Part shown: positions 1 through 64,000 of the stretch, piece by piece
Position numbering within the stretch: the stretch's first letter is position 1
How the letters are laid out: each line of letters starts with the position of its first letter
Notes under the pieces: model-generated
What the model was told of the DNA's origin: nothing
The model's input: only the letters and a program-made list of their open reading frames with translations
The model's database searches: none
Position numbers and translations under genes: made by a program
Assembly (NCBI RefSeq): GCF_023015905.1
Contig: NZ_JALKBD010000021.1
Coordinates: 1-64,000, forward strand
Length of the DNA stretch: 64,000 nt
Direction: 5' to 3'
Source of the DNA: Arenibacter sp. F20364
GTDB taxonomy: Bacteria > Bacteroidota > Bacteroidia > Flavobacteriales > Flavobacteriaceae

Positions 1-2
1 TA

Positions 3-443
3 GCAATCCCCATAGTAAGGGAAAACAGGACCCGGTTCAGTCAACACGGTCTTCATGTTTGGCCGTACCGACCACACGAAGTCTTAGTTATTGGGATAGG
101 GTATTATCATATTGACCTGCATCCCAGTAGTGGAGGGGATAATTATATCGACTTTGCTTCCCTTCCCTTTCAAATTCCCTTGGGAGCCCTAATACCGCAA
201 AGGATGGAAAATATATTTCCGGTGAACAAAAATATTGGCACCACCCACCTTACCAACGGCTGCTACCGTCTGCACCCTGTGGAATGGAGCATAGGGGAGG
301 CCATAGGGATGTTTGTACCCTTTTTAATGGAAACGGGCAGGAGTCCACAAGAGGTTTACAAAGATGCCGCTGCGGTGCGGAAATTCCAAAGCCTCATTCG
401 CAATCAAGGGGTGGATACCCATTGGCCTTATGGGAAAATGTAG
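3..443 (+). CDS. FAD-dependent oxidoreductase, C-terminal part (5' end outside window)
   Basis: The frame is open from the left edge of the window to the TAG at 441-443, giving 146 residues with no start codon needed. The fragment contains GYYHIDLHPSSGGDNYID, then IPLGALIPQ, and NGCYRLHPVEWSIGEAIG, the C-terminal signature of the FAD_oxidored family of secreted or periplasmic flavoproteins common in Bacteroidota glycan loci. The N-terminal Rossmann GxGxxG motif must lie outside the window. The substrate cannot be told from this part. A diverged copy of the last 29 codons is found again at 2582-2671, beyond the next gene. Confidence 0.75.
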   Translation, partial: AIPIVRENRTRFSQHGLHVWPYRPHEVLVIGIGYYHIDLHPSSGGDNYIDFASLPFQIPLGALIPQRMENIFPVNKNIGTTHLTNGCYRLHPVEWSIGEAIGMFVPFLMETGRSPQEVYKDAAAVRKFQSLIRNQGVDTHWPYGKM

Positions 444-530
444 AGGGGATTAATTGAGTTTTGTCTATCTACAATAGTCGTTTATGGTAATGAAGTATTT
501 ATGGGATTACTATCTAACCACAAGCAAGCC

Positions 531-2441
531 TTAATGACTAAACACTGCGGGCGACTTTTCCACATTAGGGCCAGAGAAGTCCAATTGCAAATGCTCCCCT
601 AAAAAGTCTTCAAAATAATCGATTTGAACGGGATGCATGCCCTTTTTGAGCGCTTTCATACCTGTTTTTGTTGCCGTATCGTGCGAGCCATCATTATCTA
701 TTAAAAGTTCACCATCCAAATAAAGTTTGGACCCATCGTCGGACTTTAAATAAAAGGTGTAGATTCCCGTTTCCGGTACGCTGATAAAGCCTTTATATTG
801 AATAGCAAAGTGGTCCAATCTTTCTCCGATTTCTTCTGGGTCCAATACGGTGACAGAGCCGCTTTTTAATGGTTTCAAGCTGCTAAAATCAGGTATAGAA
901 TCAAAATTGCCTTCGTAATAGGTATACTGGAGTCCCTTTTTGGTATTCCTTGGTTTTCTTGTTGCGGCTGTCGGCTTTACCTTTTTATAAGTTTTTTGGA
1001 AGCCCGCACTTTCAAAACCTTCGGCATCCGTAAGTTTTACATTAATAATGGTGGTTTTATCCAAGGTTATATTTCCCGGAAATACGGGAGTATTAGCATT
1101 GATCTCTGTACCATCCAAAGTAAATTTTGCGGAAACTTTATTATAGGGATGTGTTAAAGCCACTTGTAGCTCCTGTATAAAAATGTCTTGTTCTGTCATG
1201 GATATACCGGCTTGGGAGGGCATAAGTTCAATTATTTCGGTACCGCTCAAACTGAATTCCGGTTCCATAAATTCATTGTCGTAACCCATTTCCCATTCAA
1301 GTTCCATAGGATCCCAAATGGATGCTTTGGAAACGTCCAAGGGGGTAGTTTTTATCACTATTTCAGAGGAAGTCATGGGCGGCAGACTAAGCTGAAAACG
1401 CGAGGAGTCTGCCTTTACCTGGTGATGATGGTATAATTGTCCCTTAAAATGAATGGGTTTGGAGGAGGTGTTGTTCAGCAATAGAATGACTTTTCTTTCC
1501 CTTTCTTTGGCCATGACCAAGGTTTTAAAATCCGTTGCCTTGATAAGAGAAACGGCTTGCTCTTTTGTTTGGTTATTACTGATGTTATGATCATGAATTC
1601 CGGAAAGGGCAAGGTTGACGAGTTTGGGACCGTTGTCGGTCATGGTAACCCAACCGATTTGGTCGAACTCTCCAAATTTGGGGCCCCTAAGCCTACTTCC
1701 ACCGCCGGTGGTAGCCAGGACATAATGATTTTGATCGTTTCTTACGTCGAATAAATATCGGTGGGTATGACCGGCGAATACCGTATATTTCCGATTGCTC
1801 AAGGCTGCCTCCACTTCATCGAACCCACTGGCGTCCCCGTAGGCCCACATAGGGTGGTGCGTAAAAACCATGGTCCACCTCACATCGGTGTTCTGGGCGA
1901 TGGCTTCCTTTAAAAATGCAATTTGGTCCTTGCTCATCATAACCCCGTCACCATCGTTACTATTTAGGATAAGGAAAAGCACATCTTTGTAGATAAAGTG
2001 ATAGTAATCCTTGACATAGCGTTCCTTCCACTGTTTTGCCATTACCTCGTTGGAATAATCATGGTTCCCTGCCACATAGAAAAATCGGGTGGAGAGCGGA
2101 TTTAGGATACTGTCAAATTCCTTCCATTGCGCATCTAGCAAGGTATTGTCCTTGGAATATCCTTCAATTAAGTCGCCCACACTCATCACAAATTCCGGAT
2201 ACAACAGGTTTATTTTTTCAACTCCCTTTCCAAATACTCCTTCACGATGCCCCCCTGTTCTATCACTTACAATGGCAAATTGAAAATTATTGGGATTATT
2301 GTAAAATGGCTTGTTCGTCCATGGCTTCAATTCTTCCGTTATGGTATGGGAGAAGCTTGGGTTTTCGTTTTGCGCGTAGAGCGCACTACCCAAATTGACT
2401 ACAATATAAAAGGCTAAGAGGTGTTTTAAGAAGGTTTTCAT
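531..2441 (-). CDS. Secreted calcineurin-like metallophosphoesterase with PA14 domain
   Basis: A 636-residue protein with an N-terminal signal peptide (about residues 1-23, ending in ALYAQ). The metallophosphoesterase domain (about 50-280) shows the ordered metal-binding motifs: an SDRTGG segment in place of DxH, GDLIEG, GNHDYSNE, FTHHPMWA and AGHTHRYLF. A middle region (about 390-490) resembles the beta-sandwich CHB_HEX_C-like domain with TLDGTEIN. The C-terminus (about 505-625) is a PA14 domain with YYEG and DDGSKLYLDGELLIDN, usually carbohydrate binding. It is probably an exported phosphohydrolase or nuclease acting on a polymer; the substrate is unknown. It stands alone, opposite in strand to the flavoprotein fragment. 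Confidence 0.85.
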   Translation of the reverse strand: MKTFLKHLLAFYIVVNLGSALYAQNENPSFSHTITEELKPWTNKPFYNNPNNFQFAIVSDRTGGHREGVFGKGVEKINLLYPEFVMSVGDLIEGYSKDNTLLDAQWKEFDSILNPLSTRFFYVAGNHDYSNEVMAKQWKERYVKDYYHFIYKDVLFLILNSNDGDGVMMSKDQIAFLKEAIAQNTDVRWTMVFTHHPMWAYGDASGFDEVEAALSNRKYTVFAGHTHRYLFDVRNDQNHYVLATTGGGSRLRGPKFGEFDQIGWVTMTDNGPKLVNLALSGIHDHNISNNQTKEQAVSLIKATDFKTLVMAKERERKVILLLNNTSSKPIHFKGQLYHHHQVKADSSRFQLSLPPMTSSEIVIKTTPLDVSKASIWDPMELEWEMGYDNEFMEPEFSLSGTEIIELMPSQAGISMTEQDIFIQELQVALTHPYNKVSAKFTLDGTEINANTPVFPGNITLDKTTIINVKLTDAEGFESAGFQKTYKKVKPTAATRKPRNTKKGLQYTYYEGNFDSIPDFSSLKPLKSGSVTVLDPEEIGERLDHFAIQYKGFISVPETGIYTFYLKSDDGSKLYLDGELLIDNDGSHDTATKTGMKALKKGMHPVQIDYFEDFLGEHLQLDFSGPNVEKSPAVFSH

Positions 2442-2578
2442 AGAGACGCAGTTTATAGTAGCTAAAATATTTTTTAGGAAGCAAAAGCATTTTAGGCCTA
2501 AGTTATATTTTTTTTACATAGGGTTAAAAAATTGTAAAAATATTTAAGGACTCTGTTAGTAGGCTCTACTAACTATAA

Positions 2579-2671
2579 TGGGTTTATCAAGATGCCGCAG
2601 CCGTGAGGAAATTTCAAAGCCTCATTCGAAATCAAGGGGTGGATACCTATTGGCCTTATAAGAAAATGTAG
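2579..2671 (+). pseudogene. Decayed duplicate of the 3' end of the FAD oxidoreductase gene
   Basis: The frame from 2582 reads VYQDAAAVRKFQSLIRNQ then GVDTYWPYKKM and stop. This matches the last 29 residues of the flavoprotein at 3-443 except for four substitutions (Q for K, Y for H, K for G and none elsewhere in the core), with several synonymous base changes. No upstream coding sequence is joined to it. It is therefore a remnant of a paralogous gene or an old duplication, not a live gene. The rest of the 375-bp gap 2442-2816 holds only AT-rich sequence in which I see no gene. Confidence 0.75.
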
Positions 2672-2816
2672 AGGGGGTTGGGGTGTGTTTTTGCTATCCG
2701 CTATATCTATTTCGTTTGGAGTCTTCGACTCGTTAGAGGCGCTTTTTTACATTGTTCGTCATAGGCATTGTAAGTTTCCCTTAGATAGAACTGCTTAATT
2801 TTTTAAATTGTCGGGT

Positions 2817-5800
2817 TTATTGGGAGGAGGTCACCTCCGGTATTAGAACTTTAACAAACTCCCCTACAATTCTCATTTCTGCAGCATTTTCTTCATTTAT
2901 AATGATGCTTTTATGAGTATTATCATAAGAATTTGGCCTTAAAACAATGGATTGATGTTGCCAATTATCTTCGTTAATTACCTTTTCACTTGAATAGGTC
3001 TTTATGGTAAAAGCAGAATTAAAATCTTGGTCTTGGATGTCCAAGTTTTCTACTAAAACAATTTTTCCATTTCTACTGCCACCTATATATCTTTTAAATA
3101 AGCAAATTGAACCATTGGGGATTACTTTGTTCATGGATTCACCAAAAATCCTACAGGCAAAATAATCATTTGGATTGCTATTTTCAGGACCTTCTATTAA
3201 AGTGAAATCTTTTTCTGATTGCATTTCACTGAACGACCCGGCTGCAGCGTAAAAATCATAAAGCGGTATAGGATTTTTTAACTCCTGTTCAAATTTAAAA
3301 GTTCCTTGTGCTGGAACGGACTTATCTTTCTTTTCCAAATAGGTTTCCATGACTTTTACCTTCTCATGTAAATAGTTATACATCGTAGCTATAACGGGAT
3401 TGGCCAATAGGAATCGAATTTTTACGACCGAAATTTGCTTGCCATTATCATTGCTCATTGTGGTTTGTTGAACCTGATTCAAATCTGGACTTATGTTTCC
3501 CATATAGTAGAAGTCCATTCCTTCATCATTGTTTTTTTTGATAAATAAAGGAAGACGGATTGCCCCATTATGGCCTAAAATGGATTGAACATCCTTGCTA
3601 TCAATTTTTCTGTTGGACTTTGACATCCAATCAAATTCCTTATTATTTACAAATTCATCCTCATATTTTGTCGATTCTGAAATGTGCTCCTCTTTATGAT
3701 AATTCACAAATATTGGACAATGAGCATTATCGGGACTTACTAAATAACCACCCACATTTTGAGCAACAGGGTTTTCCAATACATTTAATATTCTAAATAC
3801 ATCTTTACGAGAGTATTTCCTGTAAAGTACAAAGCCATTCTGCCAACTATCAGTGTCAAATAATTTGTTGAATTCATAGATTGAATAATTAGTAGAATCG
3901 AGCAGAAATTTTTTAAAATGTTCCTGGTTTAAATAGGAAAGAAACGTGCTTGAAAACACAAAATTTCCATTATCAATTCTAAGAATATCCAAATCATAAA
4001 TCTCTTTTGCCGAAAGTAACTTACCTCCTTTTTTTTCTCTAATAAATTCAAAATTTAAATTAGAAACGCAGGATTTAATGGTTTCGTCAGAAATAGAATA
4101 GGAATACTTATATAAAATGTGTTCTTTTAAATCGTCAAGGGATAGTTTACCAGACTCTATTAATAATTTTAGAATCAAACTTTCCTCAACTCTTTTGGAA
4201 TTATTTATTTCTTTAGAGAATAACTCCAAAAGTTTGACCTGTTGTTTTGATAATTCACAGGAGTGTTCTTTCTCAATTTTGAGAATGAAATTGTAATAGG
4301 AATTGGAATAATCCACGTATAAATATGGGTCACGAGAACCATGTTCAATAAAATCCATCATCATTGGAATTCTACCCAACTTGAATTTTAATAGGCTGTA
4401 GTCTTTCTTTAAATCTTTTAATAACTGCATGTTGGCAGAATCAATGGACCGAAATATTCTTTCTTTGGTGATTTCATCGAAATTAATGGTCGAAGCCCCT
4501 GGGATCATCCTGCTGCCTTCTGTAATTAATTTCCTCAAGGAGTCTTTGTTATAGGAAGTATCACCATACAGTGCAACGGGTATTAAATAGTTGTTTTCAT
4601 AATTTCCAATAAAATCAATTACCGTTAAATAACCCTTTCCTTCAACCTTTCTCAGCCCTCTTCCTAATTGCTGAATAAATATAATGGCTGATGCTGTAGG
4701 TCTTAGCATAATAATCTGGTTGATTTTTGGAATATCAATCCCTTCATTGAAAATATCAACAGTAAATATGTAATCTAGTTTTTCACTTAAATTATCCGAT
4801 TCTAACTTTTCAATGGCATTTGCTCTCTGTTTTTCAGAGCTATCCCCGGTCAAAGCAACTGTTTTAAATCCTTTTAAATTGAATAAAGTGGATAATTCAA
4901 TTGCCTCATTTTTTCTAGAACAAAAAATCAGACCTCTGGTTATTCCATTGTCGCTTCCGTAGAAACTTGCCTGCTCAATGATTCTATTGACTCTTTCACT
5001 AGAAATTAAGAGGTTAAAATCTGTCTTATTGTCTACCTCATTGTCATCAATTAATAAATCAGTTACGCCGTAATAATGAAAGGAACTGAGCATTTCCTCT
5101 TCCATTGCTCTGTTCAATCTTATTTCATAGGCAATGTTATGGTCAAATAATTGAAAGATATCATTCCCATCTGTCCTCTCGGGAGTGGCCGTCATTCCTA
5201 ATAGGAATTTAGGTTCAAAGTAATCTATTAATCGTAAATATGAATCCGCACCTGACCTATGGGTTTCGTCAATAATTATATAATCAAAATGGTCTTTCGA
5301 GAAGTTATCTAAATGTCTGTACTTTGAAATAGTTTGAATGGTTGAAAACACAAAATCACAATCCAATTCTCTTTTTTCACCTGAAAACAGCCCCATGGTT
5401 TTATCCTTGCCAAAAACACTTCTAAACGTATTTAATGAATTTTCTGCAATGGTTAACCTATGAACCACAAACAATAATTTTTGAGGTTTGAAAGCTTTGG
5501 CGTCAAACGCTGATAAATAAGTCTTACCTGTTCCAGTGGCAGAAATTATCAACGCTTTATTTTTATTGTCCGCGCGTAAATTTTTCAGGTTTTTCAATGC
5601 TTCTCGTTGCATTGAATTTGGAGTTATTTCGGCTTGGGGTTCAGCTAAGTTTTCGAGATTGTTATTCCTAGATAAAAGAAATTGTTTCTGATATATTTCT
5701 TCATACTTCAAAATGAACTCTGCGGTTATGGGTGTTCCTTTTTTAAAGTCAGCTTGAAATTCTTGCAGTACTTTTTCGACAATGCCACTTTCATCTAATG

Positions 5801-6275
5801 CCGATACTTTAATATTCCATTCTTTGTTGGTGGATAAGGCCTGAGCAGTTAAATTGCTGCTGCCAACAATTAAATTATAATGCTTCTTGTTTTTAAAAAT
5901 GTACCCTTTTGCATGCGCATTTCCTGTGGTGGCAATTTTAAGTTCTATATTTTTGAATTGACCTAATCTTTTAAGGGCTTCCGGTTGGGTGAAGTTTAAA
6001 TATTGAGAGACCAATATTTTGCCCTTTATGTCCCTTTTTTCGAGTTCTTTAAGCTTGTTGATTATTGTGGCAACGCCACTTGTGGTCACAAATGCTACGG
6101 AGATATAAAACTGGGTACAATTTTCGAGCTCATGGATAATGGATGAAAGAACCTTTTTAGGTGGATTTTTTTGATTGACAAGCAATTCTGGTTGGTAATC
6201 AACATTGGATAAAAAGGTTTTGTCCACATACCCGGTTTGCAAACTGTCATTAAAAATTAGGGTAAGCTTATCCAT
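2817..6275 (-). CDS. PLD nuclease / SF2 helicase / DUF3427 / LexA-like S24 peptidase fusion
   Basis: An 1152-residue multidomain protein. Residues about 40-160 form a phospholipase-D-like nuclease domain with HAK (H121, K123) and GSSNLT. Residues about 220-590 form a superfamily II helicase: Walker A SATGTGKT (about 245-252), DETH (about 336-339), GMTATPERTDG, and motif VI QQLGRGLR. A DUF3427-type region follows and ends near LLANPVIATMYNYL. The last 150 residues are an S24 (LexA/UmuD) domain: PLYDFYAAAGSFSE, then GESMNKVIPNG with nucleophile S1047 and probable general base K1092 in FTIKTY. The AAAG Ala-Gly pair (1012-1013) lies 35 residues before the serine, as in LexA. The start ATGGATAA overlaps the stop of the Nudix gene, so translation is coupled. 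Role is inferred as genome defence or DNA damage response; no defined system name can be given. Confidence 0.85.
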   Translation of the reverse strand: MDKLTLIFNDSLQTGYVDKTFLSNVDYQPELLVNQKNPPKKVLSSIIHELENCTQFYISVAFVTTSGVATIINKLKELEKRDIKGKILVSQYLNFTQPEALKRLGQFKNIELKIATTGNAHAKGYIFKNKKHYNLIVGSSNLTAQALSTNKEWNIKVSALDESGIVEKVLQEFQADFKKGTPITAEFILKYEEIYQKQFLLSRNNNLENLAEPQAEITPNSMQREALKNLKNLRADNKNKALIISATGTGKTYLSAFDAKAFKPQKLLFVVHRLTIAENSLNTFRSVFGKDKTMGLFSGEKRELDCDFVFSTIQTISKYRHLDNFSKDHFDYIIIDETHRSGADSYLRLIDYFEPKFLLGMTATPERTDGNDIFQLFDHNIAYEIRLNRAMEEEMLSSFHYYGVTDLLIDDNEVDNKTDFNLLISSERVNRIIEQASFYGSDNGITRGLIFCSRKNEAIELSTLFNLKGFKTVALTGDSSEKQRANAIEKLESDNLSEKLDYIFTVDIFNEGIDIPKINQIIMLRPTASAIIFIQQLGRGLRKVEGKGYLTVIDFIGNYENNYLIPVALYGDTSYNKDSLRKLITEGSRMIPGASTINFDEITKERIFRSIDSANMQLLKDLKKDYSLLKFKLGRIPMMMDFIEHGSRDPYLYVDYSNSYYNFILKIEKEHSCELSKQQVKLLELFSKEINNSKRVEESLILKLLIESGKLSLDDLKEHILYKYSYSISDETIKSCVSNLNFEFIREKKGGKLLSAKEIYDLDILRIDNGNFVFSSTFLSYLNQEHFKKFLLDSTNYSIYEFNKLFDTDSWQNGFVLYRKYSRKDVFRILNVLENPVAQNVGGYLVSPDNAHCPIFVNYHKEEHISESTKYEDEFVNNKEFDWMSKSNRKIDSKDVQSILGHNGAIRLPLFIKKNNDEGMDFYYMGNISPDLNQVQQTTMSNDNGKQISVVKIRFLLANPVIATMYNYLHEKVKVMETYLEKKDKSVPAQGTFKFEQELKNPIPLYDFYAAAGSFSEMQSEKDFTLIEGPENSNPNDYFACRIFGESMNKVIPNGSICLFKRYIGGSRNGKIVLVENLDIQDQDFNSAFTIKTYSSEKVINEDNWQHQSIVLRPNSYDNTHKSIIINEENAAEMRIVGEFVKVLIPEVTSSQ

Positions 6276-6663
6276 TCATTACTAATTTCTCAACAATTGG
6301 AATATCTGCTGCTGCCCAATCTAATCCTTCTAATTCTGAAGAGGCCAGCCATTGGTATGCTATATGCTCTGTTAATTGCACTGTAGGATCTTCACAAGAA
6401 CAAATAAAACTGTACATGGTTAGGGCAAAATCAGGATATTGATGTTTAACTGTAAGGTATTGCTTTTCTGTCTTGATGGTCATTTTTAATTCTTCTTGAA
6501 CCTCTCTAATGATAGTATCTTCGAGTGTTTCCCCATTTTCTATTTTACCGCCTGGAAACTCATATTTCTTTGAAATATAATTATACTTATTGGCACCTCG
6601 TTGTACACACAGGATTTTATTATCGTGTTTTATAACTGCAGCTACTACACTAATTTCCTTCAT
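6268..6663 (-). CDS. Nudix (MutT-like) nucleotide pyrophosphohydrolase
   Basis: A 131-residue protein of the size of MutT/8-oxo-dGTP diphosphatase-type enzymes. The Nudix box is present from about residue 39: GKIENGE, seven residues, then REVQEELKM; it fits GX5EX7REUXEEXGU except that the late glycine is K. The N-terminus VVAAVIKHDNKILCVQR is the usual first strand pair of the fold. The 3' end overlaps the helicase gene by 8 bp (ATGGATAA), so the two form one translationally coupled unit. It probably hydrolyses a modified or canonical nucleoside triphosphate; in this context it may alter nucleotides during defence or repair, which is inference. Confidence 0.85.
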   Translation of the reverse strand: MKEISVVAAVIKHDNKILCVQRGANKYNYISKKYEFPGGKIENGETLEDTIIREVQEELKMTIKTEKQYLTVKHQYPDFALTMYSFICSCEDPTVQLTEHIAYQWLASSELEGLDWAAADIPIVEKLVMNG

Positions 6664-6886
6664 AAATCATTCGTTAAACATATCGGCCTAAATATATAAA
6701 AAGTAGAGTAGATATTCGTGTTGGTTAATTTCTTAATGCTTTTTGTAGCCTAAGTAATTTTCCAGAATTTAGGTGACGAGCGATTAACATTTTTGTAACG
6801 AGTGGTCAATCATTATTTTGATCATATTAAATGCTACTTGGTTGATAAATATTATTTAAAACTATTTTTGAATGAAATTTGAAAGC

Positions 6887-7255
6887 CTATTCTGTCTTAA
6901 CTTTATTTTTAAACCATTTTATATATTCCTCCTGATTCCGATCATACCATTCACTTGTGATAAGATATCTGGAATTCTTATACTTAATAGGGGCAGCATA
7001 ATACCTGGTATATTCGCCGATAGTTCTATTTTCGTTTATTGAAAGATTTTCATCTACCAATTTCAGAACAGGATAATTTAAGTTAAAGAAGATTTTACTA
7101 TAGTTATCCTGGGCCATTTTCTTTACCTCCATTTCAGATATCAATTCCAATTCTAAAATCTCAGGTAAAGTTGCCCTAACCAACATCCCTATTTTCAGTT
7201 TATTCAATTCTGAAAAAGGGGCGCGAATAATTTCATATAATTCTTCTTTAGCCAT
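6887..7255 (-). CDS. Hypothetical protein (122 aa) upstream of the Nudix-helicase pair
   Basis: I do not recognise the family with confidence. The protein is soluble, without signal peptide or membrane segment, mixed alpha/beta by composition, and ends with a Lys-rich tail. The C-terminal part ITSEWYDRNQEEYIKWFK looks like a structural motif (strand, helix, aromatic residues). It is on the same strand as the Nudix and helicase genes, 223 bp upstream of them, in equally AT-rich DNA, so it could belong to the same accessory segment. A separate promoter for the pair is likely, given the gap. Function not assigned. Confidence 0.5.
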   Translation of the reverse strand: MAKEELYEIIRAPFSELNKLKIGMLVRATLPEILELELISEMEVKKMAQDNYSKIFFNLNYPVLKLVDENLSINENRTIGEYTRYYAAPIKYKNSRYLITSEWYDRNQEEYIKWFKNKVKTE

Positions 7256-7418
7256 TGTCTTTTATTTGTTTTTAGAATGATAGCTTCCAATTTAACAAAT
7301 ATTAGGTTCCGTATTTTCTTAATCGGTAAATGAGGATAATACCCATTGTACTGCATTCTTTGAATGAGTTATAAATTTGTCTTCGCCGTGGTTGAGATTT
7401 ATAACTTATCTATTCCTA

Positions 7419-7440
7419 ATCCCGCCTTTTTCGGCGGGAT
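7419..7440. other. Perfect 8-bp hairpin without T-run
   Basis: ATCCCGCC, six-base loop TTTTTC, GGCGGGAT. No T-tract follows on either strand, so a simple intrinsic terminator is not shown. It lies between two minus-strand genes and could end the upstream transcript or be a repeat palindrome. Confidence 0.45.
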
Positions 7441-7485
7441 CTAGGTTCAATACTTCGGCCCTTGAGTCGATTCCTATTATTGGGA

Positions 7486-7785
7486 TCAGGGCTTGCCCTG
7501 AGGTTTAATACCTTTTATTCTAATATTCCCATCAACAACTTCAATGGGGCCTACAAGGCCCAAAATATGTTGTAATAGATATACAGGGCTTTCTTTTAAG
7601 CGTTCTTTAAACTCCTGTCTTAAGGCTATTAAATACAGAGCTTGTTGGTGTACCCCTACAATACCGCATTTAACTTGTCTATTGTAAGACTCCACCAAGA
7701 CTTCCAGTGTGTTGGCCTCAAATCCTTTTTTGTATTCTGCAATGGTGGTTTGGTCTTTTTCCCTGGCTGTATGTATGTGTTCCAT
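7486..7785 (-). CDS. Hypothetical protein (99 aa)
   Basis: A small soluble protein of unknown function with a plausible start: MEHIHTAREKDQ. The middle (LVESYNRQVKCGIVGVHQQAL) is predicted helical, and the C-terminus carries a short strand region VVDGNIRIKG. There is no signal peptide and no known motif. The overlapping plus-strand frames in this area lack protein-like composition. It sits alone, 153 bp from the MBL/rhodanese gene on the same strand. Confidence 0.5.
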   Translation of the reverse strand: MEHIHTAREKDQTTIAEYKKGFEANTLEVLVESYNRQVKCGIVGVHQQALYLIALRQEFKERLKESPVYLLQHILGLVGPIEVVDGNIRIKGIKPQGKP

Positions 7786-7904
7786 GGTTGCAATTTTATA
7801 TCAAATATGCTGCTCAATTTTAGGTGATACCGAGGCCTTAAAAAAAGAATGTTCCTGTATTGGGTTCTATTCAAGCGAATGCGGCGCTACACTTTGTTCC
7901 GTCC

Positions 7905-7921
7905 ACCTACCGATAGGCAGG
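7905..7921. repeat. Short interspersed palindrome (ACCTACCGATAGGCAGG)
   Basis: CCTACCGATAGGCAGG is an imperfect palindrome of a type seen again in this window near 41660 (CCTGCCTGCTGATGGCAAGG), near 45588 (CTATGCCGGTAGGCAGG) and near 10842 (TGCCTGCC...GACAGGCA). Always intergenic, it looks like a REP-like flavobacterial repeat. Confidence 0.4.
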
Positions 7922-7938
7922 CTAGCAATGTATTTAGC

Positions 7939-9270
7939 TCAATCCTGAAACTGCCCCACATCATCACTTAGATCATAGACGGTAACGCCCTCCAATCCGC
8001 TTTCGAGAATGCTACTTCCCGCTGCACTGCGATACCCGCCGGCACAATGTAGCACAATAGGCTTGCTGGCAGGGATGTTTGCAGCGGATTTGCGTAGTTC
8101 ATTTAAGGGGTGGTTCAAGGCGCTTTCAAAAATTTTGCCCTCGGCCAGCTCGCTTTTATTACGTATGTCGACGATGGTGTAACTGTTGGGGTGTTTTTTG
8201 AAATCTTCCAGATCCAACTGCTTGGTCTTTATTAAGTTTTCCCCGGATAGGGTCAGTACCCTTTGCAAATCCTTTTCATAGCCAATTTTGGCTACTCGCT
8301 GCAATATCATATCCAGATCCTCGGGCTTTTCTATGACCAAGCTGAATTTTTCCCCAGGTGCTACTATGGCGCCCAGCCAGGTTTCAAAAGTGTCCTCCTC
8401 CGAAGACGCCTGTATATTGATACTTCCTTTTAGGTGTCCCTTTTTAAATTCGCTTTCCTTTCGCACATCCACAATGAGTCCGTCTGTGGTAGAATTCATC
8501 TTAAAAGGTATGGCAGCAATGGCATTGCGAAGCGTTGTAGCTCCCGTCTTGTTTACATCCACATTGTACCCAAAATAGGAAGGGATAAAAGGTTGGCTGT
8601 CCAATAACTCGTTTACAAATTCTTCTTGCGTCTGATTTTTAAAAGCCCAATTGCCCATGCGCTCATTGCCCAGGGTACTGCTGTTGGCATCGCTCATACT
8701 TTTTCCACAGAGGGATCCGGCACCGTGGGCGGGATAGACTACCGCATCATCGGGCATATTTTTAAATTTATGTTGTATGGTGTAGTACATGGCCTCGGCC
8801 AGCTCTTGGCGTTTGGCCTGCATCTTGCCTGCTTTTTCACGAAGATCGGGACGGCCTACATCGCCTATAAATAGGGTGTCGCCCGTAAATAATACCGTTT
8901 CCTTGCCTTCTTTGGCCATTATGGTAATGCTGTCCGGCGAATGACCAGGGGTATTTATGGCAGTCAAGGTAGCTTTTCCAATGGTAATGCTATCCCCTTC
9001 GTCAAAGGGTTGGTGCGGATAGTCCGCTCCCAATTTTTCACTATTGTAAATGATAGCACCGGTTTCTTTGTGAATTTGCAGATGCGAACTTACAAAGTCG
9101 GCATGGGGATGGGTTTCGATAACAGCTACAATTTTTGCCTTGTTCGCTTTGGCAAAGGCATAATACTGCATGGGGTTGCGCTCCGGGTCAATGATGGCCA
9201 TTTCCCCATCGCTTATTAGGGCATAGGAATAATGGGATAAGGGTTCGTATTCAAACTGTTTAATTTTCAT
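7939..9270 (-). CDS. MBL-fold hydrolase with two rhodanese domains (persulfide dioxygenase-like)
   Basis: A 443-residue cytoplasmic protein. The metallo-beta-lactamase domain (about 1-240) carries HPHADFVSSH, TGDTLFIGDVGRPDL and PAHGAGSLCG, the metal ligands of ETHE1/BigR-type persulfide dioxygenases. Two rhodanese-like domains follow. The first (about 255-345) has VDVRKESEF but no catalytic cysteine where one is expected; the second (about 350-443) keeps it in VLHCAGGYRSA. The expected role is oxidation of glutathione persulfide or related sulfane sulfur to sulfite, with sulfur transfer by the active rhodanese. Single-gene unit. Confidence 0.85.
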   Translation of the reverse strand: MKIKQFEYEPLSHYSYALISDGEMAIIDPERNPMQYYAFAKANKAKIVAVIETHPHADFVSSHLQIHKETGAIIYNSEKLGADYPHQPFDEGDSITIGKATLTAINTPGHSPDSITIMAKEGKETVLFTGDTLFIGDVGRPDLREKAGKMQAKRQELAEAMYYTIQHKFKNMPDDAVVYPAHGAGSLCGKSMSDANSSTLGNERMGNWAFKNQTQEEFVNELLDSQPFIPSYFGYNVDVNKTGATTLRNAIAAIPFKMNSTTDGLIVDVRKESEFKKGHLKGSINIQASSEEDTFETWLGAIVAPGEKFSLVIEKPEDLDMILQRVAKIGYEKDLQRVLTLSGENLIKTKQLDLEDFKKHPNSYTIVDIRNKSELAEGKIFESALNHPLNELRKSAANIPASKPIVLHCAGGYRSAAGSSILESGLEGVTVYDLSDDVGQFQD

Positions 9271-9438
9271 GATTCTCTTTGGTTAATATAATTAATACAA
9301 GGTGAAAAAAATTATGCAATAAGATGAACTCTAACAATATAAGAATTAAATCAATTAATGACGGAGTTTGGGGGTATTGGCAAGAAATCAACTTTTCTAA
9401 GACTTTAAATATATTTTTATTTAAATTATTCAAATAGA

Positions 9439-9469
9439 TTTGGGAAATCATAAAAAGCATGTATCTTTG
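9439..9469 (+). promoter_or_regulatory. Bacteroidota-type promoter upstream of tRNA-fMet
   Basis: TTTG at 9439-9442, 19 bp, then TATCTTTG at 9462-9469, an exact match to the Bacteroidota -33/-7 consensus (TTTG-N19-TAnnTTTG). No other gene on this strand follows before the tRNA at 9649, so the transcript has a leader of about 170 nt that includes a tRNA-like 5' fragment. Confidence 0.7.
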
Positions 9470-9538
9470 CAGTCCGAAATAATTCAGTCAGCATTAGGAA
9501 CTGAGGGTTTAGAGCCAAGTTGAATGTTTTGGAAACGC

Positions 9539-9557
9539 ACATCGCGGGATAGAGCAG
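9539..9557 (+). repeat. Duplicated 5' fragment of tRNA-fMet (19 bp)
   Basis: ACATCGCGGGATAGAGCAG occurs here and again at 9645-9663, where it forms the first 15 nt of the tRNA plus 4 bp of leader. After this first copy the sequence switches to CATCCTTCGACTACGCCC, a flavobacterial repeat-like stretch, and no tRNA body follows. It is a truncated copy within the leader of the real tRNA. Confidence 0.65.
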
Positions 9558-9648
9558 CATCCTTCGACTACGCCCAGGACAGGGTGCTTACTCTGCCAGG
9601 GTGGCAAAATTGAAATACAGTACCCTTAAGGGTACATTGAAGATACAT

Positions 9649-9724
<76 letters not shown>

Positions 9725-9734
9725 GTAAAGACAG

Positions 9735-9762
9735 GGCTTCACAAAAATGTGGAGCCTTTTTT
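9735..9762 (+). terminator. Intrinsic terminator after tRNA-fMet (island-borne)
   Basis: GGCTTCACA, loop AAAA, TGTGGAGCC, followed by six T. The stem has one G-T type mismatch. It lies just inside the island and replaces the host terminator now found beyond the right repeat at 38741-38767. Confidence 0.75.
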
Positions 9763-9769
9763 GATTCTC

Positions 9770-9791
9770 TTCCTAAAACATACCTAAAACA
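9770..9791 (+). repeat. Tandem 11-bp repeats, candidate integrase arm sites (left)
   Basis: TTCCTAAAACA followed directly by TACCTAAAACA, 46 bp inside the left att repeat. The same unit, as two perfect TACCTAAAACA copies, is 106 bp inside the right att repeat. Position and symmetry fit arm-type binding sites for the island integrase. Confidence 0.55.
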
Positions 9792-10558
9792 ATTTAGGAT
9801 CAAGCAAAAACTTGTTGGATCAAGAACAATTTCATGGTATTTGGATATTTATACAAATAGTTGAGTTAACCAAAATAGGAAGAATTTTTTACCACTCTTT
9901 TCCTAAAATCAAGATTAAAGGACTGCTAAATAACCTTTAACCTTTCCAGTTCCGTGCGATCGGACCGTTGCGTTATGGTATGCTCGCGTTTTCATTCTCC
10001 CAAACTTTTCCTCCCGCCTTTGTTAATTGCCATTTTCTCATTCAATTATTATCGCCTGTCTGCCACAGACCCAGTTTTCACTTCGCCAGAAGTAGGAGTT
10101 TTGCGTTGCGCAAAACATAACTTGCTATCTTCTCCGAAGATTAATATTTTCAATTCTTTTTTAATGATATATTACTCACGGGGCGTAGGTCTGATTTGTT
10201 CCTACTTTATAACAAAAAACCTTCCGAATGCGTAAATCCTATGTGCATATATACATATACCCATATATTTATATTTACATATATCCATATATCGTGACCT
10301 CAGCAATCCATTTATTATTTAGTGTAATTAATCGTTCCAAGTGCAACCTAGAGACTAGGGACCATTTCAGCAGATTAAAATGCTAGTGGGCAGGGAGAAG
10401 GAAGGTCAAGCAGCATTTTCGCTGTTTATTCTTTCCTGCGGCCACAATGAAGTCAGGTATGCGAAGCGGAAAGATTTAAGTAGAGGACAGACACAACATG
10501 TCCACAAGAGTAAAATTGACGGATAAGGTTTACGGGACTTACGCCTTCAAAATTCTAA
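9792..10558. other. Island left-end non-coding region
   Basis: About 770 bp without a gene I can support. It includes GC-richer patches, a palindromic GTTTTGCGTTGCGCAAAAC-like hairpin near 10097 and a run of TATA/CATATA around 10240-10295. One open frame at 9954-10235 has no protein-like composition, no ribosome-binding signal and no recognisable motif. The region is probably decayed mobile DNA. Confidence 0.4.
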
Positions 10559-10657
10559 AGACATACTAATCTGAGCAAGATAATTGCAGTACAAGTAAAT
10601 TTCATACATAAGAATCCAGATGAAGTATTAGATGCTATCGTTAATTTTTCGAAATAG
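10559..10657 (+). pseudogene. C-terminal remnant of a second tyrosine integrase
   Basis: From 10568 the frame reads NLSKIIAVQVNFIHK then NPDEVLDAIVNFSK and stop. The C-terminus of the intact island integrase reads DLKTTIMYQANFIHK then DADDALDAVLNS. The two align without gaps, with NFIHK and xLDAxxN shared. The catalytic Tyr position is replaced (V), and an in-frame stop lies just upstream, so the gene is dead. Between this remnant and the promoter at 10986, another 330 bp show only AT-rich sequence with a REP-like TGCCTGCC/GACAGGCA pair. Confidence 0.65.
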
Positions 10658-10985
10658 TTCGCCATTGATTTGGATTACAATAATAAAAACTAGTCACTGT
10701 CACCAATTCTTAACTTTTCTGAGGGCACAATTTATGAAAAAATAAGTGTATTAATACATCTATTGATATAGTTATACCATGTAGTAAACTACCTCGGGGC
10801 AAGCCCATGAGGCGTTGAAAAGATCCTTACTTTAGATTATATGCCTGCCTGAACGAAAATTGACAGGCAAGCGCTGGAACATTTAAATCACAATTATCGA
10901 GTAAATTCCCTATATAAGTATCTGAAATAACTTAATTTTTTGAAATCTATTATCTTTTAAGCCGATGAGCAAAATTAATAATTAA

Positions 10986-10999
10986 TATGTATGAACATT
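10986..10999 (+). promoter_or_regulatory. Putative GntR operator in front of the mannonate operon
   Basis: TATGTATGAACATT is the reverse complement of the operator at 33638-33651 with one change at the last base. It fits TATGT-N4-ACATA and overlaps where the -33 element of the promoter with TATTTTTG at 11014 would lie, a position that would give repression. Confidence 0.55.
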
Positions 11000-11013
11000 A
11001 GAACAAAGTTTGC

Positions 11014-11021
11014 TATTTTTG
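11014..11021 (+). promoter_or_regulatory. -7 element (TATTTTTG) of the mannonate operon
   Basis: TATTTTTG fits TAnnTTTG; the -33 element is weak. Transcription would start near 11027, giving a leader of about 110 nt before the uxuA-like gene. Confidence 0.5.
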
Positions 11022-11137
11022 ATTTTTATTCAAACTATTGGTATGAAATGAGGAAGTTGTATTGGTCCATTACAATGATTGAAGTCCAATTATTTTTCAA
11101 TTTGTTACACTTACATAATACTACAAACTAATCGAAT

Positions 11138-12199
11138 ATGCCTAAATTAGGATTGGGGCTGTATAAAAGTCTTTTAAACGGAAAGAATTTCGAATTTGCC
11201 AAGCAGGCTGGGGCAACCCATTTGGTGGTTCAGTTAGTTGATTATATGAAAGGAGGAGATAATCCTTCATTGGCGCAAAATTATCTAAATGGCTGGGGAG
11301 TTACCAACAATCAAAGCAAACTTTGGGAGTATGATCAATTGATTCGCTTAAAAAAGGAAATTGAGTCACATGGATTGGTTTGGGAGGCTATTGAGAATTT
11401 TGATCCATCACATTGGTTTGACATCTTGTTGGATGGACCTAAACGGCTTCAACAGATGGACAACTTAAAATATATGATAGCAAATATAGGGAAGGCGGGT
11501 ATCCCCATTATGGGATATTATTTTAGTATTGCCGGTGTGTGGGGTTGGACCAACCGAAAATATGGCCGAGGGAATCCGATGACAGTAGGTTTTGATATGG
11601 ACAGAGTAAATGTAAATGAGCCCATTAAGAACGGTATGGTTTGGAATATGACCTATGATTCAACCTTAACTGGTAGTTTGGGGCCTATTTCGCGTGATGA
11701 AATGTGGGATCGTTTTACCTGGTTTCTGAACGAAATAATTCCGGTAGCAGAAGAAAATGGAGTAAAAATGGTGGCACATCCAGATGACCCTCCAATACCT
11801 GAATTGAGAAATGCGGCCAGACTTTTTTATAGTATCGAAGAGTATGAAAAATTATTTTCGGTTAACAAGAGCCCCAACAATGGATTTGAATTTTGCATGG
11901 GCACTTTACAAGAAATGCCAGGAAGCAATGTCCTTGAAACTCTGGATAAGTATAGTTCCTTAAACAGAATAGGCTATATCCACTTTCGGAATGTTAAAGG
12001 CAAGGTGCCAAACTACCGTGAGGTTTTCGTAGATGAGGGTGATCTTGACATGGCTGAAGCACTCAGAATATTGAAGAAAAACAATTTTGAAGGTGTGTTG
12101 ATTCCGGACCATAGTCCCACCATGAGCTGCGATGCACCTTGGCACGCAAGCATGGCATACGCCATGGGTTATATGAAAGCTTTGATAGATACGGTATGA
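11138..12199 (+). CDS. uxuA: Mannonate dehydratase (UxuA family)
   Basis: A 353-residue TIM-barrel enzyme of the UxuA family, slightly shorter than the E. coli enzyme (394). Family features seen: QAGATHLVV near the N-terminus, HGLVWEAIE, IIPVAEENGVKMVAHPDDPP (the conserved HPDDPP metal-site loop, about residues 205-215), IHFRNVKG, EGDLDM and IPDHSP. It dehydrates D-mannonate to 2-keto-3-deoxy-D-gluconate in the cytoplasm with a divalent metal. It is the first gene of a four-gene plus-strand operon; its stop overlaps the next start (ATGA). Neighbouring SDR and lactonase genes suggest that mannonate here comes from mannose and not from glucuronate. Confidence 0.8.
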   Translation: MPKLGLGLYKSLLNGKNFEFAKQAGATHLVVQLVDYMKGGDNPSLAQNYLNGWGVTNNQSKLWEYDQLIRLKKEIESHGLVWEAIENFDPSHWFDILLDGPKRLQQMDNLKYMIANIGKAGIPIMGYYFSIAGVWGWTNRKYGRGNPMTVGFDMDRVNVNEPIKNGMVWNMTYDSTLTGSLGPISRDEMWDRFTWFLNEIIPVAEENGVKMVAHPDDPPIPELRNAARLFYSIEEYEKLFSVNKSPNNGFEFCMGTLQEMPGSNVLETLDKYSSLNRIGYIHFRNVKGKVPNYREVFVDEGDLDMAEALRILKKNNFEGVLIPDHSPTMSCDAPWHASMAYAMGYMKALIDTV

Positions 12200-13200
12200 G
12201 CAAGTGTAAAGTAAATGATAAATGGACCTATAATCGGATGAAAGTCATTTTCATGGAAAATGAATACTTAAGTATCGGTATTCTACCTGGCCGTGGCAGT
12301 GATATTTTTCAATTTGTTTACAAACCGGCGGGGATTGATCTAATGTTGAGATTGGATAAAGACATTCTCAACCCCAACGAAGTTTTTTCTCAAGATCGGA
12401 GCACCAACAATCAGTTTGAAGATTATTATTATGGCGGGTGGCAAGAGATCTTACCAAATAGTGCGTCCTTGGATTATCGTGGTGCCATTTTAGGGCAACA
12501 TGGTGAAGTATCACTAATTCAGTGGGAATATGCGATTGTTAAAAACTCGGAGGATGAAGTTTCCGTTAAGCTATGGACAAGGCCGTTACGTTTTCCTATA
12601 GTAATTGAGAAGACTTTAACTTTAAAAAAGGGCAGTAAGTCATTAGAGATTGATGAAGTACTGACTAATGAATCTGATACGCAATTACATTTAATGTGGG
12701 GCCATCATATTGCTTTCGGTCTTCCATTTTTGGAAGCAGGTGGAGCTATTGAAACATCGGCAACAAAGTTTATAGCAGAAAATAAAATGCCCGACAAGCG
12801 AATCTTTAAGCCTGGTACAACGCAAGATTGGCCAATGGTCACTACTGTTGACAATCAAAAAAAAGACGCTAGTATCATCCTTAAACCTAGTGAATCCAAG
12901 TTTTCCGAATTGGCCTATTTGAATGATTTTACAGCCAAGGCCTATTATAAAATTACAACGGACATCATGTCTTTTTCCATTGAATGGGATAAAAACATTT
13001 TCAAGTCGTTGTGGTATTGGCAGGAATGCTATGCTACCCAAAATGCTCCGTGGTGGGGTAAAACCTACGCATTTGCCTTAGAACCATGGACAAATAATTG
13101 GGAAGAAAATCCGTCAAAAGAAAGTATTGAAAAGGATTGGTTGAAACTTGATCCTAGACAGCGTATAGAGACTTCCTTATCTACCAATTGTAACCATTGA
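12196..13200 (+). CDS. DUF4432 family (aldose-epimerase-like) protein
   Basis: The ATG at 12196 overlaps the uxuA stop as ATGA and gives 334 residues; an upstream in-frame start at 12139 lies inside uxuA and is less likely. The protein resembles DUF4432 galactose-mutarotase-like proteins: NEYLSIGILPGRGSDI near the N-terminus, YYGGWQEILPN, LHLMWGHHIAFG (His residues in the mutarotase fold) and LEPWTNN near the end. The family has a beta-supersandwich fold and is found next to sugar oxidation genes. A sugar mutarotase function that presents the right anomer to the dehydrogenase is a reasonable guess but is not shown. Confidence 0.7.
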   Translation: MSKCKVNDKWTYNRMKVIFMENEYLSIGILPGRGSDIFQFVYKPAGIDLMLRLDKDILNPNEVFSQDRSTNNQFEDYYYGGWQEILPNSASLDYRGAILGQHGEVSLIQWEYAIVKNSEDEVSVKLWTRPLRFPIVIEKTLTLKKGSKSLEIDEVLTNESDTQLHLMWGHHIAFGLPFLEAGGAIETSATKFIAENKMPDKRIFKPGTTQDWPMVTTVDNQKKDASIILKPSESKFSELAYLNDFTAKAYYKITTDIMSFSIEWDKNIFKSLWYWQECYATQNAPWWGKTYAFALEPWTNNWEENPSKESIEKDWLKLDPRQRIETSLSTNCNH

Positions 13201-13202
13201 CT

Positions 13203-14072
13203 ATGAAAGCAGAACCTATATTTGATATAAAACCGATTCATGGAGAGGGACCCATTTGGTGCCCTATAGAAGAGAAATTTTATTGTGTGGATTTACTTAA
13301 GGGGTCATATTTTAAAGTAGACTATAAAACTGGTCATTCAAAAGAATTCAATGTTGGGCAAGAACTGGGGGTAATGGCCCTTTGTGAAAACGGTAAAATC
13401 GTAACGGGAGTACGAGATGGTTTTGGGATTTATGATGAACGCACGAATGAATTAAAATTAATTAAAGATTCCCCTGAAATGGATGTCAAAGAAAGACGAA
13501 TGAATGATGGTGCGGTTGACCCCAAAGGGCGATTTTTTGCAGGGACCATGGAATATAATGGCGCTAATCCTACAGGTAACTTATATTGTTTACACCTAGA
13601 TCATAGCGTAGCACTTCTAGAACAAAATATTTATATAACCAATGGTATGGGGTGGAGTCCGGATTATCGCACTTATTATATGATCGATACTATGCGCAAC
13701 GTCATGTATGCATACGATTATAATGCCGAAACAGCCCGCATTTCGAATAGAAGGGAACACATACAATGGAGAAAGGATGAATTTCCAGATGGTATGACCA
13801 TTGATGCTGATGGGGGTTTTTGGGTTGCCATGTGGGAAGGAAATAAAGTAAGTCATTTTGACGCAGAGGGTGATTGGGTTGAAGATATTTATGTTCCTGT
13901 CCACCATGTCACAAGTTGTTGTTTTGGAGGGAAAAATAAAAATATTCTATTTATTACCACCTCCCGTTTAAACTTAACAGAAAAAGAACAAAAAGAGAAT
14001 CCGCTTGCGGGCAGATGTTTCGGACTTGAAACCAATACTAAAGGTCAAATAGAACCTAGATTTAAAGGATGA
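13203..14072 (+). CDS. SMP-30/gluconolactonase-like sugar lactonase
   Basis: The ATG at 13203 gives 289 residues; an upstream TTG at 13197 overlaps the previous stop and is less likely. It is a six-bladed beta-propeller of the SMP-30/regucalcin family: HGEGPIW (metal Glu), MNDGAVDPKGRFFAGTM (metal Asn), ITNGMGWSPD (Asn) and PDGMTIDADGGFWVA (Asp) are all in place. These enzymes hydrolyse aldonolactones to aldonates. Placed between a mannonate dehydratase and an SDR dehydrogenase, its likely substrate is mannonolactone. Confidence 0.8.
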   Translation: MKAEPIFDIKPIHGEGPIWCPIEEKFYCVDLLKGSYFKVDYKTGHSKEFNVGQELGVMALCENGKIVTGVRDGFGIYDERTNELKLIKDSPEMDVKERRMNDGAVDPKGRFFAGTMEYNGANPTGNLYCLHLDHSVALLEQNIYITNGMGWSPDYRTYYMIDTMRNVMYAYDYNAETARISNRREHIQWRKDEFPDGMTIDADGGFWVAMWEGNKVSHFDAEGDWVEDIYVPVHHVTSCCFGGKNKNILFITTSRLNLTEKEQKENPLAGRCFGLETNTKGQIEPRFKG

Positions 14073-14077
14073 TATAA

Positions 14078-14827
14078 ATGAGAAGAAATGTGATAGTTAC
14101 CGGGGCGGCAAAAGGAATCGGTAAAGCCTGTACCGAATATTTTTTGAACAACGGCGATGCCGTAATTGCTTTGGATATTGACAGAGATGCCCTAAAAATG
14201 CTTGAAGACACTGATGGAAGGTTGTTGACCATGGTTTGTGATGTTTCCAATTCTGGACAAGTTCAACAGGCCATTCAAAAAGGAGTGGATGTTTTTGGTG
14301 AAATAGATATTTTAGTGAACAACGCAGGTATTCAGAGATACTCTACAATAACGGAAACCACCGAGGATGAATGGGATTTAGTCATGAACGCAAATTTAAA
14401 AAGTGCATTTCTTTGCTCCAAATATGCCATTCTCTCCATGCAAAAAAAAGGGTCAGGCGTAGTAGTAAACGTCTCCAGTGTACAAGCCTTTATCAGCCAA
14501 GAGCGTGTAGCGCCATATACCACATCAAAAACAGCAATGTTGGGATTAACCAGAAGCATTGCCGTGGATTATGCACCGCACATTAGATCGGTTGCCGTTT
14601 GCCCTGGCACTGTTGACACTCCAATGTTACGAGATGCGATTGCTACTATGGATAATCCAGAAAAGATTTATCAGGAATGTGTCGATATGCATTTGAGCGC
14701 ACGTATTTGCCCCCCAGAAGAAGTAGCGGCACTAATCGGATTTTTAAGCAGCGCAATGGCAGGGTCAATTACTGGCCAAGCGTTTCGAGTAGATGGGGGA
14801 CTAGGGATTCTCTGTAAAGGAAATTAA
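14078..14827 (+). CDS. SDR family sugar dehydrogenase
   Basis: A 249-residue classical short-chain dehydrogenase: TGAAKGIG cofactor motif at the N-terminus, D36-type acidic residue (LDIDRD) that favours NAD(H), NNAG, catalytic S in VSSVQA, YTTSK, and CPGTVDTPM. The C-terminal ITGQAFRVDGG is the usual end. It is the last gene of the operon with uxuA, DUF4432 and the lactonase, 5 bp after the latter. The context suggests oxidation of an aldose (probably mannose) at C1 to its lactone; family members also act on other polyols and ketones, so substrate is inference. Confidence 0.8.
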   Translation: MRRNVIVTGAAKGIGKACTEYFLNNGDAVIALDIDRDALKMLEDTDGRLLTMVCDVSNSGQVQQAIQKGVDVFGEIDILVNNAGIQRYSTITETTEDEWDLVMNANLKSAFLCSKYAILSMQKKGSGVVVNVSSVQAFISQERVAPYTTSKTAMLGLTRSIAVDYAPHIRSVAVCPGTVDTPMLRDAIATMDNPEKIYQECVDMHLSARICPPEEVAALIGFLSSAMAGSITGQAFRVDGGLGILCKGN

Positions 14828-14956
14828 ACCTTCACAGGTAAAACCCTTGGTAAATAGAATTAAACCCACATCTGGCAAAGGTATCTTTATCTTAACATTA
14901 TAAAGCTGCTATATAAACTATTAATGCTACACCAACTTCAACGTATTTAAGTCATT

Positions 14957-16930
14957 TTAGAAGGCATGAGGATTGAAAGTATATTTTGCTTTTTGGGTAC
15001 TAAGTTCTAGGTTATCCGTACGAAAAGGAAAAGCCGGAAGGCTTTCCTCATTAATTAAATCAAGTGGCCCAGGATTGTCTGACCAAGCATAACGTACATA
15101 TTTTGGCACGGAAACACTTTCGGAATATACCTCAATCACATTTGAATCTATAATTTTGGCCTTGGCCCATTTAAAATTCCCATCTGACCCTGCAATTGAG
15201 AATCCCCTCAAGTATCCGTACTTATCAAGACTTCTTAATTTACTGTTGTAGGTGTTGAATTTGATTTCAATCTTATTTCCAACTATTGATTGTGAGCTGT
15301 AGATTGGTCCTTGTTTTAATTTTTCCCCGTACGAATAATGCATGGCCAATAAGCCTAATCGCCTACCCAATTCTGCTTTGTTATAAGGATGTATATTATT
15401 TGCCTCCCCGATATCTATGGCAGTTGCAATATCAACATTTTTTAATACCGTAGCATTCATTTGTGAATTGCGGATTTCAGCCCACTTGCTATCTCCGGGC
15501 AATAAGTCTTCTTGTTTATAATTTGCCAACTGTACTATTAGAAAGGGCATTTCGGGATCATTCCATTTTAATCGCCAATCATTAATCATGCCTTTGAGCA
15601 AAGCTTCGTATTCCCCTCCGCGATTTTCGTTTGATTCCCCTTGATACCAGATTATACCAGTTATCGGAAAATTGTGTAAAGGGGCTATCCCGGTATTATA
15701 TAATAAGAGGGGATGGGAGAATATACTGCCGTTTGGAACCTTGGGTTTGGGAAATTTTTCAGTGTCGATAGAAAGACCCTTTCTGTATTTCCATTTACCC
15801 GTTAATATTTGATTCCCCCAGAAAGCATTGGTATATATACCCCCTTTACCTCCAATATCAAAAACCCTAATAGTTAAGGTATTTCCCTTCTCCCGTAATA
15901 TTTCTTTGGGAACAGAGTAGTTTCGAAAATTACTTTTTCCAAAAGTCTCACCGATCTTTTTCCCATTTACCCAAGTAATATCATAATCGTCTATTTGATT
16001 TAGGGCAAGATGAAAATCATTTTCCAATTGGGATGATTCCAGGTCAAACGTTTTACGAAACCAGAAACTACCGTCATGTTCCTCATAACCAAAATCCTCC
16101 CAAAATGACGGTAGGTTAATTTCCTCCCAATCTGAATAATCATAACTATCGGCATACCACTTTTCATCGAGTCCAGGCCCCTGTAAATAATACTTCGTGT
16201 CCCATTTTTTTCTATATTTTACAAATTCTTTGTTCAGTGTTGCGAAGTCTTTGTTGGTTTGGATGATATCACCTGTAACTTCATCAAATTGTGGGAATTT
16301 TTTTAAGGCATCCATGCTCATCCATGTTTCTATGGTGGTTGCGCCTAAGTTACTGCTAATTAAGCCAATTGGCACATCCTGTTTTTCAGCTAATTCCCTT
16401 CCGAAAAAATAACCTGTCGCACTAAAGTTGCTAATGGTCTCGGCATTGGTTTCATGCCATACTGCCGTGGGCACGTCTTTTTGCGGTAAATAATCTGCTC
16501 CCACCCCTATAGAACATAAGCGCAAGTTTTCATAAGCGATTCTCGAAGTATCAGGTTCTTGATAATTCAACATATTTAAGGTATACTGCATATTGGATTG
16601 CCCAGCACAAAGCCAAAGGTCACCTATTAGAATATTATCCAATATTAGTTCCTCTTGTCCTTTAAAAGATAATTCGTAGGGTCCACCTGCCTGAAGAGGA
16701 GTGAGTATCACCTCCCATAACCCTTGTTTATCCGCCTTAACCTTATGTGACTGATTTTTAATTTTAATTTCAATGATTTCATTGGGTTGTGACTTACCTG
16801 AAATTGGAATGGATTTCATTCTTGGCAAAACCATATTGGAAGTAAATATTTTGGGTATTTCTATTTGACTTCTAACAGTATTGGGTAGTAAGGTACCCAA
16901 CATAACAATAAGCACAACTAATTTTTTCAT
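14957..16930 (-). CDS. Sialate O-acetylesterase-like SGNH esterase
   Basis: A 657-residue secreted protein with signal peptide (about 1-21). An N-terminal beta-sandwich leads to LCAGQSNMQYTL (the nucleophile Ser block of the SASA/DUF303 family, about residue 111). A galactose-binding-like insert (about 280-380) contains WFRKTFDLESS and YDITWVNGKKIG. The second block GIIWYQGESNENRGGEY follows at about 430. Such enzymes remove O-acetyl groups from sialic acids or, in glycan loci, from other acetylated sugars. As part of the minus-strand mannose operon (14 bp after the MFS gene) it may deacetylate an acetylated mannan or glycoprotein glycan. Confidence 0.8.
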   Translation of the reverse strand: MKKLVVLIVMLGTLLPNTVRSQIEIPKIFTSNMVLPRMKSIPISGKSQPNEIIEIKIKNQSHKVKADKQGLWEVILTPLQAGGPYELSFKGQEELILDNILIGDLWLCAGQSNMQYTLNMLNYQEPDTSRIAYENLRLCSIGVGADYLPQKDVPTAVWHETNAETISNFSATGYFFGRELAEKQDVPIGLISSNLGATTIETWMSMDALKKFPQFDEVTGDIIQTNKDFATLNKEFVKYRKKWDTKYYLQGPGLDEKWYADSYDYSDWEEINLPSFWEDFGYEEHDGSFWFRKTFDLESSQLENDFHLALNQIDDYDITWVNGKKIGETFGKSNFRNYSVPKEILREKGNTLTIRVFDIGGKGGIYTNAFWGNQILTGKWKYRKGLSIDTEKFPKPKVPNGSIFSHPLLLYNTGIAPLHNFPITGIIWYQGESNENRGGEYEALLKGMINDWRLKWNDPEMPFLIVQLANYKQEDLLPGDSKWAEIRNSQMNATVLKNVDIATAIDIGEANNIHPYNKAELGRRLGLLAMHYSYGEKLKQGPIYSSQSIVGNKIEIKFNTYNSKLRSLDKYGYLRGFSIAGSDGNFKWAKAKIIDSNVIEVYSESVSVPKYVRYAWSDNPGPLDLINEESLPAFPFRTDNLELSTQKAKYTFNPHAF

Positions 16931-16944
16931 GTTCCTTTTTTAGG

Positions 16945-18288
16945 TTATTTTTTCCAACTCATTTCAATTTCCTCCAAAGTCTTTCCTTTAGTTTCAGGAA
17001 TCATCTTATATGTAAAGATTAAAAGAATAATAGCATTGATCATAAATAGCCAAAAGGTAAAGGCGCCACCTATTTTATCCAATAAAACGGGGGTAAATTG
17101 TGAGATGAACCAGACCCCTATCCACAATACCATTATAGAAAGAGACATTGCTATTCCTCTTGTTTTGGTCGGAAAAATTTCTGAAATCAAGACCCAAGGG
17201 ATAGGACCCAATGAAGTGCCAAAACAACCAACAAACCCTAAAATTAAAATTAAAACCCAAGGGCCGGTTGTTAGTCCTAAATAAAAAAGAGTGCCTATTC
17301 CCAATAGACACAGAATCATCCCCGAAACACCCCATAGGAGGAGTGTTCTTCTACCAAGTTTGTCTATATACATAATCGCCACAAAGGTAAAAATAGTATT
17401 GATTACCCCGATGATCACGGTCTGCATTAATGCGGAATCAACACCAAAGCCTGCATCCTTTAATATTTCAGGGGCATAATACATAATAGCATTTATGCCG
17501 GTAATTTGTGAAAACAATGCCAAAATAACACCAACTATCATTGCTACCCGTAGCCCTGGCGCAAATAATTCCTTAAGCGTTCCTTTTTCCTGGCCCAGGA
17601 CCAATTTAATATCCTTGTGAACACTTTGCGCTATTTCCTTTGTATTTATCCGTGTTAGAATGTCTAGTGCCTCCTCATCCCTGCCCTCTTTGGTAAGCCA
17701 ACGAGGGCTTTCCGGCACAAAGAAGAGGGCTATTAGAAACAAAACTGCAGGTATAGTTTCTGAACCTAACATGAATCGCCAGCCCATATCAACATTCCAT
17801 TGTTCACCGTATAAACCAGCAATAATATAGTTGAGGAAGAAAACGATATTGATGCCGACAACAATTGCCAATTGATATAAAGAAACCAACATGCCTCTTT
17901 TGTGTGCTGGCGCAATTTCAGAAATGTAAAGTGGAGAAAGCATAGATGCGGCACCGACACCTATACCACCTACTATTCTTGCAATAACCAGTTGCGAAAA
18001 GGTCTCCGCCAAGGCACAGCCAATAGCTGAAACTGCGAATAAGATAGCCGTAATAATCAATGCTTTTTTTCGACCAATCCTGTCCGCAATATACCCAGCA
18101 ATCGCTACACCAAAAATACATCCCAAAATGGCACTGGAAACTGCCCAACCTTTCATGTCGGCATTTAAAGAGAACTTTGATTCTATAAATCCAATGGCAC
18201 CGGAAATAACTGCTGTATCATACCCAAACAACAGGCCACCTAGAGCTCCTATCAAGGTAATTTTTAGTAAATATTCTGATTTTTTCAT
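16945..18288 (-). CDS. MFS sugar porter (XylE/GalP-like)
   Basis: A 447-residue inner-membrane protein with about 12 hydrophobic helices. Sugar porter signatures are complete: GGLLFGYDTAVISG in the first helix, GYIADRIGRKKAL between helices 2 and 3, PESPRWLTKEGRDEEA after helix 6, QITGINAIMYYAPEI, DKLGRRTLLLWG, and PETKGKTLEEIE at the C-terminus. It probably imports a monosaccharide by proton symport; the surrounding GH92 and mannose kinase/isomerase genes suggest mannose. It lies 20 bp downstream of the kinase/isomerase fusion gene. Confidence 0.87.
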   Translation of the reverse strand: MKKSEYLLKITLIGALGGLLFGYDTAVISGAIGFIESKFSLNADMKGWAVSSAILGCIFGVAIAGYIADRIGRKKALIITAILFAVSAIGCALAETFSQLVIARIVGGIGVGAASMLSPLYISEIAPAHKRGMLVSLYQLAIVVGINIVFFLNYIIAGLYGEQWNVDMGWRFMLGSETIPAVLFLIALFFVPESPRWLTKEGRDEEALDILTRINTKEIAQSVHKDIKLVLGQEKGTLKELFAPGLRVAMIVGVILALFSQITGINAIMYYAPEILKDAGFGVDSALMQTVIIGVINTIFTFVAIMYIDKLGRRTLLLWGVSGMILCLLGIGTLFYLGLTTGPWVLILILGFVGCFGTSLGPIPWVLISEIFPTKTRGIAMSLSIMVLWIGVWFISQFTPVLLDKIGGAFTFWLFMINAIILLIFTYKMIPETKGKTLEEIEMSWKK

Positions 18289-18307
18289 ACCTATTTTTTT
18301 TGTCTAT

Positions 18308-20989
18308 TTAGCGGAATCTAGTATCGCAGAAATTAGCCTTTACATTAGATTGAATGACCTTGGCCCTCTTTTTGCCCATATTAATTAATACATATTTTTG
18401 AGTAGCAGCCGGAATAACAAAAGTTTCGGCATAATGAATTGAAAGCTCTCGTTCACCCGTTATGACCCTTATTTTTGTGCCTTCTACCAGGTTCAGAATA
18501 TGACATTGACCATTTGTTTCAATTTCAAGCCTTGAATTGAATTCAAAACGGTTTATTTCATAAAAATGCTTTGGATGAGTGCTCAGTTTTACTATCTGCC
18601 AATCCGCATCTTTAGCACTAATTGATTCTTTGGATATATATTGATCTGGCACAATAGCGCCTTGACATTCAAAATTTACATTTTGCATACCTCGTTCAAT
18701 GTTCAATGGCCTTGGACTTCCATCAAGGTCCATACGCATCCAATCGTACATCTTAAATGTGTATATGTACGGTGTGCTGCTTATTTCAAGAACTAGATTA
18801 TTTTTCCCTGAACAATGAATTGTTCCGTGGGGAATTAAGAAAAGGTCATGTTTTTTTGCCTTATAAACTTGTATATAGTCGTCAACCTGAATAGCTTCCT
18901 TGTTCTTGTGACTATTAACCAAAATGTCATGAAATTCTTGTTTTTGAACCCCTTCCTTAAAACCTAGATATACTTCAGCATCTGGTGCAGCTTCCAAGAT
19001 ATAATAGGTTTCGTCTTGGGTAAATTTTTCACCAAAATTTTCACGTATAAATCCAGGTGTAGGATGGCATTGAAGTGAAAGATTATCTCCGTCGAAAGTA
19101 TCCAAATAATCAAATCGAATTGGAAAATCAGTACCAAAAGTTTCGGCTGCATCACCTAAAATGGCCTCATTGTCCAAATATTGTAACATATCGAAAGAAA
19201 CCTCAAGCCGAACTCCTTTATCCGATAAAACCAATCCATTTTCCGGGGCTATTAATTCGAAGGACCAAGCATAGTTGACTACGTCTCCGTTGAGTTGAGT
19301 AAATTTTTCTTTCATCCAATCACCACCCCAGACACCCGGTGAGAACCAAGGCCTTGCTCTAAATGCATTTTTGGACAATTCTTTTAATCCTTCACGTAAA
19401 GTATCTCCGGATGACCACGAAATTGTATCAAGGTATTGCCCGTCCACTATATAGTCTAAAATTGGAAGTACTTCCTGTTTATGTTTATTAAGTACTTGCC
19501 AATCAATAAAAAACATCCTTTTGTATTGGGATTTTGGCTCTAAAACTTCTTCAGCCCCAATATTGAATAGATTACCCGCTCGTGATCGATATTGTATTTC
19601 ATTTTTGGGAATATCTATATAGATTACTTTACCTTCCCACTTGGATAAACTAGCTCCGCAACCGTATAAAATGTTTATGCTCCCAGTACTTTTTTCAATG
19701 CTATGCAACTTTTCCAAATCGAAAAAATCTGTAAGTTTCCCTGGATATATTTTTCCAAAGACGGCATCGTCACCGCCAAGATATGGAGCTATCATTTGAT
19801 CTATATCCTCGGAGCTCTTATAAGCGGAAGAAACTGAAAACGGTGTATTATTTACCCCCAAAACTTTCAATTCATGGGTTAAGTTCGCAATAAAATCTCC
19901 CCAATAAACCCCCATATAACCATCAATAATCACCGAACTGTATTGTGAGATTTCTCTGGCAAGGTTTTTATACCCATGTGCTATACTACCCTTCGAAATT
20001 TGAAAATCAGGGAAAATATCGTAACTGTCTGTTTTTGATCCATCAGATATTAAAGGCATTAAATGTTGATCGGTAGTTCTTTTTTGTTCCACAAGCTCTC
20101 TATTTAGTAAATTTTGAACAGCTCCTAAAATAGCGGAGTTTTCTGTGTCTTTAGCAATTATAATTTTAGGGAGATCCCCTTTGAAGTTTTTTTCAAAGGA
20201 AGATTTGAATAGCCTAAAACTTTTGGCAATGTTGCCTCCTAAAATAAGATGGTCCGCTTTAAAGTCGGACAGGAGGGGAGCTAGGAATTCACCCAAATTG
20301 GAACCGAATTCTTCAAAAATTTGCTGGGCAATTTCGGACGTATCAGCTTTGTCTGCAATTTTTTTTACATTTTCAATACGCGTATTAAAATATTCCTCGT
20401 ATTTATTTAAAAACCATTGCGCTCCCAGCCAATCTTCAGCTCTTTTTTCCTTAAAGGGCAGATTGTAGACTTCCCCATCATTTGGTATGTTATCTCCCGA
20501 GCAAACAATTTTTCCATTTATCATAAAACCTGATCCAATACCTGTGCCCAGCGTTATTGCTGCCATTTTTTCTCCTTTTAAGGAATTGGACCATGCTTCC
20601 CCAACCAAAAAACAACTGGCATCGTTCGTAAAAACGACATCGCTTGGTTTGCCTATAAAATTTTGTAAGTTGTTGAATAGATATGTTTTTAGGTCTACTC
20701 CAAAAATATTATCGTACTTATTGCACTTATAAATTTTTGAAATACCATTTTTATAATCAAAAGGACCGGGTACAGAAACACCGATACCTAAAACTGGATT
20801 TCCAAATTTATTTAGGCAAGTAGTAATACAACTTATCATTGCGTCTAAAATAGCCTGTGTGCCTATTTGACTGTCAAGTACATCCCTAACTTTAGTGTCA
20901 AGTAGAATTTTTTTATCCGCAACATTTATAATGGCTGCAGTTAGATGACTTCCGCCAACATCAATTCCCAATGCGTAGGTTTTGCTCAT
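18308..20989 (-). CDS. Fused ROK sugar kinase / class I mannose-6-phosphate isomerase
   Basis: An 893-residue cytoplasmic fusion. Residues about 1-315 are a ROK kinase: GIDVGGSHLTAAI (ATP loop), GIGVSVPGPFD, FTNDASCFLVGE (catalytic Asp) and ITLGTGIGSGFMING. The canonical CxCGxxGCxE zinc motif of ROK glucokinases is not visible. Residues about 330-590 form a nucleotide-kinase-like linker found in the long Bacteroidota isomerases. Residues about 595-890 form the cupin isomerase with LQCHPTP and IPHGTIHCSG (zinc ligands) and SPRPLNIERG. It would turn mannose into mannose-6-phosphate and then fructose-6-phosphate. It is encoded between the UnbV lipoprotein and the MFS genes. Confidence 0.8.
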   Translation of the reverse strand: MSKTYALGIDVGGSHLTAAIINVADKKILLDTKVRDVLDSQIGTQAILDAMISCITTCLNKFGNPVLGIGVSVPGPFDYKNGISKIYKCNKYDNIFGVDLKTYLFNNLQNFIGKPSDVVFTNDASCFLVGEAWSNSLKGEKMAAITLGTGIGSGFMINGKIVCSGDNIPNDGEVYNLPFKEKRAEDWLGAQWFLNKYEEYFNTRIENVKKIADKADTSEIAQQIFEEFGSNLGEFLAPLLSDFKADHLILGGNIAKSFRLFKSSFEKNFKGDLPKIIIAKDTENSAILGAVQNLLNRELVEQKRTTDQHLMPLISDGSKTDSYDIFPDFQISKGSIAHGYKNLAREISQYSSVIIDGYMGVYWGDFIANLTHELKVLGVNNTPFSVSSAYKSSEDIDQMIAPYLGGDDAVFGKIYPGKLTDFFDLEKLHSIEKSTGSINILYGCGASLSKWEGKVIYIDIPKNEIQYRSRAGNLFNIGAEEVLEPKSQYKRMFFIDWQVLNKHKQEVLPILDYIVDGQYLDTISWSSGDTLREGLKELSKNAFRARPWFSPGVWGGDWMKEKFTQLNGDVVNYAWSFELIAPENGLVLSDKGVRLEVSFDMLQYLDNEAILGDAAETFGTDFPIRFDYLDTFDGDNLSLQCHPTPGFIRENFGEKFTQDETYYILEAAPDAEVYLGFKEGVQKQEFHDILVNSHKNKEAIQVDDYIQVYKAKKHDLFLIPHGTIHCSGKNNLVLEISSTPYIYTFKMYDWMRMDLDGSPRPLNIERGMQNVNFECQGAIVPDQYISKESISAKDADWQIVKLSTHPKHFYEINRFEFNSRLEIETNGQCHILNLVEGTKIRVITGERELSIHYAETFVIPAATQKYVLINMGKKRAKVIQSNVKANFCDTRFR

Positions 20990-21089
20990 ACTGGTATTAA
21001 TAGTTTTTAAGATTATATTTATTTAAGCCATAGTTCTGATAGACTATAGCCTGAATTTAAGAGCTGAATGGTTTAATAAAGGTTATCGT

Positions 21090-24000
21090 TTAATCATTTA
21101 TGGTTTGTATTTCACCCCATTGTATGGAAGCTTGATTATGAATCCACATTATATTGGTAGATTGACTTAAATAACCTTCACCTTTATAAAGTTCTATTTT
21201 TCTTTTACTTCCATTGGCATTAGTAAGAATTCCGTGATAAACTCCATTTTTGGGAAGGTGTTTTCGCATCTTATTGCTTGAATGATGATAAGTAATTAAG
21301 CTATCATTATTTTGAGAGGCAATGACCATATATCCATTTTTCGTCGAAAGTCTAGTCAAGGCCCTACCGTCCCCATTTACAAAGAATCCGTTTTTTGTTG
21401 AACTGGATACTGAAAAACCTCCTTGACCGTTCCCTGTTAACAAGAGACCTTTAGATGCATCATAACGTCCCTGCCCTACTTCGTTATGATAGAAGTTACC
21501 TGTTAAAAGCACGTCCAAATTACCATCTTGATTAAAATCCGAAATGGTAGTTCCCATAACTGGGGAAAGTTGAGATTGCCATGGTAGCCTGTGAATCTTG
21601 AATCCACCGTCTCCTAAGTTCTCGATATAGCAACTACTTAAGAGAACAGCTGATAGCTTTTCAAGGGATGCTTTAGACTCCTTTGTTATAAAATCTGAAA
21701 TCTGCGCCTGGGCATAATCCGCATAGAATTGGAACTTAGTTTTTACATCTACCATTTGATCCGCCAAAAGATCTCGGGAAGCGAATGGATAGCTCCTTTT
21801 TTTACCGTTATCATCTTCATAATAGCGTGTTATAATAGGGTCTATTCTACCATCTTTATCAAAATCACCTCGATACAGTTCTAAGGGATATTCTTTTGAG
21901 GCTTTGAAAACGGAATTTTCACCTAAATTACCTGCGATATAATCTATATCGCCATCATTGTCAAAATCACCACCATTAATACTATTCCACCATCCACTAG
22001 AATTTTCTATCTCAATTTTTTCTGATAGTTCACCGTTATTGTTTTTGAAAATGGTGATAGGCATCCATTCACCAACCACCATCAAATCTACCCAACCATC
22101 GTTATCAATGTCTGTCCAAAGCGATGCTGTTACCATTCCTAAATACTCACTAGGAAGAACTTTTTGGGTGACTTTCTCAAATATGCCATTTTTGTTTTTC
22201 AGCAATACACTTTTTGGTGATTGACCATAATCACCTGGAACAACCCTACCACCTACAAATAGGTCTAGTTGACCATCACGGTCAAAATCTGCCGCCGATA
22301 TACAGCTACTACTATTGTCCATAACGGGAAGTGCACTCTTGTTTTTCGTAAAAGTGCCGCTACCGTCATTTAAGTATAATCGGTCCTGATAATTGGATTT
22401 TTTATTTCCAAATTCGTTGCTACCACTCACTACGTAAAGATCTTCATCCCCATCATTATCTACATCCAGGAATAGTGCACCTAAATCCTCTAGATCAATG
22501 TCATTTATCCAAGGTTTTTTTTGGAACGAGCCGTTAGGCGATTGGGTAAATAATTGTCCCGAAAAGTTATAAGAACCACCTATATATAAATCGTCCATTC
22601 CATCTCCGTTAATATCTGCTACCGCGATTGAAGGGCCGTCATTGGAGAATTTATGGGGCAATAATGGTTCAATTCGATAGTCCGAAAAATCTAGCTCCTC
22701 ATGCCTTGCTTTAATTTCGTAGCTTTTGGTAAACAAATAGGGATCCAATAAAGGCGTTACTTTTTCTTTGTAAATGGCATCTGAATAGAATAAGGTAACT
22801 TTTTGGTTTAATTTAATTGTATCCAAAATTTGTGATTTTCCATCTGGCCAAATTACCTTAAGGCTATCAATTTTGGTGTTGTAACCAAAACCGAAATTCA
22901 GGTTGGGGGCAATCGAAGACTGAAAGCCTCTAGTTGTGTAGTTTTCTGCGAACTGTGTGCCGCCGCCTGAGTAAGTCCATACTTTTGCTCCAATGCCCTT
23001 GGGATTGTCAACGTCACCTTGAAATAAGACAGTCAAATAGTTAAATTCTGGAGAAACGGTGTCAATAGTGTTTTTTAATATTGTTGCCGTTTCGTTTAAG
23101 TTGTTGGTAACCAAATCGAGGTCTCCGTCATTATCTAAATCTGCATATATTGCACCGTTTGAGAATCCCGGTGAGTGAGGAACCCAAGTGTCGGATACGT
23201 TTTTAAATTTAAGGTCGCCTTTGTTCCTGAAAAAATAATTCTGTAAAGCAACCTCCGGTAATTTGACAATACTCGCCAAATAGAGACTATCGGCCTGTTC
23301 TTGTGTACGGAATATTGATTGCCTTCTTCGATAGTTAATGAAGTCAAGATCCGTCATATCCTTTAAATAGCCATTTGTCACATATAGATCTTTTTGTCCA
23401 TCTAGGTCATAATCGGCCAATAAAGCTGCCCAGCTCCAATCTGTACTGCTTATTCCCGAATATTGACCTACTTCCCCAAAATGGGTAATTCCGTTCATGA
23501 TGCCTTGGTTTAATTGAAGCGTATTCCTCATATATTGAGGTTGATATCCCATCTTGAGGTTATATTTATAAAAATCGTAATTGGGCTTATTGAGCATTTT
23601 CTTTTGGCGTTCATTGGTGGTAGGAAGCATATCCATTACTATGATATCCGTTAAGCCGTCGTTATTTATATCCGCCAAATCATTCCCCATTCCATTATGG
23701 CTTTGATGTCCGATAAATTCTGCAATTCGATTTTTGAACGTACCATCTCCTTGGTTCCAATAGAGGACGTCGTTGGAAACAAAATCGTTGGAGACATAAA
23801 TGTCAGTAAAGCCATCTTTGTCAAAGTCACTTATTCCTACTCCTAAGCCGTAACCTTCAATCGTTATTCCTGCCGTTTGGGAGACATCGGTAAAAGTGGG
23901 GTGTCCATTTGCGCCCACTCCGTTATTTCGGTACAGTTTATCAGTGTTTTTGGATTCGCCGTTTATTTTTTTTTGCTTAGGCTGATTTAGGCCCTCCATC

Positions 24001-24596
24001 TTATGCATGTGATTCAACAAGTACATGTCTAGGTCCCCATCTAGGTCATAATCAAAAAATGTCGCCTGTGTAGAATAAGATTCATCTGCCAAACCATATT
24101 CTACAGCCATTTCTTTAAACTTGCTATTTTTTTGGTTGATGTATAACAAATTTTTTCGATTCTTGGCGTTTGGGGAACCGGCTTGGCACACATAAATATC
24201 TAACCATCCATCGGCATTGATATCGACCATGCTTACTCCGGAGGACCATCCTATTGATGCTAACCCCGCATCTTTAGTGCTTTTTTTAAATTTAAAATTA
24301 CCCTCGTTAATATACATTTCATTGCTTACCTGATTGCCCGTAAAAAATAAATCTAGCAGACCGTCATTGTTCAAATCGCCAGCAGCAACCCCGCCTCCAT
24401 TGAAGTAATAGATATAGTTGAGTACATTGAGTTCATCATCTAGAGGTAGATTATTTGAAAAATCTACGCCAGTTTCGTCACTGGAAAGCTGAATAAACAG
24501 TTTATTGGTATCCTTATGTATATCCGTACAGGCTAGGCATACAAAGGTCAAACAATAAGCGTAGAGGTATTTCTCGATTTGCCGGTTAACCTTCAT
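21090..24596 (-). CDS. FG-GAP/VCBS repeat lipoprotein with ASPIC/UnbV domain
   Basis: An 1168-residue surface lipoprotein (lipobox LACT, Cys about 23). It consists of many FG-GAP/VCBS beta-propeller repeats with Ca-binding-like DxDxDGxxD loops (DLNNDGLLDLFF, DYDLDGDLDMYL, DLDNDGDLDLVT, DVDNDGDEDLYV and others). A central ASPIC/UnbV domain (about 550-620) has GIGAKVW and NFGFGYNTKIDSLKVIWPDG. Proteins of this CRTAC1-like type often accompany SusCD loci in marine Bacteroidota, where a role in glycan binding or presentation is assumed but not known. It follows the GH92 gene by 83 bp on the same strand. Confidence 0.8.
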   Translation of the reverse strand: MKVNRQIEKYLYAYCLTFVCLACTDIHKDTNKLFIQLSSDETGVDFSNNLPLDDELNVLNYIYYFNGGGVAAGDLNNDGLLDLFFTGNQVSNEMYINEGNFKFKKSTKDAGLASIGWSSGVSMVDINADGWLDIYVCQAGSPNAKNRKNLLYINQKNSKFKEMAVEYGLADESYSTQATFFDYDLDGDLDMYLLNHMHKMEGLNQPKQKKINGESKNTDKLYRNNGVGANGHPTFTDVSQTAGITIEGYGLGVGISDFDKDGFTDIYVSNDFVSNDVLYWNQGDGTFKNRIAEFIGHQSHNGMGNDLADINNDGLTDIIVMDMLPTTNERQKKMLNKPNYDFYKYNLKMGYQPQYMRNTLQLNQGIMNGITHFGEVGQYSGISSTDWSWAALLADYDLDGQKDLYVTNGYLKDMTDLDFINYRRRQSIFRTQEQADSLYLASIVKLPEVALQNYFFRNKGDLKFKNVSDTWVPHSPGFSNGAIYADLDNDGDLDLVTNNLNETATILKNTIDTVSPEFNYLTVLFQGDVDNPKGIGAKVWTYSGGGTQFAENYTTRGFQSSIAPNLNFGFGYNTKIDSLKVIWPDGKSQILDTIKLNQKVTLFYSDAIYKEKVTPLLDPYLFTKSYEIKARHEELDFSDYRIEPLLPHKFSNDGPSIAVADINGDGMDDLYIGGSYNFSGQLFTQSPNGSFQKKPWINDIDLEDLGALFLDVDNDGDEDLYVVSGSNEFGNKKSNYQDRLYLNDGSGTFTKNKSALPVMDNSSSCISAADFDRDGQLDLFVGGRVVPGDYGQSPKSVLLKNKNGIFEKVTQKVLPSEYLGMVTASLWTDIDNDGWVDLMVVGEWMPITIFKNNNGELSEKIEIENSSGWWNSINGGDFDNDGDIDYIAGNLGENSVFKASKEYPLELYRGDFDKDGRIDPIITRYYEDDNGKKRSYPFASRDLLADQMVDVKTKFQFYADYAQAQISDFITKESKASLEKLSAVLLSSCYIENLGDGGFKIHRLPWQSQLSPVMGTTISDFNQDGNLDVLLTGNFYHNEVGQGRYDASKGLLLTGNGQGGFSVSSSTKNGFFVNGDGRALTRLSTKNGYMVIASQNNDSLITYHHSSNKMRKHLPKNGVYHGILTNANGSKRKIELYKGEGYLSQSTNIMWIHNQASIQWGEIQTIND

Positions 24597-24679
24597 AGGG
24601 TTCTGCTTACTTTGTTATTTTTATAAGAGTAACCTTTTTTCACTCTTAATTGCCTGAGCGTTTAATTACTCTAGGATTA

Positions 24680-27487
24680 TCACTTCTTGCCCCAGTTTTT
24701 GTTTGGTTCTGAACCAAGAACAATTTGCAATTCCCCTCCGTTTGCATAAGTTTTATGTGGAAACCAATATGTTTCCAAAGACTGGTCATTTAAACTGGCC
24801 TTTTGGATGTAAACATTTTCTGCCGAATTATTCACAGTGATTATCTTGAATTCATTTCCTGGATAATATTTTTTGTTCAGAGAGATGGTAATTTCATCAA
24901 ATACAGGACTGGTTAACTCATATCTTGGTTCTAAGGCGTTGGTCCCGTCAAGACTAAAAATTCCCATAGACATTAATGCGCTTACTCCCCCCATCTGGCC
25001 TTGGTCTTCATCGTGTCCACCATAACCACTATCAATTGTAGTACCACCATAAGCTTGTTCGGTGACCTTTCTTACCCAATACTGACTTAACCATGGTTTG
25101 CCTGCATGGTTAAAAACATGTGCATTGCTACATCCGGGCTGGTTAGCATAGCTTACATAGCCGCTGCCATAACCAAATACGAAATCTTCTGGTTCTGCCT
25201 GTTCAAATGCATAATTTAATTTTTCACTTAGTATTTCATTGCCACCCATCAATTTTGAAAGTTCATCTATTCCATGAGAAACCGACCACGTACCTTGCCA
25301 TGCATTTGCCTCTATCCAACCAGAATTACTTAGCGGATCTTCATGTGTCCATTGCCCATTAATATCTTTTGTAAAAATTAAATTTTGCGATGGATTGAAT
25401 AATTTTTTCCATCCCTCAGAACGTTTAAGAAAAATAGAATAATCCTTTTGCTTTCCCATCTTTTTTGCCATTTGAGCCAATGACCAATCTTGAAATGCCC
25501 ATTCAATGGTCTTCCCTGCGTTGTCAGGACACCAACCATTATCTATATAAAACTGTAATTCTTCAGGGGTATCGCCCATCATTCCTCCAGGCATGTGGTT
25601 TTGTTTCATTTCCTGAAAGGCTTGCTTAGGGTCCACCTTGGTCATTAAATCTTTCATGTAAGTGCTTACGATCATGTTGGTCGCCGGGCAACCTGTCATG
25701 ATATAGGAATATCCTCCGGCAATAGCTCCACGAGGAAGAAGGCCTCCATTTTTAGAGTATTGTACCAAAGAAGCTGAAAAATCGTCTAAAATTTCAGGCC
25801 AGGCCAGGCCCCAAAGAATATTTAAATTCCATTGAGTAAGCCATAAAGCATCAAAATTGTACATGTTGAATTTTGACTTGCCATTGTCATCCACAGGAAG
25901 TTTTCTAACTTTTAATTTTGCCTTGGTGAAATTGGCATAACGTTCCCCTTCCGTATAATCGGGGTAGTCACCGCTTACATCATTTAAAATTCGTCTTCCC
26001 AACAGTGCATGCCAAAGGTCTGTATAGAATTTTGTTGTTTGCTTAGAGGTTCCACCCTTAACCTTAATTTTACCTAATTTTTCGTTCCAAACCGCCAAAG
26101 ATTTTTCCTTGTATTGCTCAAAATTCCAGTGTGGCGCTTCTGCATTCATGTTTTGACGTGCATTTTCAATAGAGGTATATGAAATACTTATTTTCATCTG
26201 TATTTCATCGCCAGCCTTCACGTTATAATGAGCCGATACTCCTGTAGTGGGGGCATTCCAATAACTTTGTGTGACAGTGGGAAAAACTATGGAATCCCTA
26301 CGTGTCATTTCCGATGTTCCCTTTATGCCATTAATGTCTTTAAGGATTTCTTTTTCATTCCATCCGTTAAAAGACTCGAAGGGTTTATCAAATGTAGCAA
26401 CAAAAAAAATCTTTACATTTTCTGGCCCTCCCCAAAACCTTCCAGAAGAATCGAAAGAACCTTCAAATTCTGAGTCACTTACTTTTCTGGCATCGGCATT
26501 AATCATTGTTGAATTACCCAAATAGCCTCCTAAATTTGCTAAGATATCAGCTTCCCCATCTTCAGTATATTTGAAACGATAAATATTTGTTCTAACGGTA
26601 CTAGTATAGTCTACCCAAATTTTGTGATCTTTTAAATATAAACGATGATAACCAGGCACTGCAATTTCATCATCATGGCTAAAATTGGATTTCCAGGCAT
26701 CGGCTCCTTTTGTAGGGTCGATAACACCAGTTGTTGGCATTACCTGAACCCCTGAGAGACACCAGCCATGAATTTGTTCAAAACCTAATATTTCCATGGA
26801 ATTATAATTATAGCCCCCTCCATATTGATTTTTGTTACGGGTGATCGGGGCTGGTGCTACCATTCCCATAGGCCGGGCGGCCGGTGTAAAGAAAAAGTAT
26901 CTGCCCTTAGCTGATTCTATAAAAGGATCTACCCATGAGAGAACGTTATCATGATTTCGTGCTTCGAATACCTCAATTTCAGATAGCCCCATACCCAAGC
27001 CTTCCCCATCGGTAGTGTCGAATCGCACCCAGTCAATTTCTTTGGGCGGAAAAGATATGGATTTAGGCGACCCGTCATTGGGAATTTCAGTTACTGAAAT
27101 TTTACTACCATCACTAAAAATTAGATTCCCGCTTGCAAGATGGGTGTCATAGGAAGGTCGGTCATATAAAACTACTTTTTCAATAGCTCTTTTTTTCGAC
27201 CATTCTAATTTAATCCAGGGCAATTCAAAAAAACCCCAGGCCCTATGAATACCATCACTAGCCCATTCTCCGGAATCTTTAATATGAATTACACCATCAA
27301 TTACATTCTCAACTGGCATTTCCTTTTTTTGGGTGGATGCTGAGACCGAGGCTTGTGGAGCAATGTTTTGCGAATTACTTAAATACGGTGCAATCATTAC
27401 AATAAACAGAAAGGTCTTGAAGAATACTTTCTTGGTCCTCTCAGTACAAGTTAATAGCGCCATTCCGTGTTTCGTCTGGTATGTCAT
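24680..27487 (-). CDS. GH92 family alpha-mannosidase with N-terminal F5/8-like domain
   Basis: A 935-residue exported glycosidase; start codon 1 bp after the susD stop, with an alternative ATG at 27463. After a signal sequence (to about 40) comes a discoidin-like domain (about 42-180, WIKLEWSKKRAIEKVVLYD). The GH92 N-domain has YGGGYNYNSMEILGF and IHGWCLSGVQ. The (alpha/alpha)6 catalytic domain has FDALWLTQWN, GCPATNMIV, the acidic region ENAGKTIEWAFQDW (here DNAGKTIEWAFQDW), HVFNHAGKPW and SGYGGHDEDQGQMGG. GH92 enzymes are Ca-dependent inverting exo-alpha-mannosidases on N-glycans and yeast-type mannans. This is the key hydrolase of the locus. Confidence 0.87.
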   Translation of the reverse strand: MTYQTKHGMALLTCTERTKKVFFKTFLFIVMIAPYLSNSQNIAPQASVSASTQKKEMPVENVIDGVIHIKDSGEWASDGIHRAWGFFELPWIKLEWSKKRAIEKVVLYDRPSYDTHLASGNLIFSDGSKISVTEIPNDGSPKSISFPPKEIDWVRFDTTDGEGLGMGLSEIEVFEARNHDNVLSWVDPFIESAKGRYFFFTPAARPMGMVAPAPITRNKNQYGGGYNYNSMEILGFEQIHGWCLSGVQVMPTTGVIDPTKGADAWKSNFSHDDEIAVPGYHRLYLKDHKIWVDYTSTVRTNIYRFKYTEDGEADILANLGGYLGNSTMINADARKVSDSEFEGSFDSSGRFWGGPENVKIFFVATFDKPFESFNGWNEKEILKDINGIKGTSEMTRRDSIVFPTVTQSYWNAPTTGVSAHYNVKAGDEIQMKISISYTSIENARQNMNAEAPHWNFEQYKEKSLAVWNEKLGKIKVKGGTSKQTTKFYTDLWHALLGRRILNDVSGDYPDYTEGERYANFTKAKLKVRKLPVDDNGKSKFNMYNFDALWLTQWNLNILWGLAWPEILDDFSASLVQYSKNGGLLPRGAIAGGYSYIMTGCPATNMIVSTYMKDLMTKVDPKQAFQEMKQNHMPGGMMGDTPEELQFYIDNGWCPDNAGKTIEWAFQDWSLAQMAKKMGKQKDYSIFLKRSEGWKKLFNPSQNLIFTKDINGQWTHEDPLSNSGWIEANAWQGTWSVSHGIDELSKLMGGNEILSEKLNYAFEQAEPEDFVFGYGSGYVSYANQPGCSNAHVFNHAGKPWLSQYWVRKVTEQAYGGTTIDSGYGGHDEDQGQMGGVSALMSMGIFSLDGTNALEPRYELTSPVFDEITISLNKKYYPGNEFKIITVNNSAENVYIQKASLNDQSLETYWFPHKTYANGGELQIVLGSEPNKNWGKK

Positions 27488-27488
27488 T

Positions 27489-28997
27489 TTAATATCCAGG
27501 ATTTTGTGAAAGTTTGTTATTGATATCCCGTTCCCTTTGAGGAATAGGCAATAAGTTGTGACGCTCAGCTACCGATACATTTGGTTTTGCTGCTGTAACT
27601 TTTTCGGCTAACTTACCATGCCTTACCAAATCAAACCAGCGATGGCCTTCCCAACATAGTTCCAGTCGTCTTTCGTTTAAAATGGCCTCCTTGAACGCTT
27701 GGTAACCCATAGCGGTCAAATCTGGCAGCACCCCGGTTCTTTCTACACCATCGGCAAAACGAGCCCTTCTTCTCACTTGATTAATAGCATCTAATGAGAT
27801 AGCTGAAGTACCCTGCTCTATTTCATTCAATACTTCAGCGTACATTAACAGTACATCGGCATATCTTATAAGTTGTAAATCGTTTTCAGTATCATTTACC
27901 AAAGGCTCTGCTTCACGATCCCAATATTTAATTATCTGAGGCCCACCGAAGTCAACCACTTCACCCCGTATATTGTCTTCGGTAATAAATATGGTTTCTT
28001 TGCGTCTATCCTGATCCTCGAACGCATTATATAAATCTAGGGTAGGAGACTCAAATCCACCACCATTTGGGCGTCCACCATAAACACCTCCAGGTAAGGA
28101 TCTATAGACCAAATGGCCGCCTTCCCATAGTGTAGTAAATAAATCATCACCACTCAAAAAACTCATCGCGAATATCACTTCCTTGCCAAGGTTATTGGCT
28201 ACTTTAAATACATCCTTATAATCCTCCCATAAACTAAAAGGGCCTTCATTTATAATGTCTTCAAGTTTTGTTCTAGCTAAATTATAATCCAAACCTTGCT
28301 GTAGAGCGGCCTTGGCAATATAAGCCTTGGCCGACCAACTAGTTGGCCTTCCAAAATTCTCCCCAGTTTGAACAGAGGGAAGACTAGTTTCTGCAATAGC
28401 CCAATCTGAAAATATTTGGGCATACACTTCATTGACGGATGATCTTTCAAGATAGGAATCTGCAGTAAAAGTTTTGGTAGCTTGTAAATATAGAGGTACC
28501 TCTCCAAAGAAACGAACTAATTCAAAGTAAAGTAAACCGCGCATAAAATATGCTTCACCGAGTAGATCATCCTTTAAATCTTCATTCATATTTATATTAG
28601 GAATATTAGCAATAGCCAAATTTGCTGCATTAATGCCTAAATAGACATTGGCCCATATTTGAGAAACAATAGGGTTTTCAGGGGTTTGAGCCAATACAGC
28701 CAAGTCATCAAAACCATTACCAACATAATTTTCCACACCTTCATCAGACATTAGAGCATTAGAAATCCAATAATTGGTGTGATAGATACCCGTGGCATTT
28801 GGAATACCGGGATCAAAGGTGGATCCCAAGTGACCATAAATTCCGTTGATGGCTAATTTAGCATCAACTTCAGTTTGATAAAAAGTCTCCTCGGTAAAAA
28901 AGGTTTTCACTTCTTCGTCCAATACTGTTTCACAATTCAGCAATAGCGGAATAATGGCCACCAAGACTATTATTTTAAGATTTTTAAATATTTTCAT
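27489..28997 (-). CDS. SusD/RagB family glycan-binding lipoprotein
   Basis: A 502-residue outer-membrane lipoprotein, lipobox LLLNC (Cys about 22). N-terminal SusD-like TPR region (FFTEETFYQTEVDAKLAINGIYG) and C-terminal RagB region (DLQLIRYADVLLMYAEVLNE, AINQVRRRA, ILNERRLELCWEGHRWFDLVRHG) are both intact. It captures oligosaccharides for the SusC channel encoded 18 bp upstream. Length is usual for the family. Confidence 0.92.
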   Translation of the reverse strand: MKIFKNLKIIVLVAIIPLLLNCETVLDEEVKTFFTEETFYQTEVDAKLAINGIYGHLGSTFDPGIPNATGIYHTNYWISNALMSDEGVENYVGNGFDDLAVLAQTPENPIVSQIWANVYLGINAANLAIANIPNINMNEDLKDDLLGEAYFMRGLLYFELVRFFGEVPLYLQATKTFTADSYLERSSVNEVYAQIFSDWAIAETSLPSVQTGENFGRPTSWSAKAYIAKAALQQGLDYNLARTKLEDIINEGPFSLWEDYKDVFKVANNLGKEVIFAMSFLSGDDLFTTLWEGGHLVYRSLPGGVYGGRPNGGGFESPTLDLYNAFEDQDRRKETIFITEDNIRGEVVDFGGPQIIKYWDREAEPLVNDTENDLQLIRYADVLLMYAEVLNEIEQGTSAISLDAINQVRRRARFADGVERTGVLPDLTAMGYQAFKEAILNERRLELCWEGHRWFDLVRHGKLAEKVTAAKPNVSVAERHNLLPIPQRERDINNKLSQNPGY

Positions 28998-29015
28998 GAC
29001 TAGCTAATTTTTTGA

Positions 29016-32000
29016 TTAAAAGTTTACGTTAAGACCTAACAGTATTGTTTTAGAAGTAGGATAACCACCAAAATCAGCACCGGCACTCAATGCACTATCT
29101 GGCCCACCCCAGCTAACTTCCGGATCAACACCGCTATAGTTGGTCCAGATATGTAGGTTTTTACCGGTTACATAAAGCCTTATTTTGTTGATATCCATGG
29201 TAGAAAGAAAATCACTGGCAAAAGAATATCCAAGAGTCACTGACTTTAACCTTAAAAAGGAGCCATCTTCAACATAATTGGATGCGAATGGAGCGTTGCG
29301 AATTCCATTAGATGATCTAGTATATGTATTGCTAGGGTTTTCTGGTGTCCATCTATTCGAGAAGGATGTAAGCAATACATTATTTCGACCGTTAAAGTTC
29401 TCCAAGTAAGCCCTAGTGAAATTCACAATTTCATTACCATATACGCCGTTTAAGAAAATATTTAAATCAAAACCGTTCCAATTAAAGCTGTTGTTAAGTC
29501 CAAAAGTTAATTCAGGTATTGGGTTGCCTAAGAAAGCTCTATCATTATCTGCATTTATAACTCCGTCACCATTCAAATCCTTGTATTTGCGTTCACCAGG
29601 TGTAAAGGTATCCGTGATAAATTGTGGAGTATTTTCGGGGGTATCTGAAAGTTGAATGATGCCATCGGAAACATAACCATAGAAGGCTCCAATTTCACCA
29701 CCTTCAACCAATAACTGCCAATTCTGTATGCCATTTATAGTAGCACCTGTTGGTATTTCATTTACGCCGGCAAGATTTAAAATTTCATTTTTGTTATAGC
29801 CTACAGTAAGATTGGAGTCCCATTTAAATTTCCCTTGAATATTACTTGAGTTAATGGCTAGTTCCGCTCCTTGATTTTGAACACTACCAACATTAACTAA
29901 GGAAGAAAAATACCCTGTTTCATAAGGTACGGGCAGCTCAAGTAATAAGTCCTCAGTGTTTTTGCGATATACATCGGCAGTTAAACTTAATCTGTCATTA
30001 AAAAAGCCTAAATCCAATCCAATATTATATTGCTCTGTTTGTTCCCATCTTAAATCTGCATTAGCCGGTGTTCTTGGAAGTTGCCCAACTACAGGGGTGC
30101 GATTAAAAGTATGATATGTGGGTATGTAACTATCTTTTGAACGATAACTACCAATTTCTTGGTTCCCTACAATTCCATAGCCCAAACGCAGTTTCATATA
30201 TACCTTGCTATTTTGCATAAAATTTTCTTCGGATATATTCCATGCGAAAGCACCCGAAGGAAAATAACCGAATTTTTGACCATCACCGAATTTGGATGAA
30301 CCATCTGCCCTAAAGGATGCCGTTAAAATATAGCGGCCATCATAAATGTAATTAGCCCTACCGAAATATGAGTGCAGAAAGTTATCTACAACCAATGAAT
30401 TTACTCCCGGAGTAGTTGCACCTGCAAAAGTGTTTGCACCAAAATTTTCAGTCGGTAAACCAAGAGCATTGGCATAAGTGCCCCTTATTTCAAAATCTTG
30501 CCAAGATATTCCAGCCAAAACATTTAATTGATGAACATAGTTAAAAGTATTTACATAGTTCATTGTTGTTTCGGAAAGTAAGTTGGATGACACCAGTTTT
30601 GCCTGGTTTGCAATTGCTGCATTTTCATTACCAAAATCAAGTGCGGCAGTTGCAAAACTTGTCTCCTCATTAATTGTAACATCTGCACCAAGTGAGGTTT
30701 TTAGAGTTAAGTTTTTGGCAAAATTCCATTTTAGTGCCAAATTTTCCAATATTCTGGTTGAACGCCCTCTGCTCTCATTCAATTTAATGTAAGCTACTGG
30801 ACTTGCAAAGTCAGGAAGATACTCTTGAACATTACTTACATCGTTAACAAAAGTACCATCATTTTGCATGATAAAATCGCCTTTGGTATAGTTGCCCTGA
30901 GCATCGAATACTGGAACTAAAGGACTCATTCCGTAGGCTCCTATAGTTGAACTATTTATATTTGTGCCCCCCGGGGTATCGGTTTGAGCAGTGTTATAAT
31001 CGCTTCTACTTAAGCTAGTCGTATTCTCTATTGATAATTTTTCGGTCGCTTTAACATCAAGATTAATTCGCAGGTTATAACGATTAAAATCGGAATCAAT
31101 GATCGTGCCCTCTTGATCTAGATAAGATCCTGAAATAGCATAACGCACCTCATTACCACCGCCTTTTATGGACAGATCATGGCTTGTAGTAATGGCCGTT
31201 CTAAATATCTCGTCTTGCCAATCGGTGCCCTTACCCCAATCCGTTGGGCTTGTGTAAAACCGTGGTCTGCCAGAACCGTTATAAATTGATTCATTATAAT
31301 AATGAGCAAATTGCGAGGCATCTAAAAGTTCAAGTTCTTTTGTAACCTTACTAACACCCATATAGGTTTCATAATTGATTTGCGTTTCTCCGCTCGAGCC
31401 TCTTTTAGTAGTAATTATTATAACGCCATTTGCACCACGAGACCCATAAATGGCAGTAGCTGATGCATCTTTAAGGACATCAATGGATTCGATGTCATTT
31501 GGACTTATTGTTGCTAATGCATTTAAGGAAGGGCCATCGGACACTCCTGCCGAACTACCACTATTACTTACGGGAAAGCCATCTATTACGTACAAGGGTT
31601 CATTGCTGGCATTTATTGAGCTACTACCACGAATACGAACTGATGTTGCACCTCCAGGTTGTCCGGAGGTCTGAGTCAAGAGTAACCCAGATACCCGACC
31701 CTGTACAAAATCGTCGGCCGTGGTAGCTTTAACAGCTTCCAAATCTTCGGATTTAATTGAAGTAATTGATCCAGTAAGGTCTTTACGTCTTGAACTTCCA
31801 TAACCTATGATAACAACTTCATCTAGATTTGACACATCTTCATCCAGGCCTATATCTATTATTTTTTGAGAACCTACAACTACCTCAGTGGTCGTATATC
31901 CTTGATAACTGTATACCAATATATCACTTTGGCTGGAAACATTGAAAGTGTACTTCCCATCAAAGTCCGTAGTAGTGCCGACCAATCCATTTTTGAGTAT

Positions 32001-32135
32001 GACATTAGCACCGGGCAATGGTTGGTTGTCCACTGAAGAGGTCACAGTTCCTGAAATCGTTATTTCTTGCGCATAAGACAAAGAACACCCAAGCAAAATA
32101 AACACAAGTGTTACACTTAATATTTTAATATTCAT
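29016..32135 (-). CDS. SusC/RagA family TonB-dependent outer-membrane transporter
   Basis: A 1039-residue protein with signal peptide (to about 23), a carboxypeptidase-regulatory-like domain (about 25-105, GTVTSSVDNQPLPGANV), TonB box/plug region (EVVIIGYGSSRRKDLTGSI, RIRGSSSINASNEPLYVIDG) and a beta-barrel ending in LLGLNVNF with terminal Phe. It forms the TonB-driven import complex with SusD for oligomannose-type sugars. It lies 15 bp downstream of the DUF4961-like gene. Confidence 0.93.
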   Translation of the reverse strand: MNIKILSVTLVFILLGCSLSYAQEITISGTVTSSVDNQPLPGANVILKNGLVGTTTDFDGKYTFNVSSQSDILVYSYQGYTTTEVVVGSQKIIDIGLDEDVSNLDEVVIIGYGSSRRKDLTGSITSIKSEDLEAVKATTADDFVQGRVSGLLLTQTSGQPGGATSVRIRGSSSINASNEPLYVIDGFPVSNSGSSAGVSDGPSLNALATISPNDIESIDVLKDASATAIYGSRGANGVIIITTKRGSSGETQINYETYMGVSKVTKELELLDASQFAHYYNESIYNGSGRPRFYTSPTDWGKGTDWQDEIFRTAITTSHDLSIKGGGNEVRYAISGSYLDQEGTIIDSDFNRYNLRINLDVKATEKLSIENTTSLSRSDYNTAQTDTPGGTNINSSTIGAYGMSPLVPVFDAQGNYTKGDFIMQNDGTFVNDVSNVQEYLPDFASPVAYIKLNESRGRSTRILENLALKWNFAKNLTLKTSLGADVTINEETSFATAALDFGNENAAIANQAKLVSSNLLSETTMNYVNTFNYVHQLNVLAGISWQDFEIRGTYANALGLPTENFGANTFAGATTPGVNSLVVDNFLHSYFGRANYIYDGRYILTASFRADGSSKFGDGQKFGYFPSGAFAWNISEENFMQNSKVYMKLRLGYGIVGNQEIGSYRSKDSYIPTYHTFNRTPVVGQLPRTPANADLRWEQTEQYNIGLDLGFFNDRLSLTADVYRKNTEDLLLELPVPYETGYFSSLVNVGSVQNQGAELAINSSNIQGKFKWDSNLTVGYNKNEILNLAGVNEIPTGATINGIQNWQLLVEGGEIGAFYGYVSDGIIQLSDTPENTPQFITDTFTPGERKYKDLNGDGVINADNDRAFLGNPIPELTFGLNNSFNWNGFDLNIFLNGVYGNEIVNFTRAYLENFNGRNNVLLTSFSNRWTPENPSNTYTRSSNGIRNAPFASNYVEDGSFLRLKSVTLGYSFASDFLSTMDINKIRLYVTGKNLHIWTNYSGVDPEVSWGGPDSALSAGADFGGYPTSKTILLGLNVNF

Positions 32136-32150
32136 CGTATTGTTTTTTGA

Positions 32151-33149
32151 TTAGTTAGAGCAGTTGGCAATTAATTCGAAATCTTCACCAGTATCTGGAT
32201 TAGTTACTATGACATCTCCTGTTTCATTGGTAAATTTGTACGTAATTGAAGTAATATCGGCATCCAAATCGAAGTCGAAAAATTGTTTGGCCCAAATCGA
32301 AATCTCCCATTTATCGTTGCCAATATTTTTAAGCATGGACGCTGCGCTTGCCTGACATACTTCTTTTGTTTCTCCGTCGGCTGTAGCTGTTGCACATAAA
32401 TACACCTTCTCGGCTCCAAAAAGATCAGTTGGTTGCCCTAGAGCACCTTTTGAAGCATCAAAGGAAATATTAATAACATCGTTTAGGCTATACTCGGCAG
32501 GTTTTACGACAACAGGAAATGGTAATGGACCGCACAAATCAATAAGGCTATTGTTGCCACCAGTTACCTCCATACAGGGTGTAAATTTTGTATGATAGGC
32601 CTTTGCATTATTAAAATCGAGTCCAATTCCATAACCTTTATTGGCTATAATATAACCTAATTGTGTCTTAAGGTTTTCAGAACCTACTTTGGTAGTTAAA
32701 TGCACTATACCATTAACCTCAACGTTTTCCTCAACTGCTATGGGCTCTTCCGAAATGAATACCACCCATTTAACAAGACCGTAGTTTTCACCAATTCCAA
32801 CTTTATCCTCAATCTCTTTGGACCAAGTGTTGAATGTATTTGTGGCCAGATCGTTTGCGGTGGCCAATCTAAGGGTTCCATTACCAACAGGAGAAGTATA
32901 AGTAGCTGTAGAGTTGGCTTTTGCTTCCCAGGATATTGGAGCTAAAAATCCAAAAACAAGATTATAAGCATTGCTTTCCCCAGGCAATATTTTTACATTA
33001 ACGGAAATATCCATTTGTTCTCCTATAACGGCAGATTCGGGTTGTATAACTCCTGTTATGGTCATACACATGGAGAGAATCAAAAAAAACAGCGGCAGCA
33101 GGATTACTTTGATTCGTTTTTTCGAGATTTTATTAAACTTATTTTTCAT
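32151..33149 (-). CDS. Exported protein of SusCD locus, probably DUF4961
   Basis: A 332-residue protein with an N-terminal basic region and hydrophobic signal (LLPLFFLILSMCMTI). The mature part is beta-rich: an N-terminal domain about adhesin-like stalks (SAVIGEQMDISVNVKI) and a C-terminal domain with DVINISFDAS and KVYLCATATADG, with several Cys that could form disulfides. It looks like the DUF4961 proteins found immediately next to SusCD pairs; they are likely surface glycan-binding proteins. Placed between the lipocalin-like gene and susC, in one operon (11 and 15 bp gaps). Confidence 0.6.
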   Translation of the reverse strand: MKNKFNKISKKRIKVILLPLFFLILSMCMTITGVIQPESAVIGEQMDISVNVKILPGESNAYNLVFGFLAPISWEAKANSTATYTSPVGNGTLRLATANDLATNTFNTWSKEIEDKVGIGENYGLVKWVVFISEEPIAVEENVEVNGIVHLTTKVGSENLKTQLGYIIANKGYGIGLDFNNAKAYHTKFTPCMEVTGGNNSLIDLCGPLPFPVVVKPAEYSLNDVINISFDASKGALGQPTDLFGAEKVYLCATATADGETKEVCQASAASMLKNIGNDKWEISIWAKQFFDFDLDADITSITYKFTNETGDVIVTNPDTGEDFELIANCSN

Positions 33150-33160
33150 CGTTAAGTTAT

Positions 33161-33601
33161 TTACTTGCTTAATTTATACTGGTACATATTATTGTCACAA
33201 CCCATGACTATACTTAGATCTAATACATTGGTACCACTGGTCAGCACAGGATTAATTATAGAAGCACTTGTTCCGTCCGAGAATATAATGGCCGTTGGGT
33301 AAGTGAGGTCGTCAAAGGACCAAGAGCCGGCTGCACTTGAAGTAACAAAAGGAAATTTACCAGTTAAACTAAAGGAGGATGGCCTATTGCCATCGTAGTT
33401 CAGATCCAGTGCAAAAGACTGAAAATCCAAGGCATCTGTAATATCCAAACCATTTTGTAATACCTGGTCAATTTTCCAGGTTCCGTTAAGATCAACGGTA
33501 AGTTCAGTGAATCCATCAGGATTAACTTTTAGGTTGTCATCGCATGCCATAATAGGCAAAAGCAATACCAACAAGCATAAAGTAATAAACGGTCTTTTCA
33601 T
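33161..33601 (-). CDS. Lipocalin-like lipoprotein, probably DUF5004
   Basis: A 146-residue lipoprotein with lipobox PIMAC (Cys about 20). The mature part is a small beta-barrel of lipocalin-like type: LNGTWKIDQVLQNG at the start and repeated short strands (SFSLTGKFPF, GSWSFDDL). DUF5004 proteins often precede DUF4961/SusCD genes. It is the first gene of the long minus-strand operon, and a GntR operator-like palindrome lies 37-50 bp upstream of its start. Confidence 0.6.
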   Translation of the reverse strand: MKRPFITLCLLVLLLPIMACDDNLKVNPDGFTELTVDLNGTWKIDQVLQNGLDITDALDFQSFALDLNYDGNRPSSFSLTGKFPFVTSSAAGSWSFDDLTYPTAIIFSDGTSASIINPVLTSGTNVLDLSIVMGCDNNMYQYKLSK

Positions 33602-33637
33602 ATTTTAAGGCATTTTTAATTGGTTAAAGAATGTACA

Positions 33638-33651
33638 TATGTTCATACATA
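33638..33651 (-). promoter_or_regulatory. Putative GntR operator before the SusCD operon
   Basis: TATGTTCATACATA is a perfect inverted repeat TATGT-N4-ACATA between gntR and the first lipoprotein gene. The same sequence is at 34435-34448. No good TAnnTTTG box was found next to it. Confidence 0.6.
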
Positions 33652-33691
33652 TTAAATGTGACAAAAAAGCGATTTACTATAGTTTGGCAAT

Positions 33692-34447
33692 TTATCTTCT
33701 TAATTCTACCGAATATACGAAGTTATCAGCCTTATAATAGCCAATATTGTATTCTAAAGCCCCTTGTCCACGGTCTAGCACTAACCGTTGACGCTTTAAA
33801 ATGGGACTACCTACTGATATCATTAATTTGTTAGCTCGTTTTTCATCGGCTAAAATTGCGGAAATTTCCTCTTTTGAGACTTCGGCATGATAACCACACT
33901 TTTCTTGAATGATATCATAAAGTGGCCTAGAGTAATCATACTCATCTTTCAAAACCACCTTAGGATGGAAATAGGACACGAAATAGACTTGAGGCTCCTT
34001 CTTGTCACCACGAACTCGAGAAAGCCTATATATTTCTGTATCTTGACCTATTCCCAATTTAAAACTTACTTCCTTATTTGATAATACCTTCTTTAATTCA
34101 AATTTATAATTAACAAGTGTTCTACCTTGCTCTAACATTTCTTTACTAAAACTAGACCAACTATCCAATTTAGTAATAATCATATCCCTATTGACTTTGG
34201 TACCTATACCCTTCTTTCTAATAATTAAATTTTTTTCGGCTAGTCTATTACTGGCCTGGCGAACAGTACTTCTTGAAACTCCTAAATTCTTGGCCAGTTC
34301 AACTTCTTTAGGAAGCAATTTGCCATTTGCATAATCAGGCATTCTAATTATACTCAACAACAGTTCTTCTACTTGAATATGTAGCGGAATCGCACTTTGG
34401 TGATCTACTCTGTCAAGTAAATCCGAGATGTCATTATGTTCATACAT
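33692..34447 (-). CDS. GntR family transcriptional regulator with UTRA domain
   Basis: A 251-residue regulator. The N-terminal winged helix (about 15-85) has IPLHIQVEELLLSII, GKLLPKEVELAKNLGVSRSTVRQASNRLAEKNLI and RKKGIGTKV, the GntR pattern. The C-terminal UTRA/HutC-like effector domain (about 95-245) has IYRLSRVRGDKKEPQVYF and LVLDRGQGALEYNIGYYKAD. It should bind a palindromic operator and be released by a sugar or sugar-phosphate ligand. Four copies of a TATGT-N4-ACATA palindrome, one over its own start codon, mark the likely regulon: itself, the SusCD operon, the mannonate operon and the beta-propeller gene. Confidence 0.87.
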   Translation of the reverse strand: MYEHNDISDLLDRVDHQSAIPLHIQVEELLLSIIRMPDYANGKLLPKEVELAKNLGVSRSTVRQASNRLAEKNLIIRKKGIGTKVNRDMIITKLDSWSSFSKEMLEQGRTLVNYKFELKKVLSNKEVSFKLGIGQDTEIYRLSRVRGDKKEPQVYFVSYFHPKVVLKDEYDYSRPLYDIIQEKCGYHAEVSKEEISAILADEKRANKLMISVGSPILKRQRLVLDRGQGALEYNIGYYKADNFVYSVELRR

Positions 34448-34448
34448 A
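34435..34448 (-). promoter_or_regulatory. Putative GntR operator over its own start codon
   Basis: TATGTTCATACATA, identical to 33638-33651, covers the ATG of gntR (34445-34447) and the predicted transcription start, an autoregulatory position. Confidence 0.6.
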
Positions 34449-34452
34449 TAAA

Positions 34453-34483
34453 CAAATGTAATTAATTATTCGAAATTTGCAAA
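34453..34483 (-). promoter_or_regulatory. Consensus promoter of gntR
   Basis: Read on the minus strand: TTTG (34483-34480), 19 bp, TACATTTG (34460-34453). The match to TTTG-N19-TAnnTTTG is exact. Only 5 bp separate the -7 box from the ATG, so the mRNA would start at or next to the start codon. Confidence 0.65.
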
Positions 34484-34590
34484 TTTTAAATGTCCTATAT
34501 CCAAATATCACACCCAGAATGGCATGAAATTATCAAATCAATAATTAAGCAATATCTCAATAGACACAGAATTCCCACCATAAGTTGACA

Positions 34591-35760
34591 TTATTCAGAC
34601 AAAATTAAATCCATTGGAACCCAAAAAAATCTTGGTCTATAATATTCCACATCAATATTGTGTATGTTTGGCGGGTGCATACTGTTTACGCAGTACGAAA
34701 CCAATAATTTATTATCTTTAATATATTGAGCATGGGCCATCGCATTATAGGTGATGATTTTATCCTTTTGATTCTTAGATTCAGTAGGCTTAAATAAAAG
34801 CTTTTCATTACGCCATGGTCCACTTGGACTGTTTGAGATATACGAATAAATATTCCCTGCGAGTTCTCTTTCTTCCATGACCAAGACATAATAATTTTCG
34901 TATTTGAAAACTGAAAATTGTTCAGGGACGTTCTTTTTAATTCCTTTTAACCCTGCGGTTGTAGTGACATTGTTTACCCAATTCTTTCCATCGAATATTT
35001 CAAAGTTTGTAAGCGAGTTGGATAAGCTATCCAGTGTTGAGCGAATCACATGTAGTTCCGCGATGGTTCCATTCACCTTTGATCCGTATATATAAGTGTA
35101 ATTTTCATCTTTTAAAACGGAATGACCGTAGTGTACCCCATTGACATCGCTTGCTGCAAATTTATTTTGTGATATTACCCGGTAAGTATCCGGCTCTAAT
35201 CTTATGTAATCCGTACCTTTAAACTTGAAATTCCATCCACTGGTAATTGCAGGGTCATTCCAAAATTTAGACATAAATACGTGAATAACATTGTCGTTTT
35301 GAAAACCATAGCCCGGCCAATAGTATTCCTTAGTCATTTCGGCATTTAAAGGTAACAACATAGTTTCAGGATTCTGCAAGTTACCCCCAATAATCGATTT
35401 TGATTCACCCGTTCTAAGGTCAAACTCAATAAAGGAATTGTTGATCATTTTACTTTCCGGATCTCTTTTATTGCCTATTACTTCAGACACAAATGAATCT
35501 CCCATCATAAACACTGATTTTCCGTTATTTAACGGAAATGAAATTACACCATCAGCACCAGTTACTCCGCCCGAATCTTTGATTAGTAGTTTACCAAATT
35601 GATCATCGAGTATTGTTTGGGGCTTAATGGAGTCCGCATTTATTTCCACCTGATCTTCAGATTTGTTAGCACTATTTTTACAAGAGAAAGCAAGGCAGCA
35701 GAGCAGTATTGAAACTAGGACAAAGAAAGAAGTGCTGTAATTCGACTTATAATTTTTCAT
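34591..35760 (-). CDS. Beta-propeller lipoprotein (DUF5005/DUF4185-like)
   Basis: A 389-residue lipoprotein (lipobox LAFSC, Cys about 27). The mature part reads like a five-bladed beta-propeller: DSGGVTGADGVISFPL, VFMMGDSFVSE near the N-terminus, WPGYGFQNDNVIHVFMSKF, and MAHAQYIKDNKLLVSYCVNS and YRPRFFWVPMD near the end, as in DUF5005 and DUF4185, which are related to GH43-type propellers. A glycan-binding or glycosidase role is possible. It lies upstream of gntR on the same strand with its own promoter and operator. Confidence 0.6.
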   Translation of the reverse strand: MKNYKSNYSTSFFVLVSILLCCLAFSCKNSANKSEDQVEINADSIKPQTILDDQFGKLLIKDSGGVTGADGVISFPLNNGKSVFMMGDSFVSEVIGNKRDPESKMINNSFIEFDLRTGESKSIIGGNLQNPETMLLPLNAEMTKEYYWPGYGFQNDNVIHVFMSKFWNDPAITSGWNFKFKGTDYIRLEPDTYRVISQNKFAASDVNGVHYGHSVLKDENYTYIYGSKVNGTIAELHVIRSTLDSLSNSLTNFEIFDGKNWVNNVTTTAGLKGIKKNVPEQFSVFKYENYYVLVMEERELAGNIYSYISNSPSGPWRNEKLLFKPTESKNQKDKIITYNAMAHAQYIKDNKLLVSYCVNSMHPPNIHNIDVEYYRPRFFWVPMDLILSE

Positions 35761-35805
35761 TATATTTTAGTTAGATAATTGACGGCGAGTTAGAAAGATG
35801 TTTAA

Positions 35806-35813
35806 CAAATATA
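35806..35813 (-). promoter_or_regulatory. -7 element (TATATTTG) of the beta-propeller gene
   Basis: On the minus strand TATATTTG fits TAnnTTTG, 46 bp before the start codon. The region 20 bp upstream, where -33 would be, is covered by the operator at 35827-35840. Confidence 0.5.
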
Positions 35814-35826
35814 TCAATTAAGTCTT

Positions 35827-35840
35827 TATGTACATACATA
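35827..35840 (-). promoter_or_regulatory. Putative GntR operator before the beta-propeller gene
   Basis: TATGTACATACATA, a perfect TATGT-N4-ACATA inverted repeat, differing from the gntR operator only in one spacer base. It also lies upstream of the divergent sterol-desaturase-like gene. Confidence 0.6.
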
Positions 35841-35956
35841 TATACATAAAATTTTATATTTTCACAGTTTTAAGTTCTGAATTAATTAAAGCAGAACCTA
35901 ATTGCCCTTCACAATGCCAATCGCTAGGGATCATGTTTATGATAAAAAAATATTGA

Positions 35957-36949
35957 ATGGATATATTAAATGCGGTTTATGAGGAGATTATAAATTTTTT
36001 GGGGTTAAAGATATTTATATCCGCCTTTAAGACAGGCCACTATGATACTTTAGCTTCGTTTGATGGTGTTATGTCTTGTCTACTTGTAGCCTTGCCTATC
36101 CTATTATTTGTTGAATTTTTTATTGTTCTTACGCGTGAGAGAGAGCAGCTAAAAACCTATAAGGTTAATTTCCTAATCATAGTTGTTAACAGAATAATCG
36201 GCAGGTTACTCTCAATAAGCGTTATGATTTGGAGTATTGGATATTTTCAAAAATTCGCACCATTCCAAACCACCTATACTTGGTATTGGTTTATTTATGG
36301 ATATATTGTTTGGGAATTAGGCAGCTATATTTATCATTACTTTGGTCACAAAGTACGTATTTTATGGTGTCTTCATTCTCCCCACCATGCGGCTGAGAAT
36401 ATGAATTTATCCGTTAATCAAGCTCATTTTTTTCTTGAGTTTCCGTACGCTGATTTTGTTAGAACTTCCATCTGTATGTTACTTGGTGTAGATCCCAAAC
36501 TATTTATATCTATTTTATTATTGGATATTACCTATGCCACTTTCATTCATATTGGTGAACATATGTTGCCAAATGGCCGATTGGGCATTTTAAATAAATT
36601 TATTTTAACCCCTTCACATCACCGCGTTCATCACGGAAGCAATCCTCTATATATGGATACCAATTTCTGTAATCTTTTGAACATATGGGACAAAATTTTT
36701 GGAACTCATCAGGATGAAAAGTTGGATCTGAAAATTCAATATGGAATTACTCGAGAAATGAATGCCTCTAATTTCTGGGATGTGTATTTTGGTGAGTTTG
36801 TAGCACTGTATAAAGACGTAAAAAGGGCCTCTGGTATAAAAAACAAATTTCTCTATATTTTTATGCCACCGGGCTGGAACGAAACCGGACAGCATGAAAC
36901 TGCAAAAATAGTTCGGGATGAATACCTCAAAAATAGCATGATGAAATAA
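35957..36949 (+). CDS. Sterol desaturase / fatty acid hydroxylase family protein
   Basis: A 330-residue integral membrane protein with hydrophobic segments at about 30-55, 75-100, 110-130 and 165-200. The di-iron histidine cluster is complete: HYFGH, LHSPHH, HIGEH and SHHRVHHG (about residues 130-225). Such enzymes hydroxylate or desaturate sterols, carotenoids or fatty acids using O2. It is divergent from the beta-propeller gene. Its relation to glycan use is not evident; it may be passenger cargo at the right end of the island. Confidence 0.8.
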   Translation: MDILNAVYEEIINFLGLKIFISAFKTGHYDTLASFDGVMSCLLVALPILLFVEFFIVLTREREQLKTYKVNFLIIVVNRIIGRLLSISVMIWSIGYFQKFAPFQTTYTWYWFIYGYIVWELGSYIYHYFGHKVRILWCLHSPHHAAENMNLSVNQAHFFLEFPYADFVRTSICMLLGVDPKLFISILLLDITYATFIHIGEHMLPNGRLGILNKFILTPSHHRVHHGSNPLYMDTNFCNLLNIWDKIFGTHQDEKLDLKIQYGITREMNASNFWDVYFGEFVALYKDVKRASGIKNKFLYIFMPPGWNETGQHETAKIVRDEYLKNSMMK

Positions 36950-37001
36950 TGTAGGTTTTCGTATAAACTATTTCACCTCTCCAAAACAATTAAAAAAAGT
37001 A

Positions 37002-37181
37002 ATGGCATTTTCATATTCGAAGGATGTCAATTTAAATAAGGTTTGCTCACAGACCTACCATCTGGCCTATGCGAGCTCCAGCTTCGATCTAGAAATATCG
37101 ATCAAGGATATCCGTGAGAACAAAGTACAGTCTATACCCCATTATTTTGCCATAAATCCCAACATTTCCAATGGTTTTTAA
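37002..37181 (+). CDS. Possible small or truncated ORF (59 aa)
   Basis: An ATG at 37002 after an A-rich stretch (AAAAAAAGTA) gives 59 codons containing KDVNLNKVCSQTYHLAY and ending in NPNISNGF, then TAA at 37179, overlapping the convergent integrase stop by 4 bp. Composition is protein-like, but the family is unknown; it may be the tail of a lost gene. Confidence 0.25.
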   Translation: MAFSYSKDVNLNKVCSQTYHLAYASSSFDLEISIKDIRENKVQSIPHYFAINPNISNGF

Positions 37182-38521
37182 GAATTTAAAACCGCATCCA
37201 AAGCATCATCGGCATCTTTATGGATAAAATTAGCCTGATACATGATGGTCGTTTTTAAATCGCTATGCCGATATAGTTTTTGTAACATTAGGGGCGAAAT
37301 GGTGTCCCCTGCGATATTACCAAAAGAATGGCGGGCAATATGGTTGGATAGGTTTTTTGTAATCCCACATTTTTCGGCAATCGCCTTTAAGTATTTATTA
37401 AGTACAGCGGTTCCATTACGGGTCTTTACAAATACATCCCGCTTACTATTAGGATTCGCTTTTTTTAAATAGGGAAAAATAAAATCCTTATTTGACTGGC
37501 GCAACGGTCGATAAAAATCCAATATCCCCTTGACCTGATCCGGAATTTTAAGGCTCAATGGCTTTTCGTTCTTGTTCATGGTATAATAGAGACGTCCATC
37601 CATCAAATCCGACCATTTCATTTGCAACACGTCCGAAATCCTAATTCCGGCAAAATAGTAAGAGAACAACCACACATTACGGGTGTGCCACATAGCCGAA
37701 TCTTTCTCCAATTCCGCATTTTCAATACGCTTTATTTCTTCTCTTGTCAAACCGATTTTTTGTGTTGGTTTTATTCGTATACGCTCTTTTTCTCCTGCAA
37801 AAGGATAGTGTTTGGTTTCCACGATACCTTCTTTTATGGCCGCATTAAAGAGGGTGCGAATATAAATAAGATGATTGGTAACGGTTCTGGTCTTATGATC
37901 TAGATAAGAAATACAGAACACTTTAAAGTTACTTAGAAATGCCTCGGTAATGTCTTCAAAATAGAGCGAGGTTTCTTTACCAAATTCGCCTTTTACATGG
38001 CCCAAGAAATTATATCCAAACTTTCTGGACTGACCTACCCGATTTCGTCGCCGGTCTATAATTCCATTGATGACTTGTTTTCGCTCTTCAAATCTTTTCC
38101 ACTTTAAAAACTCACGGATGTTAAACAACATTGAAAGTTCCCCTTTACAGGTGGAAAATGAACCTGACTGAAATTTGTTTATTACACGTTGCGACCCAAA
38201 TTGAAAAAACGAAACCGTTCGACCTTTATGCTTTGCTTTGTTCTTGATTTGTTTACTAGAAATGAACTCCTTTGACCCTTCCGCTTCTAGTGCGATACTA
38301 TCGACCTCGGTCAATTTTTTTAGTAGATAATTATTCAACCTTGCTGAATTGGCGTGGGATTTTTTAACCTTACCCAAATCTTTGTCCCAATCCTTTTCCA
38401 AAATATATTGACCTGTAAATATGTATCGTGTCTTTCTATTTTGGGTAATTCGAACGGCCAATGGAAAAGTGCCATCCTTCTTTTTATCATGTTTCCAAAG
38501 CACTATCTTTATCGAGGCCAT
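37178..38521 (-). CDS. Tyrosine site-specific integrase of the island
   Basis: A 447-residue integrase. The N-terminal Arm domain (about 1-60, FPLAVRITQNRKTRYIFTG) is the Bacteroidota type, followed by a SAM-like core-binding domain (about 165-270) and the catalytic domain (about 270-440). The catalytic residues are in place: Arg in AGIRISDVL, H-x-x-R in HIARHSFG, His in YRHSDL and the nucleophile Tyr in TTIMYQ. It lies 170 bp inside the right att repeat and reads away from it. It should catalyse insertion at, and excision from, the tRNA-fMet 3' end. Confidence 0.92.
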   Translation of the reverse strand: MASIKIVLWKHDKKKDGTFPLAVRITQNRKTRYIFTGQYILEKDWDKDLGKVKKSHANSARLNNYLLKKLTEVDSIALEAEGSKEFISSKQIKNKAKHKGRTVSFFQFGSQRVINKFQSGSFSTCKGELSMLFNIREFLKWKRFEERKQVINGIIDRRRNRVGQSRKFGYNFLGHVKGEFGKETSLYFEDITEAFLSNFKVFCISYLDHKTRTVTNHLIYIRTLFNAAIKEGIVETKHYPFAGEKERIRIKPTQKIGLTREEIKRIENAELEKDSAMWHTRNVWLFSYYFAGIRISDVLQMKWSDLMDGRLYYTMNKNEKPLSLKIPDQVKGILDFYRPLRQSNKDFIFPYLKKANPNSKRDVFVKTRNGTAVLNKYLKAIAEKCGITKNLSNHIARHSFGNIAGDTISPLMLQKLYRHSDLKTTIMYQANFIHKDADDALDAVLNS

Positions 38522-38564
38522 TTTAGTAAAATATTTCCTCTAAGATACACTAATGACCACATTC

Positions 38565-38586
38565 TACCTAAAACATACCTAAAACA
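38565..38586 (+). repeat. Tandem 11-bp repeats, candidate integrase arm sites (right)
   Basis: Two perfect head-to-tail copies of TACCTAAAACA just upstream of the integrase gene. They match the pair at 9770-9791 in the left end and have the same orientation. Confidence 0.55.
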
Positions 38587-38691
38587 TTTTGGGGTTTTAT
38601 ATGATTTCTGCTGTTTTGACATAAAACGTAAATATTTGATTATCAGTTATATCAAAACATATTAGACCATATAAAACCAATATTTCTGCGA

Positions 38692-38736
38692 CTCATAACC
38701 CGAAGGTCACTGGTTCGAGTCCAGTTCCCGCTACTA
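38692..38736 (+). repeat. attR: right 45-bp direct repeat (displaced tRNA-fMet 3' part)
   Basis: Identical over 45 bp to 9680-9724. No tRNA 5' half precedes it (the upstream sequence is TATTTCTGCGA), so it is a non-functional half tRNA marking the right junction. Confidence 0.9.
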
Positions 38737-38738
38737 AG

Positions 38739-38767
38739 AAAACCAGCTAGAAATAGCTGGTTTTTTT
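38739..38767 (+). terminator. Original host terminator of tRNA-fMet, now beyond attR
   Basis: AACCAGCT, loop AGAAAT, AGCTGGTT followed by T7. Directly after the displaced tRNA half, so it was the terminator of the tRNA before insertion. Confidence 0.8.
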
Positions 38768-38776
38768 GTTTTACGT

Positions 38777-39153
38777 AAAACCAATGCTTGCATTGGCTTT
38801 GAAGTAAAACAAAAATAACCGGGCGCGAAGCGACCATGGTTTTCTTTGTAAAACCTCCCCCAAGGCCCTTTCCGTAGCAGCGCGAAGGAAAGAATCCAGT
38901 TCCTTTGACAACCCATAAAAGCAATGCTCCCATTGGCTTTGTGGCAAAGCAAAAAAAAATGATTCCCATAAAATTGTTCTCAAATAAAAATTGGGCCTGA
39001 AGGCATTCTAGTAAAGGCGCCCCAAGGCCATTTCCGGCATTTCTGGGAGAGGTCCAATAAAAAATGCCCTCTGGTAGTCTACCTTCTCCAAAATCTTGCT
39101 ATTTTGTATCGATTTTAAGTAAAATCCGTCACCTTTAATTCGCCCGATCATTT
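38777..39153. repeat. Non-coding stretch with degenerate direct repeats
   Basis: Two diverged copies of a ~40-bp unit are present: 38777-38816 (CAATGCTTGCATTGGCTTT, AAGTAAAACAAAAA) and 38917-38960 (CAATGCTCCCATTGGCTTT, GGCAAAGCAAAAA). A second pair, CCCAAGGCCCTTTCC near 38870 and CCCAAGGCCATTTCC near 39020, is also seen. Minus-strand frames here have no protein-like composition. I see no gene. Confidence 0.5.
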
Positions 39154-40635
39154 ATGGATAACTATGGTTTTCTCTCAATCTTACCTCCCGTAATCGCTAT
39201 TATTCTGGCACTCAGAACAAAACAAGTTTATATAGCCCTTCTTTTTGGAATTTGGTTTTCCTGGATCATCATCAACGACTTTAATTTTCTCACCGGTACC
39301 CTTGCCGCCATTGAAGGCTTGGTGGATGTTTTTAAATCTCCCGGCAATACCAGGACCATCATGTTCAGTGCCCTGGTAGGGGCCTTATTGTTGTTTATAC
39401 AGTATTCCAAAGGGGTGGAGGGTTTTATAAACGAGCTTAATAAGGTAATAGCCTATTTCGAAAAAAAACAAAGTGGCTACAGTAGGGTAGTAGTACAACT
39501 CATGGCCATGTTTACTGGAATTTTATTGTTTGTAGAGACGAGTATTAGTTCCTTAACGGTAGGAACATTGTACCGCCCAGTTTTTGATAAATTGAAGATT
39601 CCCAGAGAAAAATTGGCCTATATAGCGGACTCCAGTTCGGCCCCGTCCTCCATATTGATTCCCTTTAATGCATGGGGGGCCTTTATCATGGGCTTATTGC
39701 TTACCCAGGGCATAGAAAATCCTTTCAGCACCATGCTTTCTTCCATAGCCTATAATTTTTACCCCATACTGGCCATAGCCATTGTTTTTGTGGTTATAGT
39801 TACCAAAAAAGATATTGGATCAATGGCGAAAGCGGAAAAACGGGCCAGGGAAACAGGGAAATTGCTAAGCGACACTGCTCAGCCTATGTTGTCCAGTGAA
39901 GTAACCTCTTATGGGGCCAAAGAAGGTATCAAGGCCAAGGCTTATAATATGATAGTGCCCCTGGCGACCATGGTATTCATGATGCCGATTAATTTGGCCT
40001 ATACGGGTTGGGATGCCGTGGAGGACGCGGGCTCTTTTACGGACCATCTTTTTAAGGCCATTGGCCAAGGTTCCGGTTCCTCCTCCGTACTATACGCCGT
40101 ACTCACGGCTATTTTGGTCGCTATGGTGATGTACAGGTCCCAAAAAATCATGAAGACCAAAGAAATGATAGATCTAGTGCTGAAAGGAATTAGTGAATTG
40201 ATGCCCCTGGCCTTGTTGATGCTGTTGGCCTTTGCCATTGGGGACGCCTGTAATGCCTTGGGAACAGGGCAGTTCGTGGCCAATTGGTCCAAAGACTGGT
40301 TGTCGCCCGCCTTTTTACCGGCTGTAATTTTTGTGATCAGCTCCTTTATTGCCTTTTCCACAGGGACTTCTTGGGGGACTTTTGCCATAATGATGGCGAT
40401 TGCCATACCCATGGCCGAAATTCATGGGGCACCTTTGGCTTTGGTGGTGGCGGCGACGTTGGGCGGCGGAGTCTTTGGGGATCACTGTTCTCCCATTTCC
40501 GATACTTCCATTATTTCCTCCATGGCCTCTGCCAGTGACCATATAGATCATGTTAATACCCAGTTGCCCTATGCCCTGATCGGTGGCCTAATTACTGTAA
40601 CTCTTTACGTAATTTTAGGGCTAATTATGATATAG
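39154..40635 (+). CDS. NhaC family Na+/H+ antiporter
   Basis: A 493-residue inner-membrane protein with about 11-12 hydrophobic helices, close to the family's usual length. The start MDNYGFLSILPPVIAIILALRTKQVYIALLFG is the typical NhaC opening. Polar in-membrane motifs include SSSAPSSILIPFNAWG, GDACNALGTGQ, STGTSWGTFAIM and GGGVFGDHCSPISDTSI, the last being the most conserved. It exchanges sodium for protons or transports an organic ion. Monocistronic, with Era after it. Confidence 0.87.
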   Translation: MDNYGFLSILPPVIAIILALRTKQVYIALLFGIWFSWIIINDFNFLTGTLAAIEGLVDVFKSPGNTRTIMFSALVGALLLFIQYSKGVEGFINELNKVIAYFEKKQSGYSRVVVQLMAMFTGILLFVETSISSLTVGTLYRPVFDKLKIPREKLAYIADSSSAPSSILIPFNAWGAFIMGLLLTQGIENPFSTMLSSIAYNFYPILAIAIVFVVIVTKKDIGSMAKAEKRARETGKLLSDTAQPMLSSEVTSYGAKEGIKAKAYNMIVPLATMVFMMPINLAYTGWDAVEDAGSFTDHLFKAIGQGSGSSSVLYAVLTAILVAMVMYRSQKIMKTKEMIDLVLKGISELMPLALLMLLAFAIGDACNALGTGQFVANWSKDWLSPAFLPAVIFVISSFIAFSTGTSWGTFAIMMAIAIPMAEIHGAPLALVVAATLGGGVFGDHCSPISDTSIISSMASASDHIDHVNTQLPYALIGGLITVTLYVILGLIMI

Positions 40636-40650
40636 CTGGAAGGATTCCAC

Positions 40651-40658
40651 TACCTTTG
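40651..40658 (+). promoter_or_regulatory. -7 element (TACCTTTG) of era
   Basis: TACCTTTGCA fits TAnnTTTG, 26 bp before the era start codon. The -33 region is weak. Confidence 0.5.
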
Positions 40659-40683
40659 CACCTATTAAAGTTAAAAAGGGAAG

Positions 40684-41568
40684 ATGTCGCATAAAGCCGG
40701 TTTTGTAAATATTATAGGAAATCCCAATGTGGGGAAATCCACGCTCATGAATGCCTTTGTTGGGGAAAAATTATCTATTATTACCTCTAAGGCACAAACT
40801 ACCCGGCACCGAATTTTGGGCATCGTCAACGGGGACGATTTTCAAGTGGTACTTTCCGATACCCCAGGGATTATTAAACCCGCCTATGAATTGCAGTCGT
40901 CCATGATGGACTTTGTAAAGTCGGCCTTTGAAGATGCCGATGTGCTGCTATATATGGTAGAGATTGGGGAAAAGGCTTTAAAGGACGAACGCTTTTTTGA
41001 AAAAATTAAAAACAGTACCATTCCCGTTTTGCTTCTGTTGAACAAAATTGATGTTTCGGAACAGGGCATATTGGAGGAAGAGGTACAATACTGGCAGGAA
41101 CAATTGCCAACAGCTGAAATACATCCCATATCCGCCCTTCAGAATTTTAATGTGAAGGAAGTCTTTTTACGGATTTTGGAATTATTGCCGGAAGCCCCTC
41201 CTTATTATCCCAAGGACCAGTTAACGGATAAGCCGGAACGCTTTTTTGTAAACGAAACCATTAGGGAGAAAATCCTTCAATTTTATAAAAAGGAAATTCC
41301 ATACTCAGTGGAGATCGATACCGAGGAATTTTTTGAGGATGAAGACATTATCCGAATGCGGTCCGTTATCATGGTGGAACGCGATTCCCAAAAAGGAATC
41401 ATAATAGGACATAAGGGAAGTGCCCTTAAAAGGGTAGGGGTGGAAGCCCGTAAGGACTTGGAAAAATTCTTCGACAAACAGGTGCATTTGGAACTCTATG
41501 TTAAGGTAAACAAGAATTGGAGAAGTGATCCCAATCAGTTGAAGCGCTTCGGCTACAATCAGGGTTAG
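40684..41568 (+). CDS. era: GTPase Era
   Basis: A 294-residue protein. GTPase domain (about 1-170): G1 GNPNVGKSTLMN, G2 TTRHRI, G3 DTPG, G4 NKID and G5 SAL. C-terminal KH domain (about 200-290) with VERDSQKGIIIGHKGSALKRVG. Era binds 16S rRNA and is needed for 30S maturation. Normal length. Confidence 0.95.
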   Translation: MSHKAGFVNIIGNPNVGKSTLMNAFVGEKLSIITSKAQTTRHRILGIVNGDDFQVVLSDTPGIIKPAYELQSSMMDFVKSAFEDADVLLYMVEIGEKALKDERFFEKIKNSTIPVLLLLNKIDVSEQGILEEEVQYWQEQLPTAEIHPISALQNFNVKEVFLRILELLPEAPPYYPKDQLTDKPERFFVNETIREKILQFYKKEIPYSVEIDTEEFFEDEDIIRMRSVIMVERDSQKGIIIGHKGSALKRVGVEARKDLEKFFDKQVHLELYVKVNKNWRSDPNQLKRFGYNQG

Positions 41569-41911
41569 AATTTTAACGAGCTAAGTTTCCCTTGGTTTTT
41601 GTAGGTTTCATTTTTAAAAGCATAGGTTGAGCAACTGTTGCCTTGTTATGCGTTAGCCCTGCCTGCTGATGGCAAGGAGCGGTGGCATCCCCGCAGCAAG
41701 GCCAGGGATGTAATCAAGAGCCCGACCGACCTAGGAGGAAACGCCCAAATAAATGGACGAGACCATAAGTACTGTAAAAGTGGTGTTGCCGGCCGTTTAT
41801 TTTCTTTATCCTTAACATTTAGGTTAGATCCTTAACAATTAGTTATTATTTATTTTACGCTTAGCTTATAGCCGGTTTACATCTTTGGTTTTAAATAAAT
41901 AACCAAAGAAA
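41569..41911. other. Intergenic stretch with conserved flavobacterial element
   Basis: The stretch 41651-41750 carries GCCCTGCCTGCTGATGGC, AGCGGTGGCATCCCCGC, GAGCCCGACCGACCTAGGAG and GGAAACGCCC. Phrases like the last two recur between genes in many flavobacterial genomes, as far as I know the group. It could be a structured RNA or a repeat. The only open frame here (41638-41835) is not protein-like. Confidence 0.4.
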
Positions 41912-43444
41912 ATGAAAAAATCACTTTTAACGTTTATCGTAGGTGGAATGCTGTTCACCTCATGTATTAAAGATCATATCGGCCATGGTGGTGGCGGTAA
42001 TGATGATGACAATGTAGATGTTTCAACCCTGACCTTCGCAAAAATCGGCGGCTTCACCAATGGCGCCGGAGAAGAAGGTTTTGCTGAAATCAGTGCCTTT
42101 GATCCCAAGACCAACAAATTATTTGTAGTAAACCCTGTAGAGACCGAAGTTTCTGTATGGGATATTACATCACCTTCATTATCCGTTAAATTAACCTCAA
42201 TTTCATTGGCCGGCACCCCCAACAGTGTTGCCGTACACGATGGGGTTTTGGCCGTGGCCGTGGAAAATGCCAACAAGCAAATGAATGGTACCATACAGAC
42301 CTATAACACCGAATCACAAACTTTGATGCATACCTATAATGTAGGTGCTTTGCCAGATATGGTAACTTTTAGTCCCAATGGGAAATTTATTATTTCTGCC
42401 AACGAAGGGGAGCCTAACGATGATTATACGGTTGACCCTGAGGGATCAGTATCTGTAGTGGATGTTCAGAAAAATGAAGTGAATACCTTATTTTTTACCA
42501 ACTGTGATGCCGCTTCCATTGGAAATAATTTTAGGGTTTTCGGTCCCAATGCCAGCGCCGCACAAGATATTGAGCCAGAATATGTAGCGATTTCGGACGA
42601 CAGTAAGTATGCCTATGTTTCCCTTCAGGAAAACAATGGGATGGCAGTAGTAGATTTAAAGGCAATGACCATTTCCAATGTGTTTGGCTTGGGGGTAAAG
42701 GATCATTCCTTGCCTGAAAACAAGTTGGATGCCAGCAATGAGGATGGTATCGTAGGGAATTTTCAGAACTGGCCAGTTTTAGGATTTTTTATGCCCGATG
42801 CCATTACTTATACGGAACTTAACGGTATTGGGTATATAATCTCAGCAAATGAAGGGGATTCCAGGGATTACGATGGCTATTCGGAAGAGGAAAGGGTAAA
42901 GGATCTAATCCTGGACCCAACAGTATTTCCAAATGCTGCGGATCTACAAATGGATGAGAATATTGGGCGATTAAAAACTACAACTGCCAATGGGGATACC
43001 GATGGTGATGGGGATTTTGATGAAATATATGCCTATGGGGCAAGGTCCTTTAGTATTTGGTCCACTTCTGGTGATTTGGTATATGACAGTGCCGATGAAA
43101 TTGGAAGAAAAACTTTGGAAGTAAATCCGGCTTATTTCAATGCCGACGAGGGCGAAGCCGATGGTAGAAGTGATGATAAAGGTGCCGAACCAGAATCTGT
43201 AACTACTTTAAAGGTAGGTGAATCTACCCTGCTATTTGTTGGTTTGGAACGTTCAGGCGGAGTTTTGGTATATGATATCACCAACCCTAACAGTCCGGAA
43301 TACGTAAATTGGTTGTTCGATGCCATGGATGTTGCTCCAGAAGGTTTGTTGGCTGTTTCCAAGGAAGATAGTCCTACCGGAAATGCCTTGGTGGTAGTGA
43401 CCAATGAGGTCTCCAATACTATAGCGTTCTATGAAATTAAATAG
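41912..43444 (+). CDS. Choice-of-anchor I family beta-propeller lipoprotein
   Basis: A 510-residue exported lipoprotein (lipobox FTSC, Cys about 18) with a Gly/Asp-rich linker (GHGGGGNDDDN). The mature part is a beta-propeller like the choice-of-anchor I family: ISAFDPKTNKLFVVNPVETEVSVWDI, ISANEGEPNDDY, EPEYVAISDDSKYAYVSLQENN, ISANEGDSRDY and EPESVTTLKVG. The function is unknown; relatives are linked to extracellular phosphatase or phytase-like roles. It is followed by an intrinsic terminator and a heptamer repeat. Confidence 0.8.
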   Translation: MKKSLLTFIVGGMLFTSCIKDHIGHGGGGNDDDNVDVSTLTFAKIGGFTNGAGEEGFAEISAFDPKTNKLFVVNPVETEVSVWDITSPSLSVKLTSISLAGTPNSVAVHDGVLAVAVENANKQMNGTIQTYNTESQTLMHTYNVGALPDMVTFSPNGKFIISANEGEPNDDYTVDPEGSVSVVDVQKNEVNTLFFTNCDAASIGNNFRVFGPNASAAQDIEPEYVAISDDSKYAYVSLQENNGMAVVDLKAMTISNVFGLGVKDHSLPENKLDASNEDGIVGNFQNWPVLGFFMPDAITYTELNGIGYIISANEGDSRDYDGYSEEERVKDLILDPTVFPNAADLQMDENIGRLKTTTANGDTDGDGDFDEIYAYGARSFSIWSTSGDLVYDSADEIGRKTLEVNPAYFNADEGEADGRSDDKGAEPESVTTLKVGESTLLFVGLERSGGVLVYDITNPNSPEYVNWLFDAMDVAPEGLLAVSKEDSPTGNALVVVTNEVSNTIAFYEIK

Positions 43445-43466
43445 CACATAAATTTTTAATGAAACT

Positions 43467-43502
43467 AATCCCTGGGCATCTTGATGTCTAGGGATTTTTT
43501 TA
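43467..43502 (+). terminator. Intrinsic terminator after the choice-of-anchor I gene
   Basis: AATCCCTGGGCATC pairs with GATGTCTAGGGATT (two G-T wobbles), followed by seven T. Confidence 0.7.
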
Positions 43503-43504
43503 TT

Positions 43505-43572
43505 TCTAGCATCTAGCATCTAGCATCTAGCATCTAGCATCTAGCATCTAGCATCTAGCATCTAGCATCTAG
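43505..43572. repeat. Heptamer tandem repeat (TCTAGCA)9.7
   Basis: Nine perfect copies of TCTAGCA plus TCTAG. It lies between the terminator and the convergent 43593 gene. There are no spacers, so it is a microsatellite and not CRISPR. Confidence 0.95.
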
Positions 43573-43592
43573 TCTTGTCCCCAATGCCTATC

Positions 43593-44096
43593 CTACAGAT
43601 CGTTATCAACCTTGGTATGCTGTAACATAAACTCATGCAGTTGATGCATTTGGGGCTTACCTTTTTTTCTTCCTATCCTACCAAATACGTAAAGAACTAT
43701 CCATGTTACGATCATTAAGGCCATTAACCCGATCTGAAGGCCTATTTCTTTGCCCAGGGCTTTATTGGAATAGGCCCAAATCCCAAAAATGATAAATAAG
43801 GTGGCAACTCCAAAATGGATGAACATAAAAAACGTCCATAAAGTAGGGTTGGGGCCGAACAATCCATAAATGGTACTATCGCCCTCTTCCTGGTCTACCA
43901 CCTCAATTTGCAGTTGGGGCGACCAAAAATGGGATTCCGCCTTATTGAATTTTATAAAAACATGATGATCCGATATTTTTACGATAAAAGGAGGTTTGTC
44001 CGCCTTTTGGAATAATTCTAAAATGGGTTTTGCGGGACCGTTTGCTTTAATTTGGAACCTTGGTCGTAGAACAATTTCGTTGGGTAATGCTTTCAA
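43593..44096 (-). CDS. Hypothetical two-helix membrane protein
   Basis: The open frame continues to 44219, but its first part is antisense to the der promoter and start. Without an ATG in between, a TTG at 44096 (KALPNEIVLRPRF) is the most plausible start and gives 167 residues. An N-terminal soluble beta-rich part (about 1-90) has FQIKANG and HHVFIKFNKAESHFWSPQLQIEV. Two membrane helices follow (about 95-115, LWTFFMFIHFGVATLFIIFG; about 125-145), then a basic C-terminus. Function is unknown. Convergent with 41912-43444. Confidence 0.55.
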   Translation of the reverse strand: MKALPNEIVLRPRFQIKANGPAKPILELFQKADKPPFIVKISDHHVFIKFNKAESHFWSPQLQIEVVDQEEGDSTIYGLFGPNPTLWTFFMFIHFGVATLFIIFGIWAYSNKALGKEIGLQIGLMALMIVTWIVLYVFGRIGRKKGKPQMHQLHEFMLQHTKVDNDL

Positions 44097-44152
44097 ACTA
44101 GTTGGCTGATAATTAGGATAAAAGATACTGTTTTTTCTTCGGATATAAATAG

Positions 44153-44160
44153 TACTTTTG
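44153..44160 (+). promoter_or_regulatory. -7 element (TACTTTTG) of der
   Basis: TACTTTTGCAGC fits TAnnTTTG, 16 bp before the der start codon; it supports the ATG at 44176. Confidence 0.5.
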
Positions 44161-44175
44161 CAGCAAATTAAAAGT

Positions 44176-45480
44176 ATGAGTGCTATAGTAGCCATTGTAG
44201 GAAGACCTAATGTAGGCAAATCAACTTTCTTTAATAGATTAATTCAAAGGAGAGAGGCCATTGTTGATGCCGTGAGTGGGGTTACGCGCGACCGTCATTA
44301 CGGAAAGAGCGATTGGAACGGAGTGGAGTTTTCTTTGATAGACACCGGTGGATATGTATTGGGGAGCGATGATGTTTTTGAAAAGGAAATAGATAAGCAG
44401 GTAGAGTTGGCCATTGAAGAGGCCGATGCTATCATCTTTATGGTAGATGTGGAATCTGGAGTGACCGGAATGGATGAGGACGTGGCCAATTTGTTGAGAC
44501 GTGTTAATAAGCCGGTTTTCTTGGTAGTCAATAAAGTGGATAACAGTAAAAGAGCTGAAGATGCCGTGGAATTCTATTCCTTGGGCCTAGGTGAATATTA
44601 TACCATTGCCAGTATTAATGGTAGTGGTACCGGAGATCTTTTGGACGACCTGGTAAAAGTGTTGCCGGAAAAGGAAAAGGAGAAGGACGATCTGCCACGT
44701 TTTGCAGTGGTGGGAAGGCCCAATGCGGGAAAATCATCTTTTATAAATGCCCTTATTGGGGAAGAAAGATATATCGTTACCGACATTGCCGGTACCACAA
44801 GAGATAGTATAGATACCAAATACAATAGATTTGGTTTTGAATTTAATCTGGTAGATACCGCTGGGATCCGGCGAAAGGCCAAGGTAAAGGAAGATTTGGA
44901 GTTCTATTCGGTCATGAGGTCCGTTAGGGCCATTGAACATTCGGATGTCTGTATTCTTATGTTGGATGCCACCCGTGGTTTTGATGGGCAGGTAGAAAAT
45001 ATCTTCTGGTTGGCACAACGCAACAACAAGGGGATAGTGATCTTGGTAAACAAATGGGATCTGGTAGAGGATAAGGAGACCAATACCATTAAGCAATACA
45101 CCCAAAAAATTAAGGAGGCCATAGCGCCCTTTACCGATGTGCCCATTATTTTTATCTCCGTTTTAACGAAACAGCGCATTTTTAAGGCCATTGAAACAGC
45201 AGTTCAGGTTTATGAAAATAGATCCAAAAAGGTAGTGACCAGAAAACTGAACGATATTATGTTGCCCATAATAGAAAACTATCCTCCGCCGGCCTATAAG
45301 GACAAGTATGTAAAGATTAAATTCTGCACCCAATTACCAACACCCTACCCACAGTTTGCTTTTTTCTGTAATCTTCCTCAATATGTAAGGGAGCCGTATA
45401 AGCGCTTTTTGGAGAATAAATTAAGGGAGAATTTCGATTTTACAGGGGTGCCGGTTACGGTATTTATGAGAAAGAAATAA
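44176..45480 (+). CDS. der: GTPase Der (EngA)
   Basis: The ATG at 44176 gives [19 protein letters not shown] and 434 residues, normal for Bacteroidota; the longer frame from 44158 would include the promoter. Two GTPase domains are present: [18 protein letters not shown] and NKVD, then [18 protein letters not shown] and NKWD. The KH-like domain forms the C-terminus ([19 protein letters not shown]). It is essential for 50S ribosome assembly. Confidence 0.95.
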
Positions 45481-45541
45481 ATATCCTATTGAAACCGGGA
45501 TTTTTATTTTAACCAAGGTTTTCCCTATGGTTGTGATTCGC

Positions 45542-45571
45542 ACCTGTCCGTTCGTTAGACAGGTTTTTTTT
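45542..45571 (+). terminator. Intrinsic terminator downstream of der
   Basis: ACCTGTC, nine-base loop, GACAGGT, then eight T. The rest of the 347-bp gap to 45828 holds a REP-like CTATGCCGGTAGGCAGG near 45587 and no gene that I can support. Confidence 0.8.
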
Positions 45572-45827
45572 GTGAATTCCTCCTTCCTATGCCGGTAGGC
45601 AGGGTCGGAACTGTCTTTTTTGGCAGCTCCGCGTGAGATAAAATACAATATTTCGATTTTTGGCCCCTTTGGTCAAAATACATCCCAAAAAAATCGCTAT
45701 GGCTTACATTGGAACAACCATTTTCAATTAGGGTCTTAAAGTTCTGTTAAGCATTTGGGCCTTAGTAGGTCAAGGGTTATTTTTGGGGACTTACCATACA
45801 ACCAAAAATCCAAGACCGTATTGCCAA

Positions 45828-48590
45828 ATGAAGAAATTTCAATTTTCTATTCTTTTTTCCATTTTATTTTTTAGCCTTTCTTTTTCCCAGGATTTTGTGT
45901 TGAGCGGGACCATTGTAGATGCCATGACCAAGGCACCATTGGAAGCCTCCACAGTTTATGCGGAATCTATAAAGGATAGTACTTTGGTCTCCTTTACGGT
46001 ATCTGACCAAAAAGGGGCTTTTGAACTGGAGGGGGATACCAGTCTTAAAGAGGTAAATGTATTCTTCTCCTACAATGGGTACAAACCACATTATTTAAAA
46101 GTTAAGCTAGAGGCCCAGGTAGATTTGGGGAATGTGCAATTGGAGGAACAAGCCCAGGAATTGGATGCTGTTCTTGTTGTGGGCGATAGGGTGCCGATCA
46201 CCATAAAAAAAGACACCTTGGAATTCAATGCGGATTCCTTTAAAACAAAGCCAGATGCCTCTGTAGAGGATGTACTGAAGAAGTTGCCTGGGGTTGAGGT
46301 GGATAGTGACGGTAAGATTACCGTGAACGGCAAGGAAGTAGACCAAGTGCTGGTAAACGGACAGGTTTTTTTTAGTAACGACCCCAAGGTAGCAACCAAA
46401 AGCTTGCCCAAGGACATTATAAGCAAGATCCAGATTATGGATACCAAAACCAAAACCGAGGAGTTTACAGGGGAAGCTGGGGATGGTGAAAATAAGACCA
46501 TTAATCTAACTATAAAGGAGGATAAAAATAAAGGCTATTTGGGAAGAATGGCTGCAGGTTATGGTACCGATGAAAGATATCAGTTAAACGGACTGCTCAA
46601 TTACTTTAGCGATAAGAAGCGGGTAAGTTTTATTGCTAGCTCTAATAATATTAATAATTCAGGATTTTCTTTTGATGAGATCTATGATATGGTAGGAAAT
46701 ACCAGTGGGGGTTATTCGGGAGCCCGGGAATCCGGTTTAATCAATAATTTTGGTAATGGAATAACCACTTCATCCAATTTAGGGACCAGTTATGCCGATT
46801 CGGAAAAGGGGGAATATAAGATCGATGCGAACTACTTTTTTGGATATAGCGATTCCTATAATGACCAAAGAACAAGTAGGGAAAACATCTTGCCCGATAG
46901 TAGGTATTTTACCGACAATGTATCCAATTTTGAGGGTTCTACCAATTCCAACCGAGGGGCGGCAAATATAGACTATGACGTGGATGAAACCCTTCGGGTT
47001 ACCGTTGAGCCTTCCATGAGCATCAATAGGACCAATTCCGTCAATAGTAATAACAGGATTTCCACGGATGAAAATGGGGATTTGATCAACAGAAATGATA
47101 GGACAACAGTCAGTGACGGACATCAAAGAAATTTTTCCAACCGTTTTGGGATTATGAAAAAGCTGGATACCATTGGTAAAATGGTCAGCTTTAATTTTTC
47201 CAATGACAATTCTGAAAATGTAAATACGACAAATCTAAATTCTATCAGGGAGATATTTGGAGATGACCCAAGTGTAGAAAACTTGGATCAACTTTCGGAG
47301 ATAGACAATAAAAGAAATTCCTATGAATTGGAGGTGGAATATAGACAGCCTTTGACCAGCAAGCTGTTTTTGGAATTTGGTTATGAATATAGAAACGACC
47401 AAAGGGACAATGCCAAGGAAGTAATGGATTTTGATACCAATACTAATGGTTATACCGATTTTAATACTGCCTTGAGTTCTGATTTTACCTTCGGGAATGT
47501 GCAACAGTCACCATCTTTTGGGGTGCGTAGTAATGGAGAAAAATTGAATATTAGGGCCGATGCCTCCTATGTGATGACGGAACTTAAAAATGAAGACTTT
47601 CTTCAGAATACTTCTTTTTCCAATTCTTATAAGAATTTATTGTTCAGAACTAGAGTGAGGTATAATTTAGGTAAGAACAAACGTATTTACCTTAGGTATA
47701 ACTCCAGTCTAAATGTGCCATCTGTAAATCAATTACAACCTGTGCCCAATATCAACGATCCTTTGAATGTGGTAATAGGGAATCCCAATCTGTTGCCGAG
47801 TATTAACCATGGTGTTGATTTTAATTACAATAATTATAATTGGAAGGATAGAACCGGAATTTTTCTTTATACCGGATTCGATATCCGCAAGGATAGGGTG
47901 TCCGCCATCTCCACAACGGACGATAATTTTTTAAGAACCACCCGTTATACCAATGTCGATGGCAATTATAGTGGATACGGGGGTATTGGGTATTCCAAGC
48001 AAATAAAGAAAGACAGTCTCTATACCCTTAAATTCAACGTAAGGCCAAGATTGAGCTACGGAAGGCAGGTAAGTTTCACCAATGGCGTGGAATTAAAGGC
48101 AAAAAGTTTTGATGTTACGCCTTATGTTTCCACAACCTATAATTATAAGGAACAGATAGAGATTGAACCCGGATATGGAATAGGCTTTAACAATACCACC
48201 TATAATTTGGAAAGTGTAGAAGATATAAAATTCACCTCCCAGAATGCCAGTCTAAGGGTTACGACCTACTGGCCCAAAAATTTAATATGGGGCAATGATC
48301 TTAAATACAGTTACAATGGCAATGTGGGGCCAGGATTTAGAAAGGATGCCCTTTTTTGGAATATGAGTCTCGGACTTCAGATGCTGCAGGATAAAGGGAC
48401 CCTTAAGGTGTTGGCTTATGATTTGTTGGATCAGAACATCAATACCCGAAGAACAACCGGGGAAGATTTTATTCAGGATTTTCAAGGTACCGTACTACAA
48501 CAGTATTTTATGGCGAGCTTTACGTATAAGTTCGATCAGTTTGGAGGTAAAAAACCTGATATTGGAGGTAGAAGAGGTCGTTACAATTAA
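45828..48590 (+). CDS. Outer-membrane beta-barrel protein with carboxypeptidase-like domain
   Basis: The ATG at 45828 starts a clear signal peptide (MKKFQFSILFSILFFSLSFS); an upstream TTG at 45783 is less likely. 920 residues. N-terminal carboxypeptidase-regulatory-like domain (about 24-105, LSGTIVDAMTKAPLEASTVY), plug-like region (VEDVLKKLPGVEVDSDGKI, NGKEVDQVLVNG), then an OMP_b-brl_3-type barrel with many Asn-rich strands and a Gly/Arg-rich end. These TonB-receptor-like proteins of Bacteroidota have unknown ligands. No SusD follows, so it is not a glycan pair. Monocistronic. Confidence 0.8.
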   Translation: MKKFQFSILFSILFFSLSFSQDFVLSGTIVDAMTKAPLEASTVYAESIKDSTLVSFTVSDQKGAFELEGDTSLKEVNVFFSYNGYKPHYLKVKLEAQVDLGNVQLEEQAQELDAVLVVGDRVPITIKKDTLEFNADSFKTKPDASVEDVLKKLPGVEVDSDGKITVNGKEVDQVLVNGQVFFSNDPKVATKSLPKDIISKIQIMDTKTKTEEFTGEAGDGENKTINLTIKEDKNKGYLGRMAAGYGTDERYQLNGLLNYFSDKKRVSFIASSNNINNSGFSFDEIYDMVGNTSGGYSGARESGLINNFGNGITTSSNLGTSYADSEKGEYKIDANYFFGYSDSYNDQRTSRENILPDSRYFTDNVSNFEGSTNSNRGAANIDYDVDETLRVTVEPSMSINRTNSVNSNNRISTDENGDLINRNDRTTVSDGHQRNFSNRFGIMKKLDTIGKMVSFNFSNDNSENVNTTNLNSIREIFGDDPSVENLDQLSEIDNKRNSYELEVEYRQPLTSKLFLEFGYEYRNDQRDNAKEVMDFDTNTNGYTDFNTALSSDFTFGNVQQSPSFGVRSNGEKLNIRADASYVMTELKNEDFLQNTSFSNSYKNLLFRTRVRYNLGKNKRIYLRYNSSLNVPSVNQLQPVPNINDPLNVVIGNPNLLPSINHGVDFNYNNYNWKDRTGIFLYTGFDIRKDRVSAISTTDDNFLRTTRYTNVDGNYSGYGGIGYSKQIKKDSLYTLKFNVRPRLSYGRQVSFTNGVELKAKSFDVTPYVSTTYNYKEQIEIEPGYGIGFNNTTYNLESVEDIKFTSQNASLRVTTYWPKNLIWGNDLKYSYNGNVGPGFRKDALFWNMSLGLQMLQDKGTLKVLAYDLLDQNINTRRTTGEDFIQDFQGTVLQQYFMASFTYKFDQFGGKKPDIGGRRGRYN

Positions 48591-48738
48591 TGTTATTGTT
48601 TGAGGTGTTTCGGTTTTCCAGGGTTTTTGATTTGATGGTTTATTTTCAAATCATCGAATTAACCCATTTTCAAATTAAACTATTGCTACATTAATACATT
48701 AGCACATTATTCCATTTCAATATTACCAAATTAGCTTA

Positions 48739-48918
48739 ACGTGAGTTGTCTATTAGAAAATTTACGTCAGTCAGAATGATTTTCGGTAGAAAATCGTATC
48801 GAAGACAAGTGGATTTTCGATCATAGCCTAATTTCGATACAATTTTTCTTCGTTTCACTATGCAAAACCACTCAATTTGACGGCTTTTGATTTTTAAGTT
48901 TTTACATCGAACTCACGT
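48739..48918. mobile_element. MITE-like element (180 bp) with 9-bp inverted ends and 7-bp target duplication
   Basis: The ends are ACGTGAGTT (48739-48747) and AACTCACGT (48910-48918), perfect inverted repeats. Both flanks carry TAGCTTA (48732-48738 and 48919-48925), a direct target duplication. There is no open frame inside; an IS transposase elsewhere would have to move it. Confidence 0.7.
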
Positions 48919-48925
48919 TAGCTTA

Positions 48926-49258
48926 TTGCCAAATGTTCAAATTACCTCATTGGTAAATTAGCCAATTGGCACATTGCTACATTAATTAATTGTTACATTT
49001 TCAAATCACCAAATCACCAAATTAAACCACTGTTGCATTCTTTTGGATGTGGGCCACTTCTGCCTTTTTTACCACTAGTCTCTAGATTGAAATGTTTCTG
49101 GATTGAAAAGTTTGTGCTTGGATGTGTTTCATATCATCAAATTCACCCATTGCCACATTATAACATTGGTACATTGATTATTCCATTTTCAAATTTTCAA
49201 ATTCACCAATTTCCAAATTAATCCATTGCTACATTAGTTCATTGTTACATTAATAATA
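48926..49258. repeat. AT-rich degenerate repeat ladder
   Basis: Short phrases recur with variation: ATTGCTACATTA, TTGTTACATT, TTTTCAAATCACCAAAT, TTCAAATTCACCAATTTCC. The same phrases occur at 48650-48731, left of the MITE, so the MITE interrupted an existing ladder. The whole gap 48591-49258 holds no gene that I can support. Confidence 0.6.
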
Positions 49259-50050
49259 TCACCAACTCCCAGACGAACCACCGCCACCAAAGCCGCCACC
49301 GCCGAAGCCTCCTCCGAAACCACCGCCGCTGCCAAAACCACCTCCCGTTGACCCTGATCTATAACCGCCCCTACCCATATTGCTCAGCACAATAATGTCC
49401 CATAGGTCCATTCCCTTACGGTTTCCCCCCTTGCCACCGCCACCCCTTCTTCCCTTATTGGAAAGAATAATGATAATTACAATGAAAATGATGAAGGGTA
49501 GCAGGGTCCGAAATGGAAATCCCGGCGTGTTGTCAAAACTTCTGTCCTCTTGGAATTCACCATTTAACACATCAAAAATGGCATCGGCACCTTTATTGAG
49601 TCCCTCGTAATACCTGTCCTGTTTGAATTCTGGGATAATTACGGTTTCTATAATGCGTTTAGAAAGGGCATCGGTCAAGAACGGTTCAATACCATAGCCT
49701 GTATTTATGGCAATTTTACGATCGTCTCTGGCCAATAGGATCAATATGCCATTGTCTTCTTTGGCCTGTCCTATTCCCCAGGCGTGTCCCCAATTGGCGC
49801 CCAAATAGTTGATGTTTTCCCCTTCGGTAGAGGAGATAATGGCCATGACGATCTGAGTGGAAGTACTGTCCGAATAACGGATCAATTTTTGTTCCAAGGT
49901 ATTCGTTTCTTGGGGAGTTAGAAGGTTTATATAATCATAAACGCTGGTCTGTTCCTCAAGTTGGGGTTTTTCAGGGATTTTAAATTGGGCAACAGTTATG
50001 GAGTAGCTGCATAGGACCAGAAATAAAAGACTACCCTTTAGATACTTCAT
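49259..50050 (-). CDS. TPM domain protein with Gly-rich tail
   Basis: A 263-residue protein: signal peptide (to about 21), TPM domain (about 30-165; VYDYINLLTPQETNTLEQKL, GILILLARDDRKIAINTGYG), a membrane helix (about 183-197, LPFIIFIVIIIILSN) and a Gly/Ser/Phe-rich tail. This is the YgcG-type arrangement. TPM domains are linked to envelope maintenance or acid phosphatase activity. It overlaps the second TPM gene by 20 bp and belongs to the LemA-TPM-TPM operon. Confidence 0.85.
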   Translation of the reverse strand: MKYLKGSLLFLVLCSYSITVAQFKIPEKPQLEEQTSVYDYINLLTPQETNTLEQKLIRYSDSTSTQIVMAIISSTEGENINYLGANWGHAWGIGQAKEDNGILILLARDDRKIAINTGYGIEPFLTDALSKRIIETVIIPEFKQDRYYEGLNKGADAIFDVLNGEFQEDRSFDNTPGFPFRTLLPFIIFIVIIIILSNKGRRGGGGKGGNRKGMDLWDIIVLSNMGRGGYRSGSTGGGFGSGGGFGGGFGGGGFGGGGSSGSW

Positions 50051-50468
50051 TGCTTAATTCGTTGGTGTTATTATGTCGCCATGGGAAATGGGTTTCCAGC
50101 TCTTTGCCGGCCATGAGTATTCCTTCTATGATACCTTGCTTAAAATGTCCTATTTTAAAATGTTTTTCCAGAATCGTTTTCGTGTTGTCCCAAAAATTAT
50201 CGGGGACTACGCGGTTAATGCCCTTGTCTCCATAAATAACAAATTTCTTGTCATGTACGGCAATGTAGATCAATACCCCATTTTCTTCTTTGGTATTGTC
50301 CATTTTTAAATAGTGGAATACCTCTTGGGCACGTTCAAAGTGGGGTTTTTTGGACATAGGTTCAATATGGACCCTAATTTCCCCTGAAGTATTTTTTTCG
50401 GCCTCAACAATAGCATTGACTATTTCCAATTCCTCACTGGCCGTTAAAAAATCTTCTACTTTGGACAT
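50031..50468 (-). CDS. Short TPM domain protein
   Basis: A 145-residue protein that is mostly a TPM domain: LTASEELEIVNAIVEAEKNTSGEIRVHIEP, ENGVLIYIAVHDKKFVIYGDKGINRVV. It has no signal peptide. It lies 6 bp downstream of lemA and overlaps the following TPM gene. The usual companion of LemA in Bacteroidota. Confidence 0.85.
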   Translation of the reverse strand: MSKVEDFLTASEELEIVNAIVEAEKNTSGEIRVHIEPMSKKPHFERAQEVFHYLKMDNTKEENGVLIYIAVHDKKFVIYGDKGINRVVPDNFWDNTKTILEKHFKIGHFKQGIIEGILMAGKELETHFPWRHNNTNELSNEVSKG

Positions 50469-50474
50469 ACTGTA

Positions 50475-51074
50475 TTAATTAAATTCGAAATTCACATCAG
50501 GAGCCTGCTCTGCACCGGCTTCCGATTTAAAGTAGGCCAACTCGTCAAAATTAAATAGGCCTGCCAATACAGTATTGGGGAAGGTTTTAATATGATTGTT
50601 GTAGGGCAGAACGCTTTCATTAAAACGGTTCCGTTCTATGTTTATCCGGTTTTCCGTGCCTTCCAACTGGGACTGCAGTTCCAGGAAGTTTTGATTGGCC
50701 TTCAGGTCGGGATAGCGCTCCACGGTAACCAAAAGGCTTTTTAGTGCACCGCTAAGTCCCCCTTGTACCTCGTTGAATTGTGCAAGTTGCTCCGGTGTAA
50801 TGTTAGTGGGGTCTATACTGACCGAGGTGGCTTTGGCCCTGGCCTCTATAACTGCCGTAAGGGTACCTTTTTCAAAGTCTGCAGCGCCCTGTACCGTCTT
50901 AACAAGATTGCCTATAAGGTCGTTTCTTCTTTGGTAGGCACTCTCTACATTGGCCCATGTCTGGGTAGAGGTTTCCTTAAGTTTAATAGCCGTATTGTTA
51001 AAGCCTACGGCCCATTGATATATGCCTATGCCCAAAACGGCAAGGATGATAACTGGAATTAACCATTTTTTCAT
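50475..51074 (-). CDS. lemA: LemA family protein
   Basis: A 199-residue protein with an N-terminal membrane anchor (LIPVIILAVLGIGIYQWAVG) and a long helical LemA domain: AYQRRNDLIGNLVKTVQGAADFEKGTL, ENRINIERNRFNESVLPYN. The C-terminus carries the FPNTVLAGLF motif. The biochemical function is unknown, with links to membrane integrity. It is the first of a three-gene operon. Confidence 0.9.
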   Translation of the reverse strand: MKKWLIPVIILAVLGIGIYQWAVGFNNTAIKLKETSTQTWANVESAYQRRNDLIGNLVKTVQGAADFEKGTLTAVIEARAKATSVSIDPTNITPEQLAQFNEVQGGLSGALKSLLVTVERYPDLKANQNFLELQSQLEGTENRINIERNRFNESVLPYNNHIKTFPNTVLAGLFNFDELAYFKSEAGAEQAPDVNFEFN

Positions 51075-51094
51075 TGCAGTGTATTTAGTGTTAT

Positions 51095-51424
51095 TTATAG
51101 TTGATTTTTTATCTTGATCAGTTCCGCCTTGACCTTTTCCAATTTTTGGATCACATCAAAGGTGGACAAGGTTTTTAACCTATCTTCCTTTAAATGGGTT
51201 TTGGCCCCTTCTAGGGTAAAACCACGTTCTTTGACCAAATGGTAGATCAGCTGAAGGTTTTTAATGTCCTGGGGCGTGAATTTTCTGTTGCCCTTAGCAT
51301 TTTTTTTAGGTTTAAGGACATCGAACTCCTTCTCCCAAAAACGGATGAGGGAGGTGTTCACATCAAAGGCATCGGCCACTTCACCAATACCATAATAGCG
51401 TTTTTCCGGAAGATCTATGTGCAT
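51095..51424 (-). CDS. MerR family transcriptional regulator
   Basis: A 109-residue regulator with a MerR DNA-binding domain: YYGIGEVADAFDVNTSLIRFWEKEFDVLKPKKN, GNRKFTPQDIKNLQLIYHLVKERGFTLEGA. A short coiled-coil follows, without effector domain. The start overlaps the M23 stop (TAATG), so the two are co-translated. Confidence 0.87.
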   Translation of the reverse strand: MHIDLPEKRYYGIGEVADAFDVNTSLIRFWEKEFDVLKPKKNAKGNRKFTPQDIKNLQLIYHLVKERGFTLEGAKTHLKEDRLKTLSTFDVIQKLEKVKAELIKIKNQL

Positions 51425-52401
51425 TAATCCAGGGATTGGTTTTCTTGGGTTGCGTATTTCAACATATTTTCGAATTCTTCCGCCGTTAAACTGCCGTAAT
51501 AGAAGTTGATCGGGTTAATGCGTTCGTCATCTTTCCACACCTCATAATGTAGATGTGGGGCCTCTGATCTTCCAGTGTTTCCCACAAAACCGATGAGGTC
51601 GCCCCTTTTTACTTTTTGGCGGGCTTTGACGTTGTACTGACTTAAATGACCGTAAAGGCTCATGTATCCATAACCGTGATCTATTCTTATGTGTTTCCCG
51701 TAGCCCGAGGCATTGTTGTCTGCCCGGGTAACAGTTCCGTCGCCCGAGGCATAAATAGGAGTGCCTTTAGGGGAAGTGAAATCCATTCCCCAGTGCATTT
51801 TCCTAGCCTTGGTGAAGGGATCGGATCGCCAACCGTAACCAGATGCCATACGCGTAAGATCTTCGTTTTTTATAGGTTGTATGGCAGGAATTGCCGCCAA
51901 TAACTTTTCTTTTTCCTCTGCCAGTTTGGTAATTTCGTCCAAGGATTTGGATTGTATCACCATTTGTTTTTGAATGATATCCAACCTTTTGGTAGTGGAA
52001 ATGATCATATCGGAATTGTTGAAGCCTTCAAGGGATTTGTACCTGTTTACACCTCCAAATCCAGCTCTTCTCTGTTCTTCAGGTATGGGGTTGGCCTCGA
52101 AATACAATCTGTAGATATTGTTGTCCCTATCCTCAATATTGGCCAGTACATTTTCTATCTGCTCCATTTTTTTGCCCAACAATTCGAATTGAAGTTCATA
52201 ATTTTTGACCTCCCTGGCCAAGGAAAGTTCGCGTGGGGTGTTTACCAAATTGGTGTTTAAAAGCAATATTAGGCCTAAAAATCCAAATAGAAAGGAGCCC
52301 AGAAAAAATAGAGCAATATTTCTAAATCTTCTGGATTTTTTGGGTTCTATCTTGCGGTAAGATAGGGTGTCCGGGTCGTAATAATATTTTACCTTAGACA
52401 T
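51424..52401 (-). CDS. M23 family cell-wall endopeptidase
   Basis: A 325-residue protein with an N-terminal membrane anchor (about 31-50, FLGSFLFGFLGLILLL), a coiled-coil region (about 60-170) and a C-terminal M23 domain (about 195-300). Zinc ligands are seen in HWGMD and HLHYEVW, with YGHLSQY between. It likely cleaves peptidoglycan crosslinks during growth or division. Located directly upstream of and overlapping the MerR gene. Confidence 0.9.
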   Translation of the reverse strand: MSKVKYYYDPDTLSYRKIEPKKSRRFRNIALFFLGSFLFGFLGLILLLNTNLVNTPRELSLAREVKNYELQFELLGKKMEQIENVLANIEDRDNNIYRLYFEANPIPEEQRRAGFGGVNRYKSLEGFNNSDMIISTTKRLDIIQKQMVIQSKSLDEITKLAEEKEKLLAAIPAIQPIKNEDLTRMASGYGWRSDPFTKARKMHWGMDFTSPKGTPIYASGDGTVTRADNNASGYGKHIRIDHGYGYMSLYGHLSQYNVKARQKVKRGDLIGFVGNTGRSEAPHLHYEVWKDDERINPINFYYGSLTAEEFENMLKYATQENQSLD

Positions 52402-52424
52402 GTATCTAATTTATCCTATTTTTG
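52394..52424 (+). promoter_or_regulatory. Promoter of alaS
   Basis: TTAG (52394-52397), 19 bp, TATTTTTG (52417-52424) fits the Bacteroidota consensus with one change. It lies partly in the 5' end of the divergent M23 gene; the leader would be about 75 nt. Confidence 0.5.
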
Positions 52425-52505
52425 TGGTCGTGTTTATAGATAACTTGCAAATTTGCAAAATGTTTTCTAACAACCGTTAAATATATAAAAAGCTTACCAA
52501 TTTAC

Positions 52506-55118
52506 ATGAAATCCCAAGAGATTAGAGCCAAGTTTTTAGAATTTTTTAAGGAAAAATCCCATAAAATAGTTCCGTCGGCACCTATGGTGATCAAAGATGA
52601 TCCAACTTTAATGTTTACCAATGCCGGCATGAATCAGTTTAAGGAATTTTTCCTCGGAAATTCCGTACCAAAGTACACCCGTGTGACCGATACCCAAAAG
52701 TGCCTTAGGGTAAGTGGAAAGCATAACGACTTGGAAGAGGTAGGGAAAGATACCTATCACCACACAATGTTCGAAATGTTGGGGAACTGGAGTTTTGGAG
52801 ACTACTTTAAGGCCGAGGCCATTGCTTGGGCATGGGAGTTTCTGACCGAGGTATGTAAAATTGATAAGGATAGCCTGTACGTAACCGTTTTTGAGGGCAG
52901 CCAGGATGCGGACCAGCTGGGGCAGGATACTGAGGCTCTGGAGCTATGGAGTAACATAGTGGCCAAGGATAAAATTCTTTTTGGGAATAAAAAGGATAAT
53001 TTTTGGGAGATGGGAGATCAAGGACCATGTGGACCATGTTCGGAAATTCATGTGGATATTCGTTCCGCGGACGAGAAGGCCAAAGTATCCGGTGCTTCGC
53101 TAGTGAATAAAGATCACCCCCAGGTAGTGGAGATATGGAACCTGGTTTTTATGCAGTACAATAGGAAGGCCAACGGGCAATTGGAATCCTTGCCGTCCAA
53201 ACATGTGGATACAGGGATGGGATTTGAGCGGCTATGTATGGTGATGCAAGGAATGCAATCCAATTATGATACCGATGTATTTACACCTATAATTCGTGAG
53301 ATAGAAACCATTACCAATTCCAAATATGGCAAGGACGAGGATATAAACATTGCCATTAGGGTAATTGCCGATCATATTAGGGCGGTTTCCTTTTCCATTG
53401 CGGACGGGCAATTGCCCAGTAACACTGGGGCAGGTTATGTAATCCGTAGGATTTTAAGAAGGGCCATACGTTACGGATTTACCTTTTTGAACACCAAGGA
53501 GCCATTTATGTTCCAATTGGTAAAGGTGCTATCGGATACCATGGGAAAAGCCTTTCCGGAACTTAAGGACCAACGTCAGTTAATAGAAAATGTGGTCAAG
53601 GAAGAGGAACATTCCTTTTTAAAGACTTTGGACCAGGGGTTATTGTTGTTGGATAATATAGTTGACCAAAACAAGGGTAAAAGAATAGATGGTAGAAAAG
53701 CTTTTGAGCTATATGATACGTTCGGATTTCCTATCGATTTAACAGCGCTTATTTTAAGTGAAAGGGGTTATGAACTGGATGAAAAGGGTTTCGATGCGGC
53801 TATGCAAGAACAAAAAGCTCGTTCACGGTCGGCATCCGAGGTGTCCAAAGAGGATTGGATTGTCCTTATTGAGGACCCACAGCAGGAATTTGTGGGGTAT
53901 GATAATTTGGAAATCTCTGTAAAAATTGTAAAATACAGAAAAGTGACTTCCAAGAAGGAAGGAGAGCAATATCAGATCGTATTCAACCTTACCCCGTTTT
54001 ATCCGGAAGGAGGAGGGCAGGTAGGGGACAAGGGATATTTGGAAGCCCCCAATGGCGATGTGGTATATATACTGGATACCAAAAGGGAAAATAACGAAAT
54101 CGTACATTTTGCAAAAAACCTACCCAAGGATACGGCGGATAAATTCAAGGCGGTGGTAGATGCAAGACAGCGAAAAAGAACCGAATGCAACCATACAGCT
54201 ACCCATCTGTTACACCAGGCCCTACGTGAGATTTTGGGGCCGCATGTGGAACAAAAGGGTTCGGCCGTTCATTCCAAATACCTGCGCTTCGATTTTTCCC
54301 ATTTTGCCAAACTTACCGCAGATGAACTTAGGGAGGTAGAAAGCTTTGTAAATGCGCGGATCAGTAATGGACTGCCCTTGGAAGAACAGCGAAATGTACC
54401 CATGGAAAAGGCTCTGGAGCAAGGGGCTATGGCCCTATTTGGTGAAAAATACGGCGATGCGGTCAGAACTATTCGCTTTGGGCAATCCATAGAACTTTGC
54501 GGGGGTACCCATGTGCAAAATACGGCCGATATCTGGCATTTTAGAATTAGGTCGGAAGGGGCAGTGGCCGCGGGAATACGCAGAATAGAGGCCATAACTT
54601 CCGATGCGGTCAAGGATTTCTATTCCGAAAGCAATAATACCCTGTTGGAGATCAAGGAACTACTAAACAATTCCCAGGAGCCGGTAAAGGCCTTAACGGC
54701 ATTGCAGGAGGAAAATATGAGGTTGAAAAAAGAGGTGGAAAACCTTTTGAAGGACAAGGCCAAAAATTTGAAGGGCGAGTTACTGAACGAACTTACCGAA
54801 GTAAACGGAATCCAATTCTTGGCCAAAAAGGTAGATTTGGACGCAGCCGGAATCAAGGATATCTCCTTTGAATTGGGGCAGAACAGGAAGGATCTATTTT
54901 TGTTGTTCGCTGCTGAAAACGACGGGAAAGCACTTTTGTCCTGTTATATTTCCAAGGAAATGGTGGAGCAGAGGAAGTTGAATGCCGGTGCCATTGTACG
55001 TGAACTTGGGAAGTATATCCAAGGAGGTGGGGGCGGACAGCCATTTTTCGCTACTGCAGGCGGTAAGAATCCGGCTGGAATTCCAGAGGCTTTGGAAAAG
55101 GCGAAGAGTTATATATAA
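52506..55118 (+). CDS. alaS: Alanine--tRNA ligase
   Basis: An 870-residue enzyme of normal length. Aminoacylation core: [27 protein letters not shown]-like [30 protein letters not shown] and [12 protein letters not shown]. The editing domain has [11 protein letters not shown] and CGGTH. The C-terminal part (about 730-870) is the oligomerisation/C-Ala domain, with a [13 protein letters not shown] end. It charges tRNA-Ala and edits Ser/Gly errors. Confidence 0.97.
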
Positions 55119-55215
55119 GACTTGGTGTGAAGAAAGGATAAACCTTAATGTCCGTTCGAGATAACATGGCACAATAATTATAAATTTTTTTAGCAATAGG
55201 CAAGCACTAATTTGC

Positions 55216-56160
55216 ATGAAATTACAAACCCAAATACCTCTGAAAAAAGCTGAAAGTCAGATTGATTACAGCAGTCGATTAGTAGTGTTGGGGTCTTGCT
55301 TTTCTGATAATATTGGAGACAAACTGGACTATCATAAATTCCAAACACTTCAAAATCCATTTGGAGTTTTGTTTCATCCTTTGGCTATTCAAAACTTAAT
55401 TTCCAGGGCTATACAGCAGGAGCAATACACAGAGGAAGAGGTGTTTTTTCTAAATGAGCGCTGGCAGTGCTATGATGCACATTCCGATTTGTCCTCTGTT
55501 ACAAAAGAAGGGTTGCTCGCTAATTTAAACTCCGGGTTAATTGAAACGAAACTAGGGGTTACCAAGGCTTCCCATATCTTTATTACTTTAGGGACCGCAT
55601 GGGCCTATCAATTGAAAGAGAGTGGAAAAGAGGTCGCCAATTGCCATAAAGTGCCACAAATGGCCTTTGCCAAACAACTACTCTCAATAGAAAAAATTGT
55701 TCAAGGTTTAGAGGGAATGGTACAGCAGATTCGATCTGTAAACATAAAGGCCAACATTATTTTTACGGTTTCCCCAGTGCGTCATTTGAAGGATGGTTTT
55801 ATAGAAAATCAACGGAGTAAGGCGCATTTGATAACCGCTATCCACCAAATATTGGAAAAAGTTAGTGCCGTGTATTTCCCTAGTTACGAACTGATGATGG
55901 ATGAACTTCGGGATTATCGCTTTTACGGGGATGATCTGGTGCATCCCAATGATATGGCGATCGAATATTTGTGGGATAAGTTTAAAACGGTTTGGATTGA
56001 TCAAGAGGCATTGCCGGTGATGGAAAAGGTGGCAGCAGTACAACGAGGACTAAAGCATAGGCCGTTTAACCCGGTATCGGAAAAGCATCGGGAATTCCTA
56101 AAGGCACTTGATCTAAAAATTGCGTACCTTCAAAAGAAGTATCCTTACATGAAATTTTAG
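55216..56160 (+). CDS. GSCFA domain protein
   Basis: A 314-residue protein with the name-giving GSCF block (VLGSCFSDNIGDKL), then NPFGVLFHPLAI, LGTAWAYQLKESGKEVANCHKVP and TVSPVRHLKDGF, the features of the GSCFA family. The HPND-like DDLVHPNDMAIEYLW near the end suggests an SGNH-hydrolase fold. The substrate is unknown. It lies 3 bp upstream of the DUF4230 gene, probably in one transcript. Confidence 0.87.
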   Translation: MKLQTQIPLKKAESQIDYSSRLVVLGSCFSDNIGDKLDYHKFQTLQNPFGVLFHPLAIQNLISRAIQQEQYTEEEVFFLNERWQCYDAHSDLSSVTKEGLLANLNSGLIETKLGVTKASHIFITLGTAWAYQLKESGKEVANCHKVPQMAFAKQLLSIEKIVQGLEGMVQQIRSVNIKANIIFTVSPVRHLKDGFIENQRSKAHLITAIHQILEKVSAVYFPSYELMMDELRDYRFYGDDLVHPNDMAIEYLWDKFKTVWIDQEALPVMEKVAAVQRGLKHRPFNPVSEKHREFLKALDLKIAYLQKKYPYMKF

Positions 56161-56163
56161 TGC

Positions 56164-56775
56164 ATGAAGAAAATATTGATAGGGGTAATCCTTACGTTGG
56201 CCGTGGTTTTGATTTTTCGTTCCTGCTCTGAGGAGAAAGAAAAGAAGTCCATTTTGAAAGAAAATTCCATGCTCATTCAGGAGCAGATAAATAATGTTTC
56301 CAAACTGATCGTTACCGAGGGGCATTTTGCCGAAGTTTATAATTATAAGGATTCCCAGCAATTATTTGGACCGTTGATTACTGCGGATAAGAAGGCATTG
56401 GTGGTGGTAAATGCGGAAGTGACCGTGGCCTATGATCTAAGTGTGATAAAATTTGAAATCGACGAGAAGAACAAAACCCTAAGGATAATAGATATCCCAG
56501 AGCCCGAAATAAAAATAAACCCCGATTTTGAATATTATGATGTCACTTCCGATTATTTAAACCAGTTCAATGCCGAGGATTACAACAAAATAAAGCGCAA
56601 TGTAAACGCCTCCCTATTGAAAAAAATAGAGGCCTCCACTTTAAGATCCAATGCCAGTAACAGACTGGTGAGTGAACTTTCCAAATTCTTGGTGCTTACC
56701 AATTCTATGGGGTGGACACTGGCTTATGGTGATAACGAGATCGAAAACTTCGATGGCTTAAGGTTGCTGGATTAA
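56164..56775 (+). CDS. DUF4230 domain membrane-anchored protein
   Basis: A 203-residue protein with an N-terminal membrane segment (ILIGVILTLAVVLIFRSC). The mature part matches DUF4230: EEQINNVSKLIVTEGHF-like IQEQINNVSKLIVTEG, AEVTVAYDLSVIKFEID, LRIIDIPEPEI and the helical end NRLVSELSKFL. Function is unknown. Confidence 0.8.
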   Translation: MKKILIGVILTLAVVLIFRSCSEEKEKKSILKENSMLIQEQINNVSKLIVTEGHFAEVYNYKDSQQLFGPLITADKKALVVVNAEVTVAYDLSVIKFEIDEKNKTLRIIDIPEPEIKINPDFEYYDVTSDYLNQFNAEDYNKIKRNVNASLLKKIEASTLRSNASNRLVSELSKFLVLTNSMGWTLAYGDNEIENFDGLRLLD

Positions 56776-56803
56776 ATAAATGCCGATTGGGCTAATTTCC
56801 ACT

Positions 56804-58069
56804 TTATTTCACAAAAGCATTTGCCCATTTAATATAATTTTCCCAATCGTAATCGGTTACATCGTGCTTGCCGGTGCGAATGTGGTAGGAGACCGTATTA
56901 TGGACGGGCTCGTTTATCTTGGGCATATCCGTGGTTTCTATTCCTTTTTTACCGTATAGGTTATATACAGAAGAGGCGTAGTGGGCGGAAAGGAATTCAC
57001 CTCTTGGATCGGCCCATTGGTCTTCGGCTGCACTGGCTACATAAAGAGGTCTTGGTGCAATTAATGCCAAGAGTTGGTGCTGGTCTATAGCCAAGGCTTC
57101 TTCATTGTCGCTGTACTGATTAAAATTGTCGCAGAACCAATGTGGAAAACTTGTGTTGATACGGCCAACAGTTTCGCCAAATTTCCTCTTGGACAAGGCA
57201 GCACCCCCACATCCGGAATCATTGGAAATTACCCCGGCAAACCTTTGGTCCGTGGCTCCTGCCCAAAGTGATGTTTTGCCCAAGCGTGAATGACCAAAGG
57301 CAATCACCTTTGAAGCATCGATATCAGCATCCTTTTCAAAATAATCCAAAGCTCTTACCATACCCCAACTCCAAGCCGCAATACTTCCCCATTCATCTGG
57401 TTTGGGTTGTTCTTGGTTTCTGTCGTATAATAAACTGTGGACTCCGTCCGAGAAATCATTTTTGTCCGGATCTACTTCGCCATAGTAAATGGTGGCTAGG
57501 CCGTAACCGGCTTCCAAGATTTTTTCCACTGCCCATCGATTCGTTCTTTTTCCCCTTGACTCTTCGGTCAAGGTGTTGTTTTCAATTTGGAATGATTCAT
57601 TGTTATTGGCCCAGGCAGATGAAATCAATACGGCCTTGTCTTCCGTAATCGTATGGTTGCCATAAAAATTATAGCCCAAAAAAACGGGTGCTTTTGCTAT
57701 ATTCTTGGGCAGATAAAGCAAAATGGTATAGCTCAAGGTTTTGCCATTGTTCTTAAAAGTAAGTTCTACCTGCTTGCGCTTGGCTTTTCCGTTAAGAGCA
57801 TTGTTATCCTGTTCCAAAATGTTATAGGAGTCTATTTTAAGGGTCTTGGGAATCTTGCCATAAACGCTGTTTTCAAAAAAATGAAGTAGCTCCGGCCGTC
57901 TTGTTTTTTCCCATTTTTTAACCGATTTGATCTTTTTTCCTTTAAATGTCGTCAGCGGATCTGGCACCTCAAAGGAAGGGACTTGGCTTTCATTATAATT
58001 GGTTTGTGATAGTAGAGGGGACATGGACAATATAAAAAAGGCACACACAAAACAAGTTAGAAGCTTCAT
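56804..58069 (-). CDS. CE15-like glucuronoyl esterase (alpha/beta hydrolase)
   Basis: A 421-residue exported protein (signal to about 21). Alpha/beta-hydrolase with nucleophile Ser in FGHSRLGKTSLWAGATD (about residue 262), oxyanion and acid regions SNDSGCGGAAL, APRPLYVASAAEDQWADPRGE and a late His (GKHDVTDYDWENY). This layout matches bacterial CE15 esterases, which cut ester links between glucuronic acid and lignin or other alcohols; acetylxylan-esterase-like activity is possible. It stands alone in the core region and outside the island. Confidence 0.8.
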   Translation of the reverse strand: MKLLTCFVCAFFILSMSPLLSQTNYNESQVPSFEVPDPLTTFKGKKIKSVKKWEKTRRPELLHFFENSVYGKIPKTLKIDSYNILEQDNNALNGKAKRKQVELTFKNNGKTLSYTILLYLPKNIAKAPVFLGYNFYGNHTITEDKAVLISSAWANNNESFQIENNTLTEESRGKRTNRWAVEKILEAGYGLATIYYGEVDPDKNDFSDGVHSLLYDRNQEQPKPDEWGSIAAWSWGMVRALDYFEKDADIDASKVIAFGHSRLGKTSLWAGATDQRFAGVISNDSGCGGAALSKRKFGETVGRINTSFPHWFCDNFNQYSDNEEALAIDQHQLLALIAPRPLYVASAAEDQWADPRGEFLSAHYASSVYNLYGKKGIETTDMPKINEPVHNTVSYHIRTGKHDVTDYDWENYIKWANAFVK

Positions 58070-58131
58070 TTAATATCTTTTACAGTTAAGAGTATAAATA
58101 TAGGAAATCCTTAGGGAAATAATGCACAAGC

Positions 58132-59883
58132 TTATGCTACTAAACTTTTGTCTACCAACTCCAGTCCGTCGTCTATCAGATGGCCTAATTGTGGTTTTTG
58201 GAGCTTAAGGGCTTCCAAGTGTGCTTTCAGATCTTTGGCAAAACTTCCGTCGCCATTATTTTTTGCCAATTCGTACAATTCAACCGAAAGCAACCAATCT
58301 TCTGGGTGGTTGGCTTTTATTTCCTGGAAGACTTTGTTTCTGGAGATAGTTACATTTTTACCTTCCCTAAATTCCCTGACCTGCTTGTATAATTGTTCCA
58401 ATTGTTTTCTTTTTTCAGTTTTGGCCGATTTTATGGTGGTGTCGGTTACTTTGTGCGTAACCAGATCAAAACTTTTTAAATCCGCGGGACCATTAAATAC
58501 AGAAACAATATTTTCCCCCACAGCCATATGGTAAAGTCCCCAATCTGGGCTAAAGAGTATTTTTTCGCCATGGGTAACCGTACAATTTGCCAAGGTAACC
58601 AGAATTATTTCTCCCTTGAGGTTTCTGGTACCCGTAATAATTTTCCCGGATACTTTTATATCGCCAATAAATTCCAGGGCCACTACTTCACCTTCATAAA
58701 TACTGTAGGCTTTTAAATCGCGGGGGCTCATATCCTCTATCGCAAGATTTATGCCCTTCAATTTTCCTATGGGCGAACCAAAGCTGTTCGGATGCTGTTC
58801 AATACCGTGTCCTATCAATTCCTTTTCCCGGTAAGCAAGGGCTGTATTGCCTTTGGTCTGAAGATAGACCGGTTTGCCTTCATGGGCAATTACACTGGCA
58901 AAATTCCCGGATATTTGCAGGCCTGTACTTAGTTCCACCGTCCCCAGTACCTTGGAGTTGATAAGCTTTTCCAGACCACTTAGGCCACCTTTCCTTAAGG
59001 ACATGGTGTTAGCAAATTCTTCCAGCACTTGATTCAGGTAGGCAAAATCAGGGGTGACAAAAAGTTGTGGTTGTGGTTGGGTTATATCAAAGGAAGTATG
59101 TGCCGCTTCTAAGGAATAAGGAATTTTTTTAACCTTATTGGTCATGCACCAGGCACTTTCACCAATGGAGGAAAGTAAACCCGCACCGTATATTTTTGGT
59201 TGGTCTACAGTACCGATCAGCCCATATTCTACGGTCCACCAATGAAGGTTTCTGATCAGCGCCATTTCACTGGGTTCTCCCATATCCAATTGTAGGTCCT
59301 CAATTTTCTTTTGTGCCCTATCTATGTCCGCTTGGGGGGTGCCTTCGGCCTCCTTTATGATGGATAAATGCCTAACGGCTTCGTATAGTTCATAATCCTT
59401 GGCACTGGAAATGGCCTTGGAGCCTATTTCCCCAAACCTACGCAGGTATTCGGCATATTCCGGATTGGCAATAATAGGGGCGTGCCCTGCTCCTTCGTGG
59501 ATAATATCGGGTGCGGGGGTATATTCAATATGTTCCAATTGCCTAATATCCGAGGCTATGACCAAGACATTGTAGGCTTGGAATTCCATAAAGGCCGAAG
59601 GAGGGATGAAACCATCTACGGCCACGGCCGCCCATCCTATTTCCTTCAATATTCTGTTCATACCGTACATATTGGGAATATAGTCTATAGAAATCCCCGT
59701 TTTTTTTAGTCCCTCCATATAACTCTTATGGGCCACCGTACTCAAGTAATCTACATTTTTTCGCATTACATATCGCCAGACTGCCTGATCGATAGGGGAG
59801 TAGTCCTCATAATTTTGAGGTTTTATATACTGCTTCAAATGCTTGGGAAGCTTATCTAAGATGTAGTTGCTTTCAAAAGACAT
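58132..59883 (-). CDS. Aromatic amino acid hydroxylase (phenylalanine 4-monooxygenase-like), long form
   Basis: The ATG at 59883 gives 583 residues; an upstream ATG at 59934 lacks support. The catalytic domain (about 1-310) has the iron ligands in TPAPDIIHEGAGHAPII and the later Glu in ALIRNLHWWTVEYGLIG, both conserved. A long C-terminal extension (about 320-583) includes GNTALAYREKELIGHG, APP-like KVSGKIITGTRNLKGEIILVTL and GDGSFAKDLKAHLE. Classical bacterial PhhA is about 260-300 residues, so the extension is a Bacteroidota feature of unknown role. It converts Phe to Tyr or another aromatic residue with tetrahydropterin. Confidence 0.87.
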   Translation of the reverse strand: MSFESNYILDKLPKHLKQYIKPQNYEDYSPIDQAVWRYVMRKNVDYLSTVAHKSYMEGLKKTGISIDYIPNMYGMNRILKEIGWAAVAVDGFIPPSAFMEFQAYNVLVIASDIRQLEHIEYTPAPDIIHEGAGHAPIIANPEYAEYLRRFGEIGSKAISSAKDYELYEAVRHLSIIKEAEGTPQADIDRAQKKIEDLQLDMGEPSEMALIRNLHWWTVEYGLIGTVDQPKIYGAGLLSSIGESAWCMTNKVKKIPYSLEAAHTSFDITQPQPQLFVTPDFAYLNQVLEEFANTMSLRKGGLSGLEKLINSKVLGTVELSTGLQISGNFASVIAHEGKPVYLQTKGNTALAYREKELIGHGIEQHPNSFGSPIGKLKGINLAIEDMSPRDLKAYSIYEGEVVALEFIGDIKVSGKIITGTRNLKGEIILVTLANCTVTHGEKILFSPDWGLYHMAVGENIVSVFNGPADLKSFDLVTHKVTDTTIKSAKTEKRKQLEQLYKQVREFREGKNVTISRNKVFQEIKANHPEDWLLSVELYELAKNNGDGSFAKDLKAHLEALKLQKPQLGHLIDDGLELVDKSLVA

Positions 59884-60130
59884 AGTCTGAGTTTTATTCC
59901 TTTTAAAGATACAAAATGCGCCCGTGTCTCCCAAGAAGGGCCTTTTGTAATTACATAGCTAAAGAAAGTAAAAGGGCACTTAAAAAAAATGGTTTAATGT
60001 CAGTTTTAGATAACCTATTTTTTGGACGGGAATCAAAAAAAATTCCCCGCCTGAATAGGAAGGGAATATAGGGGGATTTAATCTAAGACAGAACCTAGAA
60101 GATTCTCTATATAATGATATGGTCAACTTT

Positions 60131-60691
60131 TTAATTCATGGTCGACTCGGGAGGATAAGCTTCCAATATTTCGGAAACGAACTCTTTAATCCTTTGTTCT
60201 TTCTTTTCTATATTTCTAATGTTGTTCAAGGTGCCAACACCCCTTCCTTGCCAAACCAGTTCCTTGTTCTTGGCATCAATGATGTCAATATATAGGGAGC
60301 CCTCGGTCCTTGTGCTAACATTGTTTCCTCCGTAATATGGGGACCCCCAGTAAAATGGAGACCAACCCCAGCCATAGAACCCTGCGCCCCAATAGTTGCT
60401 GTACACATCTACCTGTTGTCTTTCTTTGGTAAAGATGCTCAATAACATATCGGGATCTTCGGATTTCACGAAACCTCTAGAGCTCATTTCCGCATCAATG
60501 GCCTTTAAAATTCTCTTTTTGTCCAAATCCGAAATCTGGGCCTTGTCTATCCCGGTTTTATAAAAGGCATAGGTTTTGAGGGAATTAAAATTTGCTTCTT
60601 TATCATAATCCGATAATACACGTACCGAGGAGCAGGAACTGGCAAAGAGCAGGACCATGATCGGAACGACTAAAAATTTGATCTTTTTCAT
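60131..60691 (-). CDS. DUF4136 lipoprotein
   Basis: A 186-residue lipoprotein, lipobox FASSC (Cys about 20). DUF4136 features: VRVLSDYDKEANFNSLKTYAFY, KRILKAIDAEMSSRGFVKSEDPDMLLSIF and GSLYIDIIDAKNKELVWQGRGVGTL. An aromatic/Gly-rich insert (WGAGFYGWGWSPFYWGSP) sits in the middle. Function is unknown; probably outer-membrane. Confidence 0.85.
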   Translation of the reverse strand: MKKIKFLVVPIMVLLFASSCSSVRVLSDYDKEANFNSLKTYAFYKTGIDKAQISDLDKKRILKAIDAEMSSRGFVKSEDPDMLLSIFTKERQQVDVYSNYWGAGFYGWGWSPFYWGSPYYGGNNVSTRTEGSLYIDIIDAKNKELVWQGRGVGTLNNIRNIEKKEQRIKEFVSEILEAYPPESTMN

Positions 60692-60759
60692 AGCTTATAT
60701 ATTTGAATTAGTACTTGTGATATTCCATTTAAATAGGCTCAAAAATCATGCCGAATACC

Positions 60760-60960
<201 letters not shown>

Positions 60961-61109
60961 TTAAGCTGGTCGGCCATGTGGAGGTTAATTTAACAGAGTT
61001 TAGCATACTTTTTGTATTTGAACCTATTTTGTTCGTAGTAAGTCGATTATGGAAAATTTTTTTGAAGAGCCCCTGTTATCTTTGATAAGCGTGCTATTTA
61101 CCTAAAAGA

Positions 61110-61463
61110 ATGATTTTAGTATTTAAACATTTATTTTACAAGAACTATGTTGGACTATCCATATGGCCCTTCATTATTTTAAAAAATTCTTCTTTAAAAA
61201 AGGATGTTACGCTACTCAATCACGAAAGAATACATCTACGTCAGCAACAGGAATTGTTGATAGTGCCCTTTTATTTTTTGTATTTAACGGAGGGCTTCAT
61301 TAGGTTTCTTATGTGTTTTGACGCCTACAAGGCCTACCAAAATATTAGCTTTGAAAGGGAGGCTTACGATAATGAAACTAATTTATATTATCTGCAAGAG
61401 AGAAGGACGTTTAGTTTTATTAAATATCTTTGGGGTCAAAAGCCTTCAACGTGCAGGGAATAA
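61110..61463 (+). CDS. Small zincin-like membrane protein (HERIH)
   Basis: A 117-residue protein with HERIHLRQQQELL (HExxH-type motif, about residues 44-56) followed by a hydrophobic helix (LIVPFYFLYLTEGFIRFL) and the block SFEREAYDNE, as in small Bacteroidota proteins related to M56/M48-like zincins. The 3' end overlaps the ACC-deaminase-like start by at least 13 bp, so the two are coupled. Peptidase function is possible and unproved. Confidence 0.65.
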   Translation: MILVFKHLFYKNYVGLSIWPFIILKNSSLKKDVTLLNHERIHLRQQQELLIVPFYFLYLTEGFIRFLMCFDAYKAYQNISFEREAYDNETNLYYLQERRTFSFIKYLWGQKPSTCRE

Positions 61464-62356
61464 ATCAGGAAGTAAACCTTTCTATTTTACATAAAAAACA
61501 GGTTACCCTAGTGGTAAAAAGGGAAGACCTGATACACCCTTTTATCTCTGGCAATAAATACCGAAAACTTAAGTACAATATCTTGGAGGCCAAACAAAGG
61601 GGCTTGAATACCATTCTAACTTTTGGTGGTGCCTACTCCAACCATATTGCAGCCACCGCTTATGCGGGAAAATTGCATGGTATAAGGACCATTGGGGTAA
61701 TAAGGGGCGAGGAGCTAAGCCAAAATTGGATGCTTAATCCCACTTTGATGCAAGCCCATGAGCACGGGATGGATTTTAAATTTATTTCCAGGGAGGATTA
61801 TAGGCGTAGGAACGAGAAATCTTTTTTGGAGCTGTTGGGTAGGGACTTGGCCCCCTATTACTTAATTCCTGAAGGGGGAACAAATTTGCTGGCAGTTAAA
61901 GGTTGTGAAGAAATATTGAGCCCTGAAGATGCGGATTTTAACGTTCTATGTTCCAGTGTAGGAACAGGTGGCACCTTGGCCGGTATTATCAATTCTTCCC
62001 TTCATTACCAGAGAATTATAGGCTTTCCTTCATTGAAAGGTGATTTTTTAAAGAAAGATATTCGTAATTTTACCGCCAAAGAAAACTGGGAAATCAATAC
62101 CGATTATCATTTTGGAGGGTATGCCAAGGTTTCTGAAGTGCTTATAGAGTTTATTAATTATTTTAGGGAAAAGACCAATATTCCTACAGATCCCATATAC
62201 ACAGGGAAGCTTTTATTTGGCATTTTAGATCTGGTAAAAAATGATTATTTTATGCCAGGAACCAAAATTTTGGCTATACACAGTGGTGGTTTACAGGGGA
62301 TAGCAGGTATGAATTTAGTTTTAAAAAAGAAGAATCTTCCATTAATAAAAGTATGA
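61451..62356 (+). CDS. PLP-dependent ACC deaminase / D-cysteine desulfhydrase-like enzyme
   Basis: The GTG at 61451 (MQGINQEVNLSIL) is the likely start (301 residues); a TTG at 61430 is also in frame. PLP-Lys is in FISGNKYRKLKYN. Other fold-II features: TFGGAYSNHIAATAYAG, PEGGTNLLAVKGCEEI and SSVGTGGTLAGI (phosphate-binding loop). The family splits 1-aminocyclopropane-1-carboxylate or D-cysteine; substrate cannot be decided here. The stop of the preceding HERIH gene lies inside its start and the next gene begins at ATGA overlap (62353). Confidence 0.8.
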   Translation: MQGINQEVNLSILHKKQVTLVVKREDLIHPFISGNKYRKLKYNILEAKQRGLNTILTFGGAYSNHIAATAYAGKLHGIRTIGVIRGEELSQNWMLNPTLMQAHEHGMDFKFISREDYRRRNEKSFLELLGRDLAPYYLIPEGGTNLLAVKGCEEILSPEDADFNVLCSSVGTGGTLAGIINSSLHYQRIIGFPSLKGDFLKKDIRNFTAKENWEINTDYHFGGYAKVSEVLIEFINYFREKTNIPTDPIYTGKLLFGILDLVKNDYFMPGTKILAIHSGGLQGIAGMNLVLKKKNLPLIKV

Positions 62357-63201
62357 TAAAGAGAATAGCGATAACAACAATACTAGTTTTATTCCTAGTG
62401 GGTTGCGGTGTTAAAAAGAGAACGACTTATGCTAAAAAGCCAGATCCAAGGACGACCACAACCGCTAACAGGCCGGGGTCCAAAACAGGGGTCGAGTCCA
62501 AAAGCGAGGCTGCCTATGCATTACCGGAGGACAATGGCAAATTTGTAAAATTTACGGTAAATTCTACCGAGGAATATATAGAGACATTTGGAGAAATAGC
62601 CCAGTTTGAAATGAAGGCTTATGGTATTCCTGCCAGTATTACATTGGCACAGGGCATCCTGGAAAGTGGTGCGGGTAGAGGTGTCCTTGGCGCCAAGACC
62701 AATAACCATTTCGGAATAAAATGTCATACCGGTTGGGAAGGGGATTATGATTTTCATGATGATGACGAAAAAGGGGAATGTTTTAGGAAGTATAACCATC
62801 CTATGTATTCCTTTAGGGATCATAGTATATTCTTGTCTACCCGTGCCAGATATGCTTTTTTGTTCGATTTGGATCACGATGATTATAAAGGATGGGCCCA
62901 TGGTTTAAGAGAAGCGGGTTATGCAACAGACCGTAAATATGCCCATAAGTTGATCGCACTCATTGAGCGCTATGAATTGGACAAATATGACAGGACGGTT
63001 GTAAAGTCTGGGGCCATTGTAAAAAAGGAACCGAAACAGTACGAACATAAAATTCATGTGGTTCAAAAGGGAGATACCCTATATTCCATTTCCAAACGCT
63101 ACTTCGTCTCCATTCCGGAATTGATGAAGTTAAACAATATGAACAACAGCAATTTGGCAGAGGGCCAAAAATTGACCGTTAAATCTGAAAAAATTAGATA
63201 G
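62353..63201 (+). CDS. Glucosaminidase-domain lipoprotein with LysM
   Basis: A 282-residue lipoprotein (lipobox LVGC, Cys about 18). Glucosaminidase domain (about 75-215): EIAQFEMKAYGIPASITLAQGILESGAG (catalytic Glu), TNNHFGIKCHTGWEG, FRKYNHPMYSFRDHSIFL and RKYAHKLIALIERY. C-terminal LysM (about 235-280): VVQKGDTLYSISKRYFVSIPELMKLN. It cuts peptidoglycan at GlcNAc and anchors by LysM. It is translationally linked to its neighbours and lies just before hemL. Confidence 0.9.
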   Translation: MIKRIAITTILVLFLVGCGVKKRTTYAKKPDPRTTTTANRPGSKTGVESKSEAAYALPEDNGKFVKFTVNSTEEYIETFGEIAQFEMKAYGIPASITLAQGILESGAGRGVLGAKTNNHFGIKCHTGWEGDYDFHDDDEKGECFRKYNHPMYSFRDHSIFLSTRARYAFLFDLDHDDYKGWAHGLREAGYATDRKYAHKLIALIERYELDKYDRTVVKSGAIVKKEPKQYEHKIHVVQKGDTLYSISKRYFVSIPELMKLNNMNNSNLAEGQKLTVKSEKIR

Positions 63202-63204
63202 TTT

Positions 63205-64000
63205 ATGATCTATAGAAGAAGCAGTGCTTTATTTGCTGAAGCGCAGCGTTATATCCCTGGAGGGGTAAATTCCCCTGTTAGGGCCTTTAAGGCCGTTGGA
63301 GGTAATCCTGTATTTGTAAAGGAGGCCAAAGGGGCATATTTGTACGATGAGGATGGCAACCGTTTAATTGATTATATAGCATCCTGGGGGCCGCTGATCC
63401 TAGGTCATGCCCATGCACCTGTGATCGAAGCGGTTATTGAGAAGGCAAAAATGGGGACGTCCTTTGGAATGCCAACGGAAATTGAGACGCAATTGGCCAA
63501 GTTAGCGGTTTCCATGGTCCCCAATATAGATAAGATACGTTTTGTAAACAGTGGTACAGAAGCCTGTATGAGCGCTGTGCGTTTGGCCAGGGGATTTACT
63601 GGCAAGGACAAAATAATAAAATTTGCCGGATGCTACCACGGGCATTCGGATTCCTTTTTAATTCAGGCGGGAAGTGGAGCGGTTACCTTTGGTAGTCCCA
63701 ATAGTCCAGGGGTTACCCAAGGAACGGCCAAAGATACACTGCTGGCGGCTTACAACAATCTGGAAAGTGTAAAAGCTTTGGCTACTGCCAACAAAGGAGA
63801 AATAGCCGCCATTATTATTGAGCCTGTGGCCGGTAATATGGGATGTATTATTCCTGAAGAAAACTTTATTAAAGGATTGCGTGATCTTTGTGACCAGGAA
63901 GATATTTTACTGATTTTTGACGAGGTAATGACCGGGTTTAGATTAGCGAAAGGAGGTGCTCAGGAAGTATTGGGGGTAGATGCGGATATTGTTACTTTTG
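63205..64000 (+). CDS. hemL: Glutamate-1-semialdehyde 2,1-aminomutase (3' end outside window)
   Basis: The ATG at 63205 opens a frame that runs to the window edge (265 residues of about 430). [28 protein letters not shown] is the typical start; [42 protein letters not shown] and FDEVMTGFR follow, as in HemL. The PLP-binding lysine region is beyond the edge. It makes 5-aminolevulinate for tetrapyrrole synthesis. Confidence 0.95.

Follow-up and report, generated by a model that had tools for sequence, protein, structure and literature searches.

A SauUSI-type restriction enzyme with a LexA-like C-terminal domain and an overlapping Nudix gene: a possible built-in off-switch

How cells tolerate their own nucleases against modified DNA is little understood, and we know of no protecting methylase that accompanies type IV restriction enzymes. 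An operon of Arenibacter sp. F20364 holds two candidate answers. The window analysed here is a stretch of 64,000 nucleotides (assembly GCF_023015905.1, contig NZ_JALKBD010000021.1, positions 1–64,000, forward strand), on whose minus strand a gene for an 1152-residue nuclease (2817..6275) overlaps by 8 bp (6268..6275) a gene for a 131-residue Nudix hydrolase of MutT/NudG type (6268..6663); a preceding sequence-only reading had placed both genes and their overlap at these positions. Our main reading, to which we assign a probability of roughly 0.4, is that the two genes form a type IV system with two self-protection devices: a Nudix enzyme that would clean the nucleotide pool, and a C-terminal S24 domain that would act as a fuse, its RecA-triggered cut and the loss of the nuclease to ClpXP providing built-in restriction alleviation.

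A Pfam scan of the large protein identified PLDc_2, ResIII (142.4 bits), Helicase_C, DUF3427 (264.2 bits), and Peptidase_S24. These correspond to a PLD nuclease domain (residues 47–176, 5748..6137, minus strand, as are all features below), an SF2 ATPase/translocase (residues 217–542, 4650..5627) with Walker A ATGTGKT at 246–252 and DETH at 336–339, and a DUF3427 segment (residues 686–969, 3369..4220) that coincides in part with two regions of SauUSI, its coupler and its SRA-fold target recognition domain, followed by the S24 domain. The SauUSI structure (PDB 7clg) matched the protein with an E-value of 1.3e-222, aligning its residues 2–948 with residues 2–966, and the PADLOC mREase_IV model matched residues 1–969 (777.8 bits). 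H121 and K123, the HxK pair of the PLD domain, are invariant among 40 family sequences and align with the HAK of SauUSI, whose catalytic pair is His-119/Lys-121 (PMC7913695). Where the H(X)K(X)4E motif of SauUSI ends in Glu, the window protein has Lys128; because this column lies outside the invariant set of the 40 members, S24-less ones included, the Glu may not define the family. By sequence alignment, the large protein is thus a full-length relative of the 5mC/5hmC-dependent type IV enzyme SauUSI, which cuts m5C and hm5C DNA (Table 1 of PMC3874153), and by analogy it probably shreds incoming DNA in which cytosines are modified. The sequence-only reading had recognised a LexA-type self-cleavage module and a coupling to a MutT-like Nudix enzyme but had not identified the core as SauUSI-type.

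The remainder of the chain consists of a probable flexible linker (residues 973–998, 3282..3359, pLDDT <50) and the Peptidase_S24 domain (residues 1005–1139, 2859..3263), which scored 28.8 bits against a curated Pfam cut-off of 23.3. The domain follows DUF3427 through the linker, and the Pfam scan found no LexA-type N-terminal winged-helix DNA-binding domain next to it. When an AlphaFold model of residues 969–1152 was compared with the PDB by Foldseek, ranks 1–17 were all LexA or UmuD (best match 3k2z, E 1.3e-6), so that Pfam and Foldseek together bear out the LexA/UmuD-like domain proposed earlier; when PDB sequences were searched with a profile of the module, the best E-value for LexA was 0.028, which is not significant alone. 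The predicted catalytic residues are Ser1047, in GESM (codon 3135..3137), and Lys1092, in FTIK (codon 3000..3002), and the predicted self-cleavage site is A1011-A1012|G1013 (3237..3245). Residues 1010–1013 have pLDDT <50, and the model does not place the cleavage site within the active site.

We compared 56 S24-bearing proteins, consisting of the window's own, 52 further SauUSI-type proteins, and 3 SLFN-type proteins. As the earlier proposal expected of homologues, Ser1047 and Lys1092 were kept in 56/56 and the Ala-Gly pair 1012–1013 in 54/56. Position by position, A1011 was present in 56/56, A1012 in 55/56 (one Cys, at P1 of L047), and G1013 in 55/56 (one Ser, in L006). In a 37-row S24 alignment spanning three kinds of scaffold, the Ser-Lys dyad and the P2 Ala1011 were likewise invariant. 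The distance from the Ala-Gly pair to S1047, which the sequence-only reading had equated with that of LexA, is indeed 35 in the window protein but follows no fixed rule, since relatives range from 35 to 38; with 35 in 12 rows, 36 in 21, 38 in 3, and the remaining row being L006 without the Gly, we rejected exact 35-residue spacing as a signature. Competence of the tail for self-cleavage is well supported by this conservation and by the predicted fold. A different role, in which the S24 domain docks on RecA filaments or pairs enzymes and self-cleavage is incidental or absent, would fit the LexA-RecA and UmuD-RecA filament complexes among the Foldseek matches and the action of SauUSI as a dimer (PMC7913695). 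We consider docking or pairing quite improbable, however, as the dimer of SauUSI is already joined through its nuclease domains (PMC7913695) and the strictness with which Ser, Lys, and Ala-Gly are kept exceeds what docking requires.

In the main reading, the SRA domain would bind invading DNA at 5-methyl- or 5-hydroxymethyl-cytosine, with translocation and shredding by the PLD domain to follow as for SauUSI. Broken DNA would give rise to RecA filaments, on which the S24 domain would cut its own chain at A1012|G1013. The released nuclease would end in -DFYAAA, resembling the -YALAA end of the host tmRNA tag (GENNYALAA), and this likeness makes destruction by ClpXP after DNA damage the likeliest outcome, which would amount to restriction alleviation. 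LexA-like proteins carry latent ClpXP degrons adjoining their cleavage sites (PMC5742171), and type I HsdR is degraded by ClpXP in restriction alleviation (PMC12707154). The Arenibacter host encodes a UmuD-like protein beside a UmuC-like one, plus a LexA-like protein (UmuC and LexA assigned by eye). The UmuD-like protein has Ser at P2, where the S24 family alignment has the invariant Ala1011, and in the LexA-like protein the presumed cleavage site is preceded by Ala-Cys. Given this, and because Ala at both P2 and P1 is also found in ordinary LexA, an Ala-Ala end need not be a degron.

The same cut could have the opposite sign, with the intact tail quieting the nuclease and RecA-stimulated cleavage freeing an active SauUSI core when the cell is infected or damaged. 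Cleavage at 1012/1013 would keep the whole SauUSI-like part in one chain, UmuD offers an example of a protein that cleavage activates, and relatives known from sequence include 11 with both ends covered that lack S24. SauUSI itself, at 953 residues, is active without such a domain (PMC7913695). On the other side, HsdR carries the same S24 module, and a damage-activated HsdR would be self-destructive; moreover, the freed fragment would end in a degron-like Ala-Ala. The models are neutral here: the full-length AlphaFold model had a pTM of 0.42, which makes its domain arrangement unusable, so that autoinhibition is not judgeable from it and no inhibitory contact can be read. We regard activation as unlikely, and of the earlier suggestion of 'releasing or switching' the nuclease we favour switching off.

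The earlier claim of coupling to a MutT-like Nudix enzyme stood up across relatives. A Nudix gene lay beside 66/66 relatives whose 5′ end was covered, upstream within 170 bp in 65 of them, with the exact 8-bp overlap in 43/66 and a 5-bp overlap in 8. S24 was missing at 11 of the 61 relative loci with both ends covered, indicating that the S24 switch is optional, and all 11 of these S24-less relatives had the Nudix gene; the Nudix pairing thus does not require S24. Across 395 sampled genomes from the window's phylum, Nudix matches above 180 bits adjoined a SauUSI-type gene in 9/9 cases, and 15/33 related Nudix matches did not adjoin a DUF3427 gene. A weaker DUF3427 class of ~1047 residues had, judged by coordinates only, 9 Nudix matches at 2–3 kb on its upstream side.

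The Nudix protein matched the PADLOC PDC-S07 candidate (PDLC04899; 155.6 bits, residues 1–128 of 131), and its closest solved relative is Bacteroides fragilis Q5LBB1 (PDB 3gwy; 65/127 identical, 51%). Its Nudix box, GX5EX7REXXEE at residues 39–58, lacks the final Gly, as does that of 3gwy. Q5LBB1 has kcat/Km values of 4.8e6 for 5-Me-dCTP and 4.4e6 M-1 s-1 for 5-hydroxymethyl-dCTP (PMC5158307), and both Q5LBB1, for which a neighbouring SauUSI gene is not established, and E. coli NudG hydrolyse 5-methyl-dCTP. By analogy, the window's Nudix enzyme probably destroys 5-methyl- and 5-hydroxymethyl-dCTP, matching the bases cut by SauUSI, and would thereby remove modified nucleotides that correspond to the nuclease's own targets. 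A reading of the Nudix enzyme as a general 8-oxo-dGTP (MutT) sanitiser or an unrelated passenger, and of the S24 domain as a relic of accidental fusion, would fit the enzyme's best NCBIfam match, TIGR00586 MutT, albeit at 84.6 bits below the cut-off of 97.9. We consider this combination very improbable, given a Nudix gene at every covered locus with 8- or 5-bp overlaps in 51, the preference of the nearest solved relative for 5-substituted dCTP, and the strictly conserved S24 catalytic residues. Avoidance of m5C methyltransferases by hosts could point to the specificity of the nuclease. The Arenibacter host has no m5C methyltransferase (PF00145); such enzymes occurred in 3/9 other SauUSI genomes compared to 28/63 genomes without SauUSI-type or SLFN-S24 genes, showing no clear avoidance.

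What is new here is that one S24 family ends SauUSI-type, SLFN-g3, and HsdR scaffolds. The family is C-terminal on SLFN-g3 helicases, often with GIY-YIG, and at the end of type I HsdR at two loci. By tblastn, MazG-like sequence lay beside 16/16 SLFN-g3-S24 loci with context covered (L149 and L111 included), and neither Nudix nor MazG-like sequence was found at the two HsdR-S24 loci. In a tree, 31 restriction- or defence-linked S24 domains stood apart from the host LexA-like and UmuD-like rows with support of 95/96, the separation being judged against these two rows. This sharing among DNA-cutting defence enzymes hints at a common safety switch. A broader proposal, which we offer tentatively and as somewhat doubtful, is that S24 is a portable, RecA-read self-destruct module, which has moved between three or more helicase-nuclease scaffolds (SauUSI, SLFN-g3 mostly with GIY-YIG, and HsdR) and converts DNA damage into loss of the nuclease, and that the paired Nudix or MazG-like pyrophosphatases, of two unrelated folds, remove the modified dNTPs by which self DNA would become a target.

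We found no support for the fusion having come from a phage or prophage: the C-terminal 184 residues matched none of 50,697 phage records, and a narrow search of viral contigs with six short peptide patterns gave two stretches that fitted one of them, neither encoding a relative. Among 72,556 plasmid records the single match was a Halomonas SLFN-type protein with helicase and S24 in different frames. The open-access texts examined did not describe an S24 fusion of this kind, although mention elsewhere is possible, and the main texts of PMC3874153, PMC7159879, PMC7913695, and PMC12839542 mention neither S24 nor LexA.

If the S24 reading is true, SOS-type self-cleavage switches a nuclease directly, beyond its control of transcription or of a polymerase subunit, and unrelated scaffolds have made renewed use of it. 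The match found for the Nudix enzyme would link the substrate of a nucleotide-pool enzyme with the target of a restriction enzyme, and on the broader proposal S24 domains plus pyrophosphatases would be a general solution to the autoimmunity of modification-dependent restriction.

Compared to known systems, the window protein shares its PLD nuclease, SF2 ATPase, coupler, and SRA-type DUF3427 with SauUSI, which ends at residue 953 without an S24 tail, and the PADLOC mREase_IV model likewise stops short of the S24 domain. With LexA and UmuD it shares the fold, the Ser and Lys, and the Ala-Gly site, but here the domain is carried on the C-terminus of a restriction enzyme rather than on a DNA-binding domain or a UmuD arm. 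The MutT-like Nudix enzyme resembles Q5LBB1 and E. coli NudG, also in its predicted activity, but its gene overlaps a restriction gene. CMoRE, a GIY-YIG type IV enzyme acting on 5hmC/5ghmC (PMC12923530), uses GIY-YIG in modification-dependent restriction, as the GIY-YIG/SLFN-g3/S24 proteins may do, but is a single component, with helicase, MazG, Nudix, and LexA unmentioned in the text of that paper. The SLFN-g3 helicase-S24 proteins have the same S24 family at the C-terminus and a pyrophosphatase-type gene alongside, but differ in a GIY-YIG or unassigned N-terminus, another helicase, and another pyrophosphatase fold. In alleviation of type I restriction (EcoKI) by ClpXP, a translocating helicase-nuclease is also destroyed when host DNA is endangered (PMC12707154); the available text of that source mentions no self-cleaving domain on HsdR, whereas the window protein would carry its own trigger.

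The two genes lie on the minus strand, the Nudix gene at 6268–6663 (131 aa) and the gene for the 1152-aa SauUSI-type protein with its C-terminal S24 domain at 2817–6275, and these coordinates bear out the 8-bp overlap claimed in the sequence-only reading. The Staphylococcus aureus type IV restriction enzyme SauUSI (PDB 7clg) aligned to residues 2–966 of the large protein (E 1.3e-222), residues 1–969 matched the PADLOC mREase_IV model, and Pfam Peptidase_S24 matched residues 1005–1139 with a score above the curated cut-off. G+C content is 32–34% across 3–7 kb of the window and 43–44% at 1–2 kb, 47% at 8–9 kb, and 35–41% farther up; the low value against these mixed flanks weakly suggests that the host may have gained the operon region recently. 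Farther upstream than the Nudix gene, the products of two small genes (6887–7255 and 7486–7785) had no matches in Pfam, PADLOC, or NCBIfam at E 1. Distant from the operon, a gene for a 447-aa protein (37178–38521) is, by eye, tyrosine recombinase-like, of a Bacteroidota type.

We found 74 relatives of the large protein by scanning named genomes with six peptide patterns, all in the SauUSI protein and one within its S24 part; thus, the S24 share among these relatives is biased upward, and the Nudix share is not. A Nudix gene was present at all 66 loci that include the 5′ end of the SauUSI-type gene, upstream within 170 bp at 65 and downstream at one (locus L073), with an overlap of exactly 8 bp in 43/66 and 5 bp in 8/66. 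At their 3′ ends, 50 of these genes are complete with S24 (two, L044 and L049, being split between frames), 11 are complete without S24, and five are cut. At L061, where the gene lacks its 5′ part, the upstream DNA contained no Nudix gene. A second sample, 395 genomes from the same phylum as the window (judging from the named relatives, Bacteroidota), gave 33 Nudix matches at E ≤ 1e-30 in 32 genomes. The nine matches scoring over 180 bits all have a strong DUF3427 gene as the neighbouring ORF, nine weaker ones lie by coordinates 2–3 kb upstream of a weaker DUF3427 class, and 15/33 are beside neither class, with DUF3427 on a different contig in genomes G094 and G177. Of the ten strong DUF3427 matches, nine are full-length proteins, six of which carry S24; the remaining one (G380) is fragmentary, and its 3.6-kb contig has no Nudix match. 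This sample agrees with the Nudix pairing found in the scan.

The nearest solved relative of the window's Nudix protein, Q5LBB1 of Bacteroides fragilis (PDB 3gwy; 65/127 positions identical), is reported to have kcat/Km values of 4.8e6 M−1 s−1 on 5-Me-dCTP and 4.4e6 on 5-hydroxymethyl-dCTP, with an approximately 50-fold lower value on 5-OH-dCTP (PMC5158307), and SauUSI is described as cutting m5C- and hm5C-bearing DNA (PMC3874153). The Nudix enzyme is therefore likely to act on triphosphates of the same bases that the nuclease attacks, namely 5-Me- and 5-hm-dCTP.

The C-terminal tail had been read as a LexA-type self-cleavage module, and both conservation and fold uphold this assignment. Across 56 proteins with an S24 domain (the window's, 52 SauUSI-type, and three SLFN-type), the predicted catalytic residues Ser1047 and Lys1092 are each present in 56/56, as is Ala1011, and the residues flanking the predicted cleavage site, Ala1012 and Gly1013, in 55/56 each, the deviants being L006 (Ser replacing Gly1013) and L047 (Cys replacing Ala1012). 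In an AlphaFold model of residues 969–1152 (mean pLDDT 72.4, pTM 0.69), cleavage-loop residues 1010–1013 are of low confidence; Foldseek ranks 1–17 for this model are all LexA or UmuD, including both proteins in complex with RecA filaments. Residues 973–998 form a low-confidence linker between core and S24 in the full-length model.

Searching the 395 Bacteroidota genomes with an S24-domain profile gave matches in 18: six SauUSI fusions, nine SLFN-g3 helicase fusions (assigned by Pfam for L097 and L103 and by alignment or matching ends for the other seven), two fusions to type I HsdR, and one cut by a contig end (L096). One of the nine SLFN fusions (G316, L105) is broken into two frames. On SLFN-S24 proteins, a GIY-YIG domain passed the Pfam cut-off in L097 and L103; its scores in L059, L071, and L150 fell short of that value. 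The HsdR-S24 operons (L094 4036–12719; L095 1838–10570) comprise HsdM (Pfam, L094), an HsdS-sized gene, and, between the latter and HsdR-S24, Septu-like PtuA and PtuB genes (PtuA-like tested in L094, PtuB-like in L095). Among 398 genomes of the phylum that includes a Neptunomonas MAG, five S24 matches comprised the MAG's SauUSI genome itself and four SLFN fusions. At two of these four, L151 (237–2711) and L152 (5053–7443), the SLFN-g3-S24 protein adjoining a MazG-like gene has an N-terminal part with no Pfam match at E 0.001. SauUSI-type and SLFN-S24 systems are adjacent in L059, where the SauUSI gene is broken, and L071.

In a tree of 33 S24 domains, a branch with 95/96 support divides the 31 fused domains from the LexA-like and UmuD-like proteins of the host, which provisionally marks the fused domains as one family, as the outgroup is two rows, one very long. 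SauUSI tails fall in a single clade in 14/15 cases (99/99; L030 lies outside), and both HsdR tails form their own clade (100/97). Elsewhere in the host genome (L180 1–2420, contig C99), a 209-aa LexA-like HTH-S24 protein is encoded directly 5′ of a CD-NTase-like gene (343 aa) followed by one more gene, a CBASS-like order with names assigned by eye.

MazG-like sequence adjoins all 16 SLFN-S24 genes whose neighbouring DNA was covered (nine from the 395-genome sample plus L059, L071, L111, L149, L150, L151, and L152), the L149 match being partial (67 codons), and Pfam recognized the MazG-like genes in all six loci run (L059, L071, L103, L150, L151, and L152). MazG was not found at L047, whose gene is truncated by the contig start, and both kinds of partner, Nudix and MazG-like, are absent from the two HsdR-S24 loci. 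In a 296-genome sample, one of seven long SLFN relatives (an eighth match, a broken fragment, is outside this count) lacks S24 and still adjoins MazG; thus, S24 is optional in SLFN systems, as in SauUSI systems. 5-Methyl-dCTP hydrolases are described as also including E. coli NudG and DCTPP1/RS21-C6, DCTPP1 being MazG-like, and the MazG-like genes paired with SLFN-S24 may act on substrates other than 5-methyl-dCTP. Among ten hand-picked neighbours of S24 fusions, PADLOC matched genes at L059 11388–12218, L071 10985–12836, L099 3146–4099, and L102 554–2962 to HamA of Hachiman (289.9 bits) and, weakly, to AriA/AriB and RdrA (35–55 bits), which suggests that the fusions may be located in defence islands.

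The host carries a UmuD-like gene next to a UmuC-like one, as well as a LexA-like protein (UmuC and LexA by eye), so RecA-dependent self-cleavage is probably present in this cell. For the large protein, self-cleavage, RecA dependence, and degradation are proposed from its relatives, as are Nudix substrate and restriction specificity. We place first a role for S24 as an off-switch of the nuclease. The predicted cut at A1012|G1013 would leave a full restriction enzyme ending in -DFYAAA, to be compared with the host tmRNA tag GENNYALAA, and the P2 Ala is invariant across a 37-row alignment, the host UmuD-like protein having Ser there. That HsdR bears the same module also argues for an off-switch, because turning HsdR on during damage would harm the host. 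Self-cleavage that instead activates the nuclease and a docking role for S24 are less likely but plausible alternatives. The off-switch also has counterparts in known systems: LexA-like proteins are described as concealing ClpXP degrons beside the cleavage site (PMC5742171), and restriction alleviation in E. coli is reported to remove HsdR via ClpXP (PMC12707154).
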